Below are positions 1-64,000 of a DNA stretch of 64,000 bases, in pieces. The position numbers and the translations under genes were made by a program. Source of the stretch: Brachybacterium massiliense (GTDB lineage Bacteria; Actinomycetota; Actinomycetes; Actinomycetales; Dermabacteraceae); assembly GCF_900184245.1 (NCBI RefSeq), contig NZ_FXXB01000005.1, positions 186,001 through 250,000 on the forward strand, in the 5' to 3' direction. Below the pieces are notes generated by a model, which was given only the letters and a program-made list of their open reading frames with translations, ran no database searches and was not told the origin of the DNA. The stretch's first letter is position 1; every line of letters begins with the position of its first letter.

Positions 1-317
1 GCCAGATGCTCGTGCAGCTCCTCCCCGAAGCGCTCGGCGAGCAGCTCACCGACCGCGCCCACGAAGGAGGTCAGCGCCGCACCCTCGAGCGGCAGCGCGG
101 GCACCCTGCGGTCCCCGTCGCGGCCCGGGATCCGCACCCGGTGACGCAGCAGGTCCGGAGCATCCTCGAGCGCCGTGCCGAGGAGGCCCGGGGCCTCGCC
201 TCGCAGGGTGGTGAGGCTCTCGAGCGCTCGAGAACGGCCGGGACCCGTCTGCTCGCGCGCCCACAGCGCCGGGCCCAGGTCGTCATCGACGACGAGGTGG
301 AGACGACGCAGCGGCAT
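1..317 (-). CDS. Hypothetical protein, N-terminal part only
   Basis: This reading frame is open from an ATG at 317 and runs off the left edge, giving about 105 residues. It begins MPLRRLHLVVDDD and shows no signal peptide or membrane segment. The residues are a mix of charged and Leu-rich stretches, with a helix ending LLAERFGEELHEHL near the edge. The start is supported by a -10-like TAGTCT exactly 6 nt upstream and no ribosome binding site, matching the leaderless pattern used elsewhere here. I do not recognise the family, and the missing C-terminus could hold its defining domain. It lies in the same orientation as the MinD-like gene but on the other side of that gene's stop codon. Confidence 0.55.
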   Translation of the reverse strand, partial: MPLRRLHLVVDDDLGPALWAREQTGPGRSRALESLTTLRGEAPGLLGTALEDAPDLLRHRVRIPGRDGDRRVPALPLEGAALTSFVGAVGELLAERFGEELHEHL

Positions 318-323
318 GGTCCC

Positions 324-329
324 AGACTA
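324..329 (-). promoter_or_regulatory. Putative leaderless -10 (TAGTCT)
   Basis: Read on the minus strand, TAGTCT is followed by 6 nt and then the ATG at 317. No Shine-Dalgarno sequence is present, so transcription probably starts at or next to the start codon. Confidence 0.4.
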
Positions 330-346
330 GAAGAGGGCTGCGACGC

Positions 347-2113
347 TCAGAGACCGTCGATGATCAGAGCGGTCGCGTCGAGCCAGGCCTCCTTGGTCTT
401 CGGGGACACCCGTGACCAGTCCAGATGGCTGCCGTCCACGAAGTGCTCCTCGTAGGGCACCTCGGTGACCGCGCGGGTGTGCGCCCCGAAGTGGGCCAGC
501 AGACGGCCGCGCAGGGTCGAGTCGAACTTCCCCTTGGAGGAATGGGACAGGATCGTCACCGCATGATCGACCTGCTCGGCCAGGCCCGTGGCCCGCAGCT
601 CGTCGATCATCCAGGCGGCGGCGTTGAAGGTGTCCTCGCGCACGGTCGAGATGATCACCAGCTGATCGGCGCTCTCCACGGCGGCGAGCCAGTTCGAGGC
701 GCGCACGTTGTTGCCGGTGTCGATGACCTTGATCCGGTAGAAGCGCGAGAGCGCGTCGTTGAGATCGGCGAAGGCCGCATCATCGATCGAGGCAGCCGAG
801 CCCGGGTCCTCGTCCGAGGCGAGGATGTCGAAGCGCATCTCGCCCTGGGGGCGCACGTACGGGTCCAGATCCGCGCTGCTCGCGCGCGGGGCGCGCAACG
901 TCTCGATGTCGTGCAGCAGGTCCACCGCGGTGCGGTGGTGGTCGGTGGGGATGCCGCGCCAGCCCAGCGTGCCGCGGGTCTCGTTGTTGTCCCAGGCCAG
1001 CACATTGCCGCCGCGGGTCACGCCCAGAGTCGCGGCGATCATCAGCGAGGCGGTGGTCTTGTGGGCGCCGCCCTTGAGGTTCACCACCGCGATGTTGCGC
1101 GGACCCTCGAGCGGCCGACGGATCCGCTCCAGTCGCTCCGTCTCGCGCCGCTCACGACGGTTCGGGCGCGGGGAGATCACGCCGCCGGTGACCCGGGTGA
1201 TGAAGCCCGGGAAACCGAGGGTGGCCTTCACCTTCTCCGGACGCCTGGTGGAGGACTGCAGATCCTGGAGCGTGGGACGGGAGGGATCGCTCTCGGGCAC
1301 CGTTCGTGCCGGCAGCGGGCGCTTGCGCACGGGCGTCTCGCGCGCGTCGGGGGCCACGGCGGGCGAGGCCGCCGACGGAGCCGACGGCGCGGACGACGCT
1401 GACGGGGCGGAGGTGGCGGACTGCGCCGACGGGGTGGACTTCGCCGACGGAGCCGACGGAGCCGACGGAGCGGACGGTGCGGATGCGGCCGACGAGGCCG
1501 ACGGGGCGGAGGTCGCGGACGTCGCCGACGAAGCCGAGGCCGCGGACGCGCCGGAGCCCGCGGCGGTTCGGGTCGTCGGGGCGATGGATCCGGTGGAGGC
1601 GCTCGAGGTCGCGGGGCTGGCGGAGGGCGTCGGCGCTCCGGCAGGAGCCTCCGCGACACGTCGGCGGCGGGCGCCGTGCGCGCGCACCGTCGGCAGCTCG
1701 CCGGTCGCGGGAGAACCGATCGCGGCGTGCTCACCGGTGGCGGCCGAGCCGATCGCGGCGTGCTCGCCGGTGGCTGGGCCGCGCAGCGCGCGCCGATCGA
1801 TGCCGCTGAGGTCGACGGTGTCGTCGCTGGGCGGTGCGATCAGCGGCTCGTCGATCGAGGGGCCGTACAGGGGGCGGTCATCCTCCTCGCGACCGGTGAT
1901 CCGGCCGCTCGGCTCCACCCGCAGGTGATGCTGGACGTGCGGCTCGACGATCACCACGTCGACGTCGTGCCCGGCGCTCTTCGCGGCGGCGATGAAGCTT
2001 TGCTTCACCCGGTCCCGGATCGCCGGCAGATCCGCACCGGAGACCTCGATGGTCTCCTCGGCGAGATGCACGGTGGCAGTCGTGTCGGAGGTGATCCGCG
2101 CCTGCGCGATCAT
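347..2113 (-). CDS. MinD/ParA-like ATPase with long Ala/Ser/Pro linker
   Basis: The protein has 588 residues and is probably a SIMIBI-class P-loop ATPase of the MinD/ParA type. It is built as follows: an N-terminal globular part (about 1-100), a low-complexity linker (about 110-260) with two ATGEHAAIGS repeats followed by APSAPSAPS runs, and a C-terminal ATPase (about 335-588). The deviant Walker A reads KGGAHKTT at 347-354, where most relatives have KGGVGKTT. A Walker B-like VIDTGN lies at about 463. The ATG at 2113 was chosen because GGAAGG lies 6 nt upstream; an ATG 51 nt earlier has no such site. Similar linker-plus-ATPase proteins occur near actinobacterial type VII secretion and in partitioning, but nothing adjacent settles the role here. 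The ATPase fold is well supported; the function is not. Confidence 0.75.
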   Translation of the reverse strand: MIAQARITSDTTATVHLAEETIEVSGADLPAIRDRVKQSFIAAAKSAGHDVDVVIVEPHVQHHLRVEPSGRITGREEDDRPLYGPSIDEPLIAPPSDDTVDLSGIDRRALRGPATGEHAAIGSAATGEHAAIGSPATGELPTVRAHGARRRRVAEAPAGAPTPSASPATSSASTGSIAPTTRTAAGSGASAASASSATSATSAPSASSAASAPSAPSAPSAPSAKSTPSAQSATSAPSASSAPSAPSAASPAVAPDARETPVRKRPLPARTVPESDPSRPTLQDLQSSTRRPEKVKATLGFPGFITRVTGGVISPRPNRRERRETERLERIRRPLEGPRNIAVVNLKGGAHKTTASLMIAATLGVTRGGNVLAWDNNETRGTLGWRGIPTDHHRTAVDLLHDIETLRAPRASSADLDPYVRPQGEMRFDILASDEDPGSAASIDDAAFADLNDALSRFYRIKVIDTGNNVRASNWLAAVESADQLVIISTVREDTFNAAAWMIDELRATGLAEQVDHAVTILSHSSKGKFDSTLRGRLLAHFGAHTRAVTEVPYEEHFVDGSHLDWSRVSPKTKEAWLDATALIIDGL

Positions 2114-2217
2114 CTGGGTTCCTTCCGCGTCCTGAGCGCCGCCGCGTCCGGGGACGGGCGGCATGGTCCGGGTCCACTCTACGGCCGTGAGCGACCCGGC
2201 CAGGGTCGAAGCCCGCC

Positions 2218-2223
2218 TACAGT
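2218..2223 (+). promoter_or_regulatory. Putative leaderless -10 (TACAGT)
   Basis: TACAGT ends 6 nt before the GTG at 2230. The same TACAGTGGC string stands 6 nt before the ABC ATPase start at 6253. Confidence 0.5.
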
Positions 2224-2229
2224 GGCGGC

Positions 2230-2988
2230 GTGCACACCACCACGTTCACCGCCCCCGCCGTTCCCGATGCCGACGAGGACGCCGCCGGAGTGCTCGGCGA
2301 GGTCGCGGTGGTGCTCGACGGGGCCGGGGTGCCGCAGCGCTTCCGCGCCGGCTGCCACCACAGCGTCGCCTGGTACTCCCACACCCTGGCCGCGCATCTG
2401 CTGGGCCGCGCCCAGGACCCTGCCGTCGGCCTGCGCGACGCGCTCGCCGCGGCGATCACCGAGGTCAGCGCCCTGCATGCGGGGGAGTGCGACCTCGCAG
2501 CCGGCGGACCCTCCGCGACGGTGGTCGCGGTGCGCCGCACGCACGATCATCTCGAGCACCTGGTGCTGTGCGACTCCTCCCTGCTGCTGTGCGGGATCGA
2601 CGGCACGGTCTCGCGGATCAGCGATGCCCGCGTGGAGGACGTGGTCCGCGCCGAGACCTCCGCGGAGGTGATCGAGTCCCACCGCAACGCGCCCGGGGGC
2701 TTCTGGGTGGCGCGTCACGAGCCCGAGGCCGCGGCGCAGGCGCTCGTGGGCCGCACCCCGTTGTCCCAGCTCAGCGGCGCCCACCTCGTCTCGGATGGGA
2801 TCACGCGAGCCGTGGACCTGCTGGGCCTGCATGACGATGCCTCGCTCGCCCGTGCCGCGGGAGAGGACCCGGCCGAACTGGTGCGCGCCCTTCGCGAGGC
2901 CGAGCGCGGCCTGCCGATCGGTCAGCGACCCCGCAAACTCCACGACGACGCCACCGTGCTCACCGTCCACCTCGGCGATCTCGCCTGA
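2230..2988 (+). CDS. PP2C-like protein phosphatase
   Basis: The protein has 252 residues and resembles metal-dependent PP2C serine/threonine phosphatases. Visible motifs are VVLDGAG near residue 30, GPSATVVAV near 97, LVSDGITRAVD near 190 and LHDDATVLTVHL at the C-terminus; the last two correspond to the metal-binding SDG and DD motifs of the family. There is no signal peptide or membrane helix, so it is presumably cytoplasmic. The start is GTG, with a -10-like hexamer 6 nt upstream and no ribosome binding site. The gene is divergent from the MinD-like ATPase. Its substrate is unknown, and no kinase gene is visible in the window. It is followed by an unusually long gene-free stretch. Confidence 0.75.
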   Translation: MHTTTFTAPAVPDADEDAAGVLGEVAVVLDGAGVPQRFRAGCHHSVAWYSHTLAAHLLGRAQDPAVGLRDALAAAITEVSALHAGECDLAAGGPSATVVAVRRTHDHLEHLVLCDSSLLLCGIDGTVSRISDARVEDVVRAETSAEVIESHRNAPGGFWVARHEPEAAAQALVGRTPLSQLSGAHLVSDGITRAVDLLGLHDDASLARAAGEDPAELVRALREAERGLPIGQRPRKLHDDATVLTVHLGDLA

Positions 2989-3796
2989 GCAGGACGGCAC
3001 GCCTGAACGGGCCGGCAGCGATGGTCTGCTGTGCCGCGCAGGCGGCGCGCGTGCGGTGTGCAGTCGGCTCGCGCGGCGGCTCCTGCGCGGGTTCCTGCGG
3101 CGGCCGGCCCGCCGACGTCGCCAGCCGATGTTCAGGACCACGCAAACCTTCGGCAAACCTGAGTAGAACCTGCATGCCACCTGCAGTAACGCTCAGTCGT
3201 GCTGCGTTTACAGACCGGCGCGGAAGGCCTATGCTCGACCTCAGGACGCATACTCCGAAAGAGTGTCCCGCCCGACATTCCGTGGTGGTGCGTCAGCCAG
3301 TTTCGACTGGTATTGTTCGAAGAGTCGTAAGACGTTGAAAACTTTACAGATGTGCCGTTCCTCAAGACCCCCCTCATGGGGAGCGGCCAGACGGGCAACA
3401 TGCCAGGTTCCCCCACCTATGGCGCCCGTCCGCCTGTTCGCCCGCACCCACCCCTGACGGACGACAGGCTCTGACGAGCGGTCCGTGAGCCCCCGACACT
3501 GTCGGTTGAGCGCTCCGGGCCGCTCGTCGCATTCCGCCCCACCCGCGCGCAGCTCAGCCCGCTGCCGCAGCTCCGGACGTCGGCGCCGCTCCGCCCGCGA
3601 ACAGCCCGCTGAGCCGCAACGGTTCGCCCCGCCCGAGAACAGCCCGCTGGCGATCCACTTTCAGGGCAGAAGTGGTTCGTCAGTGGGCTGTTCGTGGGGG
3701 CTGCTCGTCAGCGGGCTGTGCGATGGAGCGGCGGGACGACGGGTCGACGGAGCACCGGGCATCCGACACCGCGCGACGACCGCCGACGGACGCTGC
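2989..3796. other. Gene-free stretch with a lower-GC core
   Basis: About 800 bp lie between the PP2C gene and the winged-helix gene with no ORF showing convincing codon use. The part from about 3160 to 3370 is clearly poorer in GC than its surroundings. It contains a small hairpin with a TTCG loop (3297-3310, stem CCAGT/ACTGG) and a short CGAAA-looped hairpin near 3250. A small RNA, a long 5' leader or foreign DNA are possible; I cannot tell which. The part after about 3490 holds the repeats described separately. Confidence 0.4.
3555..3718. repeat. Direct and inverted 10-13 bp repeats
   Basis: CAGCCCGCTG occurs at 3555-3564, 3602-3611 and 3640-3649. Its inverse CAGCGGGCTG is at 3709-3718, and a one-mismatch inverse CAGTGGGCTG is at 3681-3690. 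Two copies are preceded by GAA (GAACAGCCCGCTG), and the inverted copy at 3681 has the mirrored TTC. Opposite-orientation copies could pair into a long hairpin. No protein family is evident. Confidence 0.7.
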
Positions 3797-4576
3797 TCAG
3801 CAGCCGAGGATGACGACGTCGCTGCCCGGGTCCAGGCGGTAGCCAGCGCCGCGCACGGTCGAGATCAGGCGGCGGTAGCGGCCCAGCTTGGTGCGCACGC
3901 GGCGCACGTGCACGTCCACCGTGCGCTCACCGGTGTCCTCGGGCGACTCGGCCCACACCGTCTCCATGAGCTCGGTGCGCCCGATGGTGCGGCGCGCGTT
4001 CTTCGCGAGCTCGGCGAGCAGCTCGAACTCCTTGTAGGTGAAGTCCACGTCCTGTCCGTCGATCCGCACACGGCGACCGAACAGGTCGATCACCAGGCTG
4101 TCCGACGGAGCGGACGACGGGCTGGAGGGGCTCACCGCAGTGGCCTGCAGGGTGCGACGGCGGGCGAGCTCGGCGTCCCGGCGGGCGGGGGCGTTGGGCG
4201 AGACCACGCCGGTGCGGCGCGGACGCAGCGGGCTCACCGGGGCGACGGCCTGTGCCCGCGGGGGCAGCGGACGGGCTGCCGAGCGGCGCGCGGCGGCGAA
4301 GGTGTTGGGGCTGTTGACCGCGACCGTGGTGCGGCCGTTGCGCGAGGCGACCTGACGCTGGGCGTGGGTGCGCAGCTCGTCGGCGACCAGTGCGGCCTCG
4401 ACGTCGCCGGTGCCGGCGGGGAGGGTGACGGACACGGTGATGGTCACGGTGTCCTCGGCGACCTGTTGGCGCGGGGCGGTGCCACGAGGGGCGGTGCCGC
4501 CCACGCGGTAGAGCGCGCGGGCAGAGCCGGTGCGGGCGGCGGAGTAGGTGGTGGGGCGATCCAGGGCGATGGTCAT
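3797..4576 (-). CDS. Winged-helix (OmpR-type) DNA-binding protein without receiver domain
   Basis: The protein has 259 residues. The last 95 or so form an OmpR/PhoB-type winged helix: LFGRRVRIDGQDVDFTYKEF, then RTIGRTELMETVW, DVHVRRVRTKLG and STVRGAGYRLD, which is the recognition helix and wing pattern. The first 160 or so residues hold no receiver domain. A segment at about 40-90 (TVTITVSVTLPAGTGDVEAA) looks like a small beta domain, followed by an Arg/Ala/Pro-rich linker. It is therefore an orphan regulator with a non-standard input part. The start is ATG; GGAG lies about 11 nt upstream. The upstream spacer carries a 5-bp hairpin (GTGCT/AGCAC, 4673-4688) that might be regulatory. Confidence 0.8.
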   Translation of the reverse strand: MTIALDRPTTYSAARTGSARALYRVGGTAPRGTAPRQQVAEDTVTITVSVTLPAGTGDVEAALVADELRTHAQRQVASRNGRTTVAVNSPNTFAAARRSAARPLPPRAQAVAPVSPLRPRRTGVVSPNAPARRDAELARRRTLQATAVSPSSPSSAPSDSLVIDLFGRRVRIDGQDVDFTYKEFELLAELAKNARRTIGRTELMETVWAESPEDTGERTVDVHVRRVRTKLGRYRRLISTVRGAGYRLDPGSDVVILGC

Positions 4577-4747
4577 GATGCGAGTTCTCCGAGGTGCGGC
4601 GCGTGAGGCGCGGCGGGTGGTGGACCCGGGATCCCTGGGAGATCGACGCCGTCAGGCGGATCGGTGAGGGGTGTGCTCCCGGTAGCACCTGGAGCCCGCG
4701 CCTTCCGGCCGGCTCCTGTCAGCCGACCTCGGAGGTGTCGTGAGCGC

Positions 4748-4861
4748 TCAGAGGCTCGGCTGACGATGCATCATCGGCATCATCATCATGAACATCATCG
4801 AACGCATGGCGCGGGAGACCACCCGGCGGGTGGTCTCGCGGAGCGCGGCGTTCGTGGTCAT
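4748..4861 (-). CDS. Methionine-rich 37-residue small protein
   Basis: The peptide has 37 residues, of which 10 are Met. Its first half is basic (LRETTRRVVSRAMRS) and its second half contains MMFMMMMPMMHR. The start is supported by a full promoter on the same strand: TTGCAC, 17 nt, CACTAT, 6 nt, ATG, the leaderless layout common in this window. The coding DNA contains a perfect 10-bp hairpin at 4815-4837. The gene lies just downstream of the upp terminator and 171 bp upstream of the winged-helix gene. I do not recognise a family. A Met/His cluster could bind copper, or the segment could be a short membrane-active peptide; both ideas are guesses. Confidence 0.5.
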   Translation of the reverse strand: MTTNAALRETTRRVVSRAMRSMMFMMMMPMMHRQPSL

Positions 4862-4867
4862 GGATCG

Positions 4868-4896
4868 ATAGTGCACCCCCTCGCCATCCGGTGCAA
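4868..4896 (-). promoter_or_regulatory. Promoter of the Met-rich small gene
   Basis: The minus strand reads TTGCAC (4896-4891), a 17-nt spacer, CACTAT (4873-4868), 6 nt and then ATG. This is the best -35/-10 pair I found in front of a leaderless start in this window. Confidence 0.55.
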
Positions 4897-4918
4897 GGGG
4901 GTGTTCACACTGTGAAAC

Positions 4919-4953
4919 GACGCCGGCCCCGGAGATGCTCCGGGGCCGGCGTC
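4919..4953 (-). terminator. Terminator of upp
   Basis: A perfect 16-bp stem (GACGCCGGCCCCGGAG and its complement) closes a 3-nt loop, followed on the minus strand by GTTTC. It lies about 30 bp past the upp stop codon. Confidence 0.8.
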
Positions 4954-4981
4954 GAGTTCAGTGAGTCCGCTGATCAGTCGC

Positions 4982-5620
4982 TCAGTCGACGACCCCGAAG
5001 AGACGGTCGCCCGCATCGCCGAGGCCCGGCACGATGTAGCCGTTCTCGTCGAGCTTCTCGTCGATCGCGGCGGTGACGATGGTCAGATCGATCGAGGGGT
5101 CGATCCGCTCCTCCATCGCCTTGAGGCCCTCGGGGGCGGCCAGCAGCGTCACGCAGGTGATGTCGCGGGCGCCGCGCTCGTGGAGGTACTCGCAGGACGC
5201 GATCAGGGTGTGGCCGGTGGCCAGCATCGGGTCCAGCACGAAGCACTGGCGGCCGGTGAGGTCATCGGGCAGGCGGTTCGCGTAGGTGGTGACCTCGAGG
5301 GTCTCGTCGTTGCGCACCATGCCCAGGAAGCCCACCTCGGCGGTGGGCAGCAGGCGGGTGAGGCCGTCGAGCATGCCGAGGCCCGCGCGCAGGATCGGCA
5401 CCACCATCGGCTTGGGGTTGGTCAGGCGGGTGCCGGTCATCGTGGTCACCGGGGTCTCGATCTCCACGGGTGCGACGGCGACGTTGCGGGTCGCCTCGTA
5501 GGCCAGCAGCGTCACCAGCTCATCGGCGAGCTGACGGAACACCGAGGAGTGGGTGGCACGATTGCGCAGCACCGACAGCTTGTGGGCGACGAGCGGGTGG
5601 TCGATCTGGAGAACGCGCAT
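4982..5620 (-). CDS. upp: Uracil phosphoribosyltransferase
   Basis: The protein has 212 residues, the usual length for UPRTase, which makes UMP from uracil and PRPP in pyrimidine salvage in the cytoplasm. Key motifs are the PRPP-binding loop [12 protein letters not shown] at about 132 and the uracil-binding [15 protein letters not shown] near the C-terminus. The N-terminus [16 protein letters not shown] is typical. The ATG start at 5620 has TAGATT exactly 6 nt upstream and no ribosome binding site, so the mRNA is probably leaderless. A strong terminator follows. The gene is divergent from tadA, an arrangement common in actinobacteria. Confidence 0.97.
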
Positions 5621-5626
5621 GCGTCG

Positions 5627-5632
5627 AATCTA
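5627..5632 (-). promoter_or_regulatory. Putative leaderless -10 of upp (TAGATT)
   Basis: TAGATT on the minus strand lies 6 nt before the upp ATG, and no ribosome binding site is present. Confidence 0.5.
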
Positions 5633-5712
5633 CCGGAGTGCCGCGGCGTGCACGTGCGATCCGGAGGTCGGGCTGGAGTGAGGCGCACCTCGTCAGAGGC
5701 GAGAATGTCTCC

Positions 5713-6180
5713 ATGACCGATGACGAGCTGATGGGACTGGCGATCGACGAGGCGCGGGCGGCCGCCGCCCGGGAGCCGGCCGACGTCCCGATCGGCGCGG
5801 TCGTCGTCGGCCCCGACGGCGCCGTGCTCGCCTCCGCCGGGAACCGGCGCGAGGCCGACGAGGACCCCACCGCCCACGCCGAGATCCTTGCCCTGCGCCG
5901 CGCCGCGCAGGTCACCGGGCGCTGGAACCTCACCGGCTGCACGCTGGTGGTGACCCTCGAGCCGTGCACCATGTGTGCGGGCGCTATCGTGCTGGCGCGC
6001 ACGCAGCGCGTCGTCGTCGGCGCGATGGATCCCAAGGCCGGTGCCGCCGGCTCCCTCTACGACCTGGTGCGCGAACCCCGCCTGAACCACCGCGTCGAGC
6101 TCACCACGGGCGTGCGCGCGCAGGAGTGCGGGGACCTGCTGCGGGAGTTCTTCCGTGCCCGGCGGGCCCGCCGCCCCTGA
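5713..6180 (+). CDS. tadA: tRNA(adenine-34) deaminase
   Basis: The protein has 155 residues and belongs to the zinc-dependent cytidine/deoxycytidylate deaminase fold. It converts A34 of tRNA-Arg to inosine. The catalytic motifs are HAEILALRRAA (His ligand and proton-shuttling Glu) and PCTMCAGAIVLAR (PCxxC zinc ligands). The downstream GAMDPKAGAAGSLYDL and the closing LLREFFRARR are characteristic of TadA rather than of cytidine deaminase. The ATG at 5713 gives a protein of standard length beginning MTDDELMGLAIDEA. It is divergent from upp and lies upstream of an ABC importer that has its own promoter. Confidence 0.95.
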   Translation: MTDDELMGLAIDEARAAAAREPADVPIGAVVVGPDGAVLASAGNRREADEDPTAHAEILALRRAAQVTGRWNLTGCTLVVTLEPCTMCAGAIVLARTQRVVVGAMDPKAGAAGSLYDLVREPRLNHRVELTTGVRAQECGDLLREFFRARRARRP

Positions 6181-6240
6181 GTGCCCTGACCGTCCTGTCC
6201 GAAAGGCGGGCGTTCCGTCTCACCATTCGAACGTACTCGA

Positions 6241-6246
6241 TACAGT
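6241..6246 (+). promoter_or_regulatory. Putative leaderless -10 of ABC operon (TACAGT)
   Basis: TACAGT is followed by 6 nt and the ATG at 6253. No purine-rich site lies upstream of the ATG. Confidence 0.5.
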
Positions 6247-6252
6247 GGCTGG

Positions 6253-7037
<785 letters not shown>

Positions 7038-7041
<4 letters not shown>

Positions 7042-7883
7042 GCACCACCGGCTCCTCCCTGCAGGACGATCGTGAGCAGCGCACCCTCGTCGCCGCCCGC
7101 GCGCAGCGTGCCAAGGAGCGCTCGCTGGCCACCCGCGACCTGGTGCTGTCGATCTCCACCCCGATCCTGCTGCTGCTCCTGTGGGAGGTGACCGCCCGGG
7201 TCGAGATCATCGACCCGCGCTTCTTCCCACCGCCCACCCAGATCGTCACCGCCGCCTACGAGATGATCCTCGACGGTGAGCTGTGGGAGCACACCGCGCC
7301 CACGCTGATGCGCCTGTTCGTGGGCGGAGGGCTCGGCGCGCTCGCCGGCATCGTCGTGGGACTGCTGATGGGTTCCTCCCGCGCGCTGAACGCGGCGCTC
7401 GGCCCGCTGTTCTCGGCGCTCTACCCGCTGCCCAAGATCGCGATCTTCCCGATCCTGCTGATGATCTTCGGCCCCACCGAGGTGCCCAAGGTCATCGCGG
7501 TCTTCATCACCACCTTCTTCATCATGCAGATCAACACCGTTTCCGGCGTGTGGGCGATCGACCGCAAGCTGCTCGAGGCCGGTGCCGCGTACGGCGCCCG
7601 CGGCTTCGACCGCTTCCGCTTCGTGGTGCTGCCCGGTGCGATGCCCTTCGTGTTCTCGGGCCTGAAGACCGCCACCGGCACCGCCGTGGTGGTGGTGACC
7701 GCCGTCGAGTTCACCGGCGCGACCACGACGGGCCTGGGCTACCTGATCTGGAACTCCTGGCAGCTGTTCATCCCCGAGAAGCTCTACGTGGGCCTGGTGG
7801 TCATCGGCATCATCGGCGCCACCGTCACCACACTGTTGAGCCGCTCGGAGAAGCTGCTGCTGCCCTGGCGCCGAGAGCGCTGA
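7038..7883 (+). CDS. ABC importer permease, SsuC/TauC-like
   Basis: The protein has 281 residues and is an integral membrane protein with about six helices. The first is near residue 35 (LVLSISTPILLLLLWEV). The BPD_transp_1 loop that docks on the ATPase reads LLEAGAAYGARGFDRFRFVV at about 180. The helices FFPPPTQ and FVGGGLGALAGIVVGLLMG are typical of the SsuC family. The ATG at 7038 overlaps the stop codon of the ATPase. It is the second gene of the three-gene operon. Confidence 0.92.
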
Positions 7884-7950
7884 CCCCCGACCTCATCCGA
7901 GACCCGTCCACCCGGACCTCCGCCTCAAGACCCCTGCATAGGAGCATGTC

Positions 7951-8976
7951 ATGCGTCGTCGTACCCTTCTCTCCCTCGCCTCCGCGACCGCCCTGGGCGG
8001 CGCCCTCGCCGCCTGCGGCTCCGCCGTGACCGGCGAGGATTCCGGCTCCGGCGGTGACGCCGGCTCGGGCACTGTGCGTGTGGGCCACCTGCCCTCCGCG
8101 CTGTTCTCGCCGCTGTACGTGGCGGACTCGATGGGCTTCTTCGAGGAGGAGGGCATCACGATCGAGCTCACTCCGCTGAAGTCCGGTCAGGACGGCATCC
8201 CGATGCTGTCCAACGACCAGCTCGACGTGATGATCGCCGGCTTCAGCGCCGGCATGTTCAACGCGCTCGAGCAGGGCCTGGCCTTCAAGGTCGTCGGCTC
8301 CATGGGCATCTCCCCAGGCGACCCCGAGAACTCGCCCACTGCCCTCGAGGTGCGCCAGGACCTCGTCGACGACGGCTCGGTCACCTCGGTCGCGGACCTC
8401 AAGGGCCGCACCATCGGCGTGGCCGGCGGCCCCGGTGCGACCGGCGGCTACCTGCTCGCGGCGATGCTCGAGGAGGGCGGGCTGACCCTCGCCGACGTCG
8501 AGATCTCCAACCTCTCCACCCCCGACCAGGAGCCGGCGCTGACCAACGGCTCGATCGATGCGGCCACCCCGTCGGCCCCGTTCTCCAGCGCGATGGAGGA
8601 GGCGGGCGTCGCCTCGCCGATCGCGGTCCCCGCGGAGGGCACCACCGGCACCGGCGTCATCTACTCCGAGAAGTTCCTGGGCTCCGAGCTCGCGCAGTCC
8701 TTCTTCACCGCGCTGACCCGCGGCGCCCAGGAGCTCGCCACGGACGGCGTCCAGACCGACGAGGTCTACCAGATCCTCGCCGACACGCTGGGCCAGGAGA
8801 TCGACGTGCTCAAGGCCTCGCCGATGTACAGCTACCTGCCGGACCTCGCCCCGCAGCCTGATCAGCTCGAGGCGATGCAGGAGGCGTGGATCGCGGCGGA
8901 GCAGATCACGTACACCGACCCGCTCGACGTGGCTGGGATCGTCGACTCGAGCTTCGCGGAGGGCGCCGGCGCCTGA
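7951..8976 (+). CDS. ABC importer substrate-binding lipoprotein (SsuA/THI5-like)
   Basis: The protein has 341 residues with a lipoprotein signal: MRRRTLLSLASATALGG followed by the lipobox LAAC (Cys about 23), so it is anchored outside the membrane. The mature part matches the NMT1/THI5-like and SsuA fold: VRVGHLPSALFSPLYVADSM, then GFFEEEGI, QLDVMIAGF and LKGRTIGVAGGPG. It delivers the substrate to the preceding permease and ATPase. It lies 67 bp downstream of the permease and abuts, tail to tail, a broken response-regulator gene. No substrate can be named from the sequence. Confidence 0.9.
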   Translation: MRRRTLLSLASATALGGALAACGSAVTGEDSGSGGDAGSGTVRVGHLPSALFSPLYVADSMGFFEEEGITIELTPLKSGQDGIPMLSNDQLDVMIAGFSAGMFNALEQGLAFKVVGSMGISPGDPENSPTALEVRQDLVDDGSVTSVADLKGRTIGVAGGPGATGGYLLAAMLEEGGLTLADVEISNLSTPDQEPALTNGSIDAATPSAPFSSAMEEAGVASPIAVPAEGTTGTGVIYSEKFLGSELAQSFFTALTRGAQELATDGVQTDEVYQILADTLGQEIDVLKASPMYSYLPDLAPQPDQLEAMQEAWIAAEQITYTDPLDVAGIVDSSFAEGAGA

Positions 8977-8979
8977 GCC

Positions 8980-9381
8980 TCAGATCCAGCCCTGGCGGCG
9001 CGCGATCGCGACGGCCTCGTGCCGGTTCGCGGCCTGCAGCTTCGCCTGTGCGCTCGAGAGGTAGTTGCGCACCGTGCCCTCGGCGAGATGGGCACGGCGC
9101 GCGATCTGCTCGATCGGGGCGCCGTCGGCGGCGAACTCGAGCACGTCCGCTTCCCTCGGCGTGAGCGGGGAGTCCCCTGAGGAGATGGTCTCCGCCGCGA
9201 GCTCGGGATCGATCACGCGACGCCCGGCCGCCACCGCCCGCACCGCGCGGGCCAGCTGATCGGCGGAGGTGGTCTTGGGCAGGAAGCCCAGCACGCCCTG
9301 AGCGAGGGCCCGCTTGAGGTAGCCGGGGCGGGCATGCGAGGTGAGGATCAGGCAGCGGGTGGCGGGGGAGAGGTGCAGTCC
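8980..9381 (-). pseudogene. NarL/DesR-type response regulator lacking its N-terminus
   Basis: The frame encodes the last part of a receiver domain (LILTSHARPGYLKRALAQG, then GFLPKTTSADQLARAV) and an intact LuxR-type helix-turn-helix (LTPREADVLEFAADGAPIEQ, then AEGTVRNYLSSAQAKL and a C-terminal RRQGWI). Its layout matches the DesR/LiaR group. Upstream, the homologous frame meets a TGA at 9382-9384, before any phosphorylatable Asp or acidic pocket, so roughly the first 70-80 residues are missing. An ATG at 9294 could produce only a 104-residue DNA-binding fragment. No sensor kinase is nearby. I infer a deletion that removed the kinase and the regulator's head. Confidence 0.8.
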
Positions 9382-9458
9382 TCACGCCCCACCCGTGACG
9401 AATGTCAGCATGGGAGCGCGAGAGCGCGCCGATGCGCTGCGACGTGACCCCGTGCACA

Positions 9459-9478
9459 CACGGACCTGCAGGTCTGTG
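9459..9478. promoter_or_regulatory. Putative operator upstream of metNIQ
   Basis: CACGGACCTGCAGGTCTGTG is a 20-bp palindrome with one mismatched pair, 64 bp before metN. Its core GAC-N6-GTC resembles the TAGAC-N6-GTCTA site reported for the methionine repressor McbR of Corynebacterium. The regulator itself is not in the window. Confidence 0.5.
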
Positions 9479-9542
9479 AGGTTTGTTTCGCACTGTGACG
9501 CGATGCTTCGGGGGAGGCGGGCGCGGGTGCTTCACTGCCCTG

Positions 9543-10559
9543 GTGATCACTCTCGACAGCCTCACGAAGGTCTTCCCCGCGCCCGGCGGCGGAGACCCCG
9601 TCGTCGCGCTCGGCGGGATCGACCTCCACCTCGAGCCCGGCCGCGTGCACGGCATCGTGGGCCGCTCCGGCGCTGGCAAGTCGACCCTCATCCGCTGCCT
9701 GACGGGGCTCGAGAAGCCCACCTCGGGGCGCGTCGAGGTGGACGGCACCGACATCGCCGCCCTCGAGGGGAAGGCGCTGCGTGCCGCTCGGCGCAACATC
9801 GGGATGGTCTTCCAGCACGCGAACCTGCTGGACTCCCGCACCGCCGCCCAGAACATCGCCCACCCGCTAGAGATCGCCGGGGTGCCCCGCGCGCAGCGGG
9901 AGAAGCGCGTGGCGGAGCTGGTCGAGCTGGTGGGCCTCAGCGGCCGCGAGCACAACTATCCCGCGCAGCTCTCGGGCGGGCAGATCCAGCGTGTGGGCAT
10001 CGCCCGCGGCCTCGCCGCCGAGCCGAAGGTGCTGCTGTGCGACGAGCCCACCAGCGCGCTCGACGGCGGCACCACCCGCCAGATCCTCGGCCTGCTGCGT
10101 GACCTGCGCGAGCGGCTCGGCATCACCATCGTGATCATCACCCACGAGATGGGCGTGGTGCGCGAGGTCTGCGACACCGTGACCCTGCTGCAGGACGGGA
10201 CGATCACCCAGAGCGGTGACCTGCTCGACGTCGCTGCGGACCCCCACGGCCCGCTGAGCGCCGAGCTGATCCCGCTGCCGCCCGCCCCCACCGGCATCGA
10301 GGCGCTGGTGGTCAACTGCGACTACGGCGACTCCGAGCGGTTCCGCACCACCGATGACCTGATCCACCTGGCCGAGACCTACGAGGCCGAGGCGACCCTG
10401 GTCGCGGGCACCATCGAGACCATCAGCGGTCGTCAGGTGGGACGCGTCCAGCTCGCTCTGCGCAATCGGTCCGGGCAGCCGATCTCCCGGGAGGGCCTGG
10501 ACGCCTTCCTCACCGAGCTCGAGGCGGCCGGCGTGGTCGCAACGGAGGTGACGGCCTGA
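9543..10559 (+). CDS. metN: Methionine ABC importer ATPase
   Basis: The protein has 338 residues from the GTG at 9543. The ABC domain (about 1-240) has Walker A GRSGAGKST, Q-loop MVFQHANLLDSRTAAQN, signature LSGGQIQRVGIARG, Walker B VLLCDEPTSALD and switch ITHEMGVV. The QHANLL motif and the C-terminal NIL domain (about 262-335) identify MetN; the NIL domain senses internal methionine and inhibits transport. The start is uncertain: GTG gives the usual VITLDSLTKVF beginning but has no good ribosome binding site, and a TTG lies 60 nt upstream. It overlaps metI by 1 nt (TGATG). A palindrome that may be a methionine-regulator site precedes it. Confidence 0.93.
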   Translation: MITLDSLTKVFPAPGGGDPVVALGGIDLHLEPGRVHGIVGRSGAGKSTLIRCLTGLEKPTSGRVEVDGTDIAALEGKALRAARRNIGMVFQHANLLDSRTAAQNIAHPLEIAGVPRAQREKRVAELVELVGLSGREHNYPAQLSGGQIQRVGIARGLAAEPKVLLCDEPTSALDGGTTRQILGLLRDLRERLGITIVIITHEMGVVREVCDTVTLLQDGTITQSGDLLDVAADPHGPLSAELIPLPPAPTGIEALVVNCDYGDSERFRTTDDLIHLAETYEAEATLVAGTIETISGRQVGRVQLALRNRSGQPISREGLDAFLTELEAAGVVATEVTA

Positions 10560-11251
10560 TGGAGTGGCTCGACAACCCCGTGTTCACGACCTGGGACTCC
10601 AACACGTCCCTGTGGTCCAACACCCTGATCACCCTGTACATGACCGCGGGGACCATGCTGTTCTCCACCCTCATCGGGGTCCCGCTAGGCCTGCTGCTGT
10701 TCGAGACCTCCGGGGCTTCGGGCCGTCTCGCCCGCTGGACGAACCGCGTGGTGGGCTTCGTGGTGAACGTGGGCAGGTCCTTCCCGTTCATCATCCTGAT
10801 CATCGCGCTGATCCCTGTGACCCGCTTCGTGGTGGGTCGCGTGACCGGGCCGAACGCTGCGATGTTCGCCCTGGTCATCTCCGCGATCCCGTTCCTGGCC
10901 CGGCTGATCGAGATCAACCTGCGCGAGATCTCCGCCGGCAAGGTCGAGGCGGTGCAGATGATGGGCGCCTCGCGCGGCCAGATCATCCGCCAGGTGCTGC
11001 TGCCCGAGGCGCTGCCCGGCATCATCGGCTCGCTCACCACCACCGCGATCGCGGTGATCGGCTACACCGCGATGGCCGGGACCGTGGGCGGCAAGGGGCT
11101 CGGCGACCTCGCCATCCGCAACGGCTACCAGAGCTACGACAACGTCGTGATGATCGCGACGGTGGTGGTGCTGGTGGTCATCGTGATCGCCGTCCAGGCG
11201 TTCGGCTCTGCCCTGTCCCGCGCCGTCGACCACCGGGCCTCCGCCCGCTGA
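10559..11251 (+). CDS. metI: Methionine ABC importer permease
   Basis: The protein has 230 residues and about five membrane helices, the usual size for MetI. Family features are the N-terminal LITLYMTAGTMLFSTLIGVP, the conserved NVGRSFPFIILI, and the coupling loop KVEAVQMMGASRGQIIRQVL followed by LLPEALPG, which binds MetN. The ATG overlaps the metN stop codon. It forms the channel of the methionine importer in the cytoplasmic membrane. Confidence 0.93.
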   Translation: MEWLDNPVFTTWDSNTSLWSNTLITLYMTAGTMLFSTLIGVPLGLLLFETSGASGRLARWTNRVVGFVVNVGRSFPFIILIIALIPVTRFVVGRVTGPNAAMFALVISAIPFLARLIEINLREISAGKVEAVQMMGASRGQIIRQVLLPEALPGIIGSLTTTAIAVIGYTAMAGTVGGKGLGDLAIRNGYQSYDNVVMIATVVVLVVIVIAVQAFGSALSRAVDHRASAR

Positions 11252-11284
11252 CCTGCACCATCACTACTCTCCAAGGAGAACCCC

Positions 11285-12130
11285 ATGGCAATGATCTCTC
11301 GCCGCACCACCCTGCTCGCCTCGGGCACCGGCCTCGCCGCGCTCGCCCTCGCCGCCTGCGGTGCCGGCGGCACCGAGGGGCCGACGGAGGAGGGTGGCGT
11401 GACCACCATCCGGATCGGCGCCTCCCCGGCCCCGCACGCGGGGATCCTCCAGTTCGTGCAGGACAACCTCGCCGCCGACGCCGGCCTCGAGCTCGACATC
11501 ACCGAGTACACGGACTACCAGATCCCCAACCAGGCCCTCAGCGACGGCGACCTGGACGCGAACTTCTACCAGACCCCCGCCTTCCTCGAGGGGCAGATGG
11601 AGGAGAAGGGCTTCGACTTCTTCGGCTTCGAGGGCGTGCACGTGGAGCCGCTGGGCATCTACTCCGAGAGCATCGCCAGCCTGGACGAGCTGCAGGACGG
11701 GGACGAGGTGGCGATCGCGAACGACCCCACCAACCGCGGCCGCGGCCTGGACCTGCTCGCCGCGAACGGCGTGATCACCCTCGCCGAGGGCATCGCCCCC
11801 ACCTCGGCCACCACCGGCGACATCGCCGAGAACCCGAAGAACCTGCAGTTCGTCGAGCTCGAGGCCGCGCAGATCCCGCGGTCGCTGGCCGACTTCGCCG
11901 CCGGCGTCATCAACGGCAACTACGCCCTCGAGGCGGGCCTGAACCCCGCCGAGGAGTCGATCGTGCTCGAGGAGGGTGAGGGCAACCCGAACGCGAACAT
12001 GATGGTGGTGCGTGCGGCGGACCAGGAGAACGAGGCGCTGGTGGCGCTCGACGGTCTGCTCCACAGCGATGAGGTGCGCGCCTACATCGAGGAGACCTAC
12101 ACCAACGGCGCGGTCATCCCCGCCTTCTGA
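11285..12130 (+). CDS. metQ: Methionine-binding lipoprotein
   Basis: The protein has 281 residues with a lipoprotein signal: ISRRTTLLASGTGLAAL followed by LAAC (Cys about 24). The mature part is a NlpA/MetQ-type binding protein: IRIGASPAPHAGIL, then YTDYQIPNQALSDGDLDANF and a conserved Y-Q-T-P-A-F-L. It captures methionine for MetNI. The start has AAGGAG upstream (CAAGGAGAACCCCATG). It is the last gene of the operon and is followed by a 52-bp palindrome, which may end the transcript. Confidence 0.93.
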   Translation: MAMISRRTTLLASGTGLAALALAACGAGGTEGPTEEGGVTTIRIGASPAPHAGILQFVQDNLAADAGLELDITEYTDYQIPNQALSDGDLDANFYQTPAFLEGQMEEKGFDFFGFEGVHVEPLGIYSESIASLDELQDGDEVAIANDPTNRGRGLDLLAANGVITLAEGIAPTSATTGDIAENPKNLQFVELEAAQIPRSLADFAAGVINGNYALEAGLNPAEESIVLEEGEGNPNANMMVVRAADQENEALVALDGLLHSDEVRAYIEETYTNGAVIPAF

Positions 12131-12190
12131 GCCGCCCGCCCTGCCGGTCGCGTGGGCCGGGTCCGGGGTCGGTCGCCGGTGTCGTGGCCG

Positions 12191-12242
12191 GGCCTATGGT
12201 GAGGTGAACTGGCAATATTGCCAGTACACCTCACCATCGGCC
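12191..12242. repeat. 52-bp near-perfect palindrome
   Basis: The centre is the perfect 18-mer ACTGGCAATATTGCCAGT (12208-12225). It is flanked, after one A/A mismatch, by ATGGTGAGGTG and its exact complement CACCTCACCAT. After one more mismatch the sequence is closed by GGCC on both sides. Only two base pairs out of 26 fail. The outer arms (ATGGTnnGGTGnnCTGGC) resemble those of the repeats at 51.0 and 51.5 kb. It follows metQ and could terminate transcription, but it has no T-run on either strand. Confidence 0.85.
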
Positions 12243-12259
12243 ATCACGGGACAAGTCGG

Positions 12260-12307
12260 CCCGGTCCAGCCCGGCCCGCGCCGCCCGGTCCAGCCCGGCC
12301 CGCGCCG
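12260..12307. repeat. Two adjacent 24-bp GC-rich repeats
   Basis: Two identical, directly adjacent 24-bp units begin CCCGGTCCAGCCCGGCCCGC (12260-12283 and 12284-12307), and a degenerate third follows. A related 25-bp unit beginning CCCGGTCCCGCCCGG is tandemly repeated beside another palindrome at 50.9 kb. Confidence 0.85.
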
Positions 12308-12342
12308 CCCGCTCCGATCCCGCCCGGCCGGATCCGGCCCGC

Positions 12343-14454
12343 TCAGAGCAGCTCGGTCGCCCCCAGCTGGTCCAGCAGCCAGGCCAGCTCGTCGGCCCGC
12401 TGCTCCCACTTGCGGTAGCGGCCCGAGCGACCGCCGTGCCCGGCGACCATCTCGCAGCGGAACACGATCGGGCGCTCGGCCTGGTCCGAGGTGACGGTCT
12501 CGCGCAGGCGCGCCACCCACTTCGCGGGCTCGACGAAGAACACGCGCGTGTCGTTCAGCGAGGTCGAGGCGAAGATCGCGGGGTACTCGACGGCGCGGAT
12601 GTTCTCGTAGGGGGTGTACTCGCGCATGTATTCGTACACCGCCGGATCGTGCAGCGGGTTCCCCCACTCCTCCCATTCGCCCACCGTGAGCGGCAGGGAC
12701 GGGTCCAGGATCGTGGTCAGGGCGTCCACGAAGGGCACCCCGGCGATCACCGCGCGGAAGCGCTCGGGGGCGAGGTTCGCGATGCCGCCCATCAGCAGCC
12801 CTCCCGCGCTGCGGCCCTCGGCGCCCAGGCGCCCCTCGGCCACCAGGCCCGTGCTCATCAGGTGCTCGGCCGCGGCCACGAAGTCGCTGAAGGAGTTCTT
12901 CTTCTCCAGCAGCCTGCCGTGCTCGTACCAGTCACGGCCCATCTCGCCGCCGCCGCGCACGTGCGCGATCGCGATCACCACTCCGCGGTGCAGCAGGGAC
13001 AGGCGGGTGGGCACGAAGGAGGGATCCACCGACACCTCGTAGGAGCCGTAGCCGTAGAGGTAGCCGGGGGCGGTGCCGTCGGCGGGCACGTCGCGGTGGG
13101 CGACGATGCTCAGTGGGATCGCGGTCCCGTCGGCCGCCTGCGCCCATTCGCGGCGCTCGACGTACAGCGAGGGGTCGTAGTTCGGCACGGGGGTGACGCG
13201 CAGGACGGTGGTGGTGCCGCTCGAGATCTCGCGCTCGGCGATCGTGGGCGGGGTGAGCATGCTGGTCAGCTCGTAGCGCACCGAGGTCTGGTCCCAGTTG
13301 GGGTTCGCATCCAGCTCGACGGTGTCCAGCTCGCCGCCGTGGCTGATGTCCGCGGCCTGCTCGAGCAGCAGCGACCCGTCGGCCGCCCGTGGGATCACCC
13401 GCACGCTCGCGAGCCCGCCGCTGCGCAGCTCGAGCGCGACGAAGCCGGCGAAGGCCTCGACGGCGAGCAGGCGCTCGCCCTCGCCGGCGACCAGCAGTTC
13501 CTCCCACGCCTCGGGCGCGGTGAGCGGGGCCTGGGCGAGCGCGAAGCCCCGGTGGCCGTCGTTGTGCACGATCAGCAGGCGGTCGCCCGCGTGCTCGACG
13601 CCGTAGTCCACGCCGTCGCGTCGGCCGCCGGCGGGCACAGGCGCGGAGGTGGGGTCTGCGAGGTCCAGCAGCCAGGCCTCGGAGGTCGAGGTGGAGCCGG
13701 CCTGGATCACCAGGGTCGAGCCGTCGCGGGAGCGGTCGAAGCCGATCATGAAGCGCTCATCGGGCTCCTCGATCACCATTTCGTCTTCGCTCATGGCGGT
13801 GCCCAGGCGGTGGCGCCAGATCTGGTGCTGGCGCCATGCCTCGTCCACGCGGGCGTAGAACAGCCACTGCTGATCGCTCGAGAAGGCCAGGCCGTAGCCG
13901 GCGCCGGTGACGGCCTGATCGAGGATCTCTCCGCTGGCGATGTCCTTGACCACGAGGGTGAAGCGCTCATCGCCCGTAGTGTCCACGGCGTAGGCGAGCA
14001 GGGTGTGATCGGGGGAGGGGGCGAGGCCGCCCAGCGAGTAGAACTCGGCGTCGGCCGCCTCGGCCTGCGCATCCAGCAGCATCTGCTCGCCCTCGAGCAT
14101 CACGCCGGGCTCGACCTGCGGCATCGCGCCGGCATCCGCGACGCGCGTGAAGGCCGGGTAGTCGTTCCCGGCGGTGGTGCGGGTGATGTACCACCACGCG
14201 TCGCGCCGCACCGGCACGCCGAGGTCGGTCTCCTGGGTGTGGCCCACGAACTCCTCGACCAGCGTGCCGCGCAGCTGCTCGAGGTGGGCGGTGCGGGCGT
14301 CGGCGTAGGCGTTCTCGGCCTCGAGGTGCGCGATCACCTCGGGGTCGGTCTTGTCGCGCATCCACTCGTACGGGTCGACGACGGTGTCGCCGTGGAAGGT
14401 CCGCTCGGTGGGGCGGTGCGCGGGGACGGGGGCTTCAGGACGGTGCTCGGTCAT
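12343..14454 (-). CDS. ptrB: Prolyl oligopeptidase family protease (S9A, oligopeptidase B-like)
   Basis: The protein has 703 residues, the usual length for oligopeptidase B, with an N-terminal beta-propeller (about 70-400) and a C-terminal alpha/beta hydrolase. The catalytic triad is visible: Ser549 in GRSAGGLLMGG, Asp635 in STSLNDTRV and His673 in AGHGGRSGR. There is no signal peptide, so it probably trims peptides in the cytoplasm. The ATG at 14454 overlaps the stop codon of the upstream degenerate paralogue (ATGA), and the N-terminus HRPTERTFHGDTVVDPYEWM is typical. Cleavage after basic residues is the family norm but cannot be proved from the sequence alone. Confidence 0.92.
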   Translation of the reverse strand: MTEHRPEAPVPAHRPTERTFHGDTVVDPYEWMRDKTDPEVIAHLEAENAYADARTAHLEQLRGTLVEEFVGHTQETDLGVPVRRDAWWYITRTTAGNDYPAFTRVADAGAMPQVEPGVMLEGEQMLLDAQAEAADAEFYSLGGLAPSPDHTLLAYAVDTTGDERFTLVVKDIASGEILDQAVTGAGYGLAFSSDQQWLFYARVDEAWRQHQIWRHRLGTAMSEDEMVIEEPDERFMIGFDRSRDGSTLVIQAGSTSTSEAWLLDLADPTSAPVPAGGRRDGVDYGVEHAGDRLLIVHNDGHRGFALAQAPLTAPEAWEELLVAGEGERLLAVEAFAGFVALELRSGGLASVRVIPRAADGSLLLEQAADISHGGELDTVELDANPNWDQTSVRYELTSMLTPPTIAEREISSGTTTVLRVTPVPNYDPSLYVERREWAQAADGTAIPLSIVAHRDVPADGTAPGYLYGYGSYEVSVDPSFVPTRLSLLHRGVVIAIAHVRGGGEMGRDWYEHGRLLEKKNSFSDFVAAAEHLMSTGLVAEGRLGAEGRSAGGLLMGGIANLAPERFRAVIAGVPFVDALTTILDPSLPLTVGEWEEWGNPLHDPAVYEYMREYTPYENIRAVEYPAIFASTSLNDTRVFFVEPAKWVARLRETVTSDQAERPIVFRCEMVAGHGGRSGRYRKWEQRADELAWLLDQLGATELL

Positions 14455-15026
14455 TCCCCGAGGGTAACCGCGCCCAGCTGCTCGAGGATCCAGGCCATGC
14501 TCTCGATCTTCGGCCCGGCGGAGGCTGCCAGTGACGGGACGGAGCGCAGCAGGATCGGCCGCTGGGTGGGATCGGAGGTGACGCGGTCCCGCAGCTGCGC
14601 GACCCAGATCGCGGCGCAGGCCGCCGGGGCGTCGGGTCCTTCCTGCGCGGTCCACGCGTAGATCGCGGGGTACTCGGTCTCGCGGATGTTCTCCGCCGGG
14701 CTGTAGCTGCGCATCGCGTGGTAGTTCGCTTCGTCGCCGACGGGATCACCCCACTCGATCCACTGCTCGAGGGTGAGCATCACGTCCTCGTCCTGGAGCG
14801 TCTCGAGCGGGTCCACCAGCGGTGTCCCCGCCACCAGCGCCCGGAACCGCTCGGGGGCACGGTTGGCCGCGGCCCCGACCAGCAGCGCGCCCGCGCCGAG
14901 GCCCACCGCGCCGAGCCGGTCCTCGGCCGCCCATCCTGTCGAGACCAGGTGGTCCGCGCAGGCCACGAAGTCGTCGAGGGAGTTCGCCTTCGACAGCCCC
15001 CGGCCGGTCTGCGGTGGGCGTGGGAG
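14451..15026 (-). pseudogene. C-terminal remnant of a second S9 peptidase, catalytic residues lost
   Basis: About 191 codons align along their whole length with the last third of the neighbouring ptrB product: SKANSLDDFVACADHLVSTG, RAPERFRALVAGTPLVDPLE, then EYPAIYAW and a closing LEQLGAVTLGE. All three triad positions are changed: the Ser motif reads VGLGAGALLVGA, the Asp loop reads AQEGPDAPA and the His loop reads SLAASAGP. Upstream of about 15026 the homology stops abruptly, and no start codon or propeller is present. The frame has stayed open and its end overlaps the ptrB start. I read it as the tail of a duplicated pseudo-protease whose front was removed by a rearrangement. Confidence 0.8.
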
Positions 15027-15080
15027 AACCTCACCGACGAGGACCTCGAGGATCTCGAGGCGGACGACCCGGGGCTCTGA
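15009..15080 (+). pseudogene. Possible C-terminal scrap of a plus-strand gene
   Basis: Twenty-three codons reading LRWAWENLTDEDLEDLEADD plus three residues and a TGA look like the acidic tail of a genuine protein. They face the point where the minus-strand S9 remnant loses homology. I do not recognise the protein. Chance cannot be excluded for so short a stretch. Confidence 0.3.
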
Positions 15081-15209
15081 ACGCCGCCCGGCGCCGCAGC
15101 CCGCCACGGCTGCCCGGCACGGCAACGGAGGGACCTGTGCCTCCTCGCCGTCTCCGATCCGGCGTATCCTGGGATCACTTCTGCAGGGCCGCACGGGGAG
15201 GTGTGGACC

Positions 15210-16070
15210 ATGGACCTGAACGGTTCCCGCATCGTGGTGGGCTATGACGACACCAGCGCGGCGACGGCCGCCGTGCGCTGGGCCGCCGAGCTCGCCCAGG
15301 ACGCCGGGGCGGGCGTGCACCTCGTCCACGCCTGGACCTGGCCGCTGATCGGACAGGGAGTCTCCGGGATCCCCGTGATCGATCCCGCCGGCCCCCGCAA
15401 CCAGGCCAGCCGCCTGCTCGAGGACGCCGCGGAGCGCGTCACCCACCAGTACCCCGACCTGATGGTCAGCTCCGAGCTGTTGCCCGGCATGCCGCGCGAG
15501 GTCCTCGAGGAGATCTCCGGCCAGACCGAGCTGCTGGTGGTGGGAACGCGCGGCCTCGGCGCGGTGATGGGCGTGCTGCTGGGCTCGGTCAGCCGCGGCA
15601 TCCTCCACGACGCCGGCTGCCCGGTCGCGGTGATCCGCTCCGATCAGCATCGCGCGGGCCCCGTGCTCGTCGCCTACGACGGCTCCGACGCGGCAGGGGA
15701 GGCGGTGGACCGGGCCGCGGATCTCTCCGCCCTCTGGGGGACGCCGCTGCGGGTGGTGCATGTGCGCGTCGGTGCGCACGCCCCCTACGACAGCGGTGCC
15801 GAGGCATGGGGCGCCGGCCGCCGCTCCCGCGACCTGCTCGAGCAGGGAGCGGCCAGGGCCGCCGAGCGCCAGGACGGCCTCGAGGTGCAGGTTCGGATGC
15901 TCGAGGACCGCTCCGTGGCCGAGGGTCTGCTCGCCGCGGCCGCCGGTGCACGCCTGCTGGTGCTCGGCCACCGCGGGCTCAGCCGCAGCCGCCTCGGCTC
16001 CACCGCGCACGCGACCGTGCTGCACGCGACGGGGAACGTGATGGTGGTCCGCCGCCCCGAGGGCACGTGA
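15210..16070 (+). CDS. Tandem universal stress protein
   Basis: The protein has 286 residues made of two UspA domains. Domain 1 (about 1-143) starts RIVVGYDDTSAATAAVRWAA and ends with the ATP-binding pattern VVGTRGLGAVMGVLLGSVS. Domain 2 (about 147-286) starts VLVAYDGSDAAGEAVDRAA and ends LVLGHRGLSRSRLGSTAHAT, so both keep the G-2x-G-9x-G-S/T type motif. Such proteins bind ATP and act in dormancy or stress responses in the cytoplasm. The ATG at 15210 has GGGGAGG 7 nt upstream, which is preferred over a GTG 9 nt earlier. It lies directly upstream of tRNA-Ser. Confidence 0.92.
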   Translation: MDLNGSRIVVGYDDTSAATAAVRWAAELAQDAGAGVHLVHAWTWPLIGQGVSGIPVIDPAGPRNQASRLLEDAAERVTHQYPDLMVSSELLPGMPREVLEEISGQTELLVVGTRGLGAVMGVLLGSVSRGILHDAGCPVAVIRSDQHRAGPVLVAYDGSDAAGEAVDRAADLSALWGTPLRVVHVRVGAHAPYDSGAEAWGAGRRSRDLLEQGAARAAERQDGLEVQVRMLEDRSVAEGLLAAAAGARLLVLGHRGLSRSRLGSTAHATVLHATGNVMVVRRPEGT

Positions 16071-16134
16071 TGTGACTCGCGTCCTGCGGCAGGAAGTTTG
16101 GAGGCTCGGCGGCGCGACCGTTAAGCTGTTCGAC

Positions 16135-16220
16135 GGTAGCGTGTCCGAGCGGCCGAAGGTGCATCACTCGAAATGATGTGTGGTTAATAGCCACCGCGGG
16201 TTCAAATCCCGCCGCTACCG
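16135..16220 (+). tRNA. tRNA-Ser (CGA anticodon)
   Basis: The 86-nt cloverleaf has an acceptor stem GGTAGCG/CGCTACC and an anticodon stem CATCA/TGATG around the loop CTCGAAA (anticodon CGA, reading UCG). It has the long variable arm typical of tRNA-Ser (GTGGTTAATAGCCAC) and a T-arm GCGGGTTCAAATCCCGC. The 3' CCA is not encoded. Confidence 0.97.
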
Positions 16221-16246
16221 CCCATGACCTGGACTTATACCGGGTC

Positions 16247-16283
16247 GAGAAGGCCCCCGTCGGAATCCGACGGGGGCCTTCTC
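16247..16283. terminator. Bidirectional terminator between tRNA-Ser and HPr
   Basis: A perfect 16-bp stem (GAGAAGGCCCCCGTCG and its complement) closes the 5-nt loop GAATC. It separates the plus-strand tRNA from the minus-strand HPr gene. Confidence 0.8.
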
Positions 16284-16324
16284 GTATGCCGGCGGCGAGG
16301 TGCCGGCAGGGCGCGCTCGCGAGG

Positions 16325-16606
16325 TCAGCGCTCGCGGAAGTCCTCGTCGAGATTCCTCTCGAGCAGGGAGGCGAGAGCGTCGAGGGACTGCTCGGCCTGC
16401 TCCCCGTCGGCGCGCAGCGTCACCTCGTCGCCGTGGCCGACGTTCAGCGTCAGCAGCATGAGGATGCTCGAGGCCTTCACCGGGCCGGCATCGGCCGTCT
16501 CGATCGTGACGGCGACGGGCTGCTCGCTCGCGGCCTGGGAGAAGATCGCGGCGGGGCGAGCATGCAGGCCGCTGCTGCTCGCGACCTTCACGGTTCGTGC
16601 TGGCAT
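16325..16606 (-). CDS. ptsH: Phosphocarrier protein HPr
   Basis: The protein has 93 residues. The phospho-accepting His15 is in SSGLHARPAA and the regulatory Ser46 is in VKASSILMLL, both at canonical positions. HPr passes phosphate from enzyme I to sugar-specific EIIA proteins. The ATG at 16606 has AAAGGCG upstream; an in-frame ATG 51 nt earlier would add a non-HPr extension. No enzyme I is in the window, and the only PTS component seen besides this is a truncated EIIA at 49.1 kb. HPr may therefore serve a PTS encoded elsewhere, or a regulatory role. Confidence 0.92.
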   Translation of the reverse strand: MPARTVKVASSSGLHARPAAIFSQAASEQPVAVTIETADAGPVKASSILMLLTLNVGHGDEVTLRADGEQAEQSLDALASLLERNLDEDFRER

Positions 16607-16817
16607 CTGGACGCCTTTCTCGACGTTGGGGGCGACCCACAGCGTAACGCCGCTCACCTGGTGATGCGGACTCGGCCGGTGTTCGTCTCCCGTTCACCTG
16701 CTCGTGAGGTTACCGGAGAGAATCCTTACAGCAGACCAGAACCCCTGGCTGGGGCGCCTGCGAGCTGAGTAGTGTGGACCGGCCGTCAGGGGTGACGGGT
16801 GGAGCGCCGGCGAGGGG

Positions 16818-17672
16818 TCACCGGAAGCCGCCGACCACGCCGGGGGAGTCGTAGCCCGACATCCCCGGCGGCATGGTCAGCTCGCTGCGGGGCCCCAGCG
16901 CCTCCCGGCCGGCGCGGGTGAGCTCGAACCAGGCGATCATGTCCGGTCCGGGGGTGCGCCCGCCGAGCGCGGTCCAGGTGGTGCCGATGTGCTCGACCAC
17001 CTCCGCGAGAGGCATGTCCCAGGCGCGGAAGCGGCCCGCGGTGACGAAACCGGCGCGCAGCTCCCCGCGGGCCAGCATCCGCGCGAGCAGCACAGGTCCG
17101 CGCCGCTCGAACTCCTCGTCCTCGAGCGCTCCCGCGTTCGCGAGCACCGTCACCACGTGCCCCGGGTGCAGCCACTCGTCCCGCCCCTGCGCCAGCAGGC
17201 GATCCTCGATCCCGCTGCGGGCGGAGGCGGCATGCTCGGCCAGCTGGTCCGGGGCGGCGTGCACCGGCGGACCCGGCGGGAGCTGCGAGATCTCCCCGCG
17301 CTCCTCGGCGCGCAGCAGCGCACCGCGCGGCCCCTCCAGCTGCCAGCGCGGCACCGTGCTCAGTCGCAGCGGCCCCGCCGCGCCCTGCAGGAACAGGTGC
17401 AGCTGACCATCGGGCAGCAGCTCGGCGCCCTGCAGCGCCGCCCCCACCAGGCGCGGATCGCGCAGGCCCACGGCCGACGCGGCGATCCCGTCCCGGCCCG
17501 GCCCCTCCACCTGCTGGATCCGCGAATGCAGCACCCATCCGCGCGCGGTGACCGTCCAGGTGCCGCGCGCGGCGACACGCGTGTGCAGGATCGTCTGCCC
17601 GCGCAGCTCCTCGAGCAGCGCAGGGCGCCGACCCTGGTGGTGCCCGGAGAGCCCGGACAGGAAGGAGCGCAT
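16818..17672 (-). CDS. Hypothetical protein
   Basis: The protein has 284 residues, with no signal peptide or membrane helix and no family I recognise. It begins MRSFLSGLSGHHQGRRPALL. The first half reads like a beta-rich domain (ILHTRVAARGTWTVTARGWV). The C-terminal half reads like alternating helices (WLHPGHVVTVLANAGALEDEE, MLARGELRAGFVTAGRFRAW) and ends with a flexible GYDSPGVVGGF. The ATG at 17672 is preceded by a weak purine-rich GATGAGGGC. The frame stays open far upstream, but codon use there belongs to the divergent TetR gene. Confidence 0.65.
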   Translation of the reverse strand: MRSFLSGLSGHHQGRRPALLEELRGQTILHTRVAARGTWTVTARGWVLHSRIQQVEGPGRDGIAASAVGLRDPRLVGAALQGAELLPDGQLHLFLQGAAGPLRLSTVPRWQLEGPRGALLRAEERGEISQLPPGPPVHAAPDQLAEHAASARSGIEDRLLAQGRDEWLHPGHVVTVLANAGALEDEEFERRGPVLLARMLARGELRAGFVTAGRFRAWDMPLAEVVEHIGTTWTALGGRTPGPDMIAWFELTRAGREALGPRSELTMPPGMSGYDSPGVVGGFR

Positions 17673-17732
17673 GCCCTCATCCTGCCGCACGCCCCGTGGC
17701 AAACACACAGGCCCGCGTGATCTTGTCGGGGC

Positions 17733-17738
17733 TACCAT
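17733..17738 (+). promoter_or_regulatory. Putative leaderless -10 (TACCAT)
   Basis: TACCAT is followed by 6 nt and the TetR-family ATG at 17745. No ribosome binding site is present. Confidence 0.5.
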
Positions 17739-17744
17739 GGGCAG

Positions 17745-18428
17745 ATGCCCAGCACGAGTGACCGCGCTCAGGACCCCCGCCCGGCACGGACCAGAGCGGC
17801 GATCTTCACCGCCGCCCGTGACCTCACCTCCGCCGACGGAGAGGTCACCGTCAATGCGCTCGCGAAACGGGCCGGGGTCAGCCGAGCCGCCTTCTACAGC
17901 CACTTCTCCGGTCTCGACGACCTGATGGGCGCGATGCTCCAGCAGATGTTCGACGCCGCCTGGGAACGGGGCGGCCTGTTCGCCGCGCAGGGGTACGGCC
18001 TCCACGAGGCGGTGCGGTTCGGCTTCGGGATGTTCGCGGCCTACGTCGAGCGCCACCACACCTTCCTCCGCGGAGCGCTGGACTGGAAGTTCTCCCACCG
18101 CACGTACATGATCCTCGTCGACACGTTGACGCGTCTCCACGGCGAGGCGCTGGCCCGTCTGGGCGATCAGGTCCCGGCCCGCCTGCAGGGCGAATCGGCC
18201 GGCCGCAGCATCGCCGGGTCGGCCCTCGCACTGGCCGCGCAGTGGCTGGTCGAGACCGAGCAGCAGTCCCTCGAGGGCCAGGAGCTCGACGCCACGGAGC
18301 TGCTCGAGAAGATCCTGCTGTTCGCCCCCGGTTGGTACACGGGACTCGGCCCGGAGGATCCGATCCCCGCCTCCGAGGTCCTCGCGATGTGCCGTGCCCA
18401 CTCCTCGGAGGGCACGGCCGAGGCCTGA
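17745..18428 (+). CDS. TetR-family transcriptional regulator
   Basis: The protein has 227 residues. Residues about 14-62 form the TetR helix-turn-helix: RTRAAIFTAARDLTSADGE, then TVNALAKRAGVSRAAFYSHF and LDDLMGAML. The rest is an all-helical ligand-binding part with no recognisable ligand. It is transcribed divergently from the hypothetical gene at 16.8-17.7 kb, which is the most likely local target, while the M20 peptidase gene converges on it from the other side. The start matches the leaderless pattern. Confidence 0.9.
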   Translation: MPSTSDRAQDPRPARTRAAIFTAARDLTSADGEVTVNALAKRAGVSRAAFYSHFSGLDDLMGAMLQQMFDAAWERGGLFAAQGYGLHEAVRFGFGMFAAYVERHHTFLRGALDWKFSHRTYMILVDTLTRLHGEALARLGDQVPARLQGESAGRSIAGSALALAAQWLVETEQQSLEGQELDATELLEKILLFAPGWYTGLGPEDPIPASEVLAMCRAHSSEGTAEA

Positions 18429-18477
18429 GCGCGGGCCCGTCGGGCGCGGCGCTGCGGGCTCAGCCCCGCGGGCCGGC

Positions 18478-19836
18478 TCAGCAGTCGCTCACCAGGCGCA
18501 GCAGCACGCGCGCACCGAAGCGCACCGCCTCGACCGGCACCCGTTCGTCCACACCGTGGAACAGCGGGGCGAAGTCGAGATCGGGCGGCAGCTGCAGCGG
18601 TGCGAACCCGTACCCGGTGATCCCCAGTGCGCTCAACGGCTTGTTGTCCGTCCCGGCGCTCAGGCAGTAGGGGAGCACCCGCGAGCCCGGATCCTCCGCC
18701 TGGATCGCCGCGGTCATCGCCTCCACCAGCGGGCCCTCGCGCGGGGAGTCCACCGAGACGCCGATGTGGTCCATGATCACCTCGACGTGCTCCCCGGTGA
18801 GCTCGTCCAGCAGCTCCAGCAGCTGCTCCTGGTGCCCGGGCAGGAAGCGGCAGTCGATGCCGGCCTCGGCCGTCTGCGGGATGACGTTGACCTTGTAGCC
18901 GCTCGAGAGCATCGTCAGGTTCGCCGAGTCCCGCAGCGTGCCGGTGACGAAGTGGCGGGCCCCGCCGGTCAGCGGCAGGAAGGAGGCGATGTCCTCCTCG
19001 TCCCAGCCCTGCCCGGTGATCTCGGTGATCCCGTCGAACAGGGCGCGTACGCTCGCGATGAACTCGACGGGGAACTCGTGCTCGTCGATCGCGGTGATCG
19101 CCCGGGCCAGGCGCACGATCGCGTTCTCGTCGTTGGGGACCGAGCCGTGCCCGGCCCGGCCGTGGGCGCGCAGGCGCCCCCAGGCGATCCCCTTCTCGGC
19201 GGTCTGCACCAGGTAGGCGCGCACGTCCTTCCCGGTGTCCTTCTCCGGCAGGGTGATCGAGTAGCCGCCCACCTCGCTGATCGCCTCGGTCATGCCGTCG
19301 AACAGCTCGGGATGGTTCTCCACCAGCCACTGCGCGCCCCAGACGCTGCCGTTCTCCTCGTCGGCGAAGAAGGCGAACATCAGATCGCGCGGAGGGGTCT
19401 GCCCGGAGCGGGCGAGATGGCGGGCGATCGCGAGGATCATCCCCACCATGTCCTTCATGTCCACGGCGCCGCGGCCGTAGATCATCCCGTCGATGAGCTC
19501 CGCACCGAAGGGATCCACCGACCAGTCCTCCGCCTTCGCGGGGACCACGTCCAGGTGGCCGTGCAGGATCAGGCCGCCGCGGGAGCGATCCTCGCCCGGG
19601 ATCGTGACCATCACGCTGGGACGGCCCGGCGCGGACTCGACCACGACCGGCTCGAGGCCCACCTCGCGCAGCAGGCCGACGACGTGCTCGGCGGCCTCGC
19701 TCTCGCCGTTGCCCCAGGTGGTGGGATCGTTGCCGCCGAAGTTGGTGGTGTCGATTCGGATCAGCTCACGGGTGAAGCGCACCGCCTCGTCCTGCAGCAG
19801 GGCGAGCTCATCGGCGGTGGGGGCGGCGATCGGCAT
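18478..19836 (-). CDS. M20 family metallopeptidase (ArgE/DapE/ACY1 group)
   Basis: The protein has 452 residues, the usual length for M20A peptidases. It shows di-zinc motifs: GLILHGHLDVVPAKAEDW (His and Asp of the HxD motif), YGRGAVDMKDMVG (bridging Asp) and FAFFADEENGSVWGA (catalytic Glu and ligand Glu). The dimerisation lid lies in the middle (about 190-320), and a C-terminal YCLSAGTDNKPLSALG provides the last ligand region. It hydrolyses an N-acyl amino acid or dipeptide in the cytoplasm; the substrate is unknown. The ATG at 19836 is preceded by AGGAGG at 7-nt spacing, which excludes a longer in-frame start 126 nt upstream. Confidence 0.92.
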   Translation of the reverse strand: MPIAAPTADELALLQDEAVRFTRELIRIDTTNFGGNDPTTWGNGESEAAEHVVGLLREVGLEPVVVESAPGRPSVMVTIPGEDRSRGGLILHGHLDVVPAKAEDWSVDPFGAELIDGMIYGRGAVDMKDMVGMILAIARHLARSGQTPPRDLMFAFFADEENGSVWGAQWLVENHPELFDGMTEAISEVGGYSITLPEKDTGKDVRAYLVQTAEKGIAWGRLRAHGRAGHGSVPNDENAIVRLARAITAIDEHEFPVEFIASVRALFDGITEITGQGWDEEDIASFLPLTGGARHFVTGTLRDSANLTMLSSGYKVNVIPQTAEAGIDCRFLPGHQEQLLELLDELTGEHVEVIMDHIGVSVDSPREGPLVEAMTAAIQAEDPGSRVLPYCLSAGTDNKPLSALGITGYGFAPLQLPPDLDFAPLFHGVDERVPVEAVRFGARVLLRLVSDC

Positions 19837-19931
19837 ACCGGGATCCTCCTGGGGGTCGGGTGCACTCACCGTACTCGGCGGGACCCGACCCCCGAAGGAG
19901 TGCTCAGCCTGCTGCGTTCGGCCTGCTGTGC

Positions 19932-20414
19932 TCAGCCCTCCAGGTGGGCGCGCATGAACCACTGGAACTTCTCGAGCTCCGCGGTCTGACCGATCAGCAT
20001 GTCCTCGGTGATGGGGTCCAGCTCGCCGGCGAGGGTGATCGACTTGCGGTTGGAGGCGATCACGCCGTTGTAGACCTCGTCGAGCGCCTTGAGGTGCTCC
20101 TGCGCATCAGCCTTGCCGAGCGTGTAGTCGGACCAGCCGCGGTCCGAGACCAGGCGGCCAGGGGTGCCCACCGGGGAGGCGCCCAGCTGGGCGATCCGCT
20201 CGGCCAGGTCATCGGCGTAGCCGCGCACCAGCTCCACCTGGGGGTCGAGCATCTCGTGCACCGCGATGAAGCGGGAGCCGGTGACGTTCCAGTGCGCGTG
20301 CTTGAGGGTCAGGTGGAGGTCGTTCATCGCGTGGAGCCGGTCCTGCAGGGACTCCACCAGGCGCACGGAGTCGTCCGTGCCGAGTCCGGGAACGGTGTAG
20401 GCGAGGTCAGCCAT
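19932..20414 (-). CDS. dps: Dps-family ferritin-like DNA-protecting protein
   Basis: The protein has 160 residues, the usual Dps length. The ferroxidase ligands lie in the helices LHLTLKHAHWNVTG and HEMLDPQVELVRGYADDLAE, and the second half contains the conserved YNGVIASNRKSITLAGELD and ITEDMLIGQTAELEKFQWF. It oxidises and stores iron and shields DNA during peroxide stress in the cytoplasm. The ATG at 20414 was preferred over an ATG 39 nt upstream because the protein then starts as its relatives do and AGAGGAG lies just before it. Confidence 0.95.
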   Translation of the reverse strand: MADLAYTVPGLGTDDSVRLVESLQDRLHAMNDLHLTLKHAHWNVTGSRFIAVHEMLDPQVELVRGYADDLAERIAQLGASPVGTPGRLVSDRGWSDYTLGKADAQEHLKALDEVYNGVIASNRKSITLAGELDPITEDMLIGQTAELEKFQWFMRAHLEG

Positions 20415-20645
20415 GTCATCTCCTCTGTCGGGGTTCGGAAGTCTTGTCTCCAAGTCTCGTCCATCACAACGGACGAGGGAAGGAACTTGTTCCTGCAGGT
20501 CATGATCCCTCCCTCACGCAGGTGAGGCTCACCTGCATGGATGGCCGGTCCCTGCCCGGGCGCGGGCTCCAGTCGATCGATCGGTCGATCAGCCGCCTCC
20601 CCTCCGTACGATGGGGGCACCCGCCCCATCCCGCAGGAGGCTCCC

Positions 20646-21482
20646 GTGGTGCAGATCTTCACTCTCCGAGAGCGGCTGGCGATGCTGCCGGGCACGGTGC
20701 GACGCCGCGCCGCGTCCACGCAGGCGCGCCTGTCGGTGATCGCCGACGCCCGGGCCGTGGCCCCGGAGATCCCGCGCGATGCGGAGGCCGGGCATCTCGA
20801 GCGCGCGGCGCGCCGCCTGCTGCGCCGCGCCGCGCAGGACGAGTTCGCGCGCGAAGGCGTGACCCGCGTGAACCTCCCCGAGGAGGCGGGGCGGGCCGAT
20901 CTGCGCCGCGCCGACGTGGCCGGGGATGCGAGCTTCCACGCCTTCGTCGAGGACGTGCTCAGCGCCGTCGACATCGCCCCCAGCCTGCTCGAACGCGACG
21001 ACGCGGTGGACCTGCGCGCGGCGCGCGGCTCCTCCGATGCCTACGGGCTTTCCCCGGAGGTCGCCTCGGACCTCGCCTCCTATCTGCTCAGCCGGGCGTT
21101 CACGCTGCACGACGGCACCGGCGCGGAGGCGGACGCATCCGATGCGCTCGAGGCCTACCTGGCGGAGCAGGCGGCGCTGATCCGGCAGGACATACGCGAG
21201 GCGCTGGTGCGCCAGGTGCGGGTGCCGCTCGAGCTGCAGGTGGCCCGCGAACGGCACGAGCGCATCGAGGCCCTCGGCCCGGGGGCGGGCTTCCTCCCGG
21301 ACGCCGACGGCGCAGGGCCGGCGGACGCCGAGGACTCCCACTTCCCGCAGCGCGCCCGCGCGGCCTTCGAGTTCGCGCAGAACGAGGCCGGGCGCGCCGC
21401 CTTCGGCGCGCTGCGCACCGGGGCAGCGAAGGCCTACGAGCGGTACGGCATCCCGCGCAACCCGCCCCCGCCGCCGCGCTGA
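20646..21482 (+). CDS. Hypothetical protein
   Basis: The protein has about 278 residues, is largely helical and very Ala/Arg/Glu-rich, and has no signal peptide or membrane segment. The start is one of two consecutive GTG codons (20646 or 20649), preceded by AGGAGG. The N-terminus reads VVQIFTLRERLAMLPGTVRRR. A middle stretch, YGLSPEVASDLASYLLSRAF, and a Pro-rich end (RYGIPRNPPPPPR) are notable. I do not recognise the family. It converges on sufE, with a shared terminator between them. Confidence 0.65.
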   Translation: MVQIFTLRERLAMLPGTVRRRAASTQARLSVIADARAVAPEIPRDAEAGHLERAARRLLRRAAQDEFAREGVTRVNLPEEAGRADLRRADVAGDASFHAFVEDVLSAVDIAPSLLERDDAVDLRAARGSSDAYGLSPEVASDLASYLLSRAFTLHDGTGAEADASDALEAYLAEQAALIRQDIREALVRQVRVPLELQVARERHERIEALGPGAGFLPDADGAGPADAEDSHFPQRARAAFEFAQNEAGRAAFGALRTGAAKAYERYGIPRNPPPPPR

Positions 21483-21504
21483 GCCGAGCCGGTCGGGAGA
21501 ACAT

Positions 21505-21539
21505 CGCGGCGCCGCCCCCGCAGAGGGAACGGCGCCGCG
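21505..21539. terminator. Bidirectional terminator
   Basis: CGCGGCGCCG and its exact complement CGGCGCCGCG (10-bp stem, 15-nt loop) lie between the convergent hypothetical gene and sufE. Confidence 0.6.
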
Positions 21540-21567
21540 GCGCAGGAGAGACGAAGGGGGCCGACGC

Positions 21568-22014
21568 TCAGGCGCCCGCCTTCTCCGCCAGCTGACGCTT
21601 GATCCGGGCGAGCATGCCCGCCATCCCGTTCAGCCGCAGCGGGCTGACCACCTCGGCCAGCCCCAGCTCTCCGGTGACCGTCTCGGGGGTGTCGAGCACC
21701 TCGCCGACGGTGCGCCCGTCGAGCGCCTCCGCGAGGATCGAGGCGAAGCCGCGGGTCGTCGGCGCCTCCGGCGGGGCGGAGAAGAACAGCCGCGCCGTCG
21801 CCTCCCGGCCGCTGCCCTCCACCTCCGTGATCAGGAAGATCGGGGACTGGCACTCGGGCACGGGCTCGAGCAGCTCCGGATGCTCGGCGTAGCGCTCGGG
21901 CAGCGCGGGCAGATCGTTCGCGAAGTCCAGCAGCAGCTGCAGCCGGTCCCGGCCGGTCAGGGCGTGGAAGTCGTCGGCGATCTCGGCGAAGGCGCCGGGC
22001 AGTGCGTCGCTCAT
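21568..22014 (-). CDS. SufE-family cysteine desulfurase activator
   Basis: The protein has 148 residues. The acceptor Cys55 is in [17 protein letters not shown], and [20 protein letters not shown] and [16 protein letters not shown] are typical of the SufE/CsdE fold. Such proteins accept persulfide sulfur and pass it to iron-sulfur cluster assembly. The start overlaps the stop codon of the sulfurtransferase gene (ATGA), indicating coupled translation. This pairing with a rhodanese suggests the two may work together in sulfur transfer, which is an inference. Confidence 0.9.
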
Positions 22015-22925
22015 CGTGCGGGGACCTCGCCCGGCTCGGTGCCATGGGTGATCGGCAGGCGCACGCCGTTGCCCCACTCGGTCCACGAGCCGTCGTAGTT
22101 GCGCACGCTCTCGAAGCCCAGCAGGTAGGTCAGCACGAACCAGGTGTGCGCCGAGCGCTCGCCGATGCGGCAGTACACGATCGTGGGGGTCTGGGGCTCG
22201 AAGCCGAGCTCGCCGCGGTAGATCTCCTCGAGCTCCGCACGGGACTTGAAGCGGCCATCCTCGGCGGCGGCGCGGGCCCACGGCACCGACCGCGCGGTGG
22301 GGATGTGCCCGCCGCGCACGGTGCCCTCCTGCGGGTAGTCCGGCATGTGGGTGCGCTCGCCGGAGTACTCCTGCGGGGAGCGCACGTCGATCAGCGGACC
22401 GCCCAGGAAGTCGAGCACGTCCTCGCGGTAGGCGCGGATCGGGGCATCCTTCCGCTTCACCACCGGGTAGCCGGTGGTGGCGGCGGGGCGGCCCTCGTCG
22501 GAGGTGGTCATCTCGCGGCCCTCCGCCTGCCAGGCGGCGCGGCCGCCGTCGAGCAGGCGCACGTCCTGGTGGCCGAAGAGCTCGAACACCCACAGCGCAT
22601 AGGCCGCCCACCAGTTCGACTTGTCGCCGTAGAGCACCACGGTGGTCTCACGCGTGATGCCGGAGGCGTCCATGAGCTTCGCGAAGCCCTCGCCGTCGAC
22701 GTAGTCGCGGGTGACGGGATCGTTGAGGTCCAGGTGCCAGTCGATCTTCACCGCGCCGGGGATGTGCCCGGTCTCGTACAGCAGCACGTCCTCATCGGAC
22801 TCGACCACGACCAGGTTCTCCGGACGGCCTGCGGCGAGCTGATCGGCGAGCCACTGCGTGGTCACGAGCTTCTCGGGGCGGGCGTACTCCTGCAGCGCAG
22901 GGGTGGGGTCAGCAGGAACGGTCAT
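22011..22925 (-). CDS. sseA: Thiosulfate/3-mercaptopyruvate sulfurtransferase
   Basis: The protein has 304 residues with two rhodanese domains. The first (about 20-155) is structural, with [19 protein letters not shown]. The second (about 180-290) carries the catalytic Cys in [17 protein letters not shown]. The active loop CRIGERS matches the thiosulfate type (CRxGxRS/T) more than the mercaptopyruvate type. It moves sulfur from a donor to cyanide or a protein thiol. AAAGGTG stands before the ATG. It is co-transcribed with the sufE-like gene. Confidence 0.92.
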
Positions 22926-23057
22926 CAGTTCACCTTTCGACGGTCGATGGCTCGCGAGGATGCCCCCAGTCTGTCACCGCGGCGTGCGGCGTGGCATCCG
23001 GGAGACTTCGCCCTGGGCGGACAGTCGTGTCGCCTTCCGCTGGACCCTCGCGGCTCC

Positions 23058-23063
23058 TACGGT
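23058..23063 (+). promoter_or_regulatory. Putative leaderless -10 (TACGGT)
   Basis: TACGGT is followed by 6 nt and the ATG at 23070. Confidence 0.45.
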
Positions 23064-23069
23064 GAGCAC

Positions 23070-23492
23070 ATGGAGAACATGGAGCAGGAACCCGCGATCC
23101 CCGTCCTCGATGTGACCGTTCTCGATTGCCCCGACGCGCTGCAGCTCGCGACCTTCTACGCCCAGCTCCTGGGCTGGCGCCTCGAGGAGGGGAGCGACGC
23201 CGACTGGGCCGAGCTGCTCCCTCCGGGAGGACGGGTCTCGGCCGGCGAGCCCGGCGGACAGGCTTCCCTCGCCTTCCAGCGGATCGACGACTACCAGCGT
23301 CCCACCTGGCCCGATGGCGAGCACCCCCAGCAGTTCCACCTCGACTTCTCGGTCACGGACATCGACGCCGCCGAACCGCGCGCCCTCGCGCTCGGTGCGA
23401 TCGTGCACGAGCACCAGCCCTCCGCCTCGGGCAGCTTCCGGGTGTACGTCGATCCGGCCGGTCACCCGTTCTGCTTCTGCCGCTCAGCCTGA
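23070..23492 (+). CDS. VOC (glyoxalase-like) family protein
   Basis: The protein has 140 residues with the paired beta-alpha-beta units of the vicinal oxygen chelate fold: VLDVTVLDCPDALQLATFYA, LLGWRLEEGSDADWAELLPP, then HLDFSVTDIDAAEPRALALG and a C-terminal VYVDPAGHPFCFC. This subtype (glyoxalase_6-like) includes antibiotic-resistance and unknown proteins; no substrate is evident. Candidate metal-ligand positions are His at the start of HLDFSV and Glu near the N-terminus. The start is fixed by a -10-like TACGGT 6 nt upstream. It is divergent from sseA. Confidence 0.82.
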   Translation: MENMEQEPAIPVLDVTVLDCPDALQLATFYAQLLGWRLEEGSDADWAELLPPGGRVSAGEPGGQASLAFQRIDDYQRPTWPDGEHPQQFHLDFSVTDIDAAEPRALALGAIVHEHQPSASGSFRVYVDPAGHPFCFCRSA

Positions 23493-23642
23493 GCGTGAGG
23501 CCCTGGCACAGGCGGCGCCGGGTCGAGCATGAACAGATCCCGGCGACCTGTTCGGGCAGCGTTCACCGCTCCGTCCCTGGCCCGTGACCAGCACCTCCTA
23601 GCGTGGGAGCGCTTCCACCAGCGCCCCTGACGAGGAGTTTCC

Positions 23643-24989
23643 ATGACCGACGCCGCCCAGCTCGTACGCCCCGCACCTGCCGTCGACGGCGAGCGCCGGC
23701 GCCTCGTGGTGCTCTCGATCGACGCGATGAGCGATGTCGACGTGCCCTTCGCCCGCACCCTGCCGCACTTCGCCCGCATCCTCGACGGGGCCTGGGGCAG
23801 CGCCCAGGCGATCTACCCGACCGTCACCTACCCCAACCACACCTCCCAGACCACCGGCCGCACCGCGGCGGGCCACGGCATCTACGCCAACGAGAAGGTC
23901 TCCCCGGGCGTGCGCCTGCCGAGCTGGTTCTGGGACGCGCGCGACATCGCGTGCCCGACGATCTTCGATCTCGCGAAGGAGAAGGGGCTGACCAGCGCGT
24001 CCGTGGGCTGGCCGGTGACGGGCTGGTCCCCGTCGATCGACATCGCCGTGCCCGAGATCTGGGACCGCGCCGGTCTCGAGCAGACCCTCGCGATCCTGCG
24101 CGAGGCCTCCTCGCCGCGCGGCCTGGAATACGTGGACCGTCACGCGCACGAGATCAGCTGGACGAAGAAGCACGTCTTCGGCCGCTTCAACACCTCCGTC
24201 GCCACCGACATCATCCGCACCGAGACGCCCGACGTGCTGTTCGTGCACCTGGTGGACGTGGACTCCGCCCGCCACTCCACCGGCCGCTTCACCCCCGAGG
24301 TGAAGCAGGCCTTCGAGCGGGTCGACGGGTGGATCGGCGAGATCCTCACCGCCCTCGAGGACGCCGGCATCGCCGAGGAGACCAACGTCGCGATCGTCTC
24401 CGATCACGGCCACGTCGAGGTGGGGCGCTGCTTCCGCGCCAACCGCGTGCTGGTCGAGAACGGGCTGGTGCGCCTGGACGAGGCCGGCGAGGTGAGCAGC
24501 TGGGACGCCTGGGTGCACGGCTGCGGCCTCACCGGGCAGCTGCATCTGCACCCCGAGGCGGACGACGCCGCGCGCGAGAAGGTGCTCGCGGTGGTCCAGG
24601 AATGGGTCGAGGATCCCGAGGTGCCCGTCGCGGCCTTCCACCCGCTCGCGGACATGCGCGAGGACTACGGCTACTCCGGTCCCTTCCTCGGCGTGCTCGA
24701 GGGCACCAGCGGCACCAACTTCCAGAACCTCTGGGAGGGCCGCTCGCTCTACGGCCGCTTCGACGAGGACTACACCTTCCTGATCTCCCAGCACGGACAC
24801 CTGCCCGAGCAGGACATCCAGGCCGTGTTCGCGATGACCGGGCCCGACATCGCCCAGGGCGTACGCTTCACCGGTTGCACCGTCTCCGACGAGGCGGTCA
24901 CCTTCGCGCACCTTCTGGGCCTCGAGCTGCCCGACGCCGACGGCGCCGTGGTCAGCGAGACGCTCCGGGTGCCGGCTCAGCTCGCGTAG
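23643..24989 (+). CDS. Type I phosphodiesterase/nucleotide pyrophosphatase-like enzyme
   Basis: The protein has 448 residues of the alkaline phosphatase superfamily. Motifs are VVLSIDAMSD (first metal Asp), IYPTVTYPNHTSQTTGRTAA (nucleophilic Thr next to PNH), VHLVDVDSARHSTG (second metal site) and VAIVSDHGHVEV (DHG metal ligands). There is no signal peptide, so it is probably cytoplasmic, unlike many secreted relatives. It hydrolyses a phosphodiester or pyrophosphate bond of unknown substrate. GAGGAG lies before the ATG. Its 3' end overlaps the convergent asparaginase gene by 13 nt. Confidence 0.88.
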   Translation: MTDAAQLVRPAPAVDGERRRLVVLSIDAMSDVDVPFARTLPHFARILDGAWGSAQAIYPTVTYPNHTSQTTGRTAAGHGIYANEKVSPGVRLPSWFWDARDIACPTIFDLAKEKGLTSASVGWPVTGWSPSIDIAVPEIWDRAGLEQTLAILREASSPRGLEYVDRHAHEISWTKKHVFGRFNTSVATDIIRTETPDVLFVHLVDVDSARHSTGRFTPEVKQAFERVDGWIGEILTALEDAGIAEETNVAIVSDHGHVEVGRCFRANRVLVENGLVRLDEAGEVSSWDAWVHGCGLTGQLHLHPEADDAAREKVLAVVQEWVEDPEVPVAAFHPLADMREDYGYSGPFLGVLEGTSGTNFQNLWEGRSLYGRFDEDYTFLISQHGHLPEQDIQAVFAMTGPDIAQGVRFTGCTVSDEAVTFAHLLGLELPDADGAVVSETLRVPAQLA

Positions 24990-25984
24990 GCCGCGAAGGA
25001 CTCGCGGATCCGGTCCGGGGTCGCGCCGTCGGCGAGCAGCACCTGCAGCAGCAGGCGTGCCTTCGCCGGCGGCAGGACCCCGGCCATCCCCGCGCCCGCC
25101 TCGAGCAGGTCCACCTCGCTGCCCGGATAGGCATAGTGGTGGGTCGAGGTGCCGCCCGCGGCGATGCGGGTCGCGACCACCACAGGGATGCCCTCTCCGA
25201 GGAGGCGGCGCAGGCGCGGCATCGCGGCGGGGGAGACGTGCCCCATCCCGACCCCGGCGATGACCACTCCCGCCAGGTGCTCGGGGCCCAGGGCGTCGAG
25301 CAGGGCGAAGTCCTCGTCGAGCCCCGCGGTGAGCAGCGGGACCGGCGCGAAGCGCTCCGGCAGCGAGCCCGCCTGCGGTGCAGGTCGGGGCAGGGGACGG
25401 TGCAGCAGCCGCACCTGGCCCGCATCGATCATGCCCACCGCCCCGGACGGCGCCGAGGCGAAGGCCGAGACCGAGCGGGAGGACGCCTTGGTGACCTGGT
25501 CCGCGAGGTGGACCTCTCCGTCGAACACCACCAGCACGCCCAGCCCCCGGGCCGACGGGGAGACCGCCGCGTGCACGGCGCCCGCGAGGTTCGCGGGCCC
25601 GTCGGCGCCCAGCGCGCTCGCCGGACGCATCGCGCCGGTCACCACGAGCGGCGCCTGCCGGTCCCAGAACCGGTTCAGCAGGAACGCCGTCTCCTCGAGG
25701 GTGTCGGTGCCGTGGGTGAGCACCACCCCGTCGGCACCCTCATCGACCGCCGCGCGGGCCTGCTCGAGCACCTCGCGCAGGTGGTGGGGCCGCACATCGG
25801 AGGAGGAGATGTTCGCGATCCCCCGGGCGGTGAGCTCCACCCCGTCCACGAGGGTGGCGTGCAGGCGCTCCGCGGCGGCGGCGTCCGGCACCGCGTGGCC
25901 ATCGCCCGAGCCCTGGGCCATGAAGATGGTGCCGCCCAGGGTCAGCAGGGTGACGGCGGGCACCGCCTCGGACGTGCCGGTCAC
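24977..25984 (-). CDS. ansA: L-asparaginase, type I/II family
   Basis: The protein has 335 residues. The two catalytic Thr motifs are TLLTLGGTIFMAQ (first Thr, about 17) and GVVLTHGTDTLEETAFLL (second Thr with the Asp that follows). VVTGAMRPASALGADGPANL is the usual substrate-loop region, and GGTSTHHYAYPGSEVDL lies near the C-terminus. No signal peptide is visible, so it is cytoplasmic. It converts asparagine to aspartate and ammonia. The start is GTG, overlapping the stop codon of the preceding SRPBCC gene (GTGA). Confidence 0.9.
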   Translation of the reverse strand: MTGTSEAVPAVTLLTLGGTIFMAQGSGDGHAVPDAAAAERLHATLVDGVELTARGIANISSSDVRPHHLREVLEQARAAVDEGADGVVLTHGTDTLEETAFLLNRFWDRQAPLVVTGAMRPASALGADGPANLAGAVHAAVSPSARGLGVLVVFDGEVHLADQVTKASSRSVSAFASAPSGAVGMIDAGQVRLLHRPLPRPAPQAGSLPERFAPVPLLTAGLDEDFALLDALGPEHLAGVVIAGVGMGHVSPAAMPRLRRLLGEGIPVVVATRIAAGGTSTHHYAYPGSEVDLLEAGAGMAGVLPPAKARLLLQVLLADGATPDRIRESFAAYAS

Positions 25985-26613
25985 GACAGCTCCGGCTCCT
26001 CGCCGAGGTAGAAAGCGGCCGTGCGCAGGGACGCCTTGCGGGCCGGCTTCCTGCTCTCGCCCGCGGCGACATGCGCCTCGGACCAGGCCTCGGCCGTGGC
26101 GTGGGTGAACTCCTCGCCCTCGGCGGAGCCGGCGAAGTCGCCGAGGCGTCGGATCAGATCCGCGGCCGGGTCCTCGAGGTGAAGGGCGAGGGCGTAGAGC
26201 GCGGCGTCCCAGCCGCAGCCCGTCGCCGCGGGACCGAAGGTCTTCCAGTGCGCATCGGTGGGGACGGTGTGGCGCAGCGTGAAGCGGGAGGCGTCCTCGA
26301 CGGGCTCGACCAGCAGTTCCATCTCGCTGCGGCTGCCGCCCTGGTTCCAGCTCAGCTGCAGGCTGCGCGGCTCCTCGACGGCGAGCACCTCGCCGCGGGT
26401 CTCCATGTCCGGCAGCTCGAAGCGGCCGCCCTGCACCACCTCACCGGTGGCACGGCCGAACCATGCCTCCAGGTGCGAGCCGATCGTGAGCGCGGACCAC
26501 AGCTCCTCGGGATGCACGGGGAAGGTCTGCTCGAGCGCCACGGCGGCGCGGTCATGGGTGAGGGTGACGGTGCGGGTGACGTCGGTCAGCTGGGCGGCAG
26601 GAGAGGCGGTCAT
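25981..26613 (-). CDS. SRPBCC (AHSA1-like) domain protein
   Basis: The protein has 210 residues. Residues about 25-150 form an AHSA1/SRPBCC fold: VALEQTFPVHPEELWSALTI, LEAWFGRATGEVVQGGRFEL, RSLQLSWNQGG and RFTLRHTVP. The C-terminal 50 or so residues are helical, ending GEEPELS. These proteins bind small hydrophobic ligands or act as co-chaperone-like factors; no ligand is evident. The start at 26613 has AAGGAG upstream. It is translationally coupled to ansA. Confidence 0.85.
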   Translation of the reverse strand: MTASPAAQLTDVTRTVTLTHDRAAVALEQTFPVHPEELWSALTIGSHLEAWFGRATGEVVQGGRFELPDMETRGEVLAVEEPRSLQLSWNQGGSRSEMELLVEPVEDASRFTLRHTVPTDAHWKTFGPAATGCGWDAALYALALHLEDPAADLIRRLGDFAGSAEGEEFTHATAEAWSEAHVAAGESRKPARKASLRTAAFYLGEEPELS

Positions 26614-26666
26614 GGGGCTCCTTCGGAGGCGGGGTGATGGCACCACTGTGTCAGGTGGGAGCGCCG

Positions 26667-27833
26667 TCAGGTGGGATCGCTGCGGCGCAGCCGCACGATC
26701 ACCTCGGCGTGCTGGGTGTGGGGGAACATGTCCACGAAGCGCCCCGCGGTGATCCGCAGGGAGGGCATCGAGGCCAGATCCGTCGCGAGGGTCGCGGGGT
26801 TGCAGCTGGAGTAGAGGACATCGCGCACCCCGGAGCCCTCGAGCCAGGTGGCCAGGCGCTCGCCGAGCCCGCGACGGGGCGGGTTCACGATCACGATCTC
26901 GGGCGGGCCCTCGGCGCCCGCGGCCTCCTCGATCGCCCAGCTGGTCGCATCCGCGGCGAGGAAGCGCGCCTCGAGATGCTGGGCCGCAGCGGCCTCGCGA
27001 GCCCCGTCGATGGCCTCCGGGGAGACCTCCACTCCGGTGACCTGCGCGGTGGGTGCGGCCAGCGCCGCATGCAGCGCGAAACCGCCCAGCCCGCAGTAGA
27101 GGTCCCACAGCCGCGGAGCACCGCCCTGCTCGGCGACGATCTCCGCGACCCAGGACGCGGCCTGGCGGTACAGCTGACCGGCCACCTCGGTGTGGGTCTG
27201 CAGGAAGGAGCGGGGACGGGCGAACAGGGGCACGTCCCCGGTGCGCACCGCGATCGAGGCGGCCCCGGCCAGCGGGATCTCGTGATCTCCCTCGACGGCG
27301 GTGGTGTGCTCGGGGTGGATGTTCGCCGAGACCGAGACCACCGAGGGATGGGCTGCGAGCAGGGCGGGCAGGTGCTCGCGCACCCGGTCCAGCGCCTTCT
27401 CGCTGCGCAGCACCAGACGGAGCACATGCTCCCCGTCAGGTGAGGCGGTGACCAGCACGTTCTTGATCTCACCGCGGCGGCGGGCGACGTCATACGGGGG
27501 CACCTGCGCTCGACGGATCAGCGCCTTCGCACCCTCGAGCACGGACTCGACGCCCGGCGGGTAGAGCGGGCAGCCGCACAGATCGGCGCCCGCGGCCTGG
27601 CCGGGAAGGGTGAGCCGCGGCTCCTGCGCGGTACCGGCCACGGCCATCTTGCCGCGTGCACGGAACCCGGACTCCGCACCGACGAGCGGCGCTGACCATT
27701 CCGCGCCCGGGGCGAGGAAGGGCTCCAGCAGCTGCTCGATGCGCGCACGGCCCTCGGCGACCTGCCGGGGGCGGGGGAGGTCCAGCAGCGTGCAGGACCT
27801 GCACGCGCCGGAGTCGAAATGGTGGCACCGCAC
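26667..27833 (-). CDS. rlmC: 23S rRNA (uracil-747-C5)-methyltransferase RlmC-like
   Basis: The protein has 388 residues. The N-terminus RCHHFDSGACRSCTLLD places cysteines at 3, 11 and 14 as in RlmC for a 4Fe-4S cluster, with more cysteines in LCGCPLYPPG. The SAM-binding fold is visible as LWDLYCGLGGFALH, followed by IVIVNPPRRGLGERL and the nucleophile in YSSCNPATLATDL. It methylates 23S rRNA with SAM. The start is GTG at 27833 with TAGACT 6 nt upstream, the leaderless layout. The homologous RlmD shares the fold, but the Cys spacing favours RlmC. Confidence 0.88.
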   Translation of the reverse strand: MRCHHFDSGACRSCTLLDLPRPRQVAEGRARIEQLLEPFLAPGAEWSAPLVGAESGFRARGKMAVAGTAQEPRLTLPGQAAGADLCGCPLYPPGVESVLEGAKALIRRAQVPPYDVARRRGEIKNVLVTASPDGEHVLRLVLRSEKALDRVREHLPALLAAHPSVVSVSANIHPEHTTAVEGDHEIPLAGAASIAVRTGDVPLFARPRSFLQTHTEVAGQLYRQAASWVAEIVAEQGGAPRLWDLYCGLGGFALHAALAAPTAQVTGVEVSPEAIDGAREAAAAQHLEARFLAADATSWAIEEAAGAEGPPEIVIVNPPRRGLGERLATWLEGSGVRDVLYSSCNPATLATDLASMPSLRITAGRFVDMFPHTQHAEVIVRLRRSDPT

Positions 27834-27839
27834 CCCAGG

Positions 27840-27845
27840 AGTCTA
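27840..27845 (-). promoter_or_regulatory. Putative leaderless -10 of rlmC (TAGACT)
   Basis: TAGACT on the minus strand is followed by 6 nt and the GTG start at 27833. Confidence 0.5.
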
Positions 27846-27925
27846 CGAGGCCCGCACAGGCCGCGGCGCCGATGGCGTTCGTCTGTCGGACCCCGCCGTT
27901 AGCGTCGGCGGCGGAGGTGGAGAGC

Positions 27926-28963
27926 ATGCATGTGCCGGAGGATCCCTGGGCCGTGACCTGGCGGGATCAGCTGATCGAGCTGGACCTGCCGGGCGTGGGC
28001 CCGATCACCGCGAGCGCGGCGCCGGCCCTGTTCGAGGACGAGCAGGGACTGGCGGCAGCGCACGAGGCCGAGGAGGAGGCGGAGCTCGAGCATCATCGAC
28101 GCCAGCCCACCGGCCCGCCCGAGGCGGGGACGGTGCATGCCACGCTGCGGGATCGCCCGCCGCTCGAACTCGCCCACTCCTGGCTGGTGGTGCCCGCGCT
28201 CGGGCCGGTGCTGCCCACCCTCGCCCCCGAGGGGCCGATCATCGCGGATGTCAGCGGGGCGGTGGCCCCGTTCGAGGTGCGCACGGACAGGGATCCGGAG
28301 CTCTCCCGCCCGAGCCGCGAGGGCGTGCGGGCCGGCGCATTCGTCGAGGGAGCGCCGCAACGGGTGCGTCCCCCGGCGCGCAGCTGGTTCCGCCGTCCTG
28401 CCGTGGCCGGGGCGCTGCGCCGTCGCGGCGGACCGGTCGCGCTGGGAGCCCTCGTCGGCCCGCGGCGCGACTGGTTCGAACCGGCCGCCGCCGCACGGGA
28501 GGATCTCCTGGCCCCGCACCCGGATCAGGCGCTCGAGCGGGCGCTGCTGATCGCGGTCGAGCACGGGCAGGGCGCCGTGCTGAGGATCGGGCCCGGAGGC
28601 CTGGACGTGGTGCCCACGGGCTCCGATCCCCGGATCCCCGAGCTCGAGGGGATCGAGCTGCTGGTCACCGCCCGGCCGGCCCAGTGCCCCCTGCACGGGC
28701 GGGACGGGGAAGGCCCGTGCCGTCCTGTCGGCGGGCCGTGGATCCGCCGAGCCCATGCCGCGCAGGTGGACTGGGAGGCGCGCCGCTCCCAGGCGCTCTC
28801 CGTGCAGGGATGCGGGGTGTGCTTCGGGGAGGCGCTGCCGCCCGAACCGGATCAGCCGCAGGTGCCGCGGCTCGCGCCGAGGACCCCCGTCGTCGAGATC
28901 GACCGGCTCCACCTGCGCGACGGCGAGGTGGTGCGCATCGATCCGATCGCGCCGCCGCGCTGA
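27926..28963 (+). CDS. Hypothetical protein with C-terminal Cys pairs
   Basis: The protein has 345 residues and no recognised family. The ATG at 27926 has GGAGG 8 nt upstream. No signal peptide or membrane segment is evident. The middle (about 125-195) is Arg/Pro-rich. The C-terminal third has QCPLHGRDGEGPC and, about 30 residues later, CGVCFGEAL, giving four or five Cys/His that could form a zinc site. It ends LHLRDGEVVRIDPIAPP. It is divergent from rlmC and converges on the DUF3817 gene. The zinc site is a guess. Confidence 0.7.
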   Translation: MHVPEDPWAVTWRDQLIELDLPGVGPITASAAPALFEDEQGLAAAHEAEEEAELEHHRRQPTGPPEAGTVHATLRDRPPLELAHSWLVVPALGPVLPTLAPEGPIIADVSGAVAPFEVRTDRDPELSRPSREGVRAGAFVEGAPQRVRPPARSWFRRPAVAGALRRRGGPVALGALVGPRRDWFEPAAAAREDLLAPHPDQALERALLIAVEHGQGAVLRIGPGGLDVVPTGSDPRIPELEGIELLVTARPAQCPLHGRDGEGPCRPVGGPWIRRAHAAQVDWEARRSQALSVQGCGVCFGEALPPEPDQPQVPRLAPRTPVVEIDRLHLRDGEVVRIDPIAPPR

Positions 28964-28988
28964 GGCGGGATGCTCGGGTGTGCTGGGA

Positions 28989-29456
28989 TCAGGCGAACCA
29001 CTCGGTGGGCGGGCCCAGCGACAGCATCACCGCGAACACCACCGACACCCCCACGATCGTCAGCAGCGCCGCGGGGAGCGGATGGCGCAGCGCGAGCGCC
29101 ACCACCTTCTGCGGTGCGGAGGCCGGCTCCTCCTCACGCAGGCGCCACGACTGGCCGAGCAGGCCCCTGCGCAGCGCCGAGCGCTCGAAGGGCACCGTGA
29201 GATACGGGATCACCGCAGAGCCGATCCCCAGCAACAGATCCTTCAGGATCCAGCGCTGATCCACTGCCACCAGCACCGTCACGGCGACGTAGGCGATGAA
29301 GGTGAAGCCGTGCAGCCCGCCGCCGATCCGCACCAGCAGCTCGGTGGACTGCAGCACGTACTTCAGGAACATGCCGGCCAGCAGCAGGGTCCAGGTGACG
29401 ACCTCGGCCAGGGCGAGCACTCGATACAGACGAGAGGGGGTGGAGAGCAGGCGCAT
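28989..29456 (-). CDS. DUF3817-type small membrane protein
   Basis: The protein has 155 residues with four predicted membrane helices: VLALAEVVTWTLLLAGMF, GFTFIAYVAVTVLVAV, LLLGIGSAVIPYLTVPF and LLTIVGVSVVFAVMLSLG. The RVLALAEVVTWTLLLAGM and HGFTFIAYV features are typical of DUF3817 (YdzA-like) proteins, whose function is unknown. The start is the ATG at 29456; a GTG 6 nt earlier is an alternative. Confidence 0.82.
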   Translation of the reverse strand: MRLLSTPSRLYRVLALAEVVTWTLLLAGMFLKYVLQSTELLVRIGGGLHGFTFIAYVAVTVLVAVDQRWILKDLLLGIGSAVIPYLTVPFERSALRRGLLGQSWRLREEEPASAPQKVVALALRHPLPAALLTIVGVSVVFAVMLSLGPPTEWFA

Positions 29457-29563
29457 GGGCACGATGGTGCCAGGCGGTGCTCGACGGACGCTGGGTGCAC
29501 GGGCCGACGAAAGACGTCACCGCCGGTGGACCATCAGAGGTGACCAGCCGGCGTGGGCACGCT

Positions 29564-29569
29564 CACACT
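29564..29569 (+). promoter_or_regulatory. Putative leaderless -10 (CACACT)
   Basis: CACACT is followed by 6 nt and the GPP34 ATG at 29576. A GGAG within those 6 nt is too close to the start to act as a normal ribosome binding site. Confidence 0.35.
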
Positions 29570-29575
29570 GGAGCC

Positions 29576-30214
29576 ATGACGACGCACACCATCCCCGGAC
29601 AGCTGTTCCTGCTCCTGACCAACGATGCGGGCCGTCAGGACTCCACCTCGTACCGTCGCCAGGCGCTCGCCGCCGCGGCGATCACCGAGCTGATGCTCTA
29701 CGAGCGCCTCACCCTCACCGAGGAGCGCTCCCCGAAGATCACCGTGCGGGACCGCACCCCGCTGGACCTGCCGGTGCTCGACCAGGCGCTCGGCGCGCTC
29801 GAGGAGCTGCAGGGCAAGGCGCTCGGCTCCGTGATCGGGCACCGGTCGATGGATCTCACCGAGGTGATCGGGGAGGGCTTCGCGGCCGTCGGGGCGGTGC
29901 AGCGCAAGGACGGCTGGTTCACCACCAGCTGGCCCACCCACGACGACACCTACGAGACCTCCCTGCGCGCCCGGATCGCGGGCGCCGTGCGCGACCCGGG
30001 CACCGCGAGCCTGCAGGACCGGATCCTGCTGGACCTGCTGCGCGCCCTCGGCATCGCGCACCGCATCCTCCGCGACGACCTGCCCGAGCTCTCCCGCAGG
30101 GAGCTCGATCAGCGGATCAGGGCGCTCGAGGTCCAGCATCCCGCCGCTCGCGCCGTGAAGAAGCTGATGGACGACATGACCGCGGTGATGATCACGACCT
30201 CCGTGGCGACCTGA
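29576..30214 (+). CDS. GPP34 (GOLPH3-like) family protein
   Basis: The protein has 212 residues and matches bacterial proteins of the Golgi phosphoprotein 3 fold: GQLFLLLTNDAGRQ, ALAAAAITELMLYERLTL, LDQALGALEEL and a C-terminal AARAVKKLMDDMTAVMI helix. In eukaryotes this fold binds phosphoinositides; the role of the actinobacterial versions is not established. It is cytoplasmic, with no signal peptide. Its 3' end overlaps the convergent hrpB gene by 23 nt. Confidence 0.85.
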   Translation: MTTHTIPGQLFLLLTNDAGRQDSTSYRRQALAAAAITELMLYERLTLTEERSPKITVRDRTPLDLPVLDQALGALEELQGKALGSVIGHRSMDLTEVIGEGFAAVGAVQRKDGWFTTSWPTHDDTYETSLRARIAGAVRDPGTASLQDRILLDLLRALGIAHRILRDDLPELSRRELDQRIRALEVQHPAARAVKKLMDDMTAVMITTSVAT

Positions 30215-32813
30215 GCGCACCCCGCGTGGTCCGCGCGGTGGCCGGAGCGGTCCACGGATCCTCCGGCCAGGGATGCTTCGGGTAACGGCCCCGCATCTCC
30301 TTGCGCACCTCCCGATACGGCCCGTCCCAGAAGGAGCGCAGGTCATCGGTGATCGCGAGCGGCCGACGGGCCGGAGAGAGCAGATGGAACAGCACCGGTA
30401 CCCTGCCCTGCACCAGGCGCGGGGTCTCGGCCAGGCCGAACAGCTCCTGCAGCTTGACCGCCACCACCGGCCGGCCGTCCTCCGCACCGGGGACGGGATA
30501 CTCGATCCGGGCGGTGCCGCCCGAGGGCACCGCGAGGCGCTGCGGCACCAGCTCCTCGAGCGCGGCCGCCTCCGGCCAGGGCAGCAGCAGGCGCAGCCCC
30601 GCGGTCACGTCGATCCGGTCCAGGCGCGTGGTGCGCGCCGAGAGCTGCGGGGCCAGCCACGTTTCCGCCTCTTCCAGCAGCGTTGCCTCGTCCATCGCCG
30701 GCCAGGGCGCCCCGAGCTCGCGATGCACCAGGGCCAGACGTGCCCGCAGCTCCCGGGCGGCATCGTGCATGCCGAGCGCCTCGAGCCCGCGCTCGCGCAC
30801 ATGGGAGAGCACGGCGGGCACGGTGTCCTCCGCGGTCGCCGCGACGGGGGTGGAGGTGAGCTCGATCGCGCCGAGCGCCCTGCGCTCCCGGGCCCGCACC
30901 GTCCCGTCCTCGAGCACGGCGGTGCGGCCCTGCACCATCAGGCCCGCCCCGCAGCGCAGCGCATCCTCCTCATGCAGCGGGGCCGCGGCACGGATCACCG
31001 CTCCCGTGCCGTCGGCCGCGCGGCCCGCTGCCCGCTGCACCTCCCAGACCGTCAGCCACTGCTGCCCTAGCAGACCGCTGCCCTCGGGCAGGGCGGCGCG
31101 GGTGCCGGAGGCCAGCAGGTAGGTGCGGGAGCCCTGCGCGGTGCGGCGCGCGATCCGCTCCGGCCGGGCCAGCGCGAGCACGGCCCCGGCCTGCTCGGCA
31201 GGATCATCGGCCCGGATCGCGGTGCCCTGCTGCGCGGCACCGGGGGAGCCGGGCCCGCCGTGCCCACCGTGAGTGCCGTCGGAAGCGACGTCGGCGGCGA
31301 TGCGGGTCAGCCGTGACACCTCCCGCCGCCAGCGGTCCGCACCGGGCGCCCGGGAGGAGCGCAGATCGGCGAGCAGGCGGGGCAGGTCCGCGCCGGTGGG
31401 CCGGTGATCATCGGAGACCGCGGCGACCACCTCGGCCGCGCGGCGGGCGCCGTCACCGCCGGGCAGGCTGCGGGCCCCGTCCCGCAGCGCCCGCGCCTCC
31501 CGCACCCCCACCGGCATCCGCGCCACCTGCGTGCCCAGCGCGGTGGGCAGTCCCTGCCCGTCCACCAGCTCCATGGCCTGCAGCGATCGCTCGGCCGCTG
31601 TGATCTCCGTGCGCGGTGGCGGGGTGAGCAGCGCGAGACCCTCCCCGCGGGGTGTGCCCCAGCAGGCCAGCCACAGCGCCGCATCGGTGAGATCCGCGCT
31701 GCTGATCTCCGGCGGGGACTGGGCGGGCATCCCGGCCAGATCCGCCTCGGCGAACACCCGCACCGCCCGGCCCGGGCCGAGCCGTGCCGCACGACCGGCC
31801 CGTTGCTCCGCCGCCGCCCGTGATGCGCTCACCGTGACCAGGCCCGACATGTCCCGCCCGCGGTCTCGCCGCACCTCGCGGGACAGGCCCGCATCGATCA
31901 CCAGATGCACCCCGGGCACGGTCAGCGAGCTCTCCGCGATCGCGGTGGAGACCACGATCCGGGGGCGCTCGCCGGGACGTCGGCCGCCAGTGGCCCGATC
32001 CTGCGCGGCCGCGGGCAGCCGGCCGTGCAGGGCCAGCACCTCGATCTCGTCCCCGACCAGGCCCTGCAGGCGGGAGACCACCTCGTCGACCTCCCGCGCG
32101 CCGGGCAGGAACACCAGCGCATCGCTGTCCCCGGCGGCCTGCCGCGCCGCCGCCGCGGTGCGCGCGAGGTGATCGAGGTGCTCGCGGGTCACGCCGCGGG
32201 CATCCAGACGGGGCGCCCGGGAGGGGGAGTGCTCGATGGTCAGCGGGTGCAGGGGACTGGGCACGTCCACGATCGCGGCGTCCTCGAGCACGGCGGCGAC
32301 CGCCTGCGCATCGAGCGTCGCGGACATCGCCCCCACCACCAGGTCCTCGCGCAGCTGGCGGGCCTCGGCGAGCATACCCAGCAGCAGGTCCGTCTCGAGC
32401 GACCGCTCATGGACCTCGTCCAGCAGCACCGCCCCGACCCCGTCGAGCCCGGGGTCGGCCAGCAGCCGGCGCAGCAGCACGCCTGGCGTCAGCATCTCCA
32501 CGCGGGTGTCCGCGCTCATCTCGCGCTGGCCGCGCACGGTGAACCCGACCGGGCCGCCCAGGCGCGAACCGTCCAGGGCCGCGATCCGACGGGCCGCCGC
32601 CCGCACCGCCACCCGGCGCGGCTGGGTGACCAGGGTGAGGCCGGTGACCTGGTTCGCGACCAGCGGCGGCAGCAGCGTCGTCTTGCCGGTGCCGGGCGGC
32701 GCGGTGACCACCAGCGCTCCGCTGTGCACCGCCGCCTCGAGCTCGCTGCGCGAAGCGGCAACGGGCAGGCCCGCCCCGATGGCATCCAGGTCGAAGCGGT
32801 GGGCAGAGCTCAT
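30192..32813 (-). CDS. hrpB: ATP-dependent helicase HrpB
   Basis: The protein has 873 residues. It is a DEAH-like helicase with motif I APPGTGKTT (about 40), motif II LLDEVHERS, motif III GAMSATLD, motif V-like VSTAIAESSLTVPGV and motif VI EQRAGRAARLGPG. The helicase core fills the first 430 residues; HA2 and HrpB-specific C-terminal domains follow (about 470-870). The cellular role of HrpB is poorly defined, though RNA substrates are assumed. The ATG at 32813 has GATGAT 6 nt upstream, possibly leaderless. The gene ends inside the 3' end of the GPP34 gene. Confidence 0.93.
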   Translation of the reverse strand: MSSAHRFDLDAIGAGLPVAASRSELEAAVHSGALVVTAPPGTGKTTLLPPLVANQVTGLTLVTQPRRVAVRAAARRIAALDGSRLGGPVGFTVRGQREMSADTRVEMLTPGVLLRRLLADPGLDGVGAVLLDEVHERSLETDLLLGMLAEARQLREDLVVGAMSATLDAQAVAAVLEDAAIVDVPSPLHPLTIEHSPSRAPRLDARGVTREHLDHLARTAAAARQAAGDSDALVFLPGAREVDEVVSRLQGLVGDEIEVLALHGRLPAAAQDRATGGRRPGERPRIVVSTAIAESSLTVPGVHLVIDAGLSREVRRDRGRDMSGLVTVSASRAAAEQRAGRAARLGPGRAVRVFAEADLAGMPAQSPPEISSADLTDAALWLACWGTPRGEGLALLTPPPRTEITAAERSLQAMELVDGQGLPTALGTQVARMPVGVREARALRDGARSLPGGDGARRAAEVVAAVSDDHRPTGADLPRLLADLRSSRAPGADRWRREVSRLTRIAADVASDGTHGGHGGPGSPGAAQQGTAIRADDPAEQAGAVLALARPERIARRTAQGSRTYLLASGTRAALPEGSGLLGQQWLTVWEVQRAAGRAADGTGAVIRAAAPLHEEDALRCGAGLMVQGRTAVLEDGTVRARERRALGAIELTSTPVAATAEDTVPAVLSHVRERGLEALGMHDAARELRARLALVHRELGAPWPAMDEATLLEEAETWLAPQLSARTTRLDRIDVTAGLRLLLPWPEAAALEELVPQRLAVPSGGTARIEYPVPGAEDGRPVVAVKLQELFGLAETPRLVQGRVPVLFHLLSPARRPLAITDDLRSFWDGPYREVRKEMRGRYPKHPWPEDPWTAPATARTTRGALRSPRRS

Positions 32814-33004
32814 CACCCCATCATCGCGCACCCGCGCACGGGCCCGAGGCGACTGTTCCGCACTCCGCCATCCCCCCGGCACGACGCGTTCACCCGTCGG
32901 CGGATTCCGTTCACCCGTCGGTGATGGAGTCGGCCCATCCCCGCCCCGGTGGGCACAGCAGTCATGCCCGCCGGCTCATCCCGCCACTCCCGTCTGGAGA
33001 TCCC

Positions 33005-35593
33005 ATGCCTCCTCTCATCCCTGCCGTGAGCGCCTCCTCGCCGGACCTGAGCCGCACGCGCCGCCTCGGCGCGCTGGCTGCGACCTGCGCGCTCGCCGCC
33101 CCGCTCGGCGCTGTGGCCGTGCTCGGCACCGCCGGCCCCGCCCACGCCGCCCCGACCGATGTCGCGATCTCGGAGGTGCAGTCCGACGGCGACGTCGACT
33201 GGGTCGAGCTGACCAACACCGGCACCGAGGCCGTGGACCTCTCCGGCTGGTACCTCAAGGATGATGACGACGCCCGCGACTGGACCGTCCCCGCCGGCAC
33301 CGTGATCGCCCCCGGCGAGCACCTCGTGATCGAGCACGAGGACGCCGGCACCGGCGGCTTCGACTTCGGCCTGGGCAACGGCGACCAGGTGCGCCTGTTC
33401 CTCGAGGACAACGCCACCCTGATCGACGGCATCACCTACGACCAGCACCCGCTGACCAGCTGGATCGTGGTCGACGGAGAGGTGGTGCTCTCCGCCGAGG
33501 AGACCAAGGGCGCCCCCAACTCCGGGGTGTACGTGCCGCCTCCGCCCGCCGAGGAGCACGCGGACGCGGATGCGCTGCGCCTCTCGGAGGTCTCCTCCGA
33601 CAACCCGATCGGCGAGGACTGGGTGGAGATCCTCAACGTCTCCGACCGCCCGATCGAGCTGGCCGGCTGGTACCTGCTGGACAACAAGGACACCGAGACC
33701 CCCGCCGAGCTGCCCGCAGGCGAGCTCGCCCCCGGCGAGCGGATCGTCCTCGCCGGCGACGCGGGCCTCGGCTTCGGCCTCGGCAAGGGCGCCCCCGCCC
33801 GCCTCTTCGCCCCTAACGGTTACCTGGTCGATTCGGTGACCTGGACCGAGGGTGAGCATGCGACCCCGTCGTGGCAGCGCGCCGAGTTCCCCGACGGCGA
33901 GTTCGCCCCCAGCTACGTCGCCACCCAGGGCGAGGCCAACATCCTCGGCCCCGTGATCATCCACGAGACCAACTCCCAGGGCGATGACTTCGTGGAGCTG
34001 AAGAACTTCTCCGACGCCGCCGTGGACCTCTCCGGCTACCGGATCCTCGACTCCGAGGACGACCACGTCCACACCCTCCCCGCCGGCACCACCCTCGGTG
34101 CGGGTGAGCTGCTGCTGATCACCGGCGGCGACCAGGGCGACCTCGGCTACGGTCTGGGCGGCAACGACGAGGTGCGCCTGTTCGACGCCTCCGGCCTGCT
34201 GCTGGGCAGGACCGCCTGGGAGGGCCACCGGAACCCCTCCAACGCGTTCTGCGGCGACGTCCACACCGGCACCTACGTCGAGTCCGGCTCGGCCACCCCC
34301 GGCGAGGAGAACGACTGCGCCACGGTCGAGGCCCCGGCCGGCCTCGAGCTGCCCACCACCGGCCCGGCGACCGTCGCCGATGAGGCGGCCGAGTTCGGCG
34401 AGGACCTCTCGGGCCTGGACCTGCAGACCCTCGAGGACGGCTCCCAGGTGCTGTGGGGCGTGAACAACGACGCCGGCCAGATCTCGCGGCTGGTCCAGAA
34501 CGCCGAGGGCACCTGGGTGCAGTCGGAGGGATGGCCCACCGGTGGCCAGTTCACCCGCTTCGCCGACGGCACCGGCACCCCCGACGGCGAGGGCATCTCG
34601 GTGGGCCTGGACGGCCGGATCTACCTTGCGGTGGAGCGTGACAACTCCGCCTCCGGCACCTCCCGCAACACTGTGCTCGCCGTCGACACCTCCTCCGGCG
34701 CCTCCGAGCTGGTGGCCGCGGCGGAGTGGAACCTGACCCCCCTGCTGCCCGCGACCGGCGCGAACTCCGGCCTCGAGGGCATCGAGATCGTCCCCGCGAG
34801 CGCCTTCGCCCACCTCGGCGCGGAGGTCCCGGCCGCCGAGGCCTACGCCTTCGTGGTGCTCGAGGCCACCGGAGACGTCTACGCCGTGGCCCTGCAGACG
34901 GGCGGCGAGGCGCAGGTGGTCGCCACCATGCCCTCCCCGCTGCCCGGCTTGATGGCGCTGGACTTCGACACCGCCACGAACACCCTGTGGGCCTTCGCCG
35001 ATGACGCCCATGATGGGCAGTCGGTGCGCTACGACCTCTCCGCCGAGACGGTCACCGCCTCCGAGCTGAACGCGGCGCCGACGGGCCTGCCGGGCGTGGC
35101 CAACGAGGGCGTGGCCCTCGAGCCCACGGAACTCTGCGCCGACGGCGTTCGCCAGGCCTGGTTCTCCGATGACAACGACACCGACGGTCACGCCCTGCGC
35201 GGCATCGAGCTCGTGGTCCCCGCCTGCGACGGCGGGGTCGATGAGGAGGACGGCACCGGCGGCGGCGAGGACGAGCCCGGCGAGGACGATCCCGGCCAGG
35301 AGGACGGCACCGGTGAGGACGACGCTGTCGAGGACGGCACCGGTGAGGGCGACCAGGCCGCTCCCGCGCCGTCCGACGGCGGGGGCGCCGGTGACGACGC
35401 CACGGGCTCCAGCACCGGCGCCGGCACGGGCTCCGGCGGTGCCGGGGACTCCCGCGGCGCGCAGAGCTCGTCCGGCACCGCGGGTCAGGGCTCCCTGGCC
35501 CGCACCGGCGCCGAGGTGATCGGCCTGCTCGCCGCCGCGGCGGCCGCGGTCACCGGCGGGGCATGGATGGTGCGTCGCTCCCGCGAGGCCTGA
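33005..35593 (+). CDS. Sortase-anchored surface protein with three lamin-tail domains
   Basis: The protein has 862 residues. It has a Sec signal (LGALAATCALAAPLGAVAV ending near AHA-AP), then three lamin-tail domains at about 50-140, 195-290 and 318-400, each with an FVEL/WVEL strand and a DLSGWYL-type loop. Next is a beta-propeller-like part (about 440-740, SGLEGIEIVPASAFA), an Asp/Glu/Gly-rich linker and a sortase signal LARTG, a hydrophobic helix and the tail RRSREA. LAxTG with GC-rich actinobacteria fits class E sortases. It should be displayed on the cell wall. Lamin-tail domains often accompany secreted nucleases or phosphatases, but I see no nuclease motif. GGAG precedes the ATG. Confidence 0.85.
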   Translation: MPPLIPAVSASSPDLSRTRRLGALAATCALAAPLGAVAVLGTAGPAHAAPTDVAISEVQSDGDVDWVELTNTGTEAVDLSGWYLKDDDDARDWTVPAGTVIAPGEHLVIEHEDAGTGGFDFGLGNGDQVRLFLEDNATLIDGITYDQHPLTSWIVVDGEVVLSAEETKGAPNSGVYVPPPPAEEHADADALRLSEVSSDNPIGEDWVEILNVSDRPIELAGWYLLDNKDTETPAELPAGELAPGERIVLAGDAGLGFGLGKGAPARLFAPNGYLVDSVTWTEGEHATPSWQRAEFPDGEFAPSYVATQGEANILGPVIIHETNSQGDDFVELKNFSDAAVDLSGYRILDSEDDHVHTLPAGTTLGAGELLLITGGDQGDLGYGLGGNDEVRLFDASGLLLGRTAWEGHRNPSNAFCGDVHTGTYVESGSATPGEENDCATVEAPAGLELPTTGPATVADEAAEFGEDLSGLDLQTLEDGSQVLWGVNNDAGQISRLVQNAEGTWVQSEGWPTGGQFTRFADGTGTPDGEGISVGLDGRIYLAVERDNSASGTSRNTVLAVDTSSGASELVAAAEWNLTPLLPATGANSGLEGIEIVPASAFAHLGAEVPAAEAYAFVVLEATGDVYAVALQTGGEAQVVATMPSPLPGLMALDFDTATNTLWAFADDAHDGQSVRYDLSAETVTASELNAAPTGLPGVANEGVALEPTELCADGVRQAWFSDDNDTDGHALRGIELVVPACDGGVDEEDGTGGGEDEPGEDDPGQEDGTGEDDAVEDGTGEGDQAAPAPSDGGGAGDDATGSSTGAGTGSGGAGDSRGAQSSSGTAGQGSLARTGAEVIGLLAAAAAAVTGGAWMVRRSREA

Positions 35594-35609
35594 TCCGCCC
35601 CTCCCCGGC

Positions 35610-35678
35610 GCGATCCGCGCCGACAGAGGAGTGCGATCCGCGCTGACAGAGGAGCGCGACCCGCACTGACAGACGAGA
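35610..35678 (+). repeat. Three adjacent 23-bp repeats
   Basis: The units begin GCGATCCGCGCCGACAGAGG, GCGATCCGCGCTGACAGAGG and GCGACCCGCACTGACAGACG. They lie between the surface-protein stop codon and the terminator, and the last unit runs into the terminator stem. Confidence 0.8.
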
Positions 35679-35704
35679 GGGGCCCGGCTGATGCCGGGCC
35701 CCTC
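35677..35704. terminator. Bidirectional terminator
   Basis: The 12-bp stem GAGGGGCCCGGC/GCCGGGCCCCTC closes the loop TGAT between the convergent surface-protein and lipoprotein genes. Confidence 0.8.
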
Positions 35705-35730
35705 CGCTGTTATGGATCAGTCGATGCGGA

Positions 35731-36255
35731 TCAGTCGATCAGGTCGAACTCCACCTGCTCGCTGTCCTCGCACACGCTGGTCACCGAGATCGTCCACAGG
35801 TCGATCGTGGTGGTCTCGCCGAGGGTGAGCGGCTCGACCTCACGGGGCATGCCCTCGCCGAGGGTGGCGGTCAGCTGCGCCTCCGCGCCGTCGATGCCGG
35901 TGACCTCGATGGTCAGCGTCTCCCCGGCGCGCTCGGGAAGGTCGGGGGTCGCGGTGCCGCCCACCTCCGCGAAGTAGGCGCCCTCACCGGAGCACGGGTC
36001 CGGGGCCTCGAAGTCGTCGGGCGCGGGGGTGGCGGGGTAGGGGTCCTGCGGCACGCCGGCCACGGACTGCCCGCCGCCGTCGGAGGGCTCGGCGGCCTCG
36101 GAGGCGCCGCCGCCGTCGGAGGCCGCGGAGGAGGAGGTGGTGGCCTCCGGGGCGGGGTCCTCACCACCGCATCCGGCGGCGAGCAGGGTCAGGGCCAGCA
36201 TCACGCCGACGAGGCGGGCTGCGGAGGGGCGGGATGGAGCGGTGCGAGCGGACAC
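35731..36255 (-). CDS. Putative lipoprotein of unknown function
   Basis: The protein has 174 residues. It has a lipoprotein signal with a hydrophobic core LVGVMLALTLL and lipobox LAAGC, then a Ser/Ala/Gly-rich linker (about 35-80) and a small domain of about 90 residues. That domain is rich in beta strands (ETLTIEVTGIDGAEAQLTAT) and has two cysteines (DPCSGEG and SVCEDSE) that could form a disulfide. The start is GTG at 36255 with GAGGAA upstream. I do not recognise the domain. It should face the outside of the membrane. Confidence 0.75.
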   Translation of the reverse strand: MSARTAPSRPSAARLVGVMLALTLLAAGCGGEDPAPEATTSSSAASDGGGASEAAEPSDGGGQSVAGVPQDPYPATPAPDDFEAPDPCSGEGAYFAEVGGTATPDLPERAGETLTIEVTGIDGAEAQLTATLGEGMPREVEPLTLGETTTIDLWTISVTSVCEDSEQVEFDLID

Positions 36256-36360
36256 GGGTTCCTCACGGCTGGAAGCGTCGACGACGAACGCCACGCTAGC
36301 GGACCGCCCGCTCGTGCCACCATCTGTGGGTACCGATCGGCGGCGAGGAGAGGAGAAGCG

Positions 36361-37128
36361 ATGAGCGCAGGGCGTGCTCCGCGGCCCACCCCGAAGGCGA
36401 TGGGAGGGCGCACCGATCCCGCGAAGCGGGTCCGTCCGGTGGACTGGTCCGCCGTACCCCGTCGGCCTGCGCCGGAGCCCGCATCTCGCCCCGACGAGGA
36501 GGACTCGAGCCCCTCGGCGCGGCTTCCGCGCCGCCGGCCCCGCACGCTCGAGCTGCCGCGTCCGCTGCCCGCCGCGCCCGAGGACGCCGTGCACACGCTC
36601 AGCGCCGAGGACCCGCGGCCCCTGCCGCGCCCGCTGCGCATTCGTGACGAGGACCTGCGCACCGTGGGCGTGCGCGGCACGAGCACCGAGCAGATCGTGC
36701 AGACGGTCGCCGATCCCGAGGACGCCTGGACCGCGGATGCCGGGGTGAGCGACCACTTCCTGCGCGGCGCGCTGGTGGCGCAGGTCAGGCGTGCGGACAA
36801 CACCGTGATCGGCCTGTTCTCCCGCGGCTACGCGCTGTCGGTACGGCCGGAGGAGTACGAGCCGGCGCTCGATGTCGCCGAGGACGCGGCCGGGCCGAGC
36901 GCCCGCGGCGGTCAGGGCACCCGCCATCCCACCTCGCGCCGGGAGCTGCTGCGCCGCATGGAGGGCGCGGGATTCGTGGTGACCCCCGGCGCGACGCACG
37001 GCCGGGTCACCCATCCGGAGCATCCGGGGCTCGTGCTGCCCTTCGCCTCGACCCCCTCGGATCGGCGCTTCACGCGGCATGCGGTGGCGCAGATCCGGCG
37101 TGTGTTCGGTATCGATCTGCGGCGCTGA
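36361..37128 (+). CDS. Two-part protein with HicA-like C-terminal domain
   Basis: The protein has 255 residues. After a disordered, Arg/Pro-rich first 75 residues, a middle part (about 105-160) reads TEQIVQTVADPEDAW, then VAQVRRADNTVIGLFSRGYA, resembling DUF4258/RelE-type small toxin folds. The last 65 or so residues read TSRRELLRRMEGAGFVVTPG, ATHGRVTHPEHPGL and RHAVAQIRRVFGIDL. This is the helix-strand-strand-helix order of HicA mRNA interferases, with a His where HicA has its catalytic His (GATHGRV). No HicB antitoxin gene follows. The ATG has GGAG upstream. Both domain assignments are by eye and remain tentative. Confidence 0.65.
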   Translation: MSAGRAPRPTPKAMGGRTDPAKRVRPVDWSAVPRRPAPEPASRPDEEDSSPSARLPRRRPRTLELPRPLPAAPEDAVHTLSAEDPRPLPRPLRIRDEDLRTVGVRGTSTEQIVQTVADPEDAWTADAGVSDHFLRGALVAQVRRADNTVIGLFSRGYALSVRPEEYEPALDVAEDAAGPSARGGQGTRHPTSRRELLRRMEGAGFVVTPGATHGRVTHPEHPGLVLPFASTPSDRRFTRHAVAQIRRVFGIDLRR

Positions 37129-37188
37129 GCGCGTCAGTGCGCCGTCGGCCCCCTTGCCGCGGTGCGGAGCGCGCCTGCGCAGAAAAGT

Positions 37189-37216
37189 GCCCCGGCCCGT
37201 CCCCACGGGCCGGGGC
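37189..37216. terminator. Terminator hairpin
   Basis: The perfect 12-bp stem GCCCCGGCCCGT/ACGGGCCGGGGC has loop CCCC. It lies 60 bp past the HicA-like gene and has no T-run. Confidence 0.6.
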
Positions 37217-37415
37217 CATCCCTTCCCCCGCGTCCCGGATCAGTGGAGCCCGCTTCCTCCTCAGTCGGCGGGTCCTCCGGTGACGCGTTGAGAACAGTGA
37301 ACATGCCCTGTCAGAAGAACCGCTGTGGCGAGGCTGGTCTTTCCCTGAACGTGGCGTCCTGCCTGCGACGACGAATCCAGGGCCGGCAGGATCAGCGTGC
37401 TGACCGAGCGGTCGC

Positions 37416-38102
37416 TCATCCCACCGGGAAGGTCATCTCCTGACCGTCGGTGCCGACGTCGTCGGTGTAGCTGACCGAGGCGAGCTCCGTGTCCTCGGGG
37501 ACGTCCGCATAGAGCAGGGCGGTGGCCTCCTCGCCGGGGGTGACCTGCGGCCCCGTGGTGGAGAAGGAGGCGTAGCGCATGGTGTGCTGCCCGCCGTCGG
37601 CGTCGTAGAAGCGGAAGCTCTCGCCGGAGAGCCCGATGTCCTGCGAGCCGTTGTTCGTCAGCGTCACCGCCACGCCCACGAACTTCCCCTTCTGGGTCTC
37701 GAGCACCTCGTCGTCGTTCGTCTCCAACGTGGTGCCCTCCTCGGGCGCGGAGACATGGATCGTGAACGAGGATCCCTGGTCGCCGCCGGTCTCGGAGGTC
37801 GGATCATCGTCAGGATCCTCGCTCGGCGTCTTGATGGGCGCATCAGAGGTGGGGTCCTCCTCAGGATCGTCCGAGTGAGGATCCTCCGAGCGGGAGTCGC
37901 TCGTGGTGGGATCGTCGGTGGGATCCGCGGTGGTGTCACCGCTGGAGAACAGCCACAGCCCGGCGCCGACGACGGCGATCAGGAGGGTCGCCAGCAGAAG
38001 GCACCCGCAGGCGACGCCGACGTACAGGCCGGTCCGACTCTTCTGCGGCGGGGCCGGCGGCCTCTGCGGCGGTCCGGCCGGCATTCCGTAGGGGGTGCTC
38101 AT
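37416..38102 (-). CDS. Membrane-anchored DUF4352-type protein
   Basis: The protein has 228 residues. It has a Pro/Gln-rich N-terminus (GPPQRPPAPPQKSR), one membrane helix at about 26-52 (LYVGVACGCLLLATLLIAVV), a Ser/Asp/Pro-rich stalk (about 55-110) and an Ig-like beta domain (about 115-228) resembling DUF4352/telomeric-repeat-like folds (VGVAVTLTNNGSQDIGLSGE). The domain should lie outside the membrane. Its function is unknown. It is divergent from the BCCT gene, whose upstream region carries the palindromic promoter shared with the WXG-type genes. Confidence 0.78.
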   Translation of the reverse strand: MSTPYGMPAGPPQRPPAPPQKSRTGLYVGVACGCLLLATLLIAVVGAGLWLFSSGDTTADPTDDPTTSDSRSEDPHSDDPEEDPTSDAPIKTPSEDPDDDPTSETGGDQGSSFTIHVSAPEEGTTLETNDDEVLETQKGKFVGVAVTLTNNGSQDIGLSGESFRFYDADGGQHTMRYASFSTTGPQVTPGEEATALLYADVPEDTELASVSYTDDVGTDGQEMTFPVG

Positions 38103-38166
38103 GGTGTTCCTCCGCGTGGATCCTCTGCTCGTCCCACCACGCTATGCGCCCTCGCCGGTGCTGGCG

Positions 38167-38211
38167 ATGGGGAGAACTCCCCCGACATCTGCCCAGTTCC
38201 TGCCATACTGT
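38167..38211 (+). promoter_or_regulatory. Palindrome plus -10 upstream of BCCT transporter
   Basis: ATGGGGAGAACTCCCC (core 38169-38182) is followed after 23 nt by TACTGT (38206-38211). The same core and spacing precede the genes at 44098 and 46050. Confidence 0.55.
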
Positions 38212-38296
38212 CCGACACCCGGGCCTCCCGCCGCAGCGGGAGAGCCGGAACGAGCGTCGCTCCGCACGACCTGTCGCATCACGAGGAGACTGGACA

Positions 38297-40096
38297 TTGC
38301 TGACGAAACTCCATGACGCGCTGCGTCTGCGCACTTCCCCGGTGATCTTCTTCGGCTCGGCGGCGATCATCATCGCCTTCGTGGTCGCCACGATCGCCTT
38401 CACCGAGCCGATGGGGAAGGCGACCGACACCGCCTCCCAGTGGCTGATGACCAACCTCGGCTGGTTCTACATCCTCGGCGTCACCGTGTTCCTGGCCTTC
38501 CTGCTGTTCATCGCGGCGGGACGTTTCGGCCGCGTGAAGCTGGGCCCGGACGATGAGCCGCCCGAGCACTCCGGCGGCGCCTGGTTCGCGATGCTCTTCG
38601 CGGCCGGCATCGGCTCGATCCTGATGTTCTGGGGCGTCGCCGAGCCGGTCAGCCACTTCGGCGACCCACCGCGCGCGAGCGAGCTCGGCATCGAGGCCGG
38701 CACCGTGGAGGCGGCGCGCGACGCCATGAACTTCACGTACTACCACTTCACGCTGCACACCTGGACGATCTTCGCGCTCCCCGCGCTGTGCTTCGCCTAC
38801 TTCATCCACAAGCGGAACCTGCCGCCGCGCGTCAGCTCGATCTTCCAGCCGCTGCTGGGCGAGGGCATCCACGGCCCCATCGGCAAGACGATCGACATCA
38901 TCGCCATCATCGGCACCATCTTCGGCATCGCCGTCTCGGTGGGCCTGGGCACGCTGCAGATCAACGGCGGCCTGAACCAGCTGTTCGGGATCCCCGAGAA
39001 CGCGGGCTGGAACCTCATCATCATCGGCGTGGTGTGCGGGCTCGCCCTGATCTCGGTCTCGGCCGGCCTGGAGAAGGGCATCAAGCTGCTCTCCAACTTC
39101 AACATCGTGGTGGCCGTGCTGCTGATGATCTTCGTGCTGGTCGCCGGCGGATCGACCCTGTACATCCTCAAGGGCACCTTCGAGTCCTTCGGCAACTACC
39201 TGGTGGCGCTGCCCGAGCTGGCACTGTGGAACGACACCTTCGCCGACACCGGCTGGCAGAACACCTGGACGGTCTTCTACTGGGCCTGGACCATCACCTG
39301 GTCGCCCTTCGTGGGCATCTTCATCGCCCGCATCTCCCGTGGCCGCACCGTGCGCCAGTTCGTCTCCGGCGTGCTCGCGGTGCCGGCGGGCTTCTCCGTG
39401 ATCTGGTTCGGCGTGTTCGGCTACGCGAGCTTCGACATCGAGCTGCGCGGCGAGGGCGGACTGGTCGAGCGCGTGGTCGAGGAGGGCGACATCCCGGGTG
39501 CGCTGTTCGGCCTGCTGGACAACTATCCCGCGGCCTTCTTCGTCTCAGCGGTCGCCATCGTCCTGGTGATCATCTTCTTCGTGACCTCGGTGGACTCCGC
39601 CGCCCTGATCACGGATTCGATGGCCAACGGCCACGAGGACTTCAACCCGCTCGGCCAACGCATCTTCTGGGGAGTGGCGATCGCGCTGGTCACCGCGGCG
39701 CTGCTGGTGTTCTCCGGCTCCGACGGCCTCACGGCGCTGCAGTCCACGATCATCCTGGTGGGCCTGCCGTTCTTCGTGATGGGCTGGTTCCAGATGTACG
39801 CGCTGCTGCGCGCGCTCAAGGAGGACGCCGGCGAGCTGCCGCCCATCCGCACCCGCGAGTGGGCCCAGGTGCTGCCGCCCGAGGAGTACGAGCGCCGCGA
39901 GGAGGACGAGGAGTACGACGCCGACGACTACGTGGTCGAGCCGACCTTCACCACCGAGGTGCCGGTGCTCACCGATCCCTACGAGGAGATCGCGGACGTC
40001 GACCTGGACTACCAGCCGGAGCAGGGCACCCTGCCCTCCCGCACCGGCAGCTCCAAGGCGGATCTGCCTGAGGGAGGCCGCAACCAGTCCCACTGA
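38297..40096 (+). CDS. BCCT-family betaine/choline/carnitine transporter
   Basis: The protein has about 599 residues and 12 membrane helices. The BCCT signature around helix 8 reads WTVFYWAWTITWSPFVGIFI followed by ARISRGRTVRQF, and the aromatic substrate-box helix (helix 4 region) precedes it. The N-terminus is LLTKLHDALRLRTSPVIFF. The cytoplasmic C-tail is strongly acidic (about 540-599), which in relatives such as BetP senses osmotic stress. It imports a compatible solute with sodium or protons. I chose TTG at 38297 because GAGGAG lies 8 nt upstream and no ATG fits the N-terminus. Confidence 0.92.
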   Translation: MLTKLHDALRLRTSPVIFFGSAAIIIAFVVATIAFTEPMGKATDTASQWLMTNLGWFYILGVTVFLAFLLFIAAGRFGRVKLGPDDEPPEHSGGAWFAMLFAAGIGSILMFWGVAEPVSHFGDPPRASELGIEAGTVEAARDAMNFTYYHFTLHTWTIFALPALCFAYFIHKRNLPPRVSSIFQPLLGEGIHGPIGKTIDIIAIIGTIFGIAVSVGLGTLQINGGLNQLFGIPENAGWNLIIIGVVCGLALISVSAGLEKGIKLLSNFNIVVAVLLMIFVLVAGGSTLYILKGTFESFGNYLVALPELALWNDTFADTGWQNTWTVFYWAWTITWSPFVGIFIARISRGRTVRQFVSGVLAVPAGFSVIWFGVFGYASFDIELRGEGGLVERVVEEGDIPGALFGLLDNYPAAFFVSAVAIVLVIIFFVTSVDSAALITDSMANGHEDFNPLGQRIFWGVAIALVTAALLVFSGSDGLTALQSTIILVGLPFFVMGWFQMYALLRALKEDAGELPPIRTREWAQVLPPEEYERREEDEEYDADDYVVEPTFTTEVPVLTDPYEEIADVDLDYQPEQGTLPSRTGSSKADLPEGGRNQSH

Positions 40097-40121
40097 CCCG
40101 TCCCGAACGGGGCAGGACGGA

Positions 40122-40164
40122 CAGAAGGGCCGACGCCCGCGGAAGCGGTGCGTCGGCCCTTCTG
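40122..40164. terminator. Bidirectional terminator
   Basis: The 15-bp stem CAGAAGGGCCGACGC and its complement, with a 13-nt loop, lie between the convergent BCCT and BASS transporter genes. Confidence 0.75.
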
Positions 40165-40194
40165 CGTCGGCCCCGCGGAGTGAGGCGGCGAGCC

Positions 40195-41199
40195 TCAGGC
40201 GGGATCGACCTGATGCGCCTCGCCGCGGCGGCGGTAGTACACCGCCAGCACCGCGCCGGAGAGGTTGTGCCAGATCGAGAAGATCGCGGCCGGCAGCACC
40301 GCCGCAGGTGCGAAGGCGCTCGCGGCGAGCGTCGCGGCCAGGCCCGAGTTCTGCATCCCCACCTCGATCGAGGTGGTGCGCGCGGCGCGCTCGCCCTGGC
40401 GCAGCAGACGCGCCACCCAGTAGCCCAGCAGGTAGCCGATTGCGTTGTGCAGCACCACGGCCAGCAGCACCAGCGCACCGGCGGAGACGATCGCCTCGGT
40501 CGAGCCGCTGACCACCGCGATCACCACCAGCGAGATGCCGGCGACGCTCACCCACGGCAGTGCCGGCAGGATGCGGTCCACAAGGCGCCCGGCGAGCAGG
40601 CGGATCACCAGGCCGCCGATCACCGGGATCAGCACCATCTGCACGATCGACATCGCCATCGAGCCCGCATCCACAGGGAGGTAGGAGCCGGCGAGCCACA
40701 GCGTCAGCAGCGGGGTCAGCAGCGGGGCCAGCAGGGTCGAGATCGAGGTCATCGTCACCGACAGTGCGGTGTCCGCCTTGGCCAGGTAGCTGATCACGTT
40801 CGAGCTGGTGCCGCCCGGCGCCGAGCCCACCAGGATCACGCCCACCGCGAGCTCGGGCGGGAGCTGCAGCAGCACCGCGACGCCGAGGCCCACCAGCGGC
40901 ATGATCACGTACTGCGCGACCACGCCGATCAGGATCGGCAGCGGCCTGCACGCCACCAGCGCGAAGTCCGGGATGGTGAGAGTCAGGCCCATCGCGAACA
41001 TGATGATGCCCAGGTAGATGCTGGTGAACTGCGCGAGGGACTGGCCGACGCTGGGCACGAAGAAGCCGAACGCCGCGACGGCGAGGATCAGGACGGGGAA
41101 CACGGTCACCGCGACGCGCGCGGAGCGGTCCTCGGAGGTGCGGGCGGCCGACGGAGCGGCGCCGCGCACGTCCTCAGGAGCGGGGGAGGGAGTGGCCAT
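40195..41199 (-). CDS. BASS-family sodium/bile-acid-type symporter
   Basis: The protein has 334 residues with about 10 helices. Typical features are IIMFAMGLTLTIPDFALV, GSAPGGTSSNVISYLAKAD (crossover with sodium ligands) and EVGMQNSGLAATLAASAF (second crossover). Bacterial BASS proteins carry organic acids or pantoate-like anions rather than bile acids; the substrate here is unknown. The start is ATG at 41199. CACGAT 6 nt upstream fits the leaderless pattern, although GGGGG is also present. Confidence 0.88.
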   Translation of the reverse strand: MATPSPAPEDVRGAAPSAARTSEDRSARVAVTVFPVLILAVAAFGFFVPSVGQSLAQFTSIYLGIIMFAMGLTLTIPDFALVACRPLPILIGVVAQYVIMPLVGLGVAVLLQLPPELAVGVILVGSAPGGTSSNVISYLAKADTALSVTMTSISTLLAPLLTPLLTLWLAGSYLPVDAGSMAMSIVQMVLIPVIGGLVIRLLAGRLVDRILPALPWVSVAGISLVVIAVVSGSTEAIVSAGALVLLAVVLHNAIGYLLGYWVARLLRQGERAARTTSIEVGMQNSGLAATLAASAFAPAAVLPAAIFSIWHNLSGAVLAVYYRRRGEAHQVDPA

Positions 41200-41216
41200 A
41201 CCCCCATCGTGCCGAG

Positions 41217-42743
41217 CTATGAGATGGGCGTCCGGGATGTGGACGCACTGTCCCGTTGGCGGGCCGGGACCGGCCAGGCGTGGACCGGCTCCCCGGTGTC
41301 CACCGCCGCGCGGTAGAGCCGGGTCATCTCGGCCAGAGCCTCCGGACGGCTGGCCCCGCGCAGCTCGAGCGAGGTGACGGTGTCGATCTGCCAGCGGGCG
41401 CCGTTGCGGCCGGTGCGGGCGCGCTCGGTGAGGATGCCGCAGTAGTGGGCGGTGACGTCCTCGTCGGCCCCGAGCGCCGCCAGCCCCTCCATGGCCTGGG
41501 GGATCAGCTGCTCCAGCAGCAGATCCGCCACCCGCACCCGCCCGATCCTGGGCCACTGCACCCGGGCCTCGAGGCCCCAGCGGGCGCACTGCTGGAACGT
41601 CTCGGCCGCCTGCTCGAAGCTCATCCTCGACCACAGCGGGCGCCGCTCGTGGACCAGCGAATGCAGGATCCCGTAGAAGAACGCGGCGTTCGCGGCCATG
41701 TCCGCGGGCGAGGGCCCGGCCGGCAGCAGCCTGTTCTCGAGCCGCAGGTGCGGGACGTCGGTGCCGGGATCGTAGATCGGCCGGTTCCAGCGCCACACCG
41801 TGCCGTTGTGGAGCATCAGCTCATGCAGCCGCGGCGCCGACCCCTCGGTGAGCAACGGCTCCGCGGCCATCTCCCGCGACTCGGGGATCAGCGCGGGGAA
41901 CAGGCGCACGTTCTCCTCGAAGAGGTCGAACATCGAGGTGATCCACCGCTCGCCGAACCACACCCGCGGCCGCACACCCTGCGCCGCGTACTCGGGCGGG
42001 CGGGTGTCCAGGGCCTGCACGAAGGTGGGCACGCGGGTCTCGTGCCACAGGCGGCGGCCCAGCAGGAAGGGGGAGTTCGCGGCCAGCGCCACCTGCGGCC
42101 CGGCGATCGCCTGAGCGGCGTTCCAGGTCGCGGCGAAATGCTCGGGCGGCACCTGGAGATGCAGCTGCATCGAGGTGCACGCGGACTCCGGCGCGATCGA
42201 GTCGAACAGCAGGTCCAGCCCCTTGCCCTCGCCCTCGATGCTGAGATGGATCTCCTCGCCGCGCGCCTCAAGCACGCTGTTCTGGAGCGCCTCGTAGCGG
42301 GCGCCGGGGGCACGCCACTCGTCGTCCGCGAACAGCTCCTCGTCCACGGTGGGCAAGTGGCCGATCGGCACCACCCGTGCGCCGCGTTCCTGCGCGGCGG
42401 CGTCGGCCCGGGCGATCTTCTCGCTCAACTCCTGCTCGAGCTCGCGCAGGCCGCCGCCCTGGGGGCGGGTCACCGGGAGGTTCGCCTCGAGGTTGAAGCG
42501 GCCGATCTCGTGGACGTAGTCCTCGTCATCCAGATCCTCGAGCAGGCGGTCCGCCAGCAGCGCCGGCGCCATGGTGTCCGTGCGGGCGAGGTTCATCTCG
42601 AGCTCGACGCCCACGGTGCCCTCGTCGATGAACTCCGCGGTGTCGAGGAAGGACTCGAACAGGTCCAGGTTGCGGCGAAGCTCCCGGCGGTAGTGCGTGC
42701 GCTGGGAGCGGGTGTACTCCGTGGTGCCGATCTCGCGTCCCAT
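41217..42743 (-). CDS. Glutamate-cysteine ligase-like (GCS2 family) protein
   Basis: The protein has 508 residues of the carboxylate-amine ligase GCS2 fold. Motifs are TVGVELEMNLAR (ATP/metal Glu residues), GRFNLEANLPV, CTSMQLHLQVPPEHF (metal ligands, substrate pocket), ANSPFLLGRRLW and LRLENRLLPAGPSPADMAAN. The family includes EgtA and YbdK. The length exceeds YbdK (about 370), with an extra helical C-terminal region. The product, perhaps gamma-glutamylcysteine or another gamma-glutamyl compound, cannot be fixed from the sequence. GGAGG precedes the ATG at 42743. Confidence 0.82.
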   Translation of the reverse strand: MGREIGTTEYTRSQRTHYRRELRRNLDLFESFLDTAEFIDEGTVGVELEMNLARTDTMAPALLADRLLEDLDDEDYVHEIGRFNLEANLPVTRPQGGGLRELEQELSEKIARADAAAQERGARVVPIGHLPTVDEELFADDEWRAPGARYEALQNSVLEARGEEIHLSIEGEGKGLDLLFDSIAPESACTSMQLHLQVPPEHFAATWNAAQAIAGPQVALAANSPFLLGRRLWHETRVPTFVQALDTRPPEYAAQGVRPRVWFGERWITSMFDLFEENVRLFPALIPESREMAAEPLLTEGSAPRLHELMLHNGTVWRWNRPIYDPGTDVPHLRLENRLLPAGPSPADMAANAAFFYGILHSLVHERRPLWSRMSFEQAAETFQQCARWGLEARVQWPRIGRVRVADLLLEQLIPQAMEGLAALGADEDVTAHYCGILTERARTGRNGARWQIDTVTSLELRGASRPEALAEMTRLYRAAVDTGEPVHAWPVPARQRDSASTSRTPIS

Positions 42744-42845
42744 GGCGGTCCTCCGGGTGGTGAGGGGATGAGGTGCGCTCATCCAAGCATGTCCGTCCCG
42801 TGAGGGTGGCGCCGCGCCGCCCGGCGGAACGGGTGGTAGGGGCCG

Positions 42846-43073
42846 GTGGCGGGACTCGACGCCGGAGACGAACTGCTGCACCCCGAGGAAGGGGAGGCGC
42901 TGCGTGCCGATGCCGTGCTGCACGGCCTCGGTGCGGAGCTGAACACGCACCGGGCACGGCGCGCCGGGCTCGAACTCGAGGGCGATGCTCGCCGGCCAGA
43001 TCCCGCCCGGCCGAGCGAGCCCATGGGGCGCCGCCTGCCCAGGGCCGGCGGTCGTGCCAGACTGAACGGGTGA
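42846..43073 (+). CDS. Possible small hypothetical protein
   Basis: A GTG-started frame of 75 codons (VAGLDAGDELLHPEEGEALR...) has mostly G or C in third positions and AGGGG upstream. Its stop codon overlaps the next GTG start (GTGA), which would allow translational coupling. Against it, the downstream gene also fits the leaderless pattern, which would not need coupling. The C-terminal half is Arg/Pro-rich and unremarkable. It may be spurious. Confidence 0.3.
   Translation: MAGLDAGDELLHPEEGEALRADAVLHGLGAELNTHRARRAGLELEGDARRPDPARPSEPMGRRLPRAGGRARLNG
43058..43063 (+). promoter_or_regulatory. Putative leaderless -10 (CAGACT)
   Basis: CAGACT is followed by 6 nt and the GTG at 43070. Confidence 0.35.
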
Positions 43074-43924
43074 GCACGCCGATGAACAACTCCCTGCCCT
43101 GGCCCGCCGACGCCGAGGTGCTGCCGGTGGCCTCCGTACGACCGGTTCTGGACCGCCTGGCCTCCCTGGTGACCACCCATGCGCAGGACGCCGCCGCGAT
43201 CCCGGGCCTCGCTGTGACCGAGGAGGAGGTCAGCGCCGATCCGCCGCCCGCCCTCGAGCAGATCGTCGACGAGCTCGGGGGGATCACGGTGCGCGGGCTG
43301 ACCATGCTCACTCTCCAGATCGAGGACCGCACCGACGTGGGCCCCTACACCCTGCTCGGCCCCGCGACCACGTACTACCCCCTGTACGAGACCCCGGACT
43401 CCGCGGTGGTGCTCGCGCTCGACGAGGACGGCACCCCCGGCGCGGTCTACGGCATCGGCGAGGACCTCGCTCTCCAGCTCGCGGCCCCTGACCTGGGCGC
43501 CTACCTCGAGCGCTTCGCCGCGGCCCTCGAGGCGACGCTCGCCGGTCTCGCCGAGCGCGGCCCGGCGGAGGAGGACTCCGAGGACGCCCGCACCGACGCC
43601 GCCGAGCAGCTGATGGATCAGCACCTGTTCGCGGAGCTGCTGGGCATGCGCGAGATCGAGGAGGCCGACGAGACCGCCGGGGCCGACAAGACCACCGGTA
43701 CCGACGGGACCGCCGGGACCGGCATCTCCGTCGTGCCGCTGCAGGCCCCCGCCGCCTCGGGCCTGCCGGGCCTGCCCGCCGGCGCCCTCGCCGTCGCGGA
43801 TCTGCGCGAGGCGCCCGTCGGCGCGCGCGTGGACCTGATGGACGTGGATGTGCCCGGCGACCCGCTCGAGCTCCACGTGGCCTGGAGCGAGCGCGGCCGC
43901 GTGATCGCCCTGCTGGGAGGCTGA
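43070..43924 (+). CDS. SUKH/SMI1-like hypothetical protein, possible immunity protein
   Basis: The protein has 284 residues. The middle (about 65-165) resembles SMI1/KNR4 (SUKH) proteins: PPALEQIVDELGGITVRGL, then PDSAVVLALDEDGTPGAVYG and LGAYLERFAAALEATL, the order of core motifs in that superfamily. SUKH proteins are common immunity factors of polymorphic toxins. The C-terminal 100 residues contain a Thr/Gly/Asp-rich linker and a compact tail ending RGRVIALLGG. The start is GTG at 43070; an ATG lies 12 nt later. It sits just upstream of a WXG-type nuclease toxin, which supports but does not prove the role. Confidence 0.55.
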   Translation: MSTPMNNSLPWPADAEVLPVASVRPVLDRLASLVTTHAQDAAAIPGLAVTEEEVSADPPPALEQIVDELGGITVRGLTMLTLQIEDRTDVGPYTLLGPATTYYPLYETPDSAVVLALDEDGTPGAVYGIGEDLALQLAAPDLGAYLERFAAALEATLAGLAERGPAEEDSEDARTDAAEQLMDQHLFAELLGMREIEEADETAGADKTTGTDGTAGTGISVVPLQAPAASGLPGLPAGALAVADLREAPVGARVDLMDVDVPGDPLELHVAWSERGRVIALLGG

Positions 43925-44018
43925 GCCGCGCCCTCGCTCGCGCCCGGCCGAGGCTCGTGCCCCGCCCGCAGGGGCGTTTCGGTGACCGGCAAGTGAACTC
44001 TCGGCGCCGCCGTGCGGG

Positions 44019-44065
44019 ATGGGGAGAACTCCCCATGGTCGGCGCCGCACCGCGCTCCCTACGGT
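44019..44065 (+). promoter_or_regulatory. Perfect palindrome plus -10 upstream of the nuclease toxin gene
   Basis: ATGGGGAGAACTCCCCAT (44019-44036) is a perfect 18-bp palindrome. The -10-like TACGGT lies 25 nt past its GGGGAGAACTCCCC core (44060-44065). The palindrome then abuts the -35 region, a usual activator position. Confidence 0.6.
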
Positions 44066-44097
44066 GAGTTTGTCGTGACCACGAGCGGGGAGAGCAC

Positions 44098-45363
44098 GTG
44101 AACGGATTCCAGGGGGCCGATCCCGAGGCGCTCCGACACCAGGGCGCCGCCGTCGCATCCGGTGCCGAGCGGATCGAGGACCTCGCCCTGCGCCTGGGCG
44201 CCCTGATCGAGTCCGTGGCATGGACCGGACCGGATGCGGACTCCTTCCGCGCCGACTGGTCCGCCCGGGTGCGCCCCGGCCTCCTCGAGCGCGGCGAGCA
44301 CCTGCGATCCGAGGCCCGCGCCCTGAACGCGCACGGCGAGGAGCAGGACCGCGCCTCGGCCCCCGGCACGGACGGCGCCTCAGCACCGGGCCGCCCGGCA
44401 GCCGATGCCGCGCCCTCGCCCGGCTCCGGCCCGTCGGCCGCTCCTCCCGCCTCGCCCGGCCACACCCTCGGCGGCGCGGGCTCCGAGACGGTGGGCCTGC
44501 GCCTGATGGCGGCGAGCACCCCGCTCGCGAGCGCCGCGGAGGTCTCCGAGGGCATCGGCGAGGGGGACCTCGCCTTCCCCGAGACCGGGATGGAGCTCAG
44601 CCCGCCCGAGACCGCGCACACCGTGCGCGTGGACGCGGACCACGAGCTCGCGCCCGACGGGGCGGAGGAGCCCTTCGGCCTCGACGCCGACGGCGCACCG
44701 CTCGAGCTCGCCCCGGACACGGCCTACGACGTGGGAGACCACGGCACGTACTACACCGACGGCGAGGGCCGCATCAGCTATGTCGAGGCCACCGGCGGCG
44801 GGGAGGAGATGAACCCGAACCTCCGCGAGGTGCTGCCCGAGACGACCTATCACGTCAACGAATCCACCTACTACCGCACCGACGAGCTGGGCCGCACCGA
44901 GCACATGTACGTCCCCGACGTCATCGTGGACCGCGAGATGGCCCGCAGCCAGTCGATCCAGTCGAAGATCGCCGAGCGCTGGGACATGGCCGGGGACGGC
45001 ACCTCCGAACCGGTCGAGTTCAACGCCGGGCACGTGCTGGCCCGCCAGCTCGGCGGGATCCGCGAGGAGATCAACTACACCCGCCAGTGGGACGAGGTGA
45101 ACCAGGCCCGCAGCGGCCAGGACACCATCTACAGCTACGAGTCGCTGATGGCCGACGGGATCACCGACGAGGGCCGCTCCTACTCCTACGAGACCCTCGT
45201 GACCTGGGGCGATGAACAGCCCTCAGGGGTGGGCCCCGAGCACGACAGCGCCCCCTGGGAGTACGTGCCCGAGGGCTACGACGTGCGGATCCACGAGGAC
45301 GGCGAGCAGATCGTGGACGCGCACCTGCCGAACTACCCTGAAGGCGCCCGCTTCCCCGACTGA
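44098..45363 (+). CDS. WXG-type polymorphic toxin with DNA/RNA non-specific endonuclease domain
   Basis: The protein has 421 residues. Residues 1-90 form a helical WXG100-like hairpin with VAWTGPDADSFRADW at about 40-54, the turn motif of type VII secretion substrates. A Pro/Ala/Ser-rich linker follows (about 85-125). The C-terminal part (about 250-350) resembles bacterial DNA/RNA non-specific endonucleases: STYYRTDELGRTEHM, then FNAGHVLARQLGGIREEINY and WDEVNQ, where the GH pair (His312) is the likely catalytic His. I infer a secreted nuclease toxin. The start is GTG with GGGGAG upstream. An immunity candidate follows 91 bp downstream. Confidence 0.75.
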   Translation: MNGFQGADPEALRHQGAAVASGAERIEDLALRLGALIESVAWTGPDADSFRADWSARVRPGLLERGEHLRSEARALNAHGEEQDRASAPGTDGASAPGRPAADAAPSPGSGPSAAPPASPGHTLGGAGSETVGLRLMAASTPLASAAEVSEGIGEGDLAFPETGMELSPPETAHTVRVDADHELAPDGAEEPFGLDADGAPLELAPDTAYDVGDHGTYYTDGEGRISYVEATGGGEEMNPNLREVLPETTYHVNESTYYRTDELGRTEHMYVPDVIVDREMARSQSIQSKIAERWDMAGDGTSEPVEFNAGHVLARQLGGIREEINYTRQWDEVNQARSGQDTIYSYESLMADGITDEGRSYSYETLVTWGDEQPSGVGPEHDSAPWEYVPEGYDVRIHEDGEQIVDAHLPNYPEGARFPD

Positions 45364-45453
45364 GCCGGCCCGAGCTGACCAGAGCTGGCCTGAGCCACCC
45401 GGTGCCGGCGCCGCTGATGATTCCTGCAGATCGACCCCCTGTGGAGGGACCCC

Positions 45454-45936
45454 GTGACCGAGAACCCGCCCCCGCCCCGCTCTCCGATGGAGCGCCAGGG
45501 CGCGCTGCTCCAGGAGCTCGCGGGCGTGCTGCTGGACGCGCTCGACCTGCCCGACGACTGGGCCTCGGTGGGCGCCGCCTTCCTCCCGCACGGCGAGGGA
45601 TGGGCCGCGCGCCTCGTGATCACGGGCCGCGACGGCGCCACCTCGGGCGGGGACGCCCCCTTCGCAGAGGACTCGCAGATCACGACCCTGCTGAACGCCC
45701 TCCAGCAGGCCTCCGCCGAGCAGCGCGAGGCCTTCGCCTCCCTCCGGCTCACCGCATCGCGCAGCATCGAGGAGCCCGAGCGGATCCGGCTGGGCACGGA
45801 CGTCAACTACGACCGCGACCCCGGCAGCTTCGACGGGCTCGGCGGGATCGACGCGCACTACGCGCGGCGTCTCGCGGACCGGGTGGGGGCGCAGCGCCTC
45901 CCGGGCTGGATGCAGGAGCTGCTCGAGAGCTCCTGA
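45454..45936 (+). CDS. Probable immunity protein for the upstream nuclease
   Basis: The protein has 160 residues, is acidic and soluble, and has no signal peptide. The first part is helical (GALLQELAGVLLDALDLPDD), followed by strands (WAARLVITGRDGATS), a helix (ITTLLNALQQASAEQREAFA) and a C-terminal GTDVNYDRDPGSFDGLGGID region. Its overall order recalls YezG/DUF600-type immunity proteins, but I cannot confirm that by eye. Its size, charge and position directly after the toxin gene are typical of an immunity gene. The start is GTG. Confidence 0.5.
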   Translation: MTENPPPPRSPMERQGALLQELAGVLLDALDLPDDWASVGAAFLPHGEGWAARLVITGRDGATSGGDAPFAEDSQITTLLNALQQASAEQREAFASLRLTASRSIEEPERIRLGTDVNYDRDPGSFDGLGGIDAHYARRLADRVGAQRLPGWMQELLESS

Positions 45937-45962
45937 GAGGCGGCATCTTTGCAGGTGGCTGC

Positions 45963-46008
45963 ATGGGCAGTCCTCCCCATGGTCGCAGCGGGAGAGGCTG
46001 GGTACGGT
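45963..46008 (+). promoter_or_regulatory. Variant palindrome plus -10 upstream of second WXG-type gene
   Basis: ATGGGCAGTCCTCCCCAT (45963-45980) differs at three positions from the palindrome at 44019. It is followed by the same GGTCG string and, 24 nt past the core, by TACGGT (46003-46008). Confidence 0.55.
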
Positions 46009-46049
46009 GATGTCGACAGCAGGGCAAATGGACGGGGGAGCGGCGGCGG

Positions 46050-47084
46050 ATGAACGCATTCATGGGGGCTGACACCGAGGCGCTGCGCACCATGGGGACG
46101 GTGTGCGCGCGGCGCGCGGAGCTGCTCGCGGATCTCGTGACGCACCTGGCGGCCACGGTCGACGGCGTCGAATGGATCGGGGAGGACGCCGACCGCTTCC
46201 GCGCCGACTGGACCGGGATCGTGCGACCGGCGCTGCAGGAGCAGGAGATCGTGCTGCGCCAGCGGGCGCGCCACCTGCTGCAGCACGCCGATGAGCAGGA
46301 CGAGGCCTCCGCGGTGGACGCCCCGATCTTCCGCACCCAGCCAGGCTTCCACAGCGGGCCCGGCCTGCTGCGCGGCGGGGTGGCGGACCTCGCCCAGGGG
46401 CCGCTGCAGGACATGATGGCGCGACGCGAGGAGCCCTTCGCCGAGCTGCTGCGGGCGCTGCTCGGCACCCCGGAGGGCCGGGCCCTGCTGCACGGCGCGC
46501 TGCTGGGCCGCCTGCTGGGCGGGCTGCTCGGCGATCTCCTGCTGCGTGCGCTGGTGCTGGACGTCGCGCTCGAGCAGCTGCTGGCGGGCCTCGGCACCGC
46601 CGGTGCGCTGAGCGATCTGATCGGCGAGAGCGGACTGCATGAGCCCCTCGAGGCACCCTCCGAGGCACCGGCCGGCGCGCCGGCCGAGGCGTCGGGGGGT
46701 CAGGCATCCGGCGTCGGCTCCGCCGCCGGCGAGGGCGGCACAGGCGGGGACGCCGGGGGAGGCTCCGGCGGCGGCAGCGGGGGCTCGAGCTCCGGCGGCG
46801 GTGCGGCGGAGGCCGGCGGCGCCGAGGCCGACACCGGCGCAGGGGAGCCCTCGGGCGAGGTGCGACCGCTGGGCCTGCAGGGCCTCGAGCACGGCCCCGG
46901 CCAGAGCGCCGGCTCCGGGCCCGGCGGCCGCTTCGTGGTCGATGCCGTGCAGGAGCCGCGCTCCCTGCTCGAGCGGCTGCTGGAGATGCTCGGCGACGCG
47001 ATCGGCCCCGTCCCCGCCCCGGGCGGCGCCTCCGCGCTCAGCGACGACATCGGCGCCTCCGCCCTGGGTGAGGCCCGACGCTGA
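46050..47084 (+). CDS. WXG-type secreted-protein candidate with Gly/Ser-rich C-terminus
   Basis: The protein has 344 residues. Residues 1-90 match the N-terminal hairpin of the toxin at 44.1 kb: MNAFMGADTEALRTMG and then VEWIGEDADRFRADW. A Leu/Gly-rich, possibly membrane-active stretch follows (about 145-185, LLHGALLGRLLGGLLGDLLL), then a Gly/Ser/Ala-rich linker (about 205-285) and a short helical end. No enzyme domain is visible, so it may be a structural substrate or an effector killing through membrane insertion. GGGGGAG lies 11 nt before the ATG. Confidence 0.7.
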   Translation: MNAFMGADTEALRTMGTVCARRAELLADLVTHLAATVDGVEWIGEDADRFRADWTGIVRPALQEQEIVLRQRARHLLQHADEQDEASAVDAPIFRTQPGFHSGPGLLRGGVADLAQGPLQDMMARREEPFAELLRALLGTPEGRALLHGALLGRLLGGLLGDLLLRALVLDVALEQLLAGLGTAGALSDLIGESGLHEPLEAPSEAPAGAPAEASGGQASGVGSAAGEGGTGGDAGGGSGGGSGGSSSGGGAAEAGGAEADTGAGEPSGEVRPLGLQGLEHGPGQSAGSGPGGRFVVDAVQEPRSLLERLLEMLGDAIGPVPAPGGASALSDDIGASALGEARR

Positions 47085-47145
47085 CGGGTCTACCCTGGAT
47101 CGAACGCCTCCCTCCCCGTGAGGCCACCCGATCAGGAGTCGTGAC

Positions 47146-48045
47146 ATGACCACGCACAGCCCGGACGTCCCCGCGCCGGTCCTCATCCTCGTCCCGGGCG
47201 CCGCCGGCGCCCCCGCGGACGGCGGGGCCCGCTTCCACGTCGCCGACGAGACCGCCCCGCAGCTCGCGGTCACGGATCTGGTCGCCACCCGCGGCGACGG
47301 CGTCTTCGAGACCATCGGCGCCTTCGACGGGGTGCCCGTCAACGTCATCCCCCACCTCGAGCGGCTCGCCCGCAGCGCCGCGATGGTCGACCTGCCCGCC
47401 CCTGATCTCGAGACCGTCGTCGGTGCCGTCGAGGCGGCGATCGCCGCCCATGAGCCCGTCTCCGAGCTGAGCGTGCGCGTGATGTACACCCGCGGCATCG
47501 AGGGCACCGGCACCCCCACCTGCTGGATCCACGCCCGCGTCTCCGACGACTGGGCGCCCTACCGCGCCGGGATGAAGGTCGCGCTGCTGGACCGCGGCCT
47601 GCCCACCACCAGCGCGCAGACCAGCCCCTGGCTGCTGCCCGGCGCGAAGACCCTCAGCTACGCGGTCAACATGGCCGCGGTGCGCGAGGCGAAGCGCCGC
47701 GGCGCGGCCGACGTGCTGTTCGTCGCGAGCGACGGCTACGTGCTCGAGGGGCCCACCTCGACGCTGCTGGTGCGCCGCGGCGACGAGTTCCTCACCACCC
47801 CGGTCAGCGCCGGGGTGCTCGCCGGGACCAGCGTGAGGTCGCTGTCGGACCACCTCGAGGCGGAGCGGGGCACCGGAGTGCGCGAACAGCTGATGACCAT
47901 CGAGGACGTGACCGGCTCCGACGGCGCGTGGCTGCTGTCCTCGACCCGCCTGGCCGCCCCGATCACGCACCTGGACGAGGCCGAGCTGCCGGTGGACCGC
48001 GCGCTCACCGCCCGCTTCCAACAGGTGCTCACCGGCGCGATCTGA
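47146..48045 (+). CDS. Class IV aminotransferase / aminodeoxychorismate lyase-like
   Basis: The protein has 299 residues with the fold type IV PLP pattern: RGDGVFETIGAFDGVPVNVI near the N-terminus, the PLP lysine in LPGAKTLSYAVNMAAVREAK (about 169), VLEGPTSTLLVRRGDEFLTT and a closing WLLSSTRLAAPI loop. The combination resembles actinobacterial PabC-type lyases, which release p-aminobenzoate for folate, but branched-chain or D-amino acid transaminases share these motifs. AGGAG precedes the ATG. It converges on the SorC gene. Confidence 0.85.
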   Translation: MTTHSPDVPAPVLILVPGAAGAPADGGARFHVADETAPQLAVTDLVATRGDGVFETIGAFDGVPVNVIPHLERLARSAAMVDLPAPDLETVVGAVEAAIAAHEPVSELSVRVMYTRGIEGTGTPTCWIHARVSDDWAPYRAGMKVALLDRGLPTTSAQTSPWLLPGAKTLSYAVNMAAVREAKRRGAADVLFVASDGYVLEGPTSTLLVRRGDEFLTTPVSAGVLAGTSVRSLSDHLEAERGTGVREQLMTIEDVTGSDGAWLLSSTRLAAPITHLDEAELPVDRALTARFQQVLTGAI

Positions 48046-48102
48046 CCCCTGCCGCCCCGCCCGTAGGCGCCGGAGAGAGGGACCGGCGGGCGTGCGGGGC
48101 GC

Positions 48103-49059
48103 TCAGACGTGCGCGAGGATCTCGCGGGCGAGGTCGACGTCGAACACGGCGGTGTCGATCACGCCGCTGCGCAGCACCCCGAGCACACCGGGGGCCTTCT
48201 CCGCCCCGGCGGCCACGCCCAGCACCTCCGGGATCCGCAGCAGCTCCGAGAAGGTCACCGAGAGCACCCGCTGATCCGTCGGCGCCCCGAGCGGCACCCC
48301 GTGCGCGTCGATGAACCGCCCGCACACGTCACCGGCCGGCTCCTGGGCGTCGAAGGCCGCGCGCTCGGCCTCGCTCAGCCGCATCAGATCCAGCACATGC
48401 GGGGAGGAGTGCACCCCGCGCGAGCCGATCCCCACGATCGCGAGCTCCACCTGCGCGGCCGCCGCGAGCACCTCCCCGATGCTGGACTCGGCGCGCAGCG
48501 TGGCCACCGCCGTCGCGGACTCGAGCACCGCCGGCGCGTACAGGGTGCGCGGGGTCGCCCCCAGGCGCGAGGCGAGCACCCGCAGCACCGATTCCCCAGA
48601 GTCGAACTGGTCCAGGGCGCTGTGCCCGCCCACCAGCGGCAGCACCTGCGGGGTGGGACGCAGCGAGAGGGTGTCGAGCTGGGCGACGACCTGCTGGACG
48701 GTGCGCCCCCACGAGACCCCGATGCTGCGCACCGACGCGGCGCGCTCGGCGATCACGGAGGCGCCCTCGCGCGCCACGGACTCCATCGAGGTGGCGCGCG
48801 GCGCGGAGACCACATGCGCCTCCCGCAGCGAGAACGCGGCCCGCAGCGCCGCCTCGAGCACCTCGTCACGGCGCGGCGGCCCCTCCGGATCATGGATCGT
48901 GATCTCCACGATCCCGCGGTCCCGGGCCTGGGTGAGGATCCTCGAGACGTTCGAGCGGGACAGCCCCAGCTCCTGCGCCACCTCTGTCTGCGACCTGCCC
49001 TGCTCGTAGTAGAGCCGCGCCGCGCGCACGACCACGGCGGTGTCACGAGGGGCGGGCAT
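48103..49059 (-). CDS. SorC-family sugar-responsive regulator
   Basis: The protein has 318 residues. The N-terminal helix-turn-helix (about 10-45) reads AARLYYEQGRSQTEVAQELG then LSRSNVSRILTQARDRGIV. The rest is the sugar-phosphate-binding domain typical of SorC/DeoR relatives: SIGVSWGRTVQQVVAQL, LPLVGGHSALDQFD and VELAIVGIGSRG. AGGAG lies 6 nt before the ATG at 49059. SorC proteins usually control an adjacent polyol or sugar operon; here the neighbour is a truncated PTS EIIA, so its normal target may be lost. Confidence 0.9.
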   Translation of the reverse strand: MPAPRDTAVVVRAARLYYEQGRSQTEVAQELGLSRSNVSRILTQARDRGIVEITIHDPEGPPRRDEVLEAALRAAFSLREAHVVSAPRATSMESVAREGASVIAERAASVRSIGVSWGRTVQQVVAQLDTLSLRPTPQVLPLVGGHSALDQFDSGESVLRVLASRLGATPRTLYAPAVLESATAVATLRAESSIGEVLAAAAQVELAIVGIGSRGVHSSPHVLDLMRLSEAERAAFDAQEPAGDVCGRFIDAHGVPLGAPTDQRVLSVTFSELLRIPEVLGVAAGAEKAPGVLGVLRSGVIDTAVFDVDLAREILAHV

Positions 49060-49129
49060 GGGGCTCTCCTGGGGTCGGCGGGCGGCGCCGGCGGGGCGGG
49101 ACGCGCCGTCCGGACCAGCCCAGGGTGCG

Positions 49130-49495
49130 CTGCGCACCCGCGAGCGGACCTACCCCACCGGACTGCCCACCCCCGTGCCCACCGCGATCCCGCACGCGGA
49201 CCCGCAGCACGTGCTCACCCCGGGCCTGGCGCTGGCGACCCTCGCCCGCCCCGTCCCCTTCGGGGAGATGGGCACCCGCGACAGCACCGTGGAGGTGCGC
49301 CTGATCGCGATGCCGCTGCTGACCGACGCCCGCGAGCACCTCGAGGCGTTGCAGCGCCTGATGGGCCTGCTCAGCGACGAGACCGCGGTGCAGGAGCTGC
49401 TCGACGCGAAGGACGACCAGCAGCTGCGCGAGCGGGCCGAGGTGCGCCTGGCCGCCGCGCTGCCGACCCGTCGACCGGCGGAGCCGCACGCATGA
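49130..49495 (+). pseudogene. PTS EIIA (galactitol/fructose type) missing its N-terminus
   Basis: The frame encodes the back two thirds of an EIIA domain: RERTYPTGLPTPVPTAIPHA with the phosphorylatable His, then VRLIAMPLLTDAREHLEALQ and LMGLLSDETAVQELLDAKDD. The first 40-45 residues of the domain are absent; upstream the frame runs into unrelated sequence next to the SorC start. No EIIB or EIIC follows. It ends in an ATGA overlap with the NUDIX gene. A deletion probably removed the front of the gene and the rest of the transporter. Confidence 0.78.
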
Positions 49496-49959
49496 GGACC
49501 CCGCGACTGGGCGTGAAGGCCCTGATCATCCGCGACCGCCAGGTGCTGATGAACCGCTACCGCGACCCGGAGGGCGACGCGGTGTTCGCCCTGCCCGGCG
49601 GCGGTCAGGAGCACGGCGAGGACCAGGTGGCCGCGATGATCCGCGAGTGCAGCGAGGAGATCGGTGCCCGGGTCGAGGTGCACCAGGCGGCCTGCCTGTT
49701 CGAGATCATGCGCCCGCCCGTCACCGTCGGCGCCTCCTCGCTGCCCCCGTTCCACCAGGTCAACGTCGCCTACTGGTGCGGCCTGGCCGAGGGTGAGGAG
49801 CCGGGCGAGGGCACCGAGCCCGATGCCGGGCAGGACGGCACCGCGTGGCTGCCGCTGGACCGGCTGGCCGAGTACCGGGTGCGCCCGCCCGAGCTGGCCC
49901 GCTGGCTCGAGGCCGATCCCAGCGACCGGCCGTTCTCGCTCGGGGTCTGCACGTTCTGA
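49492..49959 (+). CDS. NUDIX hydrolase
   Basis: The protein has 155 residues. The Nudix box is GGGQEHGEDQVAAMIRECSE followed by EIGA, matching GX5EX7REUXEEXGU and binding the divalent metal. It begins MRTPRLGVKALIIRDRQVLM. Such enzymes hydrolyse nucleoside diphosphates linked to another group; the substrate is unknown. The ATG overlaps the stop codon of the EIIA remnant, so expression may depend on it. Confidence 0.9.
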   Translation: MRTPRLGVKALIIRDRQVLMNRYRDPEGDAVFALPGGGQEHGEDQVAAMIRECSEEIGARVEVHQAACLFEIMRPPVTVGASSLPPFHQVNVAYWCGLAEGEEPGEGTEPDAGQDGTAWLPLDRLAEYRVRPPELARWLEADPSDRPFSLGVCTF

Positions 49960-49982
49960 GCTCGCCGCTAGGCTGGGAGCAC

Positions 49983-50042
49983 ATGACAAGGAAACGGCGC
50001 CCCGCTGTGCCCGGACACGCCCCAGAGCAAGGAGCATCATGA
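49983..50042 (+). other. Possible leader peptide of the aldo/keto reductase gene
   Basis: A 19-codon frame (MTRKRRPAVPGHAPEQGAS) starts 8 nt after TAGGCT (49969-49974) and stops in an ATGA overlap with the reductase start. It would couple translation of the next gene. AAGGAG inside its end also serves the reductase directly, so the peptide may be incidental. Confidence 0.3.
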
Positions 50043-50887
50043 CCACCTCTCCCCGCATCGACTTCCGCGACGGCCGCTCGATCCCGCAGCTGGGCTACGG
50101 CGTGTGGCAGGTCGAGAACGAGGTCGCCGCCGACGTGGTGGTCAAGGCCCTCGAGGCCGGCTACCGCCACGTGGACACCGCCCGCGGCTACAACAACGAG
50201 GCCGGCGTGGGCCAGGCGCTGAAGGCCGCGGGCCTCGCCCGCGACGAGGTGTTCGTGACCTCCAAGGTCCCCAACCAGGACCAGGGCCGCGACGCGACCC
50301 TCGCCTCCTTCGACGCGACCATGGAGGACCTCGGCCTCGACGAGCTCGACCTCTACCTGATCCACTGGCCCGCCCCCTCCAAGGGCCTCGCGGTGGACAC
50401 CTGGAAGGCGCTCATCGAGCTGCAGGAGCAGGGCCGCCTCCGCTCGATCGGCGTCTCGAACTTCCGCATCGAGGACCTCATCGCGCTCGAGTCCGAGACC
50501 GGCGTGCTGCCCGTGCTGAACCAGATCGAGCTGCACCCCTACATCACCCAGCCCGAGCTGCGTGAGTTCCATGCCGCCAAGGGCATCGTCACCCAGTCCT
50601 GGTCGCCGCTCGGCCAGGGCGGCGGCGAGCTCGAAGACCCGGTGGTCACCCGGATCGCCGAGGCCCACGGCGCCTCTCCGGCCCAGGTTCTGATCGCCTG
50701 GAACCTGGCGCTCGGCAACGTGGTGATCCCCAAGTCCGTCACCCCCGAGCGGATCATCTCCAACTTCGCCTCCCTCGACCTCACCCTCACCGAGGACGAG
50801 ATCGCGCAGATCTCCGCCCTCGACAAGGGCACGGCGGGCCGCCGCGGCCCGAACCCGGACGAGTTCGCCGGGCACCAGGGCGCCTGA
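50039..50887 (+). CDS. Aldo/keto reductase
   Basis: The protein has 282 residues of the AKR5 type. The catalytic tetrad is visible: HVDTARGYNNEAGVGQAL (Asp and Tyr), VFVTSKVPN (Lys) and LYLIHWPAP (His). NADPH binding uses the C-terminal IPKSVTPERIISNF motif. It reduces carbonyl compounds such as 2,5-diketogluconate or methylglyoxal in the cytoplasm; the substrate is unknown. AAGGAG lies upstream of the ATG at 50039. Confidence 0.93.
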   Translation: MTTSPRIDFRDGRSIPQLGYGVWQVENEVAADVVVKALEAGYRHVDTARGYNNEAGVGQALKAAGLARDEVFVTSKVPNQDQGRDATLASFDATMEDLGLDELDLYLIHWPAPSKGLAVDTWKALIELQEQGRLRSIGVSNFRIEDLIALESETGVLPVLNQIELHPYITQPELREFHAAKGIVTQSWSPLGQGGGELEDPVVTRIAEAHGASPAQVLIAWNLALGNVVIPKSVTPERIISNFASLDLTLTEDEIAQISALDKGTAGRRGPNPDEFAGHQGA

Positions 50888-50908
50888 GCCCTGGCCGGCC
50901 CCGCCCGG

Positions 50909-50983
50909 CCCGGTCCCGCCCGGCCTGGCTGCGCCCGGCCCCGTCCGGCCTGGCTGCGCCCGGTCCCGCCCGGCCTGGCTGCG
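50909..50983 (+). repeat. Three adjacent 25-bp GC-rich repeats
   Basis: Units 1 and 3 are identical (beginning CCCGGTCCCGCCCGGCCTGG and ending CTGCG); unit 2 differs at three positions. They directly abut the palindromic element that starts at 50983. Confidence 0.85.
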
Positions 50984-51062
50984 ATGGTTGGGTGCTGGCG
51001 TCACAGCGATCCGTACGGCGATATATCCGTACACATCGCGCAGGCGCCAGTACCTGACCATC
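50983..51062. repeat. Long palindromic element, copy 2
   Basis: Outer arms are GATGGTTGGGTGCTGGCG and CGCCAGTACCTGACCATC, pairing fully if G-U pairs are allowed. An inner hairpin has GCGAT/ATCGC and GTACGG/CCGTAC around the loop CGATATAT. Copy 3 at 51502 shares GGCGTCACAGCGAT, the inner stems and the right arm. Confidence 0.85.
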
Positions 51063-51100
51063 GACTGCATCGGGGCGGCCACCCGGCGGCCACCCGCGCG

Positions 51101-51106
51101 TAGGGT
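51101..51106 (+). promoter_or_regulatory. Putative leaderless -10 (TAGGGT)
   Basis: TAGGGT is followed by 6 nt and the ATG at 51113. The promoter layout is kept although the gene it serves is collapsed. Confidence 0.4.
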
Positions 51107-51112
51107 CGATGC

Positions 51113-51493
51113 ATGACCCTGCCCACCGCCGCCCCGCCCGCTGACGTGCGCCTCGCGCACTGCCTGCTCGATGCGCAGGGCACCGTCCTCTCCGCCCATG
51201 CGCCGGATCTGCCCTTCTACGCCGCGAGCACGATCAAGCTCCACGTGCTGCTGGCAGCGCTGCGCGCCGCCGACGAGGGCAGGCTCGATGTGATGGCCGA
51301 GGTGCCCGCCGCGTGCACCTTCCTGCGCGTGCTCGCCGTGATGACCGGCGGCCTCCCTCAGGACGAGGCGGATCCGCGGATCCAGGACCTGGTGCGCGAG
51401 CTGTGCGGGGACCTCGCCACCTGCGCCACGCTGCCGCGCGACCAACACGTCGGTGCCGGAGCGTGCGACAACCTCACCGGCCCGGAGGACTGA
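51113..51493 (+). pseudogene. Beta-lactamase-like serine hydrolase with its middle deleted
   Basis: The frame has 126 codons. The first 60 or so match class A beta-lactamase-like enzymes: LLDAQGTVLSAHAPDLPFYA, then the S-x-x-K motif S39-T-I-K42 and LLAALRAADEGRLDV. After about residue 65 it switches to TFLRVLAVMTGGLPQDEADP and ends VGAGACDNLTGPED, which reads like the far C-terminus of such a protein. The SDN and KTG regions and about 150 residues are missing. I infer an in-frame internal deletion, leaving an inactive product. Palindromic repeats stand on both sides. Confidence 0.7.
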
Positions 51494-51501
51494 CATGCCG
51501 G

Positions 51502-51577
51502 TGGTCAGGTGACGGCGTCACAGCGATGCGTACGGTCATATCGCCGTACTCATCGCCCCTGCGCCAGTACCCGACCA
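51502..51577. repeat. Long palindromic element, copy 3
   Basis: Outer arms are TGGTCAGGTGACGGCG and CGCCAGTACCCGACCA. Inner stems are GCGATG/CATCGC and GTACGG/CCGTAC around the loop TCATATCG, which matches the reverse complement of the copy-2 loop at 6 of 8 positions. It begins 8 nt past the collapsed gene. Confidence 0.85.
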
Positions 51578-51617
51578 TCAGCCGTGTGGGGGCGGGCAGC
51601 ATCCCCGATTCAGCCGG

Positions 51618-51704
51618 TCAGGACCACGCGCCGCGCTTGCGGGCAGGCGCGCTCGCGATGCTTCCGCCGGGATCCGGTTCGGTGAGGTAGATGGTGCGGG
51701 CCAT
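51618..51704 (-). other. Short ORF that may be the 5' scrap of a lost gene
   Basis: Twenty-eight codons begin MARTIYLTEPDPGGSIASAP and stop shortly after. The start resembles the N-terminus of P-loop phosphotransacetylases (MARSIYxxSxEpGxGKS), with the P-loop itself lost. AGGAT precedes the ATG. It is equally possible that this is chance; I saw no further homologous sequence. Confidence 0.3.
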
Positions 51705-51732
51705 GCACGGATCCTAGACGCCCCCGCCCTGC

Positions 51733-53211
51733 TCACAGGGGGAGACGCACGTACGTGGTCTCGAGGAACTCGGCGACTCCCTCGTGGGAGCCTTCCCGGC
51801 CGAGCCCCGACTCCTTGACCCCGCCGAAGGGCGCCGACGGGTCCGAGGCGACCCCGAGGTTCACCGCGACCATCCCCGACTCCAGGCGGGAGGCGACGCG
51901 GGTGACCTCCCGCAGATCCTCCCCGGCCACGTACGCCATCAGCCCGAACTCGGTGTCGTTGGCGGCGGTGATCATCTCCTCGACGTCCTCGAGCACGGTG
52001 AGCGGGGCGAGCGGGCCGAAGATCTCCTCGCGATGCACCCGGGCTGAGAGCGGCACGTCGGCCAGCACGGTGGCCTGGTGGAAGAAGCCCTCGCCCTCGT
52101 CGCGGCCGCCGCCGGTGAGCACGCGGGCGCCGCGGTTGATCGCGTCGGCCGCGAGCTCCTGGACCTTCTCGACCGCCGCCTCGTCGATCAGCGGACCGAG
52201 GGTGGTGCCCTCCGCGGAGCCCGCACCGAGCACCAGCTGCTCGACCCGCTCCACGAAGCGGGCTGTGAACTCCTCGGCCACGTCGGCGTGGAGGTAGAAG
52301 CGGTTCGCGGCGGTGCAGGCCTCGCCGTTGTTGCGGAACTTCGCGAGTATCGCGGCGTCCACCGCGGTCTCGATATCCGCCGAGGGCAGCACCAGGAAGG
52401 GGGCGTTGCCGCCGAGCTCCATCGAGGTCTTCAGCACGTGCTCGGCGGACTGCGCGATGAGGGTGCGGCCCACCGACGTGGAGCCGGTGAACGAGACCTT
52501 CCGCAGCCGCGGATCGCCCATCAGTGCCGAGGACAGTCCCTTCGAGTCACTCGTGACCACGCAGTTCACCACGCCGTCCGGGACGCCCGCCTCGGCGAGG
52601 ATGGCCATCAGCGCGAGCGAGGTCAGAGGGGTCTTCTGGGCGGGCTTGAGCACCACGGTGCAGCCGGCTGCGAGGGCCGGGGCGATCTTGCGGGTGCCCA
52701 TCGACAGCGGGAAGTTCCACGGCGTGATCAGCAGCGAGGGGCCCACGGGCTTCGCCGCGGTGACGATCGCCTCGTCGGCCGCCGGAGCGTGGGAGAACCG
52801 GCCGGGCAGGCGCACCGCCTCCTCGCAGAACCAGCGCAGGAACTCGGCCCCGTAGGTGACCTCGCCGTAGGACTCCGCAAGCGGCTTGCCCATCTCGAGG
52901 GTCATCAGCGCCGCGAGGTCATCAGCGCGCTCATGGCACAGCTCGTAGGCGCGGCGCAGGATCTGCGAGCGCTCCCGCGGAGTGGTCGCCGCCCAGTCCT
53001 CCTGCGCGGCGTGCGCCGCATCGAGGGCCTGGAGGCCGACGGCCCGGGCGTCGGCATCGACCACCTGGGTGAGCGCGGCGCCGGTGGCCGGGTCGATCAC
53101 CTCGAGCGAGGCGGTGCCGCCGAGGAAGCCGCCGCCCACGAAGGAGCTGCGCGGCGTGCGCTCGAGCAGGTCGGAGACGTGGGCGGGGGTCAGAGCGGTG
53201 CGGTCGGCCAT
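51733..53211 (-). CDS. gabD: NAD(P)-dependent succinate-semialdehyde-type dehydrogenase
   Basis: The protein has 492 residues, the usual ALDH length. Motifs are the Asn region LLITPWNFPLSMGTRKIAPA, the glycine motif VSFTGSTSVGR, the catalytic Glu in MELGGNAPF and the catalytic Cys in NNGEACTAANRFY. The motifs fit the succinate-semialdehyde/aldehyde dehydrogenase GabD subgroup best. It oxidises an aldehyde to an acid in the cytoplasm. The closing KESGLGREGSHEGVAEFLET is typical. AGGAGG precedes the ATG. No GABA transaminase is adjacent, so the physiological aldehyde is uncertain. Confidence 0.88.
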   Translation of the reverse strand: MADRTALTPAHVSDLLERTPRSSFVGGGFLGGTASLEVIDPATGAALTQVVDADARAVGLQALDAAHAAQEDWAATTPRERSQILRRAYELCHERADDLAALMTLEMGKPLAESYGEVTYGAEFLRWFCEEAVRLPGRFSHAPAADEAIVTAAKPVGPSLLITPWNFPLSMGTRKIAPALAAGCTVVLKPAQKTPLTSLALMAILAEAGVPDGVVNCVVTSDSKGLSSALMGDPRLRKVSFTGSTSVGRTLIAQSAEHVLKTSMELGGNAPFLVLPSADIETAVDAAILAKFRNNGEACTAANRFYLHADVAEEFTARFVERVEQLVLGAGSAEGTTLGPLIDEAAVEKVQELAADAINRGARVLTGGGRDEGEGFFHQATVLADVPLSARVHREEIFGPLAPLTVLEDVEEMITAANDTEFGLMAYVAGEDLREVTRVASRLESGMVAVNLGVASDPSAPFGGVKESGLGREGSHEGVAEFLETTYVRLPL

Positions 53212-53329
53212 CGGAACATCCTCCTGCGGGTGGGTGCGTGCCCAGTGGGTGCGCCTGCGGGGGCGCTCTGCCAGTCTGCACCCGCGCCGGGTACGAGGGG
53301 TGCTCGCGGGCCGACCGGTCGGGACCGGT

Positions 53330-55213
53330 TCAGCCGCGGGCGTCGGCGAGCGCGTCGACCGCGCGGATCAGGCCCAGGTGGCTGAAGGCCTGCGGGAAGT
53401 TCCCGGCCATGCGGCGGGCGCCGACGTCGTACTCCTCCGCCATCAGGTGCAGATCGTTCGTGCACTCCAGGAGGGTTCCCAGCAGCTTCTCGGCGTCCTC
53501 GACGCGGCCCGAGGCGGCGTACTGCTCCACCAGCCAGAAGCAGCACACCAGGAAGGGGTGCTCGTCCCCGCTCAGGACGTCCTGGCCCTGGGTGCGGTAG
53601 CGCAGGATCAGCCCGTCGGCCACGTGCAGGTCCTGCTCGATCCGCGCCACCGTGGCGAGCATCCGCGGATCATCGGCGGGCACGAAGCCGGTGTGGGGGA
53701 TCTGCAGCAGCGAGGCGTCCACCTCGCGCGAGCCGTAGGTCTGGGTGAAGGCGCCGTCCTCGCCCACGCCGCGCTCGAGCACCTCGGCGCGCACCTGCTC
53801 GCGCAGCCGCTCCCAGGTCGCGAGCTCCTCGGCGCTCGCCGGCAGGTCGTGGGTGCGCACCGCGTCGATCGCGCGATCGAACACCGCCCACACCATCACC
53901 CGGCCGTGGGTGAAGAAGGCCGGCTCGCCCCGCATCTCCCAGATCCCCTGGTCGGGCTCGTCGAGCCGGTCGATCGTGAAGCGCACCAGCGCCTTCTGCA
54001 GCGGCCAGGACCACTGCGTCTCCTCGAGCCCGGCCTCACGCATCATCGACAGCGCGATCATCACCTCGCCCACCACGTCGGCCTGGAACTGGCCCGCGGC
54101 GCCGTTGCCGATCCGCACCGGCAGCGAGCCCTCGTAGCCGGGCAGGTGATCGAGCTCCTCCTCGGGCAGCTTCCGGTCCCCGGTGATCGAGTACATGATC
54201 TGCAGGCGCTCGGGATCGCCCGCGATCGCGCGCAGCAGCCACTGCCGCCAGCCTGCGGCGGCATCCACGTGGCCGTGGGTCAGCAGCGCCTCGAGCGACA
54301 GCGCCGCATCGCGCAGCCAGCAGAAGCGGTAGTCCCAGTTGCGCTCCCCGCCGAAGTCCTCGGGCAGGCTCGTGGTCGCCGCGGCGACGATCCCGCCGGT
54401 GCGGCGATGGGTCAGCGCCCGCAGCACCAGCAGCGAGCGGGAGACTTGCTCGGCATGCTCCGTCTCCACCCGCACCCGGCCCAGCCAGTCCCTCCACTGC
54501 GCGCAGGTCTGCTCGAGCTCGGCACGCGGATCCCGGGCCGGCGGCACCTCGAGCCAGGAGGGGAACCAGGTGAGGCTCCATGCGCTCTCCTCGCCGGCGC
54601 GCAGCCGGTGGCCGCCCTCGTGGCGGCGGTCCTCCCCGGCGGTGAGGGCCGGTCCGTGCAGGGCGACGGCGTCCCCTCCCGCGATCGCGATCAGCACCGG
54701 TTCCCCGGCCGCGTCCGTGCCTCGGCGCACCCACGGCACCACCAGGCCGTACTCGAAGCGGATCCTCAGCTCCTGGACCACCTCCACCTCCCCGCTGGTG
54801 CAGGTGACCAGGCGGAACAGGTCGGCATGGTCCTCAACGTCCCCGCGCAGGGAAGTGGCCGAGCCCGGTGTGCTGCCCGCCCCGCCCGTCGCCTCCCCAC
54901 CGGGCGGGCCCGCGACGGGTGAGCCGTGCTCGGCGATGGGCATGAACTCGGTGACCGTGGCGGTGCCGGTGGGGGAGCGCCACAGCGTCTCGAGCACCAT
55001 CGTGCCCGGCAGATAGCGGCGCGAGACCACCTCGCCGCCCGCGATGCGCAGCGACCAGTGGCCGTGCTCGTCCTCCCCGAGCAGGGAGGCGAACAGCGCG
55101 CCCGAGTCGAAGCGCGGCAGGCACAGCCAGTTCACATCCCCGTCCCGCGTCACCAGCGCCGCGGAGCGCTGATCGGACAGAAGTGCATGATCCTCGATGA
55201 ACGGGGCAGCCAT
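53330..55213 (-). CDS. Glycoside hydrolase family 15 protein (glucoamylase/trehalase-like)
   Basis: The protein has 627 residues. It starts with a beta-sandwich domain (about 1-230: HALLSDQRSAALVTRDGDVN, then WLCLPRFDSGALFASLL) and continues with an alpha/alpha barrel. The GH15 signature GERNWDYRFCWLRDAALSLE lies at about 285, and a C-terminal ILRYRTQGQDVLSGDEHPFL contains the general-base Glu region. Actinobacterial relatives include trehalases and glucoamylases; no signal peptide is seen, so an internal trehalose or glycogen substrate is likely. GGAGG lies just before the ATG. Confidence 0.9.
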   Translation of the reverse strand: MAAPFIEDHALLSDQRSAALVTRDGDVNWLCLPRFDSGALFASLLGEDEHGHWSLRIAGGEVVSRRYLPGTMVLETLWRSPTGTATVTEFMPIAEHGSPVAGPPGGEATGGAGSTPGSATSLRGDVEDHADLFRLVTCTSGEVEVVQELRIRFEYGLVVPWVRRGTDAAGEPVLIAIAGGDAVALHGPALTAGEDRRHEGGHRLRAGEESAWSLTWFPSWLEVPPARDPRAELEQTCAQWRDWLGRVRVETEHAEQVSRSLLVLRALTHRRTGGIVAAATTSLPEDFGGERNWDYRFCWLRDAALSLEALLTHGHVDAAAGWRQWLLRAIAGDPERLQIMYSITGDRKLPEEELDHLPGYEGSLPVRIGNGAAGQFQADVVGEVMIALSMMREAGLEETQWSWPLQKALVRFTIDRLDEPDQGIWEMRGEPAFFTHGRVMVWAVFDRAIDAVRTHDLPASAEELATWERLREQVRAEVLERGVGEDGAFTQTYGSREVDASLLQIPHTGFVPADDPRMLATVARIEQDLHVADGLILRYRTQGQDVLSGDEHPFLVCCFWLVEQYAASGRVEDAEKLLGTLLECTNDLHLMAEEYDVGARRMAGNFPQAFSHLGLIRAVDALADARG

Positions 55214-55256
55214 GCCTCCAGTCCATCACGGGACAGGGCGGCCGGGGAGGCATACG

Positions 55257-55610
55257 GTGGAGCACACCCCGCCGCTGGCGAGCGTGGGACTGACCGAGGC
55301 CGAGGCGCTCGCCGAGGGACACCGGGTCCTGGCCGCGGTGCAGAAGGTCGCCACGATCAAGGCGATGCCCCGCCCCAAGGCCGTGGCCGATCCGCGAGGC
55401 CTGGTCAAGGTCGTGGTGGACGCCGAGACCGATCAGATCCTCGGCGCCCGCCTGTTCCACGTCGACGCGCAGGAGGTCATCAACCTGACCGCGCTCGCGA
55501 TGCGCACCGGCACCACCGCGACCCGGCTGAAGGACGGGATCTGGACCCACCCCTCCTCGACCGAGGCGCTCAACGAGACCCTCGGGAAGCTCGCCGTCAG
55601 CCGGCCGTGA
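55257..55610 (+). pseudogene. C-terminal fragment of a disulfide oxidoreductase
   Basis: The frame has 117 codons from a GTG with GGGGAGG upstream. It matches the dimerisation domain of class I pyridine nucleotide-disulfide oxidoreductases (mercuric reductase/RclA type): PPLASVGLTEAEALAEGHRV, VVDAETDQILGARLFHVDAQ, then EVINLTALAMRTG and IWTHPSSTEALNETLG. The FAD- and NAD-binding parts and the redox Cys pair are absent. It could be expressed as a small protein but cannot be a reductase. Its end overlaps the convergent GH42 gene by 14 nt. Confidence 0.82.
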
Positions 55611-57663
55611 CGGACGCGGGCACCCGCGCGGTGGCCACGCCTCCTGCCGGGACTTCGAGCGGGGCGGCGCCGTCGACGGACACGGTCACGGGCTGCGCGG
55701 TGTGGTTCAGCGCGATCAGGTGCCGGGTGCCGTCCTCGGCGCGGCGCTCGAGCAGCTCCACGTCCTCGGGAAGATCCCTCGCCGTGAGGCCCGCGGCGAG
55801 GTAGGGCCCGCTGAACATGGCCGCGAGGTCCTCCACGTCGAGATCCGAGGCGAGGTACCACGCCGCGCCGTCGCCGTAGGCGTGCCGCGTGGCGGCGACC
55901 CCCTCGGCGACAGGACCGTCGGTGTAGCTGCCGATCGCGTCGGCGCCGCGCAGCTGCAGGTCCTCGCACCACAGCCGTGAGCGCAGCGGCTTGCCGTCCA
56001 GCACGAGGCGCGCCTCGTCCCCGTCGCGCAGCGGGCAGAACTCGTGCACCTCCAGCCCGAGCACCGGGGCGAGAGCGGCGTTCAGACCCCCCGGACGGAC
56101 CCCGTCCTCGCCGTCGACGACCCCTGAGAACGGCCCCACCACAAGGTTCCCGCCGTCGTGCACGTAGGCCTCGAGGTTCCTCGCCGCAGCGTCGGAGAGC
56201 AGGTAGGAGGCCGGTGCGAGCACCAGGCGATACGCGCTCAGATCATCCTCGGGATGCGCGAAGTCGACCGCGATGTGATCGCGCCACAGCCGCTCGTACC
56301 AGGTCTGGATCTGCGCACGGTGGCTCAGATCATCGGCGGGCCGCCAGGGCAGATCCTGCGCCCAGTGGGACTCCCAGTCCCACAGGATCGCGACGTCGGC
56401 GTGCACGCGCGTGCCCTGCAGGTCCGCGAGCTCCTCCAGCTGCGCACCGAGCTCGGCGACCTCACGCCAGATCCGTGAGCTGGTCCCGGCGTGCGGGAGC
56501 ATCGCCGAATGGAACTTCTCGGCGCCCTTGAGGGAGGCGCGCCATTGGAAGAACATCACCGCATCGGCGCCCCGTCCCACATGGGACAGCGAATTGCGCG
56601 CCATCTCCCCGGGCCGCTTGGCGACATTGCGCCCCTGCCAGTTCACCCCGGACGTGGAGTGCTCCATCAGCATCCACGGACGGCCCCGCGCGAGCGAGCG
56701 GGTCAGATCGGCGTCCAGGGCGAGCTCGACGAAGTTCCGCGCGTCGGCGGCGATCAGGTAGTGGTCGTTGGAGACCACGTCGACCTCGTCGGCCCACTTC
56801 CACAGATCGATGTTCGGGCAGGTGTGCGCCATGAAGTTCGTGGTCACGGGGACATGCGGGGTGAGCTCGTGCAGCACGTCCCGCTCGGCGCGGAAGCACT
56901 CCAGGATCTGCTCGGAGCTGAAGCGCCGCCAATCCAGCTCGAGCGAGGGGTTCTGCATCGACGGCGTGGGCAGCGGGGCATGGATCTCCTCGGGCACCCC
57001 GAAGGCCTGGCCCCAGAACGCGGTGCCCCAGGCGGCGTTCACCGCGTCGAGCGAACCGTGCCGACGCAGCGCCCAGTCGCGGAACGCGTCCTGCGCGAAG
57101 CGGGAGAAGCTCTCGCCCACCGGGGCGCCGTACTCGTTGTGGACGTGCCAGAGCGCAAGGGCCGGGTGGTCACCGTAGCGCTCGGCGAGTGCACGAGTGA
57201 TCCCGGTGGCCGCGAGCCGATACGCGGGAGAGGACGGGCAGGCCATCCCGCGAGAGCCGGGGCCCAGGGCCCGTCCGTCGCGGTCGACGACCCGCGCCTC
57301 GGGATGCTCGCGGAAGAACCAGGCCGGGGGCGCTGCGGTGGGGGTGCCCAGGTCGACCCGGATCCCCGCCTCGTGCAGGAGAGCGAAGACCTCGTCGAGC
57401 CACTCCCAGTGGAACTCCCCGCGGCGCGGCTCGATGCTCGCCCAGGAGAACATCCCGATGCTGACCATCGTCACCCCCGCCTCCTGCATCAGGTGCACGT
57501 CCTCGACCCAAGTCTCACGGGTCCACTGCTCGGGGTTGTAGTCGCCGCCGTAGACGAGTCCGGTGGCACCGAGCGGCCAGCTCGGGCGGCCGGTCCGCTG
57601 CGCATGCTCGAGGCGATCCGACGGGGTGGAGGGGTCAAGGGACTGGAATCGATCACGGGTCAT
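55597..57663 (-). CDS. Beta-galactosidase, glycoside hydrolase family 42
   Basis: The protein has 688 residues with the three GH42 domains. In the TIM barrel the acid/base Glu is in LALWHVHNEYGAPVGESF (about 155) and the nucleophile Glu is in WMLMEHSTSGVNWQGRNVAK (about 320). A trimerisation domain and a C-terminal beta domain follow. The N-terminus LVYGGDYNPEQWTRETWVED is diagnostic. No signal peptide is present, so it cleaves imported galactosides in the cytoplasm. It is divergent from the sugar importer operon and shares its probable LacI-type operator. The ATG at 57663 or a GTG 18 nt upstream is the start. Confidence 0.93.
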   Translation of the reverse strand: MTRDRFQSLDPSTPSDRLEHAQRTGRPSWPLGATGLVYGGDYNPEQWTRETWVEDVHLMQEAGVTMVSIGMFSWASIEPRRGEFHWEWLDEVFALLHEAGIRVDLGTPTAAPPAWFFREHPEARVVDRDGRALGPGSRGMACPSSPAYRLAATGITRALAERYGDHPALALWHVHNEYGAPVGESFSRFAQDAFRDWALRRHGSLDAVNAAWGTAFWGQAFGVPEEIHAPLPTPSMQNPSLELDWRRFSSEQILECFRAERDVLHELTPHVPVTTNFMAHTCPNIDLWKWADEVDVVSNDHYLIAADARNFVELALDADLTRSLARGRPWMLMEHSTSGVNWQGRNVAKRPGEMARNSLSHVGRGADAVMFFQWRASLKGAEKFHSAMLPHAGTSSRIWREVAELGAQLEELADLQGTRVHADVAILWDWESHWAQDLPWRPADDLSHRAQIQTWYERLWRDHIAVDFAHPEDDLSAYRLVLAPASYLLSDAAARNLEAYVHDGGNLVVGPFSGVVDGEDGVRPGGLNAALAPVLGLEVHEFCPLRDGDEARLVLDGKPLRSRLWCEDLQLRGADAIGSYTDGPVAEGVAATRHAYGDGAAWYLASDLDVEDLAAMFSGPYLAAGLTARDLPEDVELLERRAEDGTRHLIALNHTAQPVTVSVDGAAPLEVPAGGVATARVPASVTAG

Positions 57664-57721
57664 ACTGCGGGACTTTGGCACGGACTCGCGGGGGATCGCA
57701 AGCGACAGCGGAGATATTGAC

Positions 57722-57735
57722 TGTAAACGATCACG
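57722..57735. promoter_or_regulatory. Putative LacI-type operator
   Basis: TGTAAACGATCACG has the TGT-A-CG-T-AC skeleton of LacI-family operators around a central CG. It lies in the divergent region between the GH42 gene and the sugar ABC operon, whose last gene encodes a LacI regulator. TACGAT (57741-57746) may be the rightward -10. Confidence 0.5.
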
Positions 57736-57798
57736 GTTCTACGATTCCGACCACTGCCGCTCGCATCCGAGCGGTCCATCCATCGCAAGGAGGCGAGC

Positions 57799-59136
57799 AT
57801 GACCCGTGACGAACACCTTCGGCCGTCCCGGCAGCCCTCGCGCCGCGGGCTGCTCAAGGCCGCCGGCGCGCTCGGGACGGCGGGACTCGGCGCCAGCGCC
57901 CTCGCCGGCTGCGGCTCCGAGGCCGGCGGCGGCCCGGTGGAGCTGACCTTCTGGAGCTGGGCGCCGGGCATCGAAGAGGTTGTCGCGCTGTGGAACCAGC
58001 AGAACCCTGACGTACAGGTCCTTGTCAGCCGCCAGGACGCGGGCGACGCCGCCGTGACCAAGCTGCTGACAGCGGTCCGCGCCGGTAACGGCGCCCCCGA
58101 CCTCGTGCAGGCCGAGTACCAGACCATCACCTCGCTCGTCGCCGCCGATGCGATCGCAGACATCTCCGCTGAGCTCGCGCCCGAGACGCCCGAGCACTTC
58201 TCGGAAGGCATCTGGTCCAGTGTCGGAGTCGGGGACGACGCCGTCTACGCCGTCCCGCAGGACACGGGCCCGCTGCAGCTCTACTACCGCGCGGACATCT
58301 TCGACGAGCTCGGACTCGCCGCCCCCTCCACCTGGGAGGAGTACGCGGACGCCGCAAGGGAGGTGCACGAGGCCGATCCCGAGATGTACCTGGGCACCTT
58401 CTCCTCCACCGATCCGGGACTCTTCGTGGGTCTCGTCCAGCAGGCAGGTGCCTCCTGGTGGGGGATCGAGGGGGAGCGCTGGCGCGTCGACATCGATGCC
58501 GAGCCGACCCGTCGGGTCGCCGAGTTCTGGGGCGGACTGGTCGAGGAGGGCGTGATCGCCGCAGAGCCGATGTACACCCCGCAGTGGAACGCCGCCCTGA
58601 ACTCCGGCACCCAGATCGGCTGGGTCTCCGCTGCCTGGGCCCCCGGAGTGCTCGAGGGCAATGCGGGATCCACCGCCGGAAAATGGCGGATGGCGACGAT
58701 CCCCCAATGGGGCGCCGGGGAGAACGCCACCGGGAACTGGGGAGGATCGAGCACCGCCGTCGTCACCGGCGGGGCTCACCAGGCCGAGTCGGTCCGATTC
58801 GCGGAATGGATGAACACCTCGGCCGAGGGGGTGCACGCCCTGGTCCAGCTCAGCGGGATCTTCCCCGCCGACCTGCCCCACGCCGAGGACGCGCTCGCCG
58901 AGCCGCCCACGTTCTTCGCCGAGCAGCCGGACTTCTACGAGCTCTCGACGAGCAATGCGGAGGGCGTGCGCCCGTTCGTGTTCGGCCCGAACGTCAATGT
59001 TGCCTACTCGCTCTTCAACGACGCCTTCGCCACAGCGACCCAGGCCGGGACCGCCGCCGCGTTCGGCGAGGCGGTCGCTACGGTCCACGCCGGCACCGTC
59101 GCCGATCTCGAGAACCAGGGGTACCAGCTCGCATGA
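57799..59136 (+). CDS. Sugar ABC importer substrate-binding lipoprotein
   Basis: The protein has 445 residues. It starts RRGLLKAAGALGTAG and has lipobox LAGC (Cys about 38), placing it on the outer face of the membrane. The mature domain is a family 1 solute-binding protein: VELTFWSWAPGIEEVVALWN, then NPDVQVLVSRQDAGDAAVTK and VPQDTGPLQLYYRADIFDEL. Its position beside GH42 suggests a galactoside ligand. AAGGAGG lies before the ATG. It overlaps the next gene by 4 nt. Confidence 0.92.
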   Translation: MTRDEHLRPSRQPSRRGLLKAAGALGTAGLGASALAGCGSEAGGGPVELTFWSWAPGIEEVVALWNQQNPDVQVLVSRQDAGDAAVTKLLTAVRAGNGAPDLVQAEYQTITSLVAADAIADISAELAPETPEHFSEGIWSSVGVGDDAVYAVPQDTGPLQLYYRADIFDELGLAAPSTWEEYADAAREVHEADPEMYLGTFSSTDPGLFVGLVQQAGASWWGIEGERWRVDIDAEPTRRVAEFWGGLVEEGVIAAEPMYTPQWNAALNSGTQIGWVSAAWAPGVLEGNAGSTAGKWRMATIPQWGAGENATGNWGGSSTAVVTGGAHQAESVRFAEWMNTSAEGVHALVQLSGIFPADLPHAEDALAEPPTFFAEQPDFYELSTSNAEGVRPFVFGPNVNVAYSLFNDAFATATQAGTAAAFGEAVATVHAGTVADLENQGYQLA

Positions 59137-60059
59137 ACGCCACCACCTCGTCCCTGCGCCGACGCACCGATCGCTTCGGCTACCTGTTCATCGCCCCCGC
59201 CGCGCTGTGCTTCCTCGCCTTCCTCGCCATCCCGATCCTGTACGCCCTCTACGTCAGCTTCCGGCGGGAGAGGGTCGTCGGCCTCGGCCTCGGCGAGGGA
59301 GGCCGGACCGAGGTGTGGGCAGGGCTGCACAACTATCTCGCCGTGCTCCAGGACAGCGAGTTCCTCGCGAGCGCCGGCCGCGTGCTGGTCTACGGGCTGG
59401 TGCTGGTGCCGGTCATGCTCGGCCTCGCCCTGCTCTTCGCCCTCCTGCTGGACTCCCGATCGGCGCGCCTGCGACGCATCGCACGCATCGCGATCTTCCT
59501 GCCCTACGCCGTGCCGGCCGTGATCTCCTCGCTGCTGTGGGGGTTCCTCTACCTTCCCGGCACCAGCCCCTTCCACTTCCTGGCCGACGCCGCAGGCATG
59601 AGCCTGCCGGATGTGCTGTCCCCCCGGCTGGTACTGCTGGCGATCGCGAACATCGGCATCTGGGGCGGCACGGGCTTCAACATGGTCGTGCTCTACACGT
59701 CCCTGCGGTCCGTCCCCTCCGAGCTGTACGAGGCTGCGACCCTCGACGGCTGCTCGGAGGTGCAGACCGCGCTGCGGGTCAAGGTGCCGATGATCCTGCC
59801 CTCGTTGATCATGACCGCCGTGTTCTCGATCATCGCGACGCTGCAGGTCTTCGCCGAGCCGATGCTGCTGCGGCCGCTGACGAACTCGATATCCACCACC
59901 TGGTCGCCGCTGATGCGGATCTACCGGGACGCCTTCATCGAGAACGACATCTACACGGCCTCGGCCGGCTCGGTGCTGGTGGCCCTCGCAACCTTCGTGA
60001 TCTCTTTCGGCTTCCTGCGCCTGGTGCGCGGTCAGGCCTTCGCCCAGGAAGAACGGTGA
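59133..60059 (+). CDS. Sugar ABC importer permease, MalF-like
   Basis: The protein has 308 residues with six helices. It starts DRFGYLFIAPAALCFLAFLA and carries the EAA loop YEAATLDGCSEVQTALRVKV followed by PMILPSL at about 200, which docks on the ATPase. LYVSFRRERVVGLG is typical of the first periplasmic segment. Its ATG overlaps the binding-protein stop codon, and it pairs with the following MalG-like permease. Confidence 0.92.
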   Translation: MNATTSSLRRRTDRFGYLFIAPAALCFLAFLAIPILYALYVSFRRERVVGLGLGEGGRTEVWAGLHNYLAVLQDSEFLASAGRVLVYGLVLVPVMLGLALLFALLLDSRSARLRRIARIAIFLPYAVPAVISSLLWGFLYLPGTSPFHFLADAAGMSLPDVLSPRLVLLAIANIGIWGGTGFNMVVLYTSLRSVPSELYEAATLDGCSEVQTALRVKVPMILPSLIMTAVFSIIATLQVFAEPMLLRPLTNSISTTWSPLMRIYRDAFIENDIYTASAGSVLVALATFVISFGFLRLVRGQAFAQEER

Positions 60060-60997
60060 GCACCGCCATGACCCTCTCGACCCCGCCGAAGACTGCTTCG
60101 AGCACCGCCGCCTCCGACCCCGCGCCGGGAGGACCCGGAGCCTCCCGCTCCGCCGGGCGAGGCGGTGCGGAGAAGCCCTCCGTGATCGCCACCGGAGTGC
60201 TGCTGCTCGGCGCTCTCTACTGCCTGATCCCCATCATCTGGGTGCTGTTCGCCGCCTCCAAGAGCGCGGACGAGCTGTTCTCCACCTTCACCTTCGCGCC
60301 CTCCACCCATCTGCTCCAGAACGTCCAGGACCTCTTCTCGTACCGGGACGGACTGTTCCTGCGCTGGGCCGGGAACACCGCTCTGTACGCCATCGGCGGC
60401 GCCCTGGTCTCCACGCTGGTCTCCGCGGCGGCCGGCTACGGCCTCGCCCTGTTCGACTTCCGCGGCAAGAAGCTGTTCTTCAACCTGATCCTCGCCGGAG
60501 TGCTCGTGCCGGCGGTCATCCTCGCCGTGCCGCAGTACCTGCTGTTCGCGCAGGCAGGCCTGGCGAACACCTACTGGGCGGTGTTCCTGCCGAGCATCCT
60601 GAACCCCTACGGGATCTACCTCGCCCGCATCTACGCCGGCGCCTCGATACCGCGGGAGATGATCGAGGCCGCGCGCACCGACGGCGCCGGCGAACTGCGG
60701 ATCTTCACCCGGTTCGCGGTGCCGATGATGCTGCCGGGCCTGGTCACGGTGTTCCTGTTCCAGTTCGTGGGGATCTGGAACAACTACATGCTCCCGTACA
60801 TCATGCTCGGCGACGACTCGCTGTTCCCCATCACGGTGGGCCTGTCGACGCTGATGAACCAGGGCGCCTCGCAGCCGGCCATGTACACCACGGTGATCAC
60901 CGGTGCGCTGGTCTCGATCCTGCCGCTGATCGCGCTGTTCCTGCTCCTGCAGCGCTACTGGCAGTCCGATCTCACCGGCGGGGCCGTCAAGGGCTGA
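60056..60997 (+). CDS. Sugar ABC importer permease, MalG-like
   Basis: The protein has about 313 residues with a poorly ordered N-terminus (Pro/Ala/Ser-rich, about 1-45) and six helices. The EAA loop is MIEAARTDGAGELRIFTRFA followed by VPMMLPGLVT. FDFRGKKLFFNLILAGVLVP and MLPYIMLGDDSLFPITVGLS are typical of the family. I prefer the GTG at 60056, which has AGGA upstream and overlaps the previous stop codon; an ATG at 60068 is the alternative. No ATPase follows, so the importer must borrow one from elsewhere, such as a shared MsiK-type protein. Confidence 0.9.
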   Translation: MSTAMTLSTPPKTASSTAASDPAPGGPGASRSAGRGGAEKPSVIATGVLLLGALYCLIPIIWVLFAASKSADELFSTFTFAPSTHLLQNVQDLFSYRDGLFLRWAGNTALYAIGGALVSTLVSAAAGYGLALFDFRGKKLFFNLILAGVLVPAVILAVPQYLLFAQAGLANTYWAVFLPSILNPYGIYLARIYAGASIPREMIEAARTDGAGELRIFTRFAVPMMLPGLVTVFLFQFVGIWNNYMLPYIMLGDDSLFPITVGLSTLMNQGASQPAMYTTVITGALVSILPLIALFLLLQRYWQSDLTGGAVKG

Positions 60998-61007
60998 CGT
61001 CTGCGCG

Positions 61008-61041
61008 GTCGAGGCACGGGCGGAACCCGTCATGCCTCGAC
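61008..61041 (+). terminator. Hairpin between permease and LacI gene
   Basis: GTCGAGGCA/TGCCTCGAC forms the outer stem and CGGG/CCCG an inner stem around CGGAA. It may separate transport and regulator transcripts. Confidence 0.55.
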
Positions 61042-61132
61042 TGCGTGGCGCCCGGCCTGCGTGCCGTCGGAGATACTGGCCTGCACACCCTCGCTCCCGC
61101 AGTGGAGCCGCTGTACAGAAGGAGCGACAGAC

Positions 61133-62185
61133 GTGGCAGAAGCCCAGCCGAAGCCGGCGCGGCGTCCGACGATCTCCGACGTCGCGCGACGCGCAGGGGT
61201 CTCGACGGGCACCGTCTCGCGATACCTCAACGGCGGCCGGTGGGTCTCCGCGGAATCGACCAAGGCGATCACCCGGGCGATCCGCGAGACCGGCTATGTC
61301 GCCAACTCGACAGCACGGCGCCTCCGCACGGGGCGCAGCGGCACCGTCGCCTTCGTGGTCGACGAGCCGCCGGCCCGCTTCTTCGAGGACCCGAACTTCG
61401 AGGCCCTCGTGATCGAGGTGGGGCAGGCACTGGCCGCACGGGACCAGACCATGGTGCTGCTCCTCGCCGGGGACGAGGACAGCGCGAAGCGCGCGGAGAT
61501 GTTCCTGCGCACCAGCGGCGTGGACGGGGCGGTGACCGCCTCGGCCCAGCCCGAGCATCTGCTCTTCGAGCGGATCCAGGCGGCGAACATCCCGCTGGTC
61601 AACGTCGGCAGCCCGGCAGGAGCCGACGACCGCATCGCCTTCGTGGCCGCCGACGATCGTGAAGGTGCCCGCCTCATGGCCGAGCATCTCCTCGAGCGCG
61701 GTGCCCGCGAGCTCGCGGTGATCGCCGGCCCCGAGCACACCCCGGGCGGGATCCTGCGCCCGGCTGCCTTCGTCGAGGCGGTCGAGGCCTCTGCCGCTTC
61801 CGATCTCGTGCCCAGGGTGGTCGCAGTCGAGCACGGTGACTACACCACCGCGAGCGGGCGGGAAGCGGCCACGGCGATCCTCCGCGCGCACCCGAGGGTC
61901 GATGCGTTCTTCGCCGCCAACGACAGGATGGCTCGTGGTGTCATCGAGGCTCTGCACGCTCGGGGACGCACGGTGCCTGGCGACGTGCTCGTCGGCGGAT
62001 TCGATGACTCCGTCGGCGCAGAGTCCGACGCCCCCCGCCTGACCACGGTGCGACAGGACTTCCGGCGCATCGCCGAGGAGCTCGTCGATGCTCTCGGCAA
62101 GCAGATCGACGGCGGTGTGCGAACGAACGTCGTGGTCCCGGTCCAGCTCGTGGTGCGGGAGTCCACCACCCCAGGCACGCACTGA
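61133..62185 (+). CDS. LacI-family repressor
   Basis: The protein has 350 residues. The LacI helix-turn-helix reads RPTISDVARRAGVSTGTVSR followed by YLNGG at about 11-35, and the hinge helix lies near 55. The sugar-binding core follows: TVAFVVDEPPARFFEDPNFE, then GARLMAEHLLERGARELAVI and VDAFFAANDRMARGVIEAL. The start is GTG with AAGGAG 10 nt upstream. It probably controls the divergent GH42 gene and the sugar importer through the operator-like site at 57722. Confidence 0.92.
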   Translation: MAEAQPKPARRPTISDVARRAGVSTGTVSRYLNGGRWVSAESTKAITRAIRETGYVANSTARRLRTGRSGTVAFVVDEPPARFFEDPNFEALVIEVGQALAARDQTMVLLLAGDEDSAKRAEMFLRTSGVDGAVTASAQPEHLLFERIQAANIPLVNVGSPAGADDRIAFVAADDREGARLMAEHLLERGARELAVIAGPEHTPGGILRPAAFVEAVEASAASDLVPRVVAVEHGDYTTASGREAATAILRAHPRVDAFFAANDRMARGVIEALHARGRTVPGDVLVGGFDDSVGAESDAPRLTTVRQDFRRIAEELVDALGKQIDGGVRTNVVVPVQLVVRESTTPGTH

Positions 62186-62206
62186 CCATGTCCTGAGAGG
62201 GAAGGG

Positions 62207-63733
62207 TCAGTCGGCGTTCTCCGTTTCCGCTTCCGTTTGAGCCTCCGCGCCGGTGACGAACTCGCTCAGGTGCTGCGAGAGGGCGAGGCGGCTGGGCTCG
62301 TGGCAGTACATCATGTGCCCCGCCTCGTAGTACTCGATGCGGATCCGCTCGCTGTAGTCCTCGCGCGGGATCGCCAGCTGCGCCAGCACGTGCTCGCTGG
62401 CATGGAACGGCGTGGCCGCATCGTGGTAGCCGTGGGAGACCAGCACGCGGGTGTGCGGGGACTTCCGCAGCAGGCGCGAGAGGTCCGAGGCGACCTCCAC
62501 GGAGCGGTTCTCGAAGTCCTTGTAGCTCCACGGGTGCACGCGGCCGGACATGATCTCGTAGACCACGTCGGAGGAGAACTCGAGCTCGCCGCGCAGATAC
62601 TGGTTGATCGTCGCGGTGTAGGACGGGGCGAGCTGGTCGATCGACGGATCGGTCTCCATCCGCGGCGAGTTGCCGTCCCCGGCCGGGGCGGTGAAGCGGC
62701 CATCGATCCGCCCGGTGACCAGGCCCTCATCCCGCAGCAGCTCGGCCAGGAACGCCATGTGCTCGACGCGCAGGTCCGCGCGCTCCACCCAGTCCGGATC
62801 CACGCCGATCAGAGCGCCGATACGCGCGGCGGCCTCCTGCTTCTGCTCCGGGGCGAGCCGCAGGCCCGCCGCGAGCAGCGCCGGGTACTTCTGCTCCGCG
62901 AAGGCCTCGGCCTCGTCCACCACGTCCTGCAGCAGGCGGTCCTCGTGCTTGCCGTGCGCATGGGCGATCGCCGCATAGGTGGGCAGGTAGTGGATGTAGG
63001 GGCGGTCGTTGGCGGGATGGAAGCGGAGGGTGCCGAAGTCGAGCACCGGGGAGATCAGCGCGATCCCGGCGATCGCCACGTAGTAGCGGTCCATCAGGTG
63101 CGCGGCGACGGCCGCGGCGCGGGTGGTGCCGTAGGACTCCCCGGCCAGATAGAGCGGCGAGGTCCAGCGCTGGTGGCGGGTGAGCCAGTCGATCACGAAG
63201 GCGGCGATCAGATCCCGATCCTCGGCCAGCCCGTGATGACGGCTCGGCTTCTGACCGGGCGCGGGCCGGGAGTAGCCGGTGGTCATCGCATCGACCACCA
63301 CCAGGTCCGCGTCCTTGAGGATCGTCTCGTGGTTGTCCAGCAGCCGGTGCGGGGGAGCGGCGGGCGCCCCCGCATCTCCCGAGTCCACGCGGCGCGGGCC
63401 CAGCAGCCCCAGGTGCAGCCACACCGTCGAGGCGCCCGGACCGCCGTTGAAGGCGAACACCACGGGACGCTCCGTCGCCTCGACGCCCTGGGCGAGGTAG
63501 GAGACGGAGAACAGCTCCGCATACGCCGCTCCGCGCCCGTACTCCTCGCCCTCCGGCTCCTCCTTCAGCACCACGGTGCCGGTGGTCGCGGTGTAGTCGA
63601 GCGTGCCATCCGGCAGGGTCAGCGAGTGCAGCGTGGTGACCAGGTGGTCCTCGGGCGCGGGCTTCTCCCCGGCGGCCGACGGGCCTGGCTTCGTGCTCTC
63701 GTCGTTGCTGGCGGGGCGGTGCTGATCGGTCAC
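62207..63733 (-). CDS. S10-family serine carboxypeptidase
   Basis: The protein has 508 residues. The triad is visible: Ser in YLAGESYGTTRAAAVAAHL (about 187), Asp in HGYHDAATPFHASEHVL and His in YEAGHMMYCHEPSRL. The oxyanion segment FAFNGGPGASTVWLHLGLLG is typical of S10 peptidases. It lacks a signal peptide and so, unlike fungal and plant relatives, is probably cytoplasmic. It releases C-terminal residues from peptides. The N-terminal 30 residues are hydrophilic and probably disordered. Confidence 0.92.
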   Translation of the reverse strand: MTDQHRPASNDESTKPGPSAAGEKPAPEDHLVTTLHSLTLPDGTLDYTATTGTVVLKEEPEGEEYGRGAAYAELFSVSYLAQGVEATERPVVFAFNGGPGASTVWLHLGLLGPRRVDSGDAGAPAAPPHRLLDNHETILKDADLVVVDAMTTGYSRPAPGQKPSRHHGLAEDRDLIAAFVIDWLTRHQRWTSPLYLAGESYGTTRAAAVAAHLMDRYYVAIAGIALISPVLDFGTLRFHPANDRPYIHYLPTYAAIAHAHGKHEDRLLQDVVDEAEAFAEQKYPALLAAGLRLAPEQKQEAAARIGALIGVDPDWVERADLRVEHMAFLAELLRDEGLVTGRIDGRFTAPAGDGNSPRMETDPSIDQLAPSYTATINQYLRGELEFSSDVVYEIMSGRVHPWSYKDFENRSVEVASDLSRLLRKSPHTRVLVSHGYHDAATPFHASEHVLAQLAIPREDYSERIRIEYYEAGHMMYCHEPSRLALSQHLSEFVTGAEAQTEAETENAD

Positions 63734-63817
63734 TCGTGCTCCTTCATCGGATCCGGCGTCCCCACGATGCTATGTGAGGGGCACGGGGCCGGCCCGGCCT
63801 GCGCCGCCCGCGCGGGC

Positions 63818-64000
63818 TCAGTCGAGCGCTGCGATGTCGCGGGACTCCTCGGCGCCGTCCTCGTTGTCGCGGACGACCATGCGGATCGGGTCCAGCTTCG
63901 TCCAGACGATGAACAGCACGCCCACCAGCAGCATCGCCGCGCCCGCCCACAGGTTGGCGTTCAGCCCGTCGGTCTTGGTCGCCTCCTCGGGGGTGAAGGC
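63818..64000 (-). CDS. C-terminal end of a membrane protein
   Basis: Sixty residues enter from the right edge, AFTPEEATKTDGLNANLWAG, then a membrane helix AAMLLVGVLFIVWTKLDP, and end with the acidic tail RDIAALD. A last helix followed by a short charged tail fits a multi-pass transporter such as an MFS or sodium symporter. The family cannot be named from this fragment. Confidence 0.7.
   Translation of the reverse strand, partial: AFTPEEATKTDGLNANLWAGAAMLLVGVLFIVWTKLDPIRMVVRDNEDGAEESRDIAALD

What the first reader, a model, noticed from the sequence alone, without database searches (positions are those of the whole stretch)
50983..51577. Pair of structured palindromic elements bracketing a collapsed gene
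Two 76-80 bp elements about 500 bp apart in the same orientation share GGCGTCACAGCGAT, the inner stems GTACGG/CCGTAC and GCGAT/ATCGC, and the right arm CGCCAGTACC-GACCAT. The arms have drifted while keeping pairing, in copy 2 through G-U pairs, which suggests selection on an RNA or cruciform structure. Their 8-nt loops (CGATATAT and TCATATCG) match better when one is reversed. They flank a beta-lactamase-like gene that has lost its middle. This looks like an undescribed repeat family acting as a non-autonomous mobile element or recombination target.
Basis: partly seen in the sequence, partly recalled or inferred. Interest (0 to 1): 0.8.

Follow-up and report, generated by a model that had tools for sequence, protein, structure and literature searches.

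The report
Palindromes paired with a dedicated nuclease
Two 78-base DNA palindromes in this Brachybacterium window belong to a family scattered through the genome, and such palindromes also frame genes for one kind of nuclease that may be what copies them around, as REP repeats do with an unrelated enzyme.

Summary

The new finding is a likely partner: genes for MTES_1575/DUF559 (Vsr-like) nucleases, some with an AbiEi match, are bracketed by matching repeats. 34 of 47 Brachybacterium genes exceed all 115 genus controls; outside the genus 32 of 59 exceed the 99th percentile of 292 controls. Bracket repeats follow nuclease lineage rather than host genome. Three distinct palindrome families, one in another taxonomic family, have dispersed copies in genomes with the bracketed nuclease. 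RAYT/IS200 transposases were not found (0 of 38).

Best reading: a REPIN-RAYT-like system built on an unrelated nuclease. Mobilisation by the nuclease is inferred, not shown. Nine searches of an open-access library found no description.

The parts
50984..51061 (+). 78-bp palindromic element, copy 1
51501..51578 (+). 78-bp palindromic element, copy 2
   Evidence: 26 of 39 arm positions paired; fold z -6.7; R1 bits 89.1, E 2.9e-17 (the model was built with it)
51113..51493 (+). remnant of a PF13354 (beta-lactamase-like serine hydrolase) gene that lost its middle; lies between the two elements but is not judged part of the system
   Evidence: PF13354 positions 14-52 of 214 only, against 14-214 in the G006 orthologue; alignment
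50888..50983 (.). [not shown]
   Evidence: repeat family D1; alignment

Best explanation
The two elements are members of a dispersed family of 78-bp palindromes that depend on a trans-acting protein encoded elsewhere in the genome. The protein has a C-terminal Vsr-like nuclease domain (MTES_1575/DUF559) and an N-terminal part that in some members resembles AbiEi regulators. In this genome the gene is at G000:C4:74009-74977, about 111 kb before the window, and is itself bracketed by copies. As in REPIN-RAYT systems, each nuclease lineage sits mostly at a conserved locus, has its own cognate palindrome, and solo palindromes spread to intergenic sites, mainly behind genes. SHOWN: dispersal, fixed length and sharp ends, compensatory change across subfamilies, bracketing, matching of bracket and lineage, conserved acidic residues and a histidine, one locus without the copy. 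INFERRED: that the protein binds the palindrome (probably through the N-terminal part), cuts it in duplex or extruded form, and that repair or copying places it at new sites.
For: Bracketing: model hits at 14 of 30 nuclease loci, 12 on both sides; copies at L262, L264, L265 and L268 were in the model's seed, the other 10 loci (9 with both sides) were not. De novo palindromes on both sides of 14 of 47 nuclease genes (one side of L264 is poly-G) against 0 of 47, 0 of 69 and 0 of 297 control genes. Flank-to-flank repeats at 34 of 47 nuclease genes exceed the maximum of 115 genus controls; outside the genus 32 of 59 exceed the 99th percentile of 292 controls. Pairing: bracket repeats follow nuclease identity (Spearman 0.21, Mantel 0 of 2000); in 15 of 15 loci whose genome has a second bracketed nuclease the best cross-genome match beats the same-genome one. 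Dispersed sets where the bracketed nuclease lives: own family, G035 and G037 with about 15 and 16 sites and none in G018, G036, G041, G034, G020 of another family with about 15. Sharp 78-bp boundary. E180, D207, E217, D219 and H224 in 36 of 36 proteins; weak PDB profile matches to 3hrl (Endonuclease-Like Protein) and 3r3p (Mobile intron protein), E about 0.05. Y1 transposase in 0 of 38 genomes.
Against: No movement was observed; no base-exact empty site and no target duplication. G043 has many elements (54 matches) while its best nuclease relative is 54% identical and its two bracketed nucleases carry other repeats, so copies can exist without an evident cognate gene. 13 of 47 nuclease genes in the genus and 27 of 59 outside showed no clear bracket; 5 of the 34 genus passes are below 40 bits, and 9 of the 292 outside controls exceed the 32.8-bit genus limit. 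Dispersed copies are not always closest to their own genome's brackets: they are for G012, G014 and G040 (G043 nearly ties with G012, G046 ties for G034), but not for G004 (55.5 of 78, against 66.5 for G046) nor for this genome (51.9, against 57.6 for G034). The first 20 own-genome copies do not covary, so the family may be inactive here. The Mantel test does not separate specific pairing from joint descent, and the cross-genome comparison takes a maximum over more candidates.
Confidence: 0.6

Rival explanations
1. The protein is a regulator or nuclease-type toxin that controls itself through a flanking palindromic operator; dispersed palindromes are further operators or decoys (a regulon) that evolve with its specificity.
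For: AbiEi-like matches (AbiEi_4 in 2 of 36; several AbiEi models of PADLOC in 1-5 of 36 each, weak). Palindromes fit dimeric binding, and arms change together across species. Some dispersed sites sit at the same intergenic position in different species with different arms (for example L255 and L185; that output was cut).
Against: Copies avoid promoter regions: 52 convergent, 48 tandem, 9 divergent of 113, with 35 of 48 tandem copies nearer the 3' end of the upstream gene. A second copy lies downstream of the nuclease gene. A 78-bp site is very long for an operator (general knowledge).
Confidence: 0.2
2. The palindromes are transcription terminators or mRNA 3'-end stabilisers that multiplied or converged because convergent gene ends need them.
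For: Excess between convergent genes (52 observed against about 18 expected by length from 77 background gaps) and very stable hairpins.
Against: Shared ends, ATAT centre and fixed 78-bp length are not needed for termination. Wobble pairs are not favoured (GT 46, AC 55). It does not explain bracketing of one gene family.
Confidence: 0.1
3. Ordinary REP or MITE elements moved by a RAYT/IS200 or a classical transposase.
For: Size, palindromy and intergenic dispersal resemble REPs, REPINs and ERIC.
Against: Y1_Tnp found in 0 of 38 genomes, while the same search rang in 5 of 14 named control genomes. No clear target-site duplication. Other transposase families were not surveyed.
Confidence: 0.07
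4. A defence or self-recognition system in which the nuclease spares or is titrated by its palindromes.
For: Nuclease domain and weak hits to defence models.
Against: No direct evidence; defence neighbours were not looked for. Copy number varies widely between species.
Confidence: 0.03

Closest known systems
REPIN-RAYT / REPtrons (PMC3116915, PMC8049555, PMC3733652; passages seen)
   Same: Dispersed extragenic palindromes with compensatory changes; a distinct nuclease gene, mostly at a conserved locus, flanked by its own repeat; several such pairs in one genus.
   Different: The enzyme is a Vsr-like MTES_1575/DUF559 protein, not a HUH tyrosine transposase; one 78-bp palindrome instead of two REPs. 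A GTAG tag was not tested.
EDxHD/Vsr-like homing endonucleases, such as the mobile-intron protein of PDB 3r3p (motif class recalled)
   Same: Weak profile match of the nuclease domain (E 0.052); conserved D, ExD and H.
   Different: No intron or intein was seen; the gene is framed by palindromes that also occur alone.
ERIC and other MITEs (details recalled)
   Same: Fixed-size imperfect palindrome, intergenic, tens of copies.
   Different: A candidate dedicated protein is identified; no clear target-site duplication.
AbiE type IV toxin-antitoxin (recalled; two of three plasmid relatives are annotated 'type IV toxin-antitoxin system AbiEi family antitoxin')
   Same: Some members match AbiEi models.
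   Different: Fused to a nuclease domain; an AbiEii partner was not searched for.

Membership tests
REP/REPIN-RAYT | HUH/Y1 transposase gene in the genome | tested here: not met
   PF01797 in 0 of 38 genus genomes
REP/REPIN-RAYT | repeat flanks the gene with which it is paired | tested here: met
   (for the nuclease gene, not a RAYT)
REP/REPIN-RAYT | dispersed extragenic palindromes with compensatory changes | tested here: met
   not met within the first 20 own-genome copies, weak in 7 copies of G013
REP/REPIN-RAYT | vertical inheritance of the gene | tested here: inconclusive
   flank-sharing clusters of 19, 6, 4, 4, 3 and 3 of 47 loci, 8 loci alone; single linkage may chain the cluster of 19, and no gene tree was compared with a species tree
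MITE of a DDE transposase | target-site duplication | tested here: not met
   at any tested boundary at most 1 of 111 copies with a repeat of 5-9 nt; excesses only at 2 nt (24 against 16.8; 20 against 12.0) and 4 nt (7 against 2.8), the inner ones probably due to the palindromic ends
Vsr/EDxHD-type nuclease | conserved acidic residues and histidine of the fold | tested here: met
   36 of 36 aligned proteins keep E180, D207, E217, D219, H224; that these are catalytic is recalled
Vsr/EDxHD-type nuclease | three-dimensional fold | not tested
   the nuclease loci came from tools outside the structure tool's stated list; not sent
AbiE toxin-antitoxin | AbiEii toxin gene next to AbiEi | not tested
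   no family search was made for AbiEii
Known RNA family | Rfam match at gathering score | tested here: not met
   only a tRNA at 16135-16220 in the window
Mobile element | observed movement | not testable with these tools
   [not shown]

The most novel reading that the evidence does not exclude
A previously unrecognised class of bacterial mobile DNA: a nuclease of Vsr-like fold, often with an AbiEi-like N-terminal part, replicates its own cognate long palindrome through the genome. It would have arisen independently of REPIN-RAYT and be spread over many genera of one actinobacterial order.
Probability: 0.5. Interest if true: 0.9.

Novelty: new variant of a known kind. Interest (0 to 1): 0.77.

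Why it matters
Short palindromic repeats are common, but a dedicated enzyme is known mainly for REPs (RAYT; general knowledge and the passages cited). A second, unrelated nuclease lineage with its own palindromes would show that such repeat-enzyme partnerships evolved more than once. It would give a testable role to MTES_1575/DUF559 proteins, now annotated as antitoxin-like or hypothetical, and offer several natural enzyme-palindrome pairs for asking how specificity evolves.

Tried and rejected
Selection on RNA structure in the first 20 own-genome copies: no support. RAYT/IS200 partner: not found. Target-site duplication: none clear. Coding sequence: the family is open in one frame on both strands (11 and 9 of 111 copies with a stop, against 43-84 in the other frames), but column diversity by codon position in 20 copies is nearly flat (0.27, 0.29, 0.31), so coding was not adopted; the openness stays unexplained. 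Element-mediated damage of the beta-lactamase-like gene: both ends of the internal loss lie inside the gene. Orthologous ALDH loci held no element and did not share the neighbouring gene order. A screen for empty sites gave no base-exact case. Nuclease presence as such does not track elements: 35 of 38 genus genomes have a relative. Plasmid and phage collections: 3 and 1 records with relatives. Literature: searches listed no paper that describes nuclease-bracketing palindromes; the library is open-access PubMed Central only, most hits were seen as listings, and three papers as passages.

Rows dropped: partial hits spanning under about 50 model positions and three duplicate sites; one identical copy and two 77-nt copies before A2; of 47 nuclease genes, L269 and L278 (no start found) and L273, L277, L279, L281, L287, L299, L300, L302, L303 (partial, long or uncertain ends) before A6. 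Copies were cut as 78-mers from profile coordinates, so short end differences would not show.

Full report

THE FAMILY. A model of 20 own-genome copies finds 25 sites at E<=0.001 and 27 at E<=0.1 in this genome and has hits in 9 of 29 genomes of the relatives search, this one included, all of the same genus. A model of 82 copies has hits in 23 of 38 genus genomes, up to 61 matches in one genome counting both strands. Only the best 125-150 first-look candidates per genome were scored, so counts are lower bounds. I collected 113 copies, not all that exist: 111 fit the 78-nt model without a gap and two are 77 nt. Information content falls to background outside the 78 bp. The outer GTC...GAC, TGGCG and the ATAT centre are largely shared, while inner arms differ between species and stay complementary. 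The covariation score over 82 copies is 0.317 against 0.171 shuffled (0 of 500). Within genome G012 alone (11 copies) it is 0.271 against 0.153 (0 of 500); in 7 copies of G013 it is weak (17 of 500); in the first 20 own-genome copies there is none (157 of 500). By a permutation of arms, within-copy matching exceeds chance in G000 (26 copies), G012 and G014 (0 of 2000 each) and G043 (10 of 2000), is borderline in G003 (79), and is absent in G013 (190), G040 (674), G006 (1548), G004 (1669) and G034 (1999).

CONTEXT. With a crude codon-based gene caller, 52 of 113 copies lie between convergent genes, 48 between tandem and 9 between divergent genes, 1 inside a gene and 3 at contig edges; length-based expectation from 77 background gaps is 18, 62 and 29. 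Copies cluster: 6 adjacent own-genome pairs within 5 kb against 0.99 random (1 of 5000). Some sites are shared between species with different arms.

THE PARTNER. One recurrent locus (L176, L251, L245, L223, L189, L205) has elements at a gene whose product matches PF18741 REase_MTES_1575 below Pfam's cut-off (E 7e-6 to 7.5e-8 in four of the five products scanned, no match in the fifth, L245). Relatives occur in 35 of 38 genus genomes, 1-5 matches each, some being two pieces of one gene. Of the 30 best loci, 14 carry elements by the model, 12 of them on both sides; four of the 14 had copies in the model's seed. They include G008, where the genus search gave only 6 matches. Independently of the model, palindromes on both sides were found at 14 of 47 nuclease genes (one side of L264 is poly-G) and at 0 of 47, 0 of 69 and 0 of 297 control genes; repeats between the two flanks exceed all 115 genus control genes at 34 of 47. 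Best flank matches are direct in 21 and inverted in 13 of the 34. In all 15 loci whose genome has another bracketed nuclease, the same-genome brackets share at most 18.4 bits and the best cross-genome match is higher. This comparison favours the cross-genome side by number, so I rest more on the Mantel test (0 of 2000, though joint descent would give it too) and on the dispersed sets. A bracket palindrome of the G035 nuclease has about 15 sites in G035 and 16 in G037, two in each being the brackets, one in G017 away from its nuclease, one marginal in G031 and none in G018, G036, G041 or G034. In G020, of another family, the nuclease at 1876175-1876972 is framed by palindromes at 1875774 and 1877032, with about 13 further sites, the weakest 34 nt long; 6 of the 8 other genomes of its genus have shorter matches. 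Against a simple one-to-one picture, dispersed copies are closest to their own genome's brackets for G012, G014 and G040, tie for G034, and are not for G004 or this genome.

ORDER LEVEL. The protein profile hits 71 of 198 genomes of the order, in 25 of 72 genera, own genus included, at E<=1e-20. I tested 59 genes outside the genus, taken from the higher-scoring matches. 32 exceed the 99th percentile (36.0 bits) of 292 control genes and 9 exceed the control maximum of 82.4; three controls exceed 38.3 and nine 32.8. By eye many of these repeats have complementary ends, but few are full palindromes (L331 is, 0.92).

THE PROTEIN. 36 aligned proteins keep E180, D207, E217-C-D219, H224 and D233-R-x-R-D237. 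All 36 match MTES_1575, 24 match DUF559 and 2 match AbiEi_4 at E<=0.01 (positions are shown only for the first member, so the N-terminal place of AbiEi_4 is inferred). Profile matches to PDB 3hrl and 3r3p are weak (E 0.049 and 0.052; the next hits, demethylases, are at 0.25-0.44). Nuclease loci mostly share flanks within lineages. In this genome the nuclease with its brackets is reversed relative to its neighbours in G004, G046, G012, G014, G040 and G034 (one flank matched, both flanks against L251), as recombination between the brackets would give.

INTERPRETATION. The pattern resembles what is reported for REPIN-RAYT: single-copy, distinct, vertically inherited genes paired with their own repeat, and hairpin repeats in extragenic space with compensatory changes (passages of PMC3116915 and PMC8049555). 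The enzyme is unrelated, and Y1 transposase was found in 0 of 38 genomes. I therefore say that it works like REPIN-RAYT but is not a member. That the nuclease moves the palindromes is inference from association. A regulon or operator reading is the main rival.

Noticed in passing
window 12196-12237: A shorter palindrome with similar ends (the 12.2-kb one), the most palindromic 78-bp place of the window; 3 sites in the genome, not among the 78-nt model's hits.
   Followed up: partly
L223/L268 (G000:C4:73806-75319): The own-genome nuclease with its bracketing palindromes is reversed relative to its neighbours in six related genomes, and there is a third copy on one side.
   Followed up: partly
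all 78-nt copies collected: The frame starting at position 1 is open on both strands in about 90% of 111 copies across different arm sequences, unlike the other frames. It recalls ORF-compatible Rickettsia palindromic elements (recalled).
   Followed up: partly
L246:2064-2141 and 2288-2365: Two identical copies 224 bp apart with the same flank on one side: a recent local duplication.
   Followed up: no
L031 after position 1577: The element's terminal motif CCCGACCATC recurs as short half-copies next to the element.
   Followed up: no
L395 (MT839994.1 3257-4138): An unannotated 'Bacteriophage sp.' scaffold carries a 47% identical nuclease with a 37-nt flanking repeat nearly identical to that of L298.
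   Followed up: partly
G043 (L255-L260): Near-perfect palindromes (up to 36 of 39 pairs) without an evident cognate nuclease among the matches found: lost gene or another partner.
   Followed up: no
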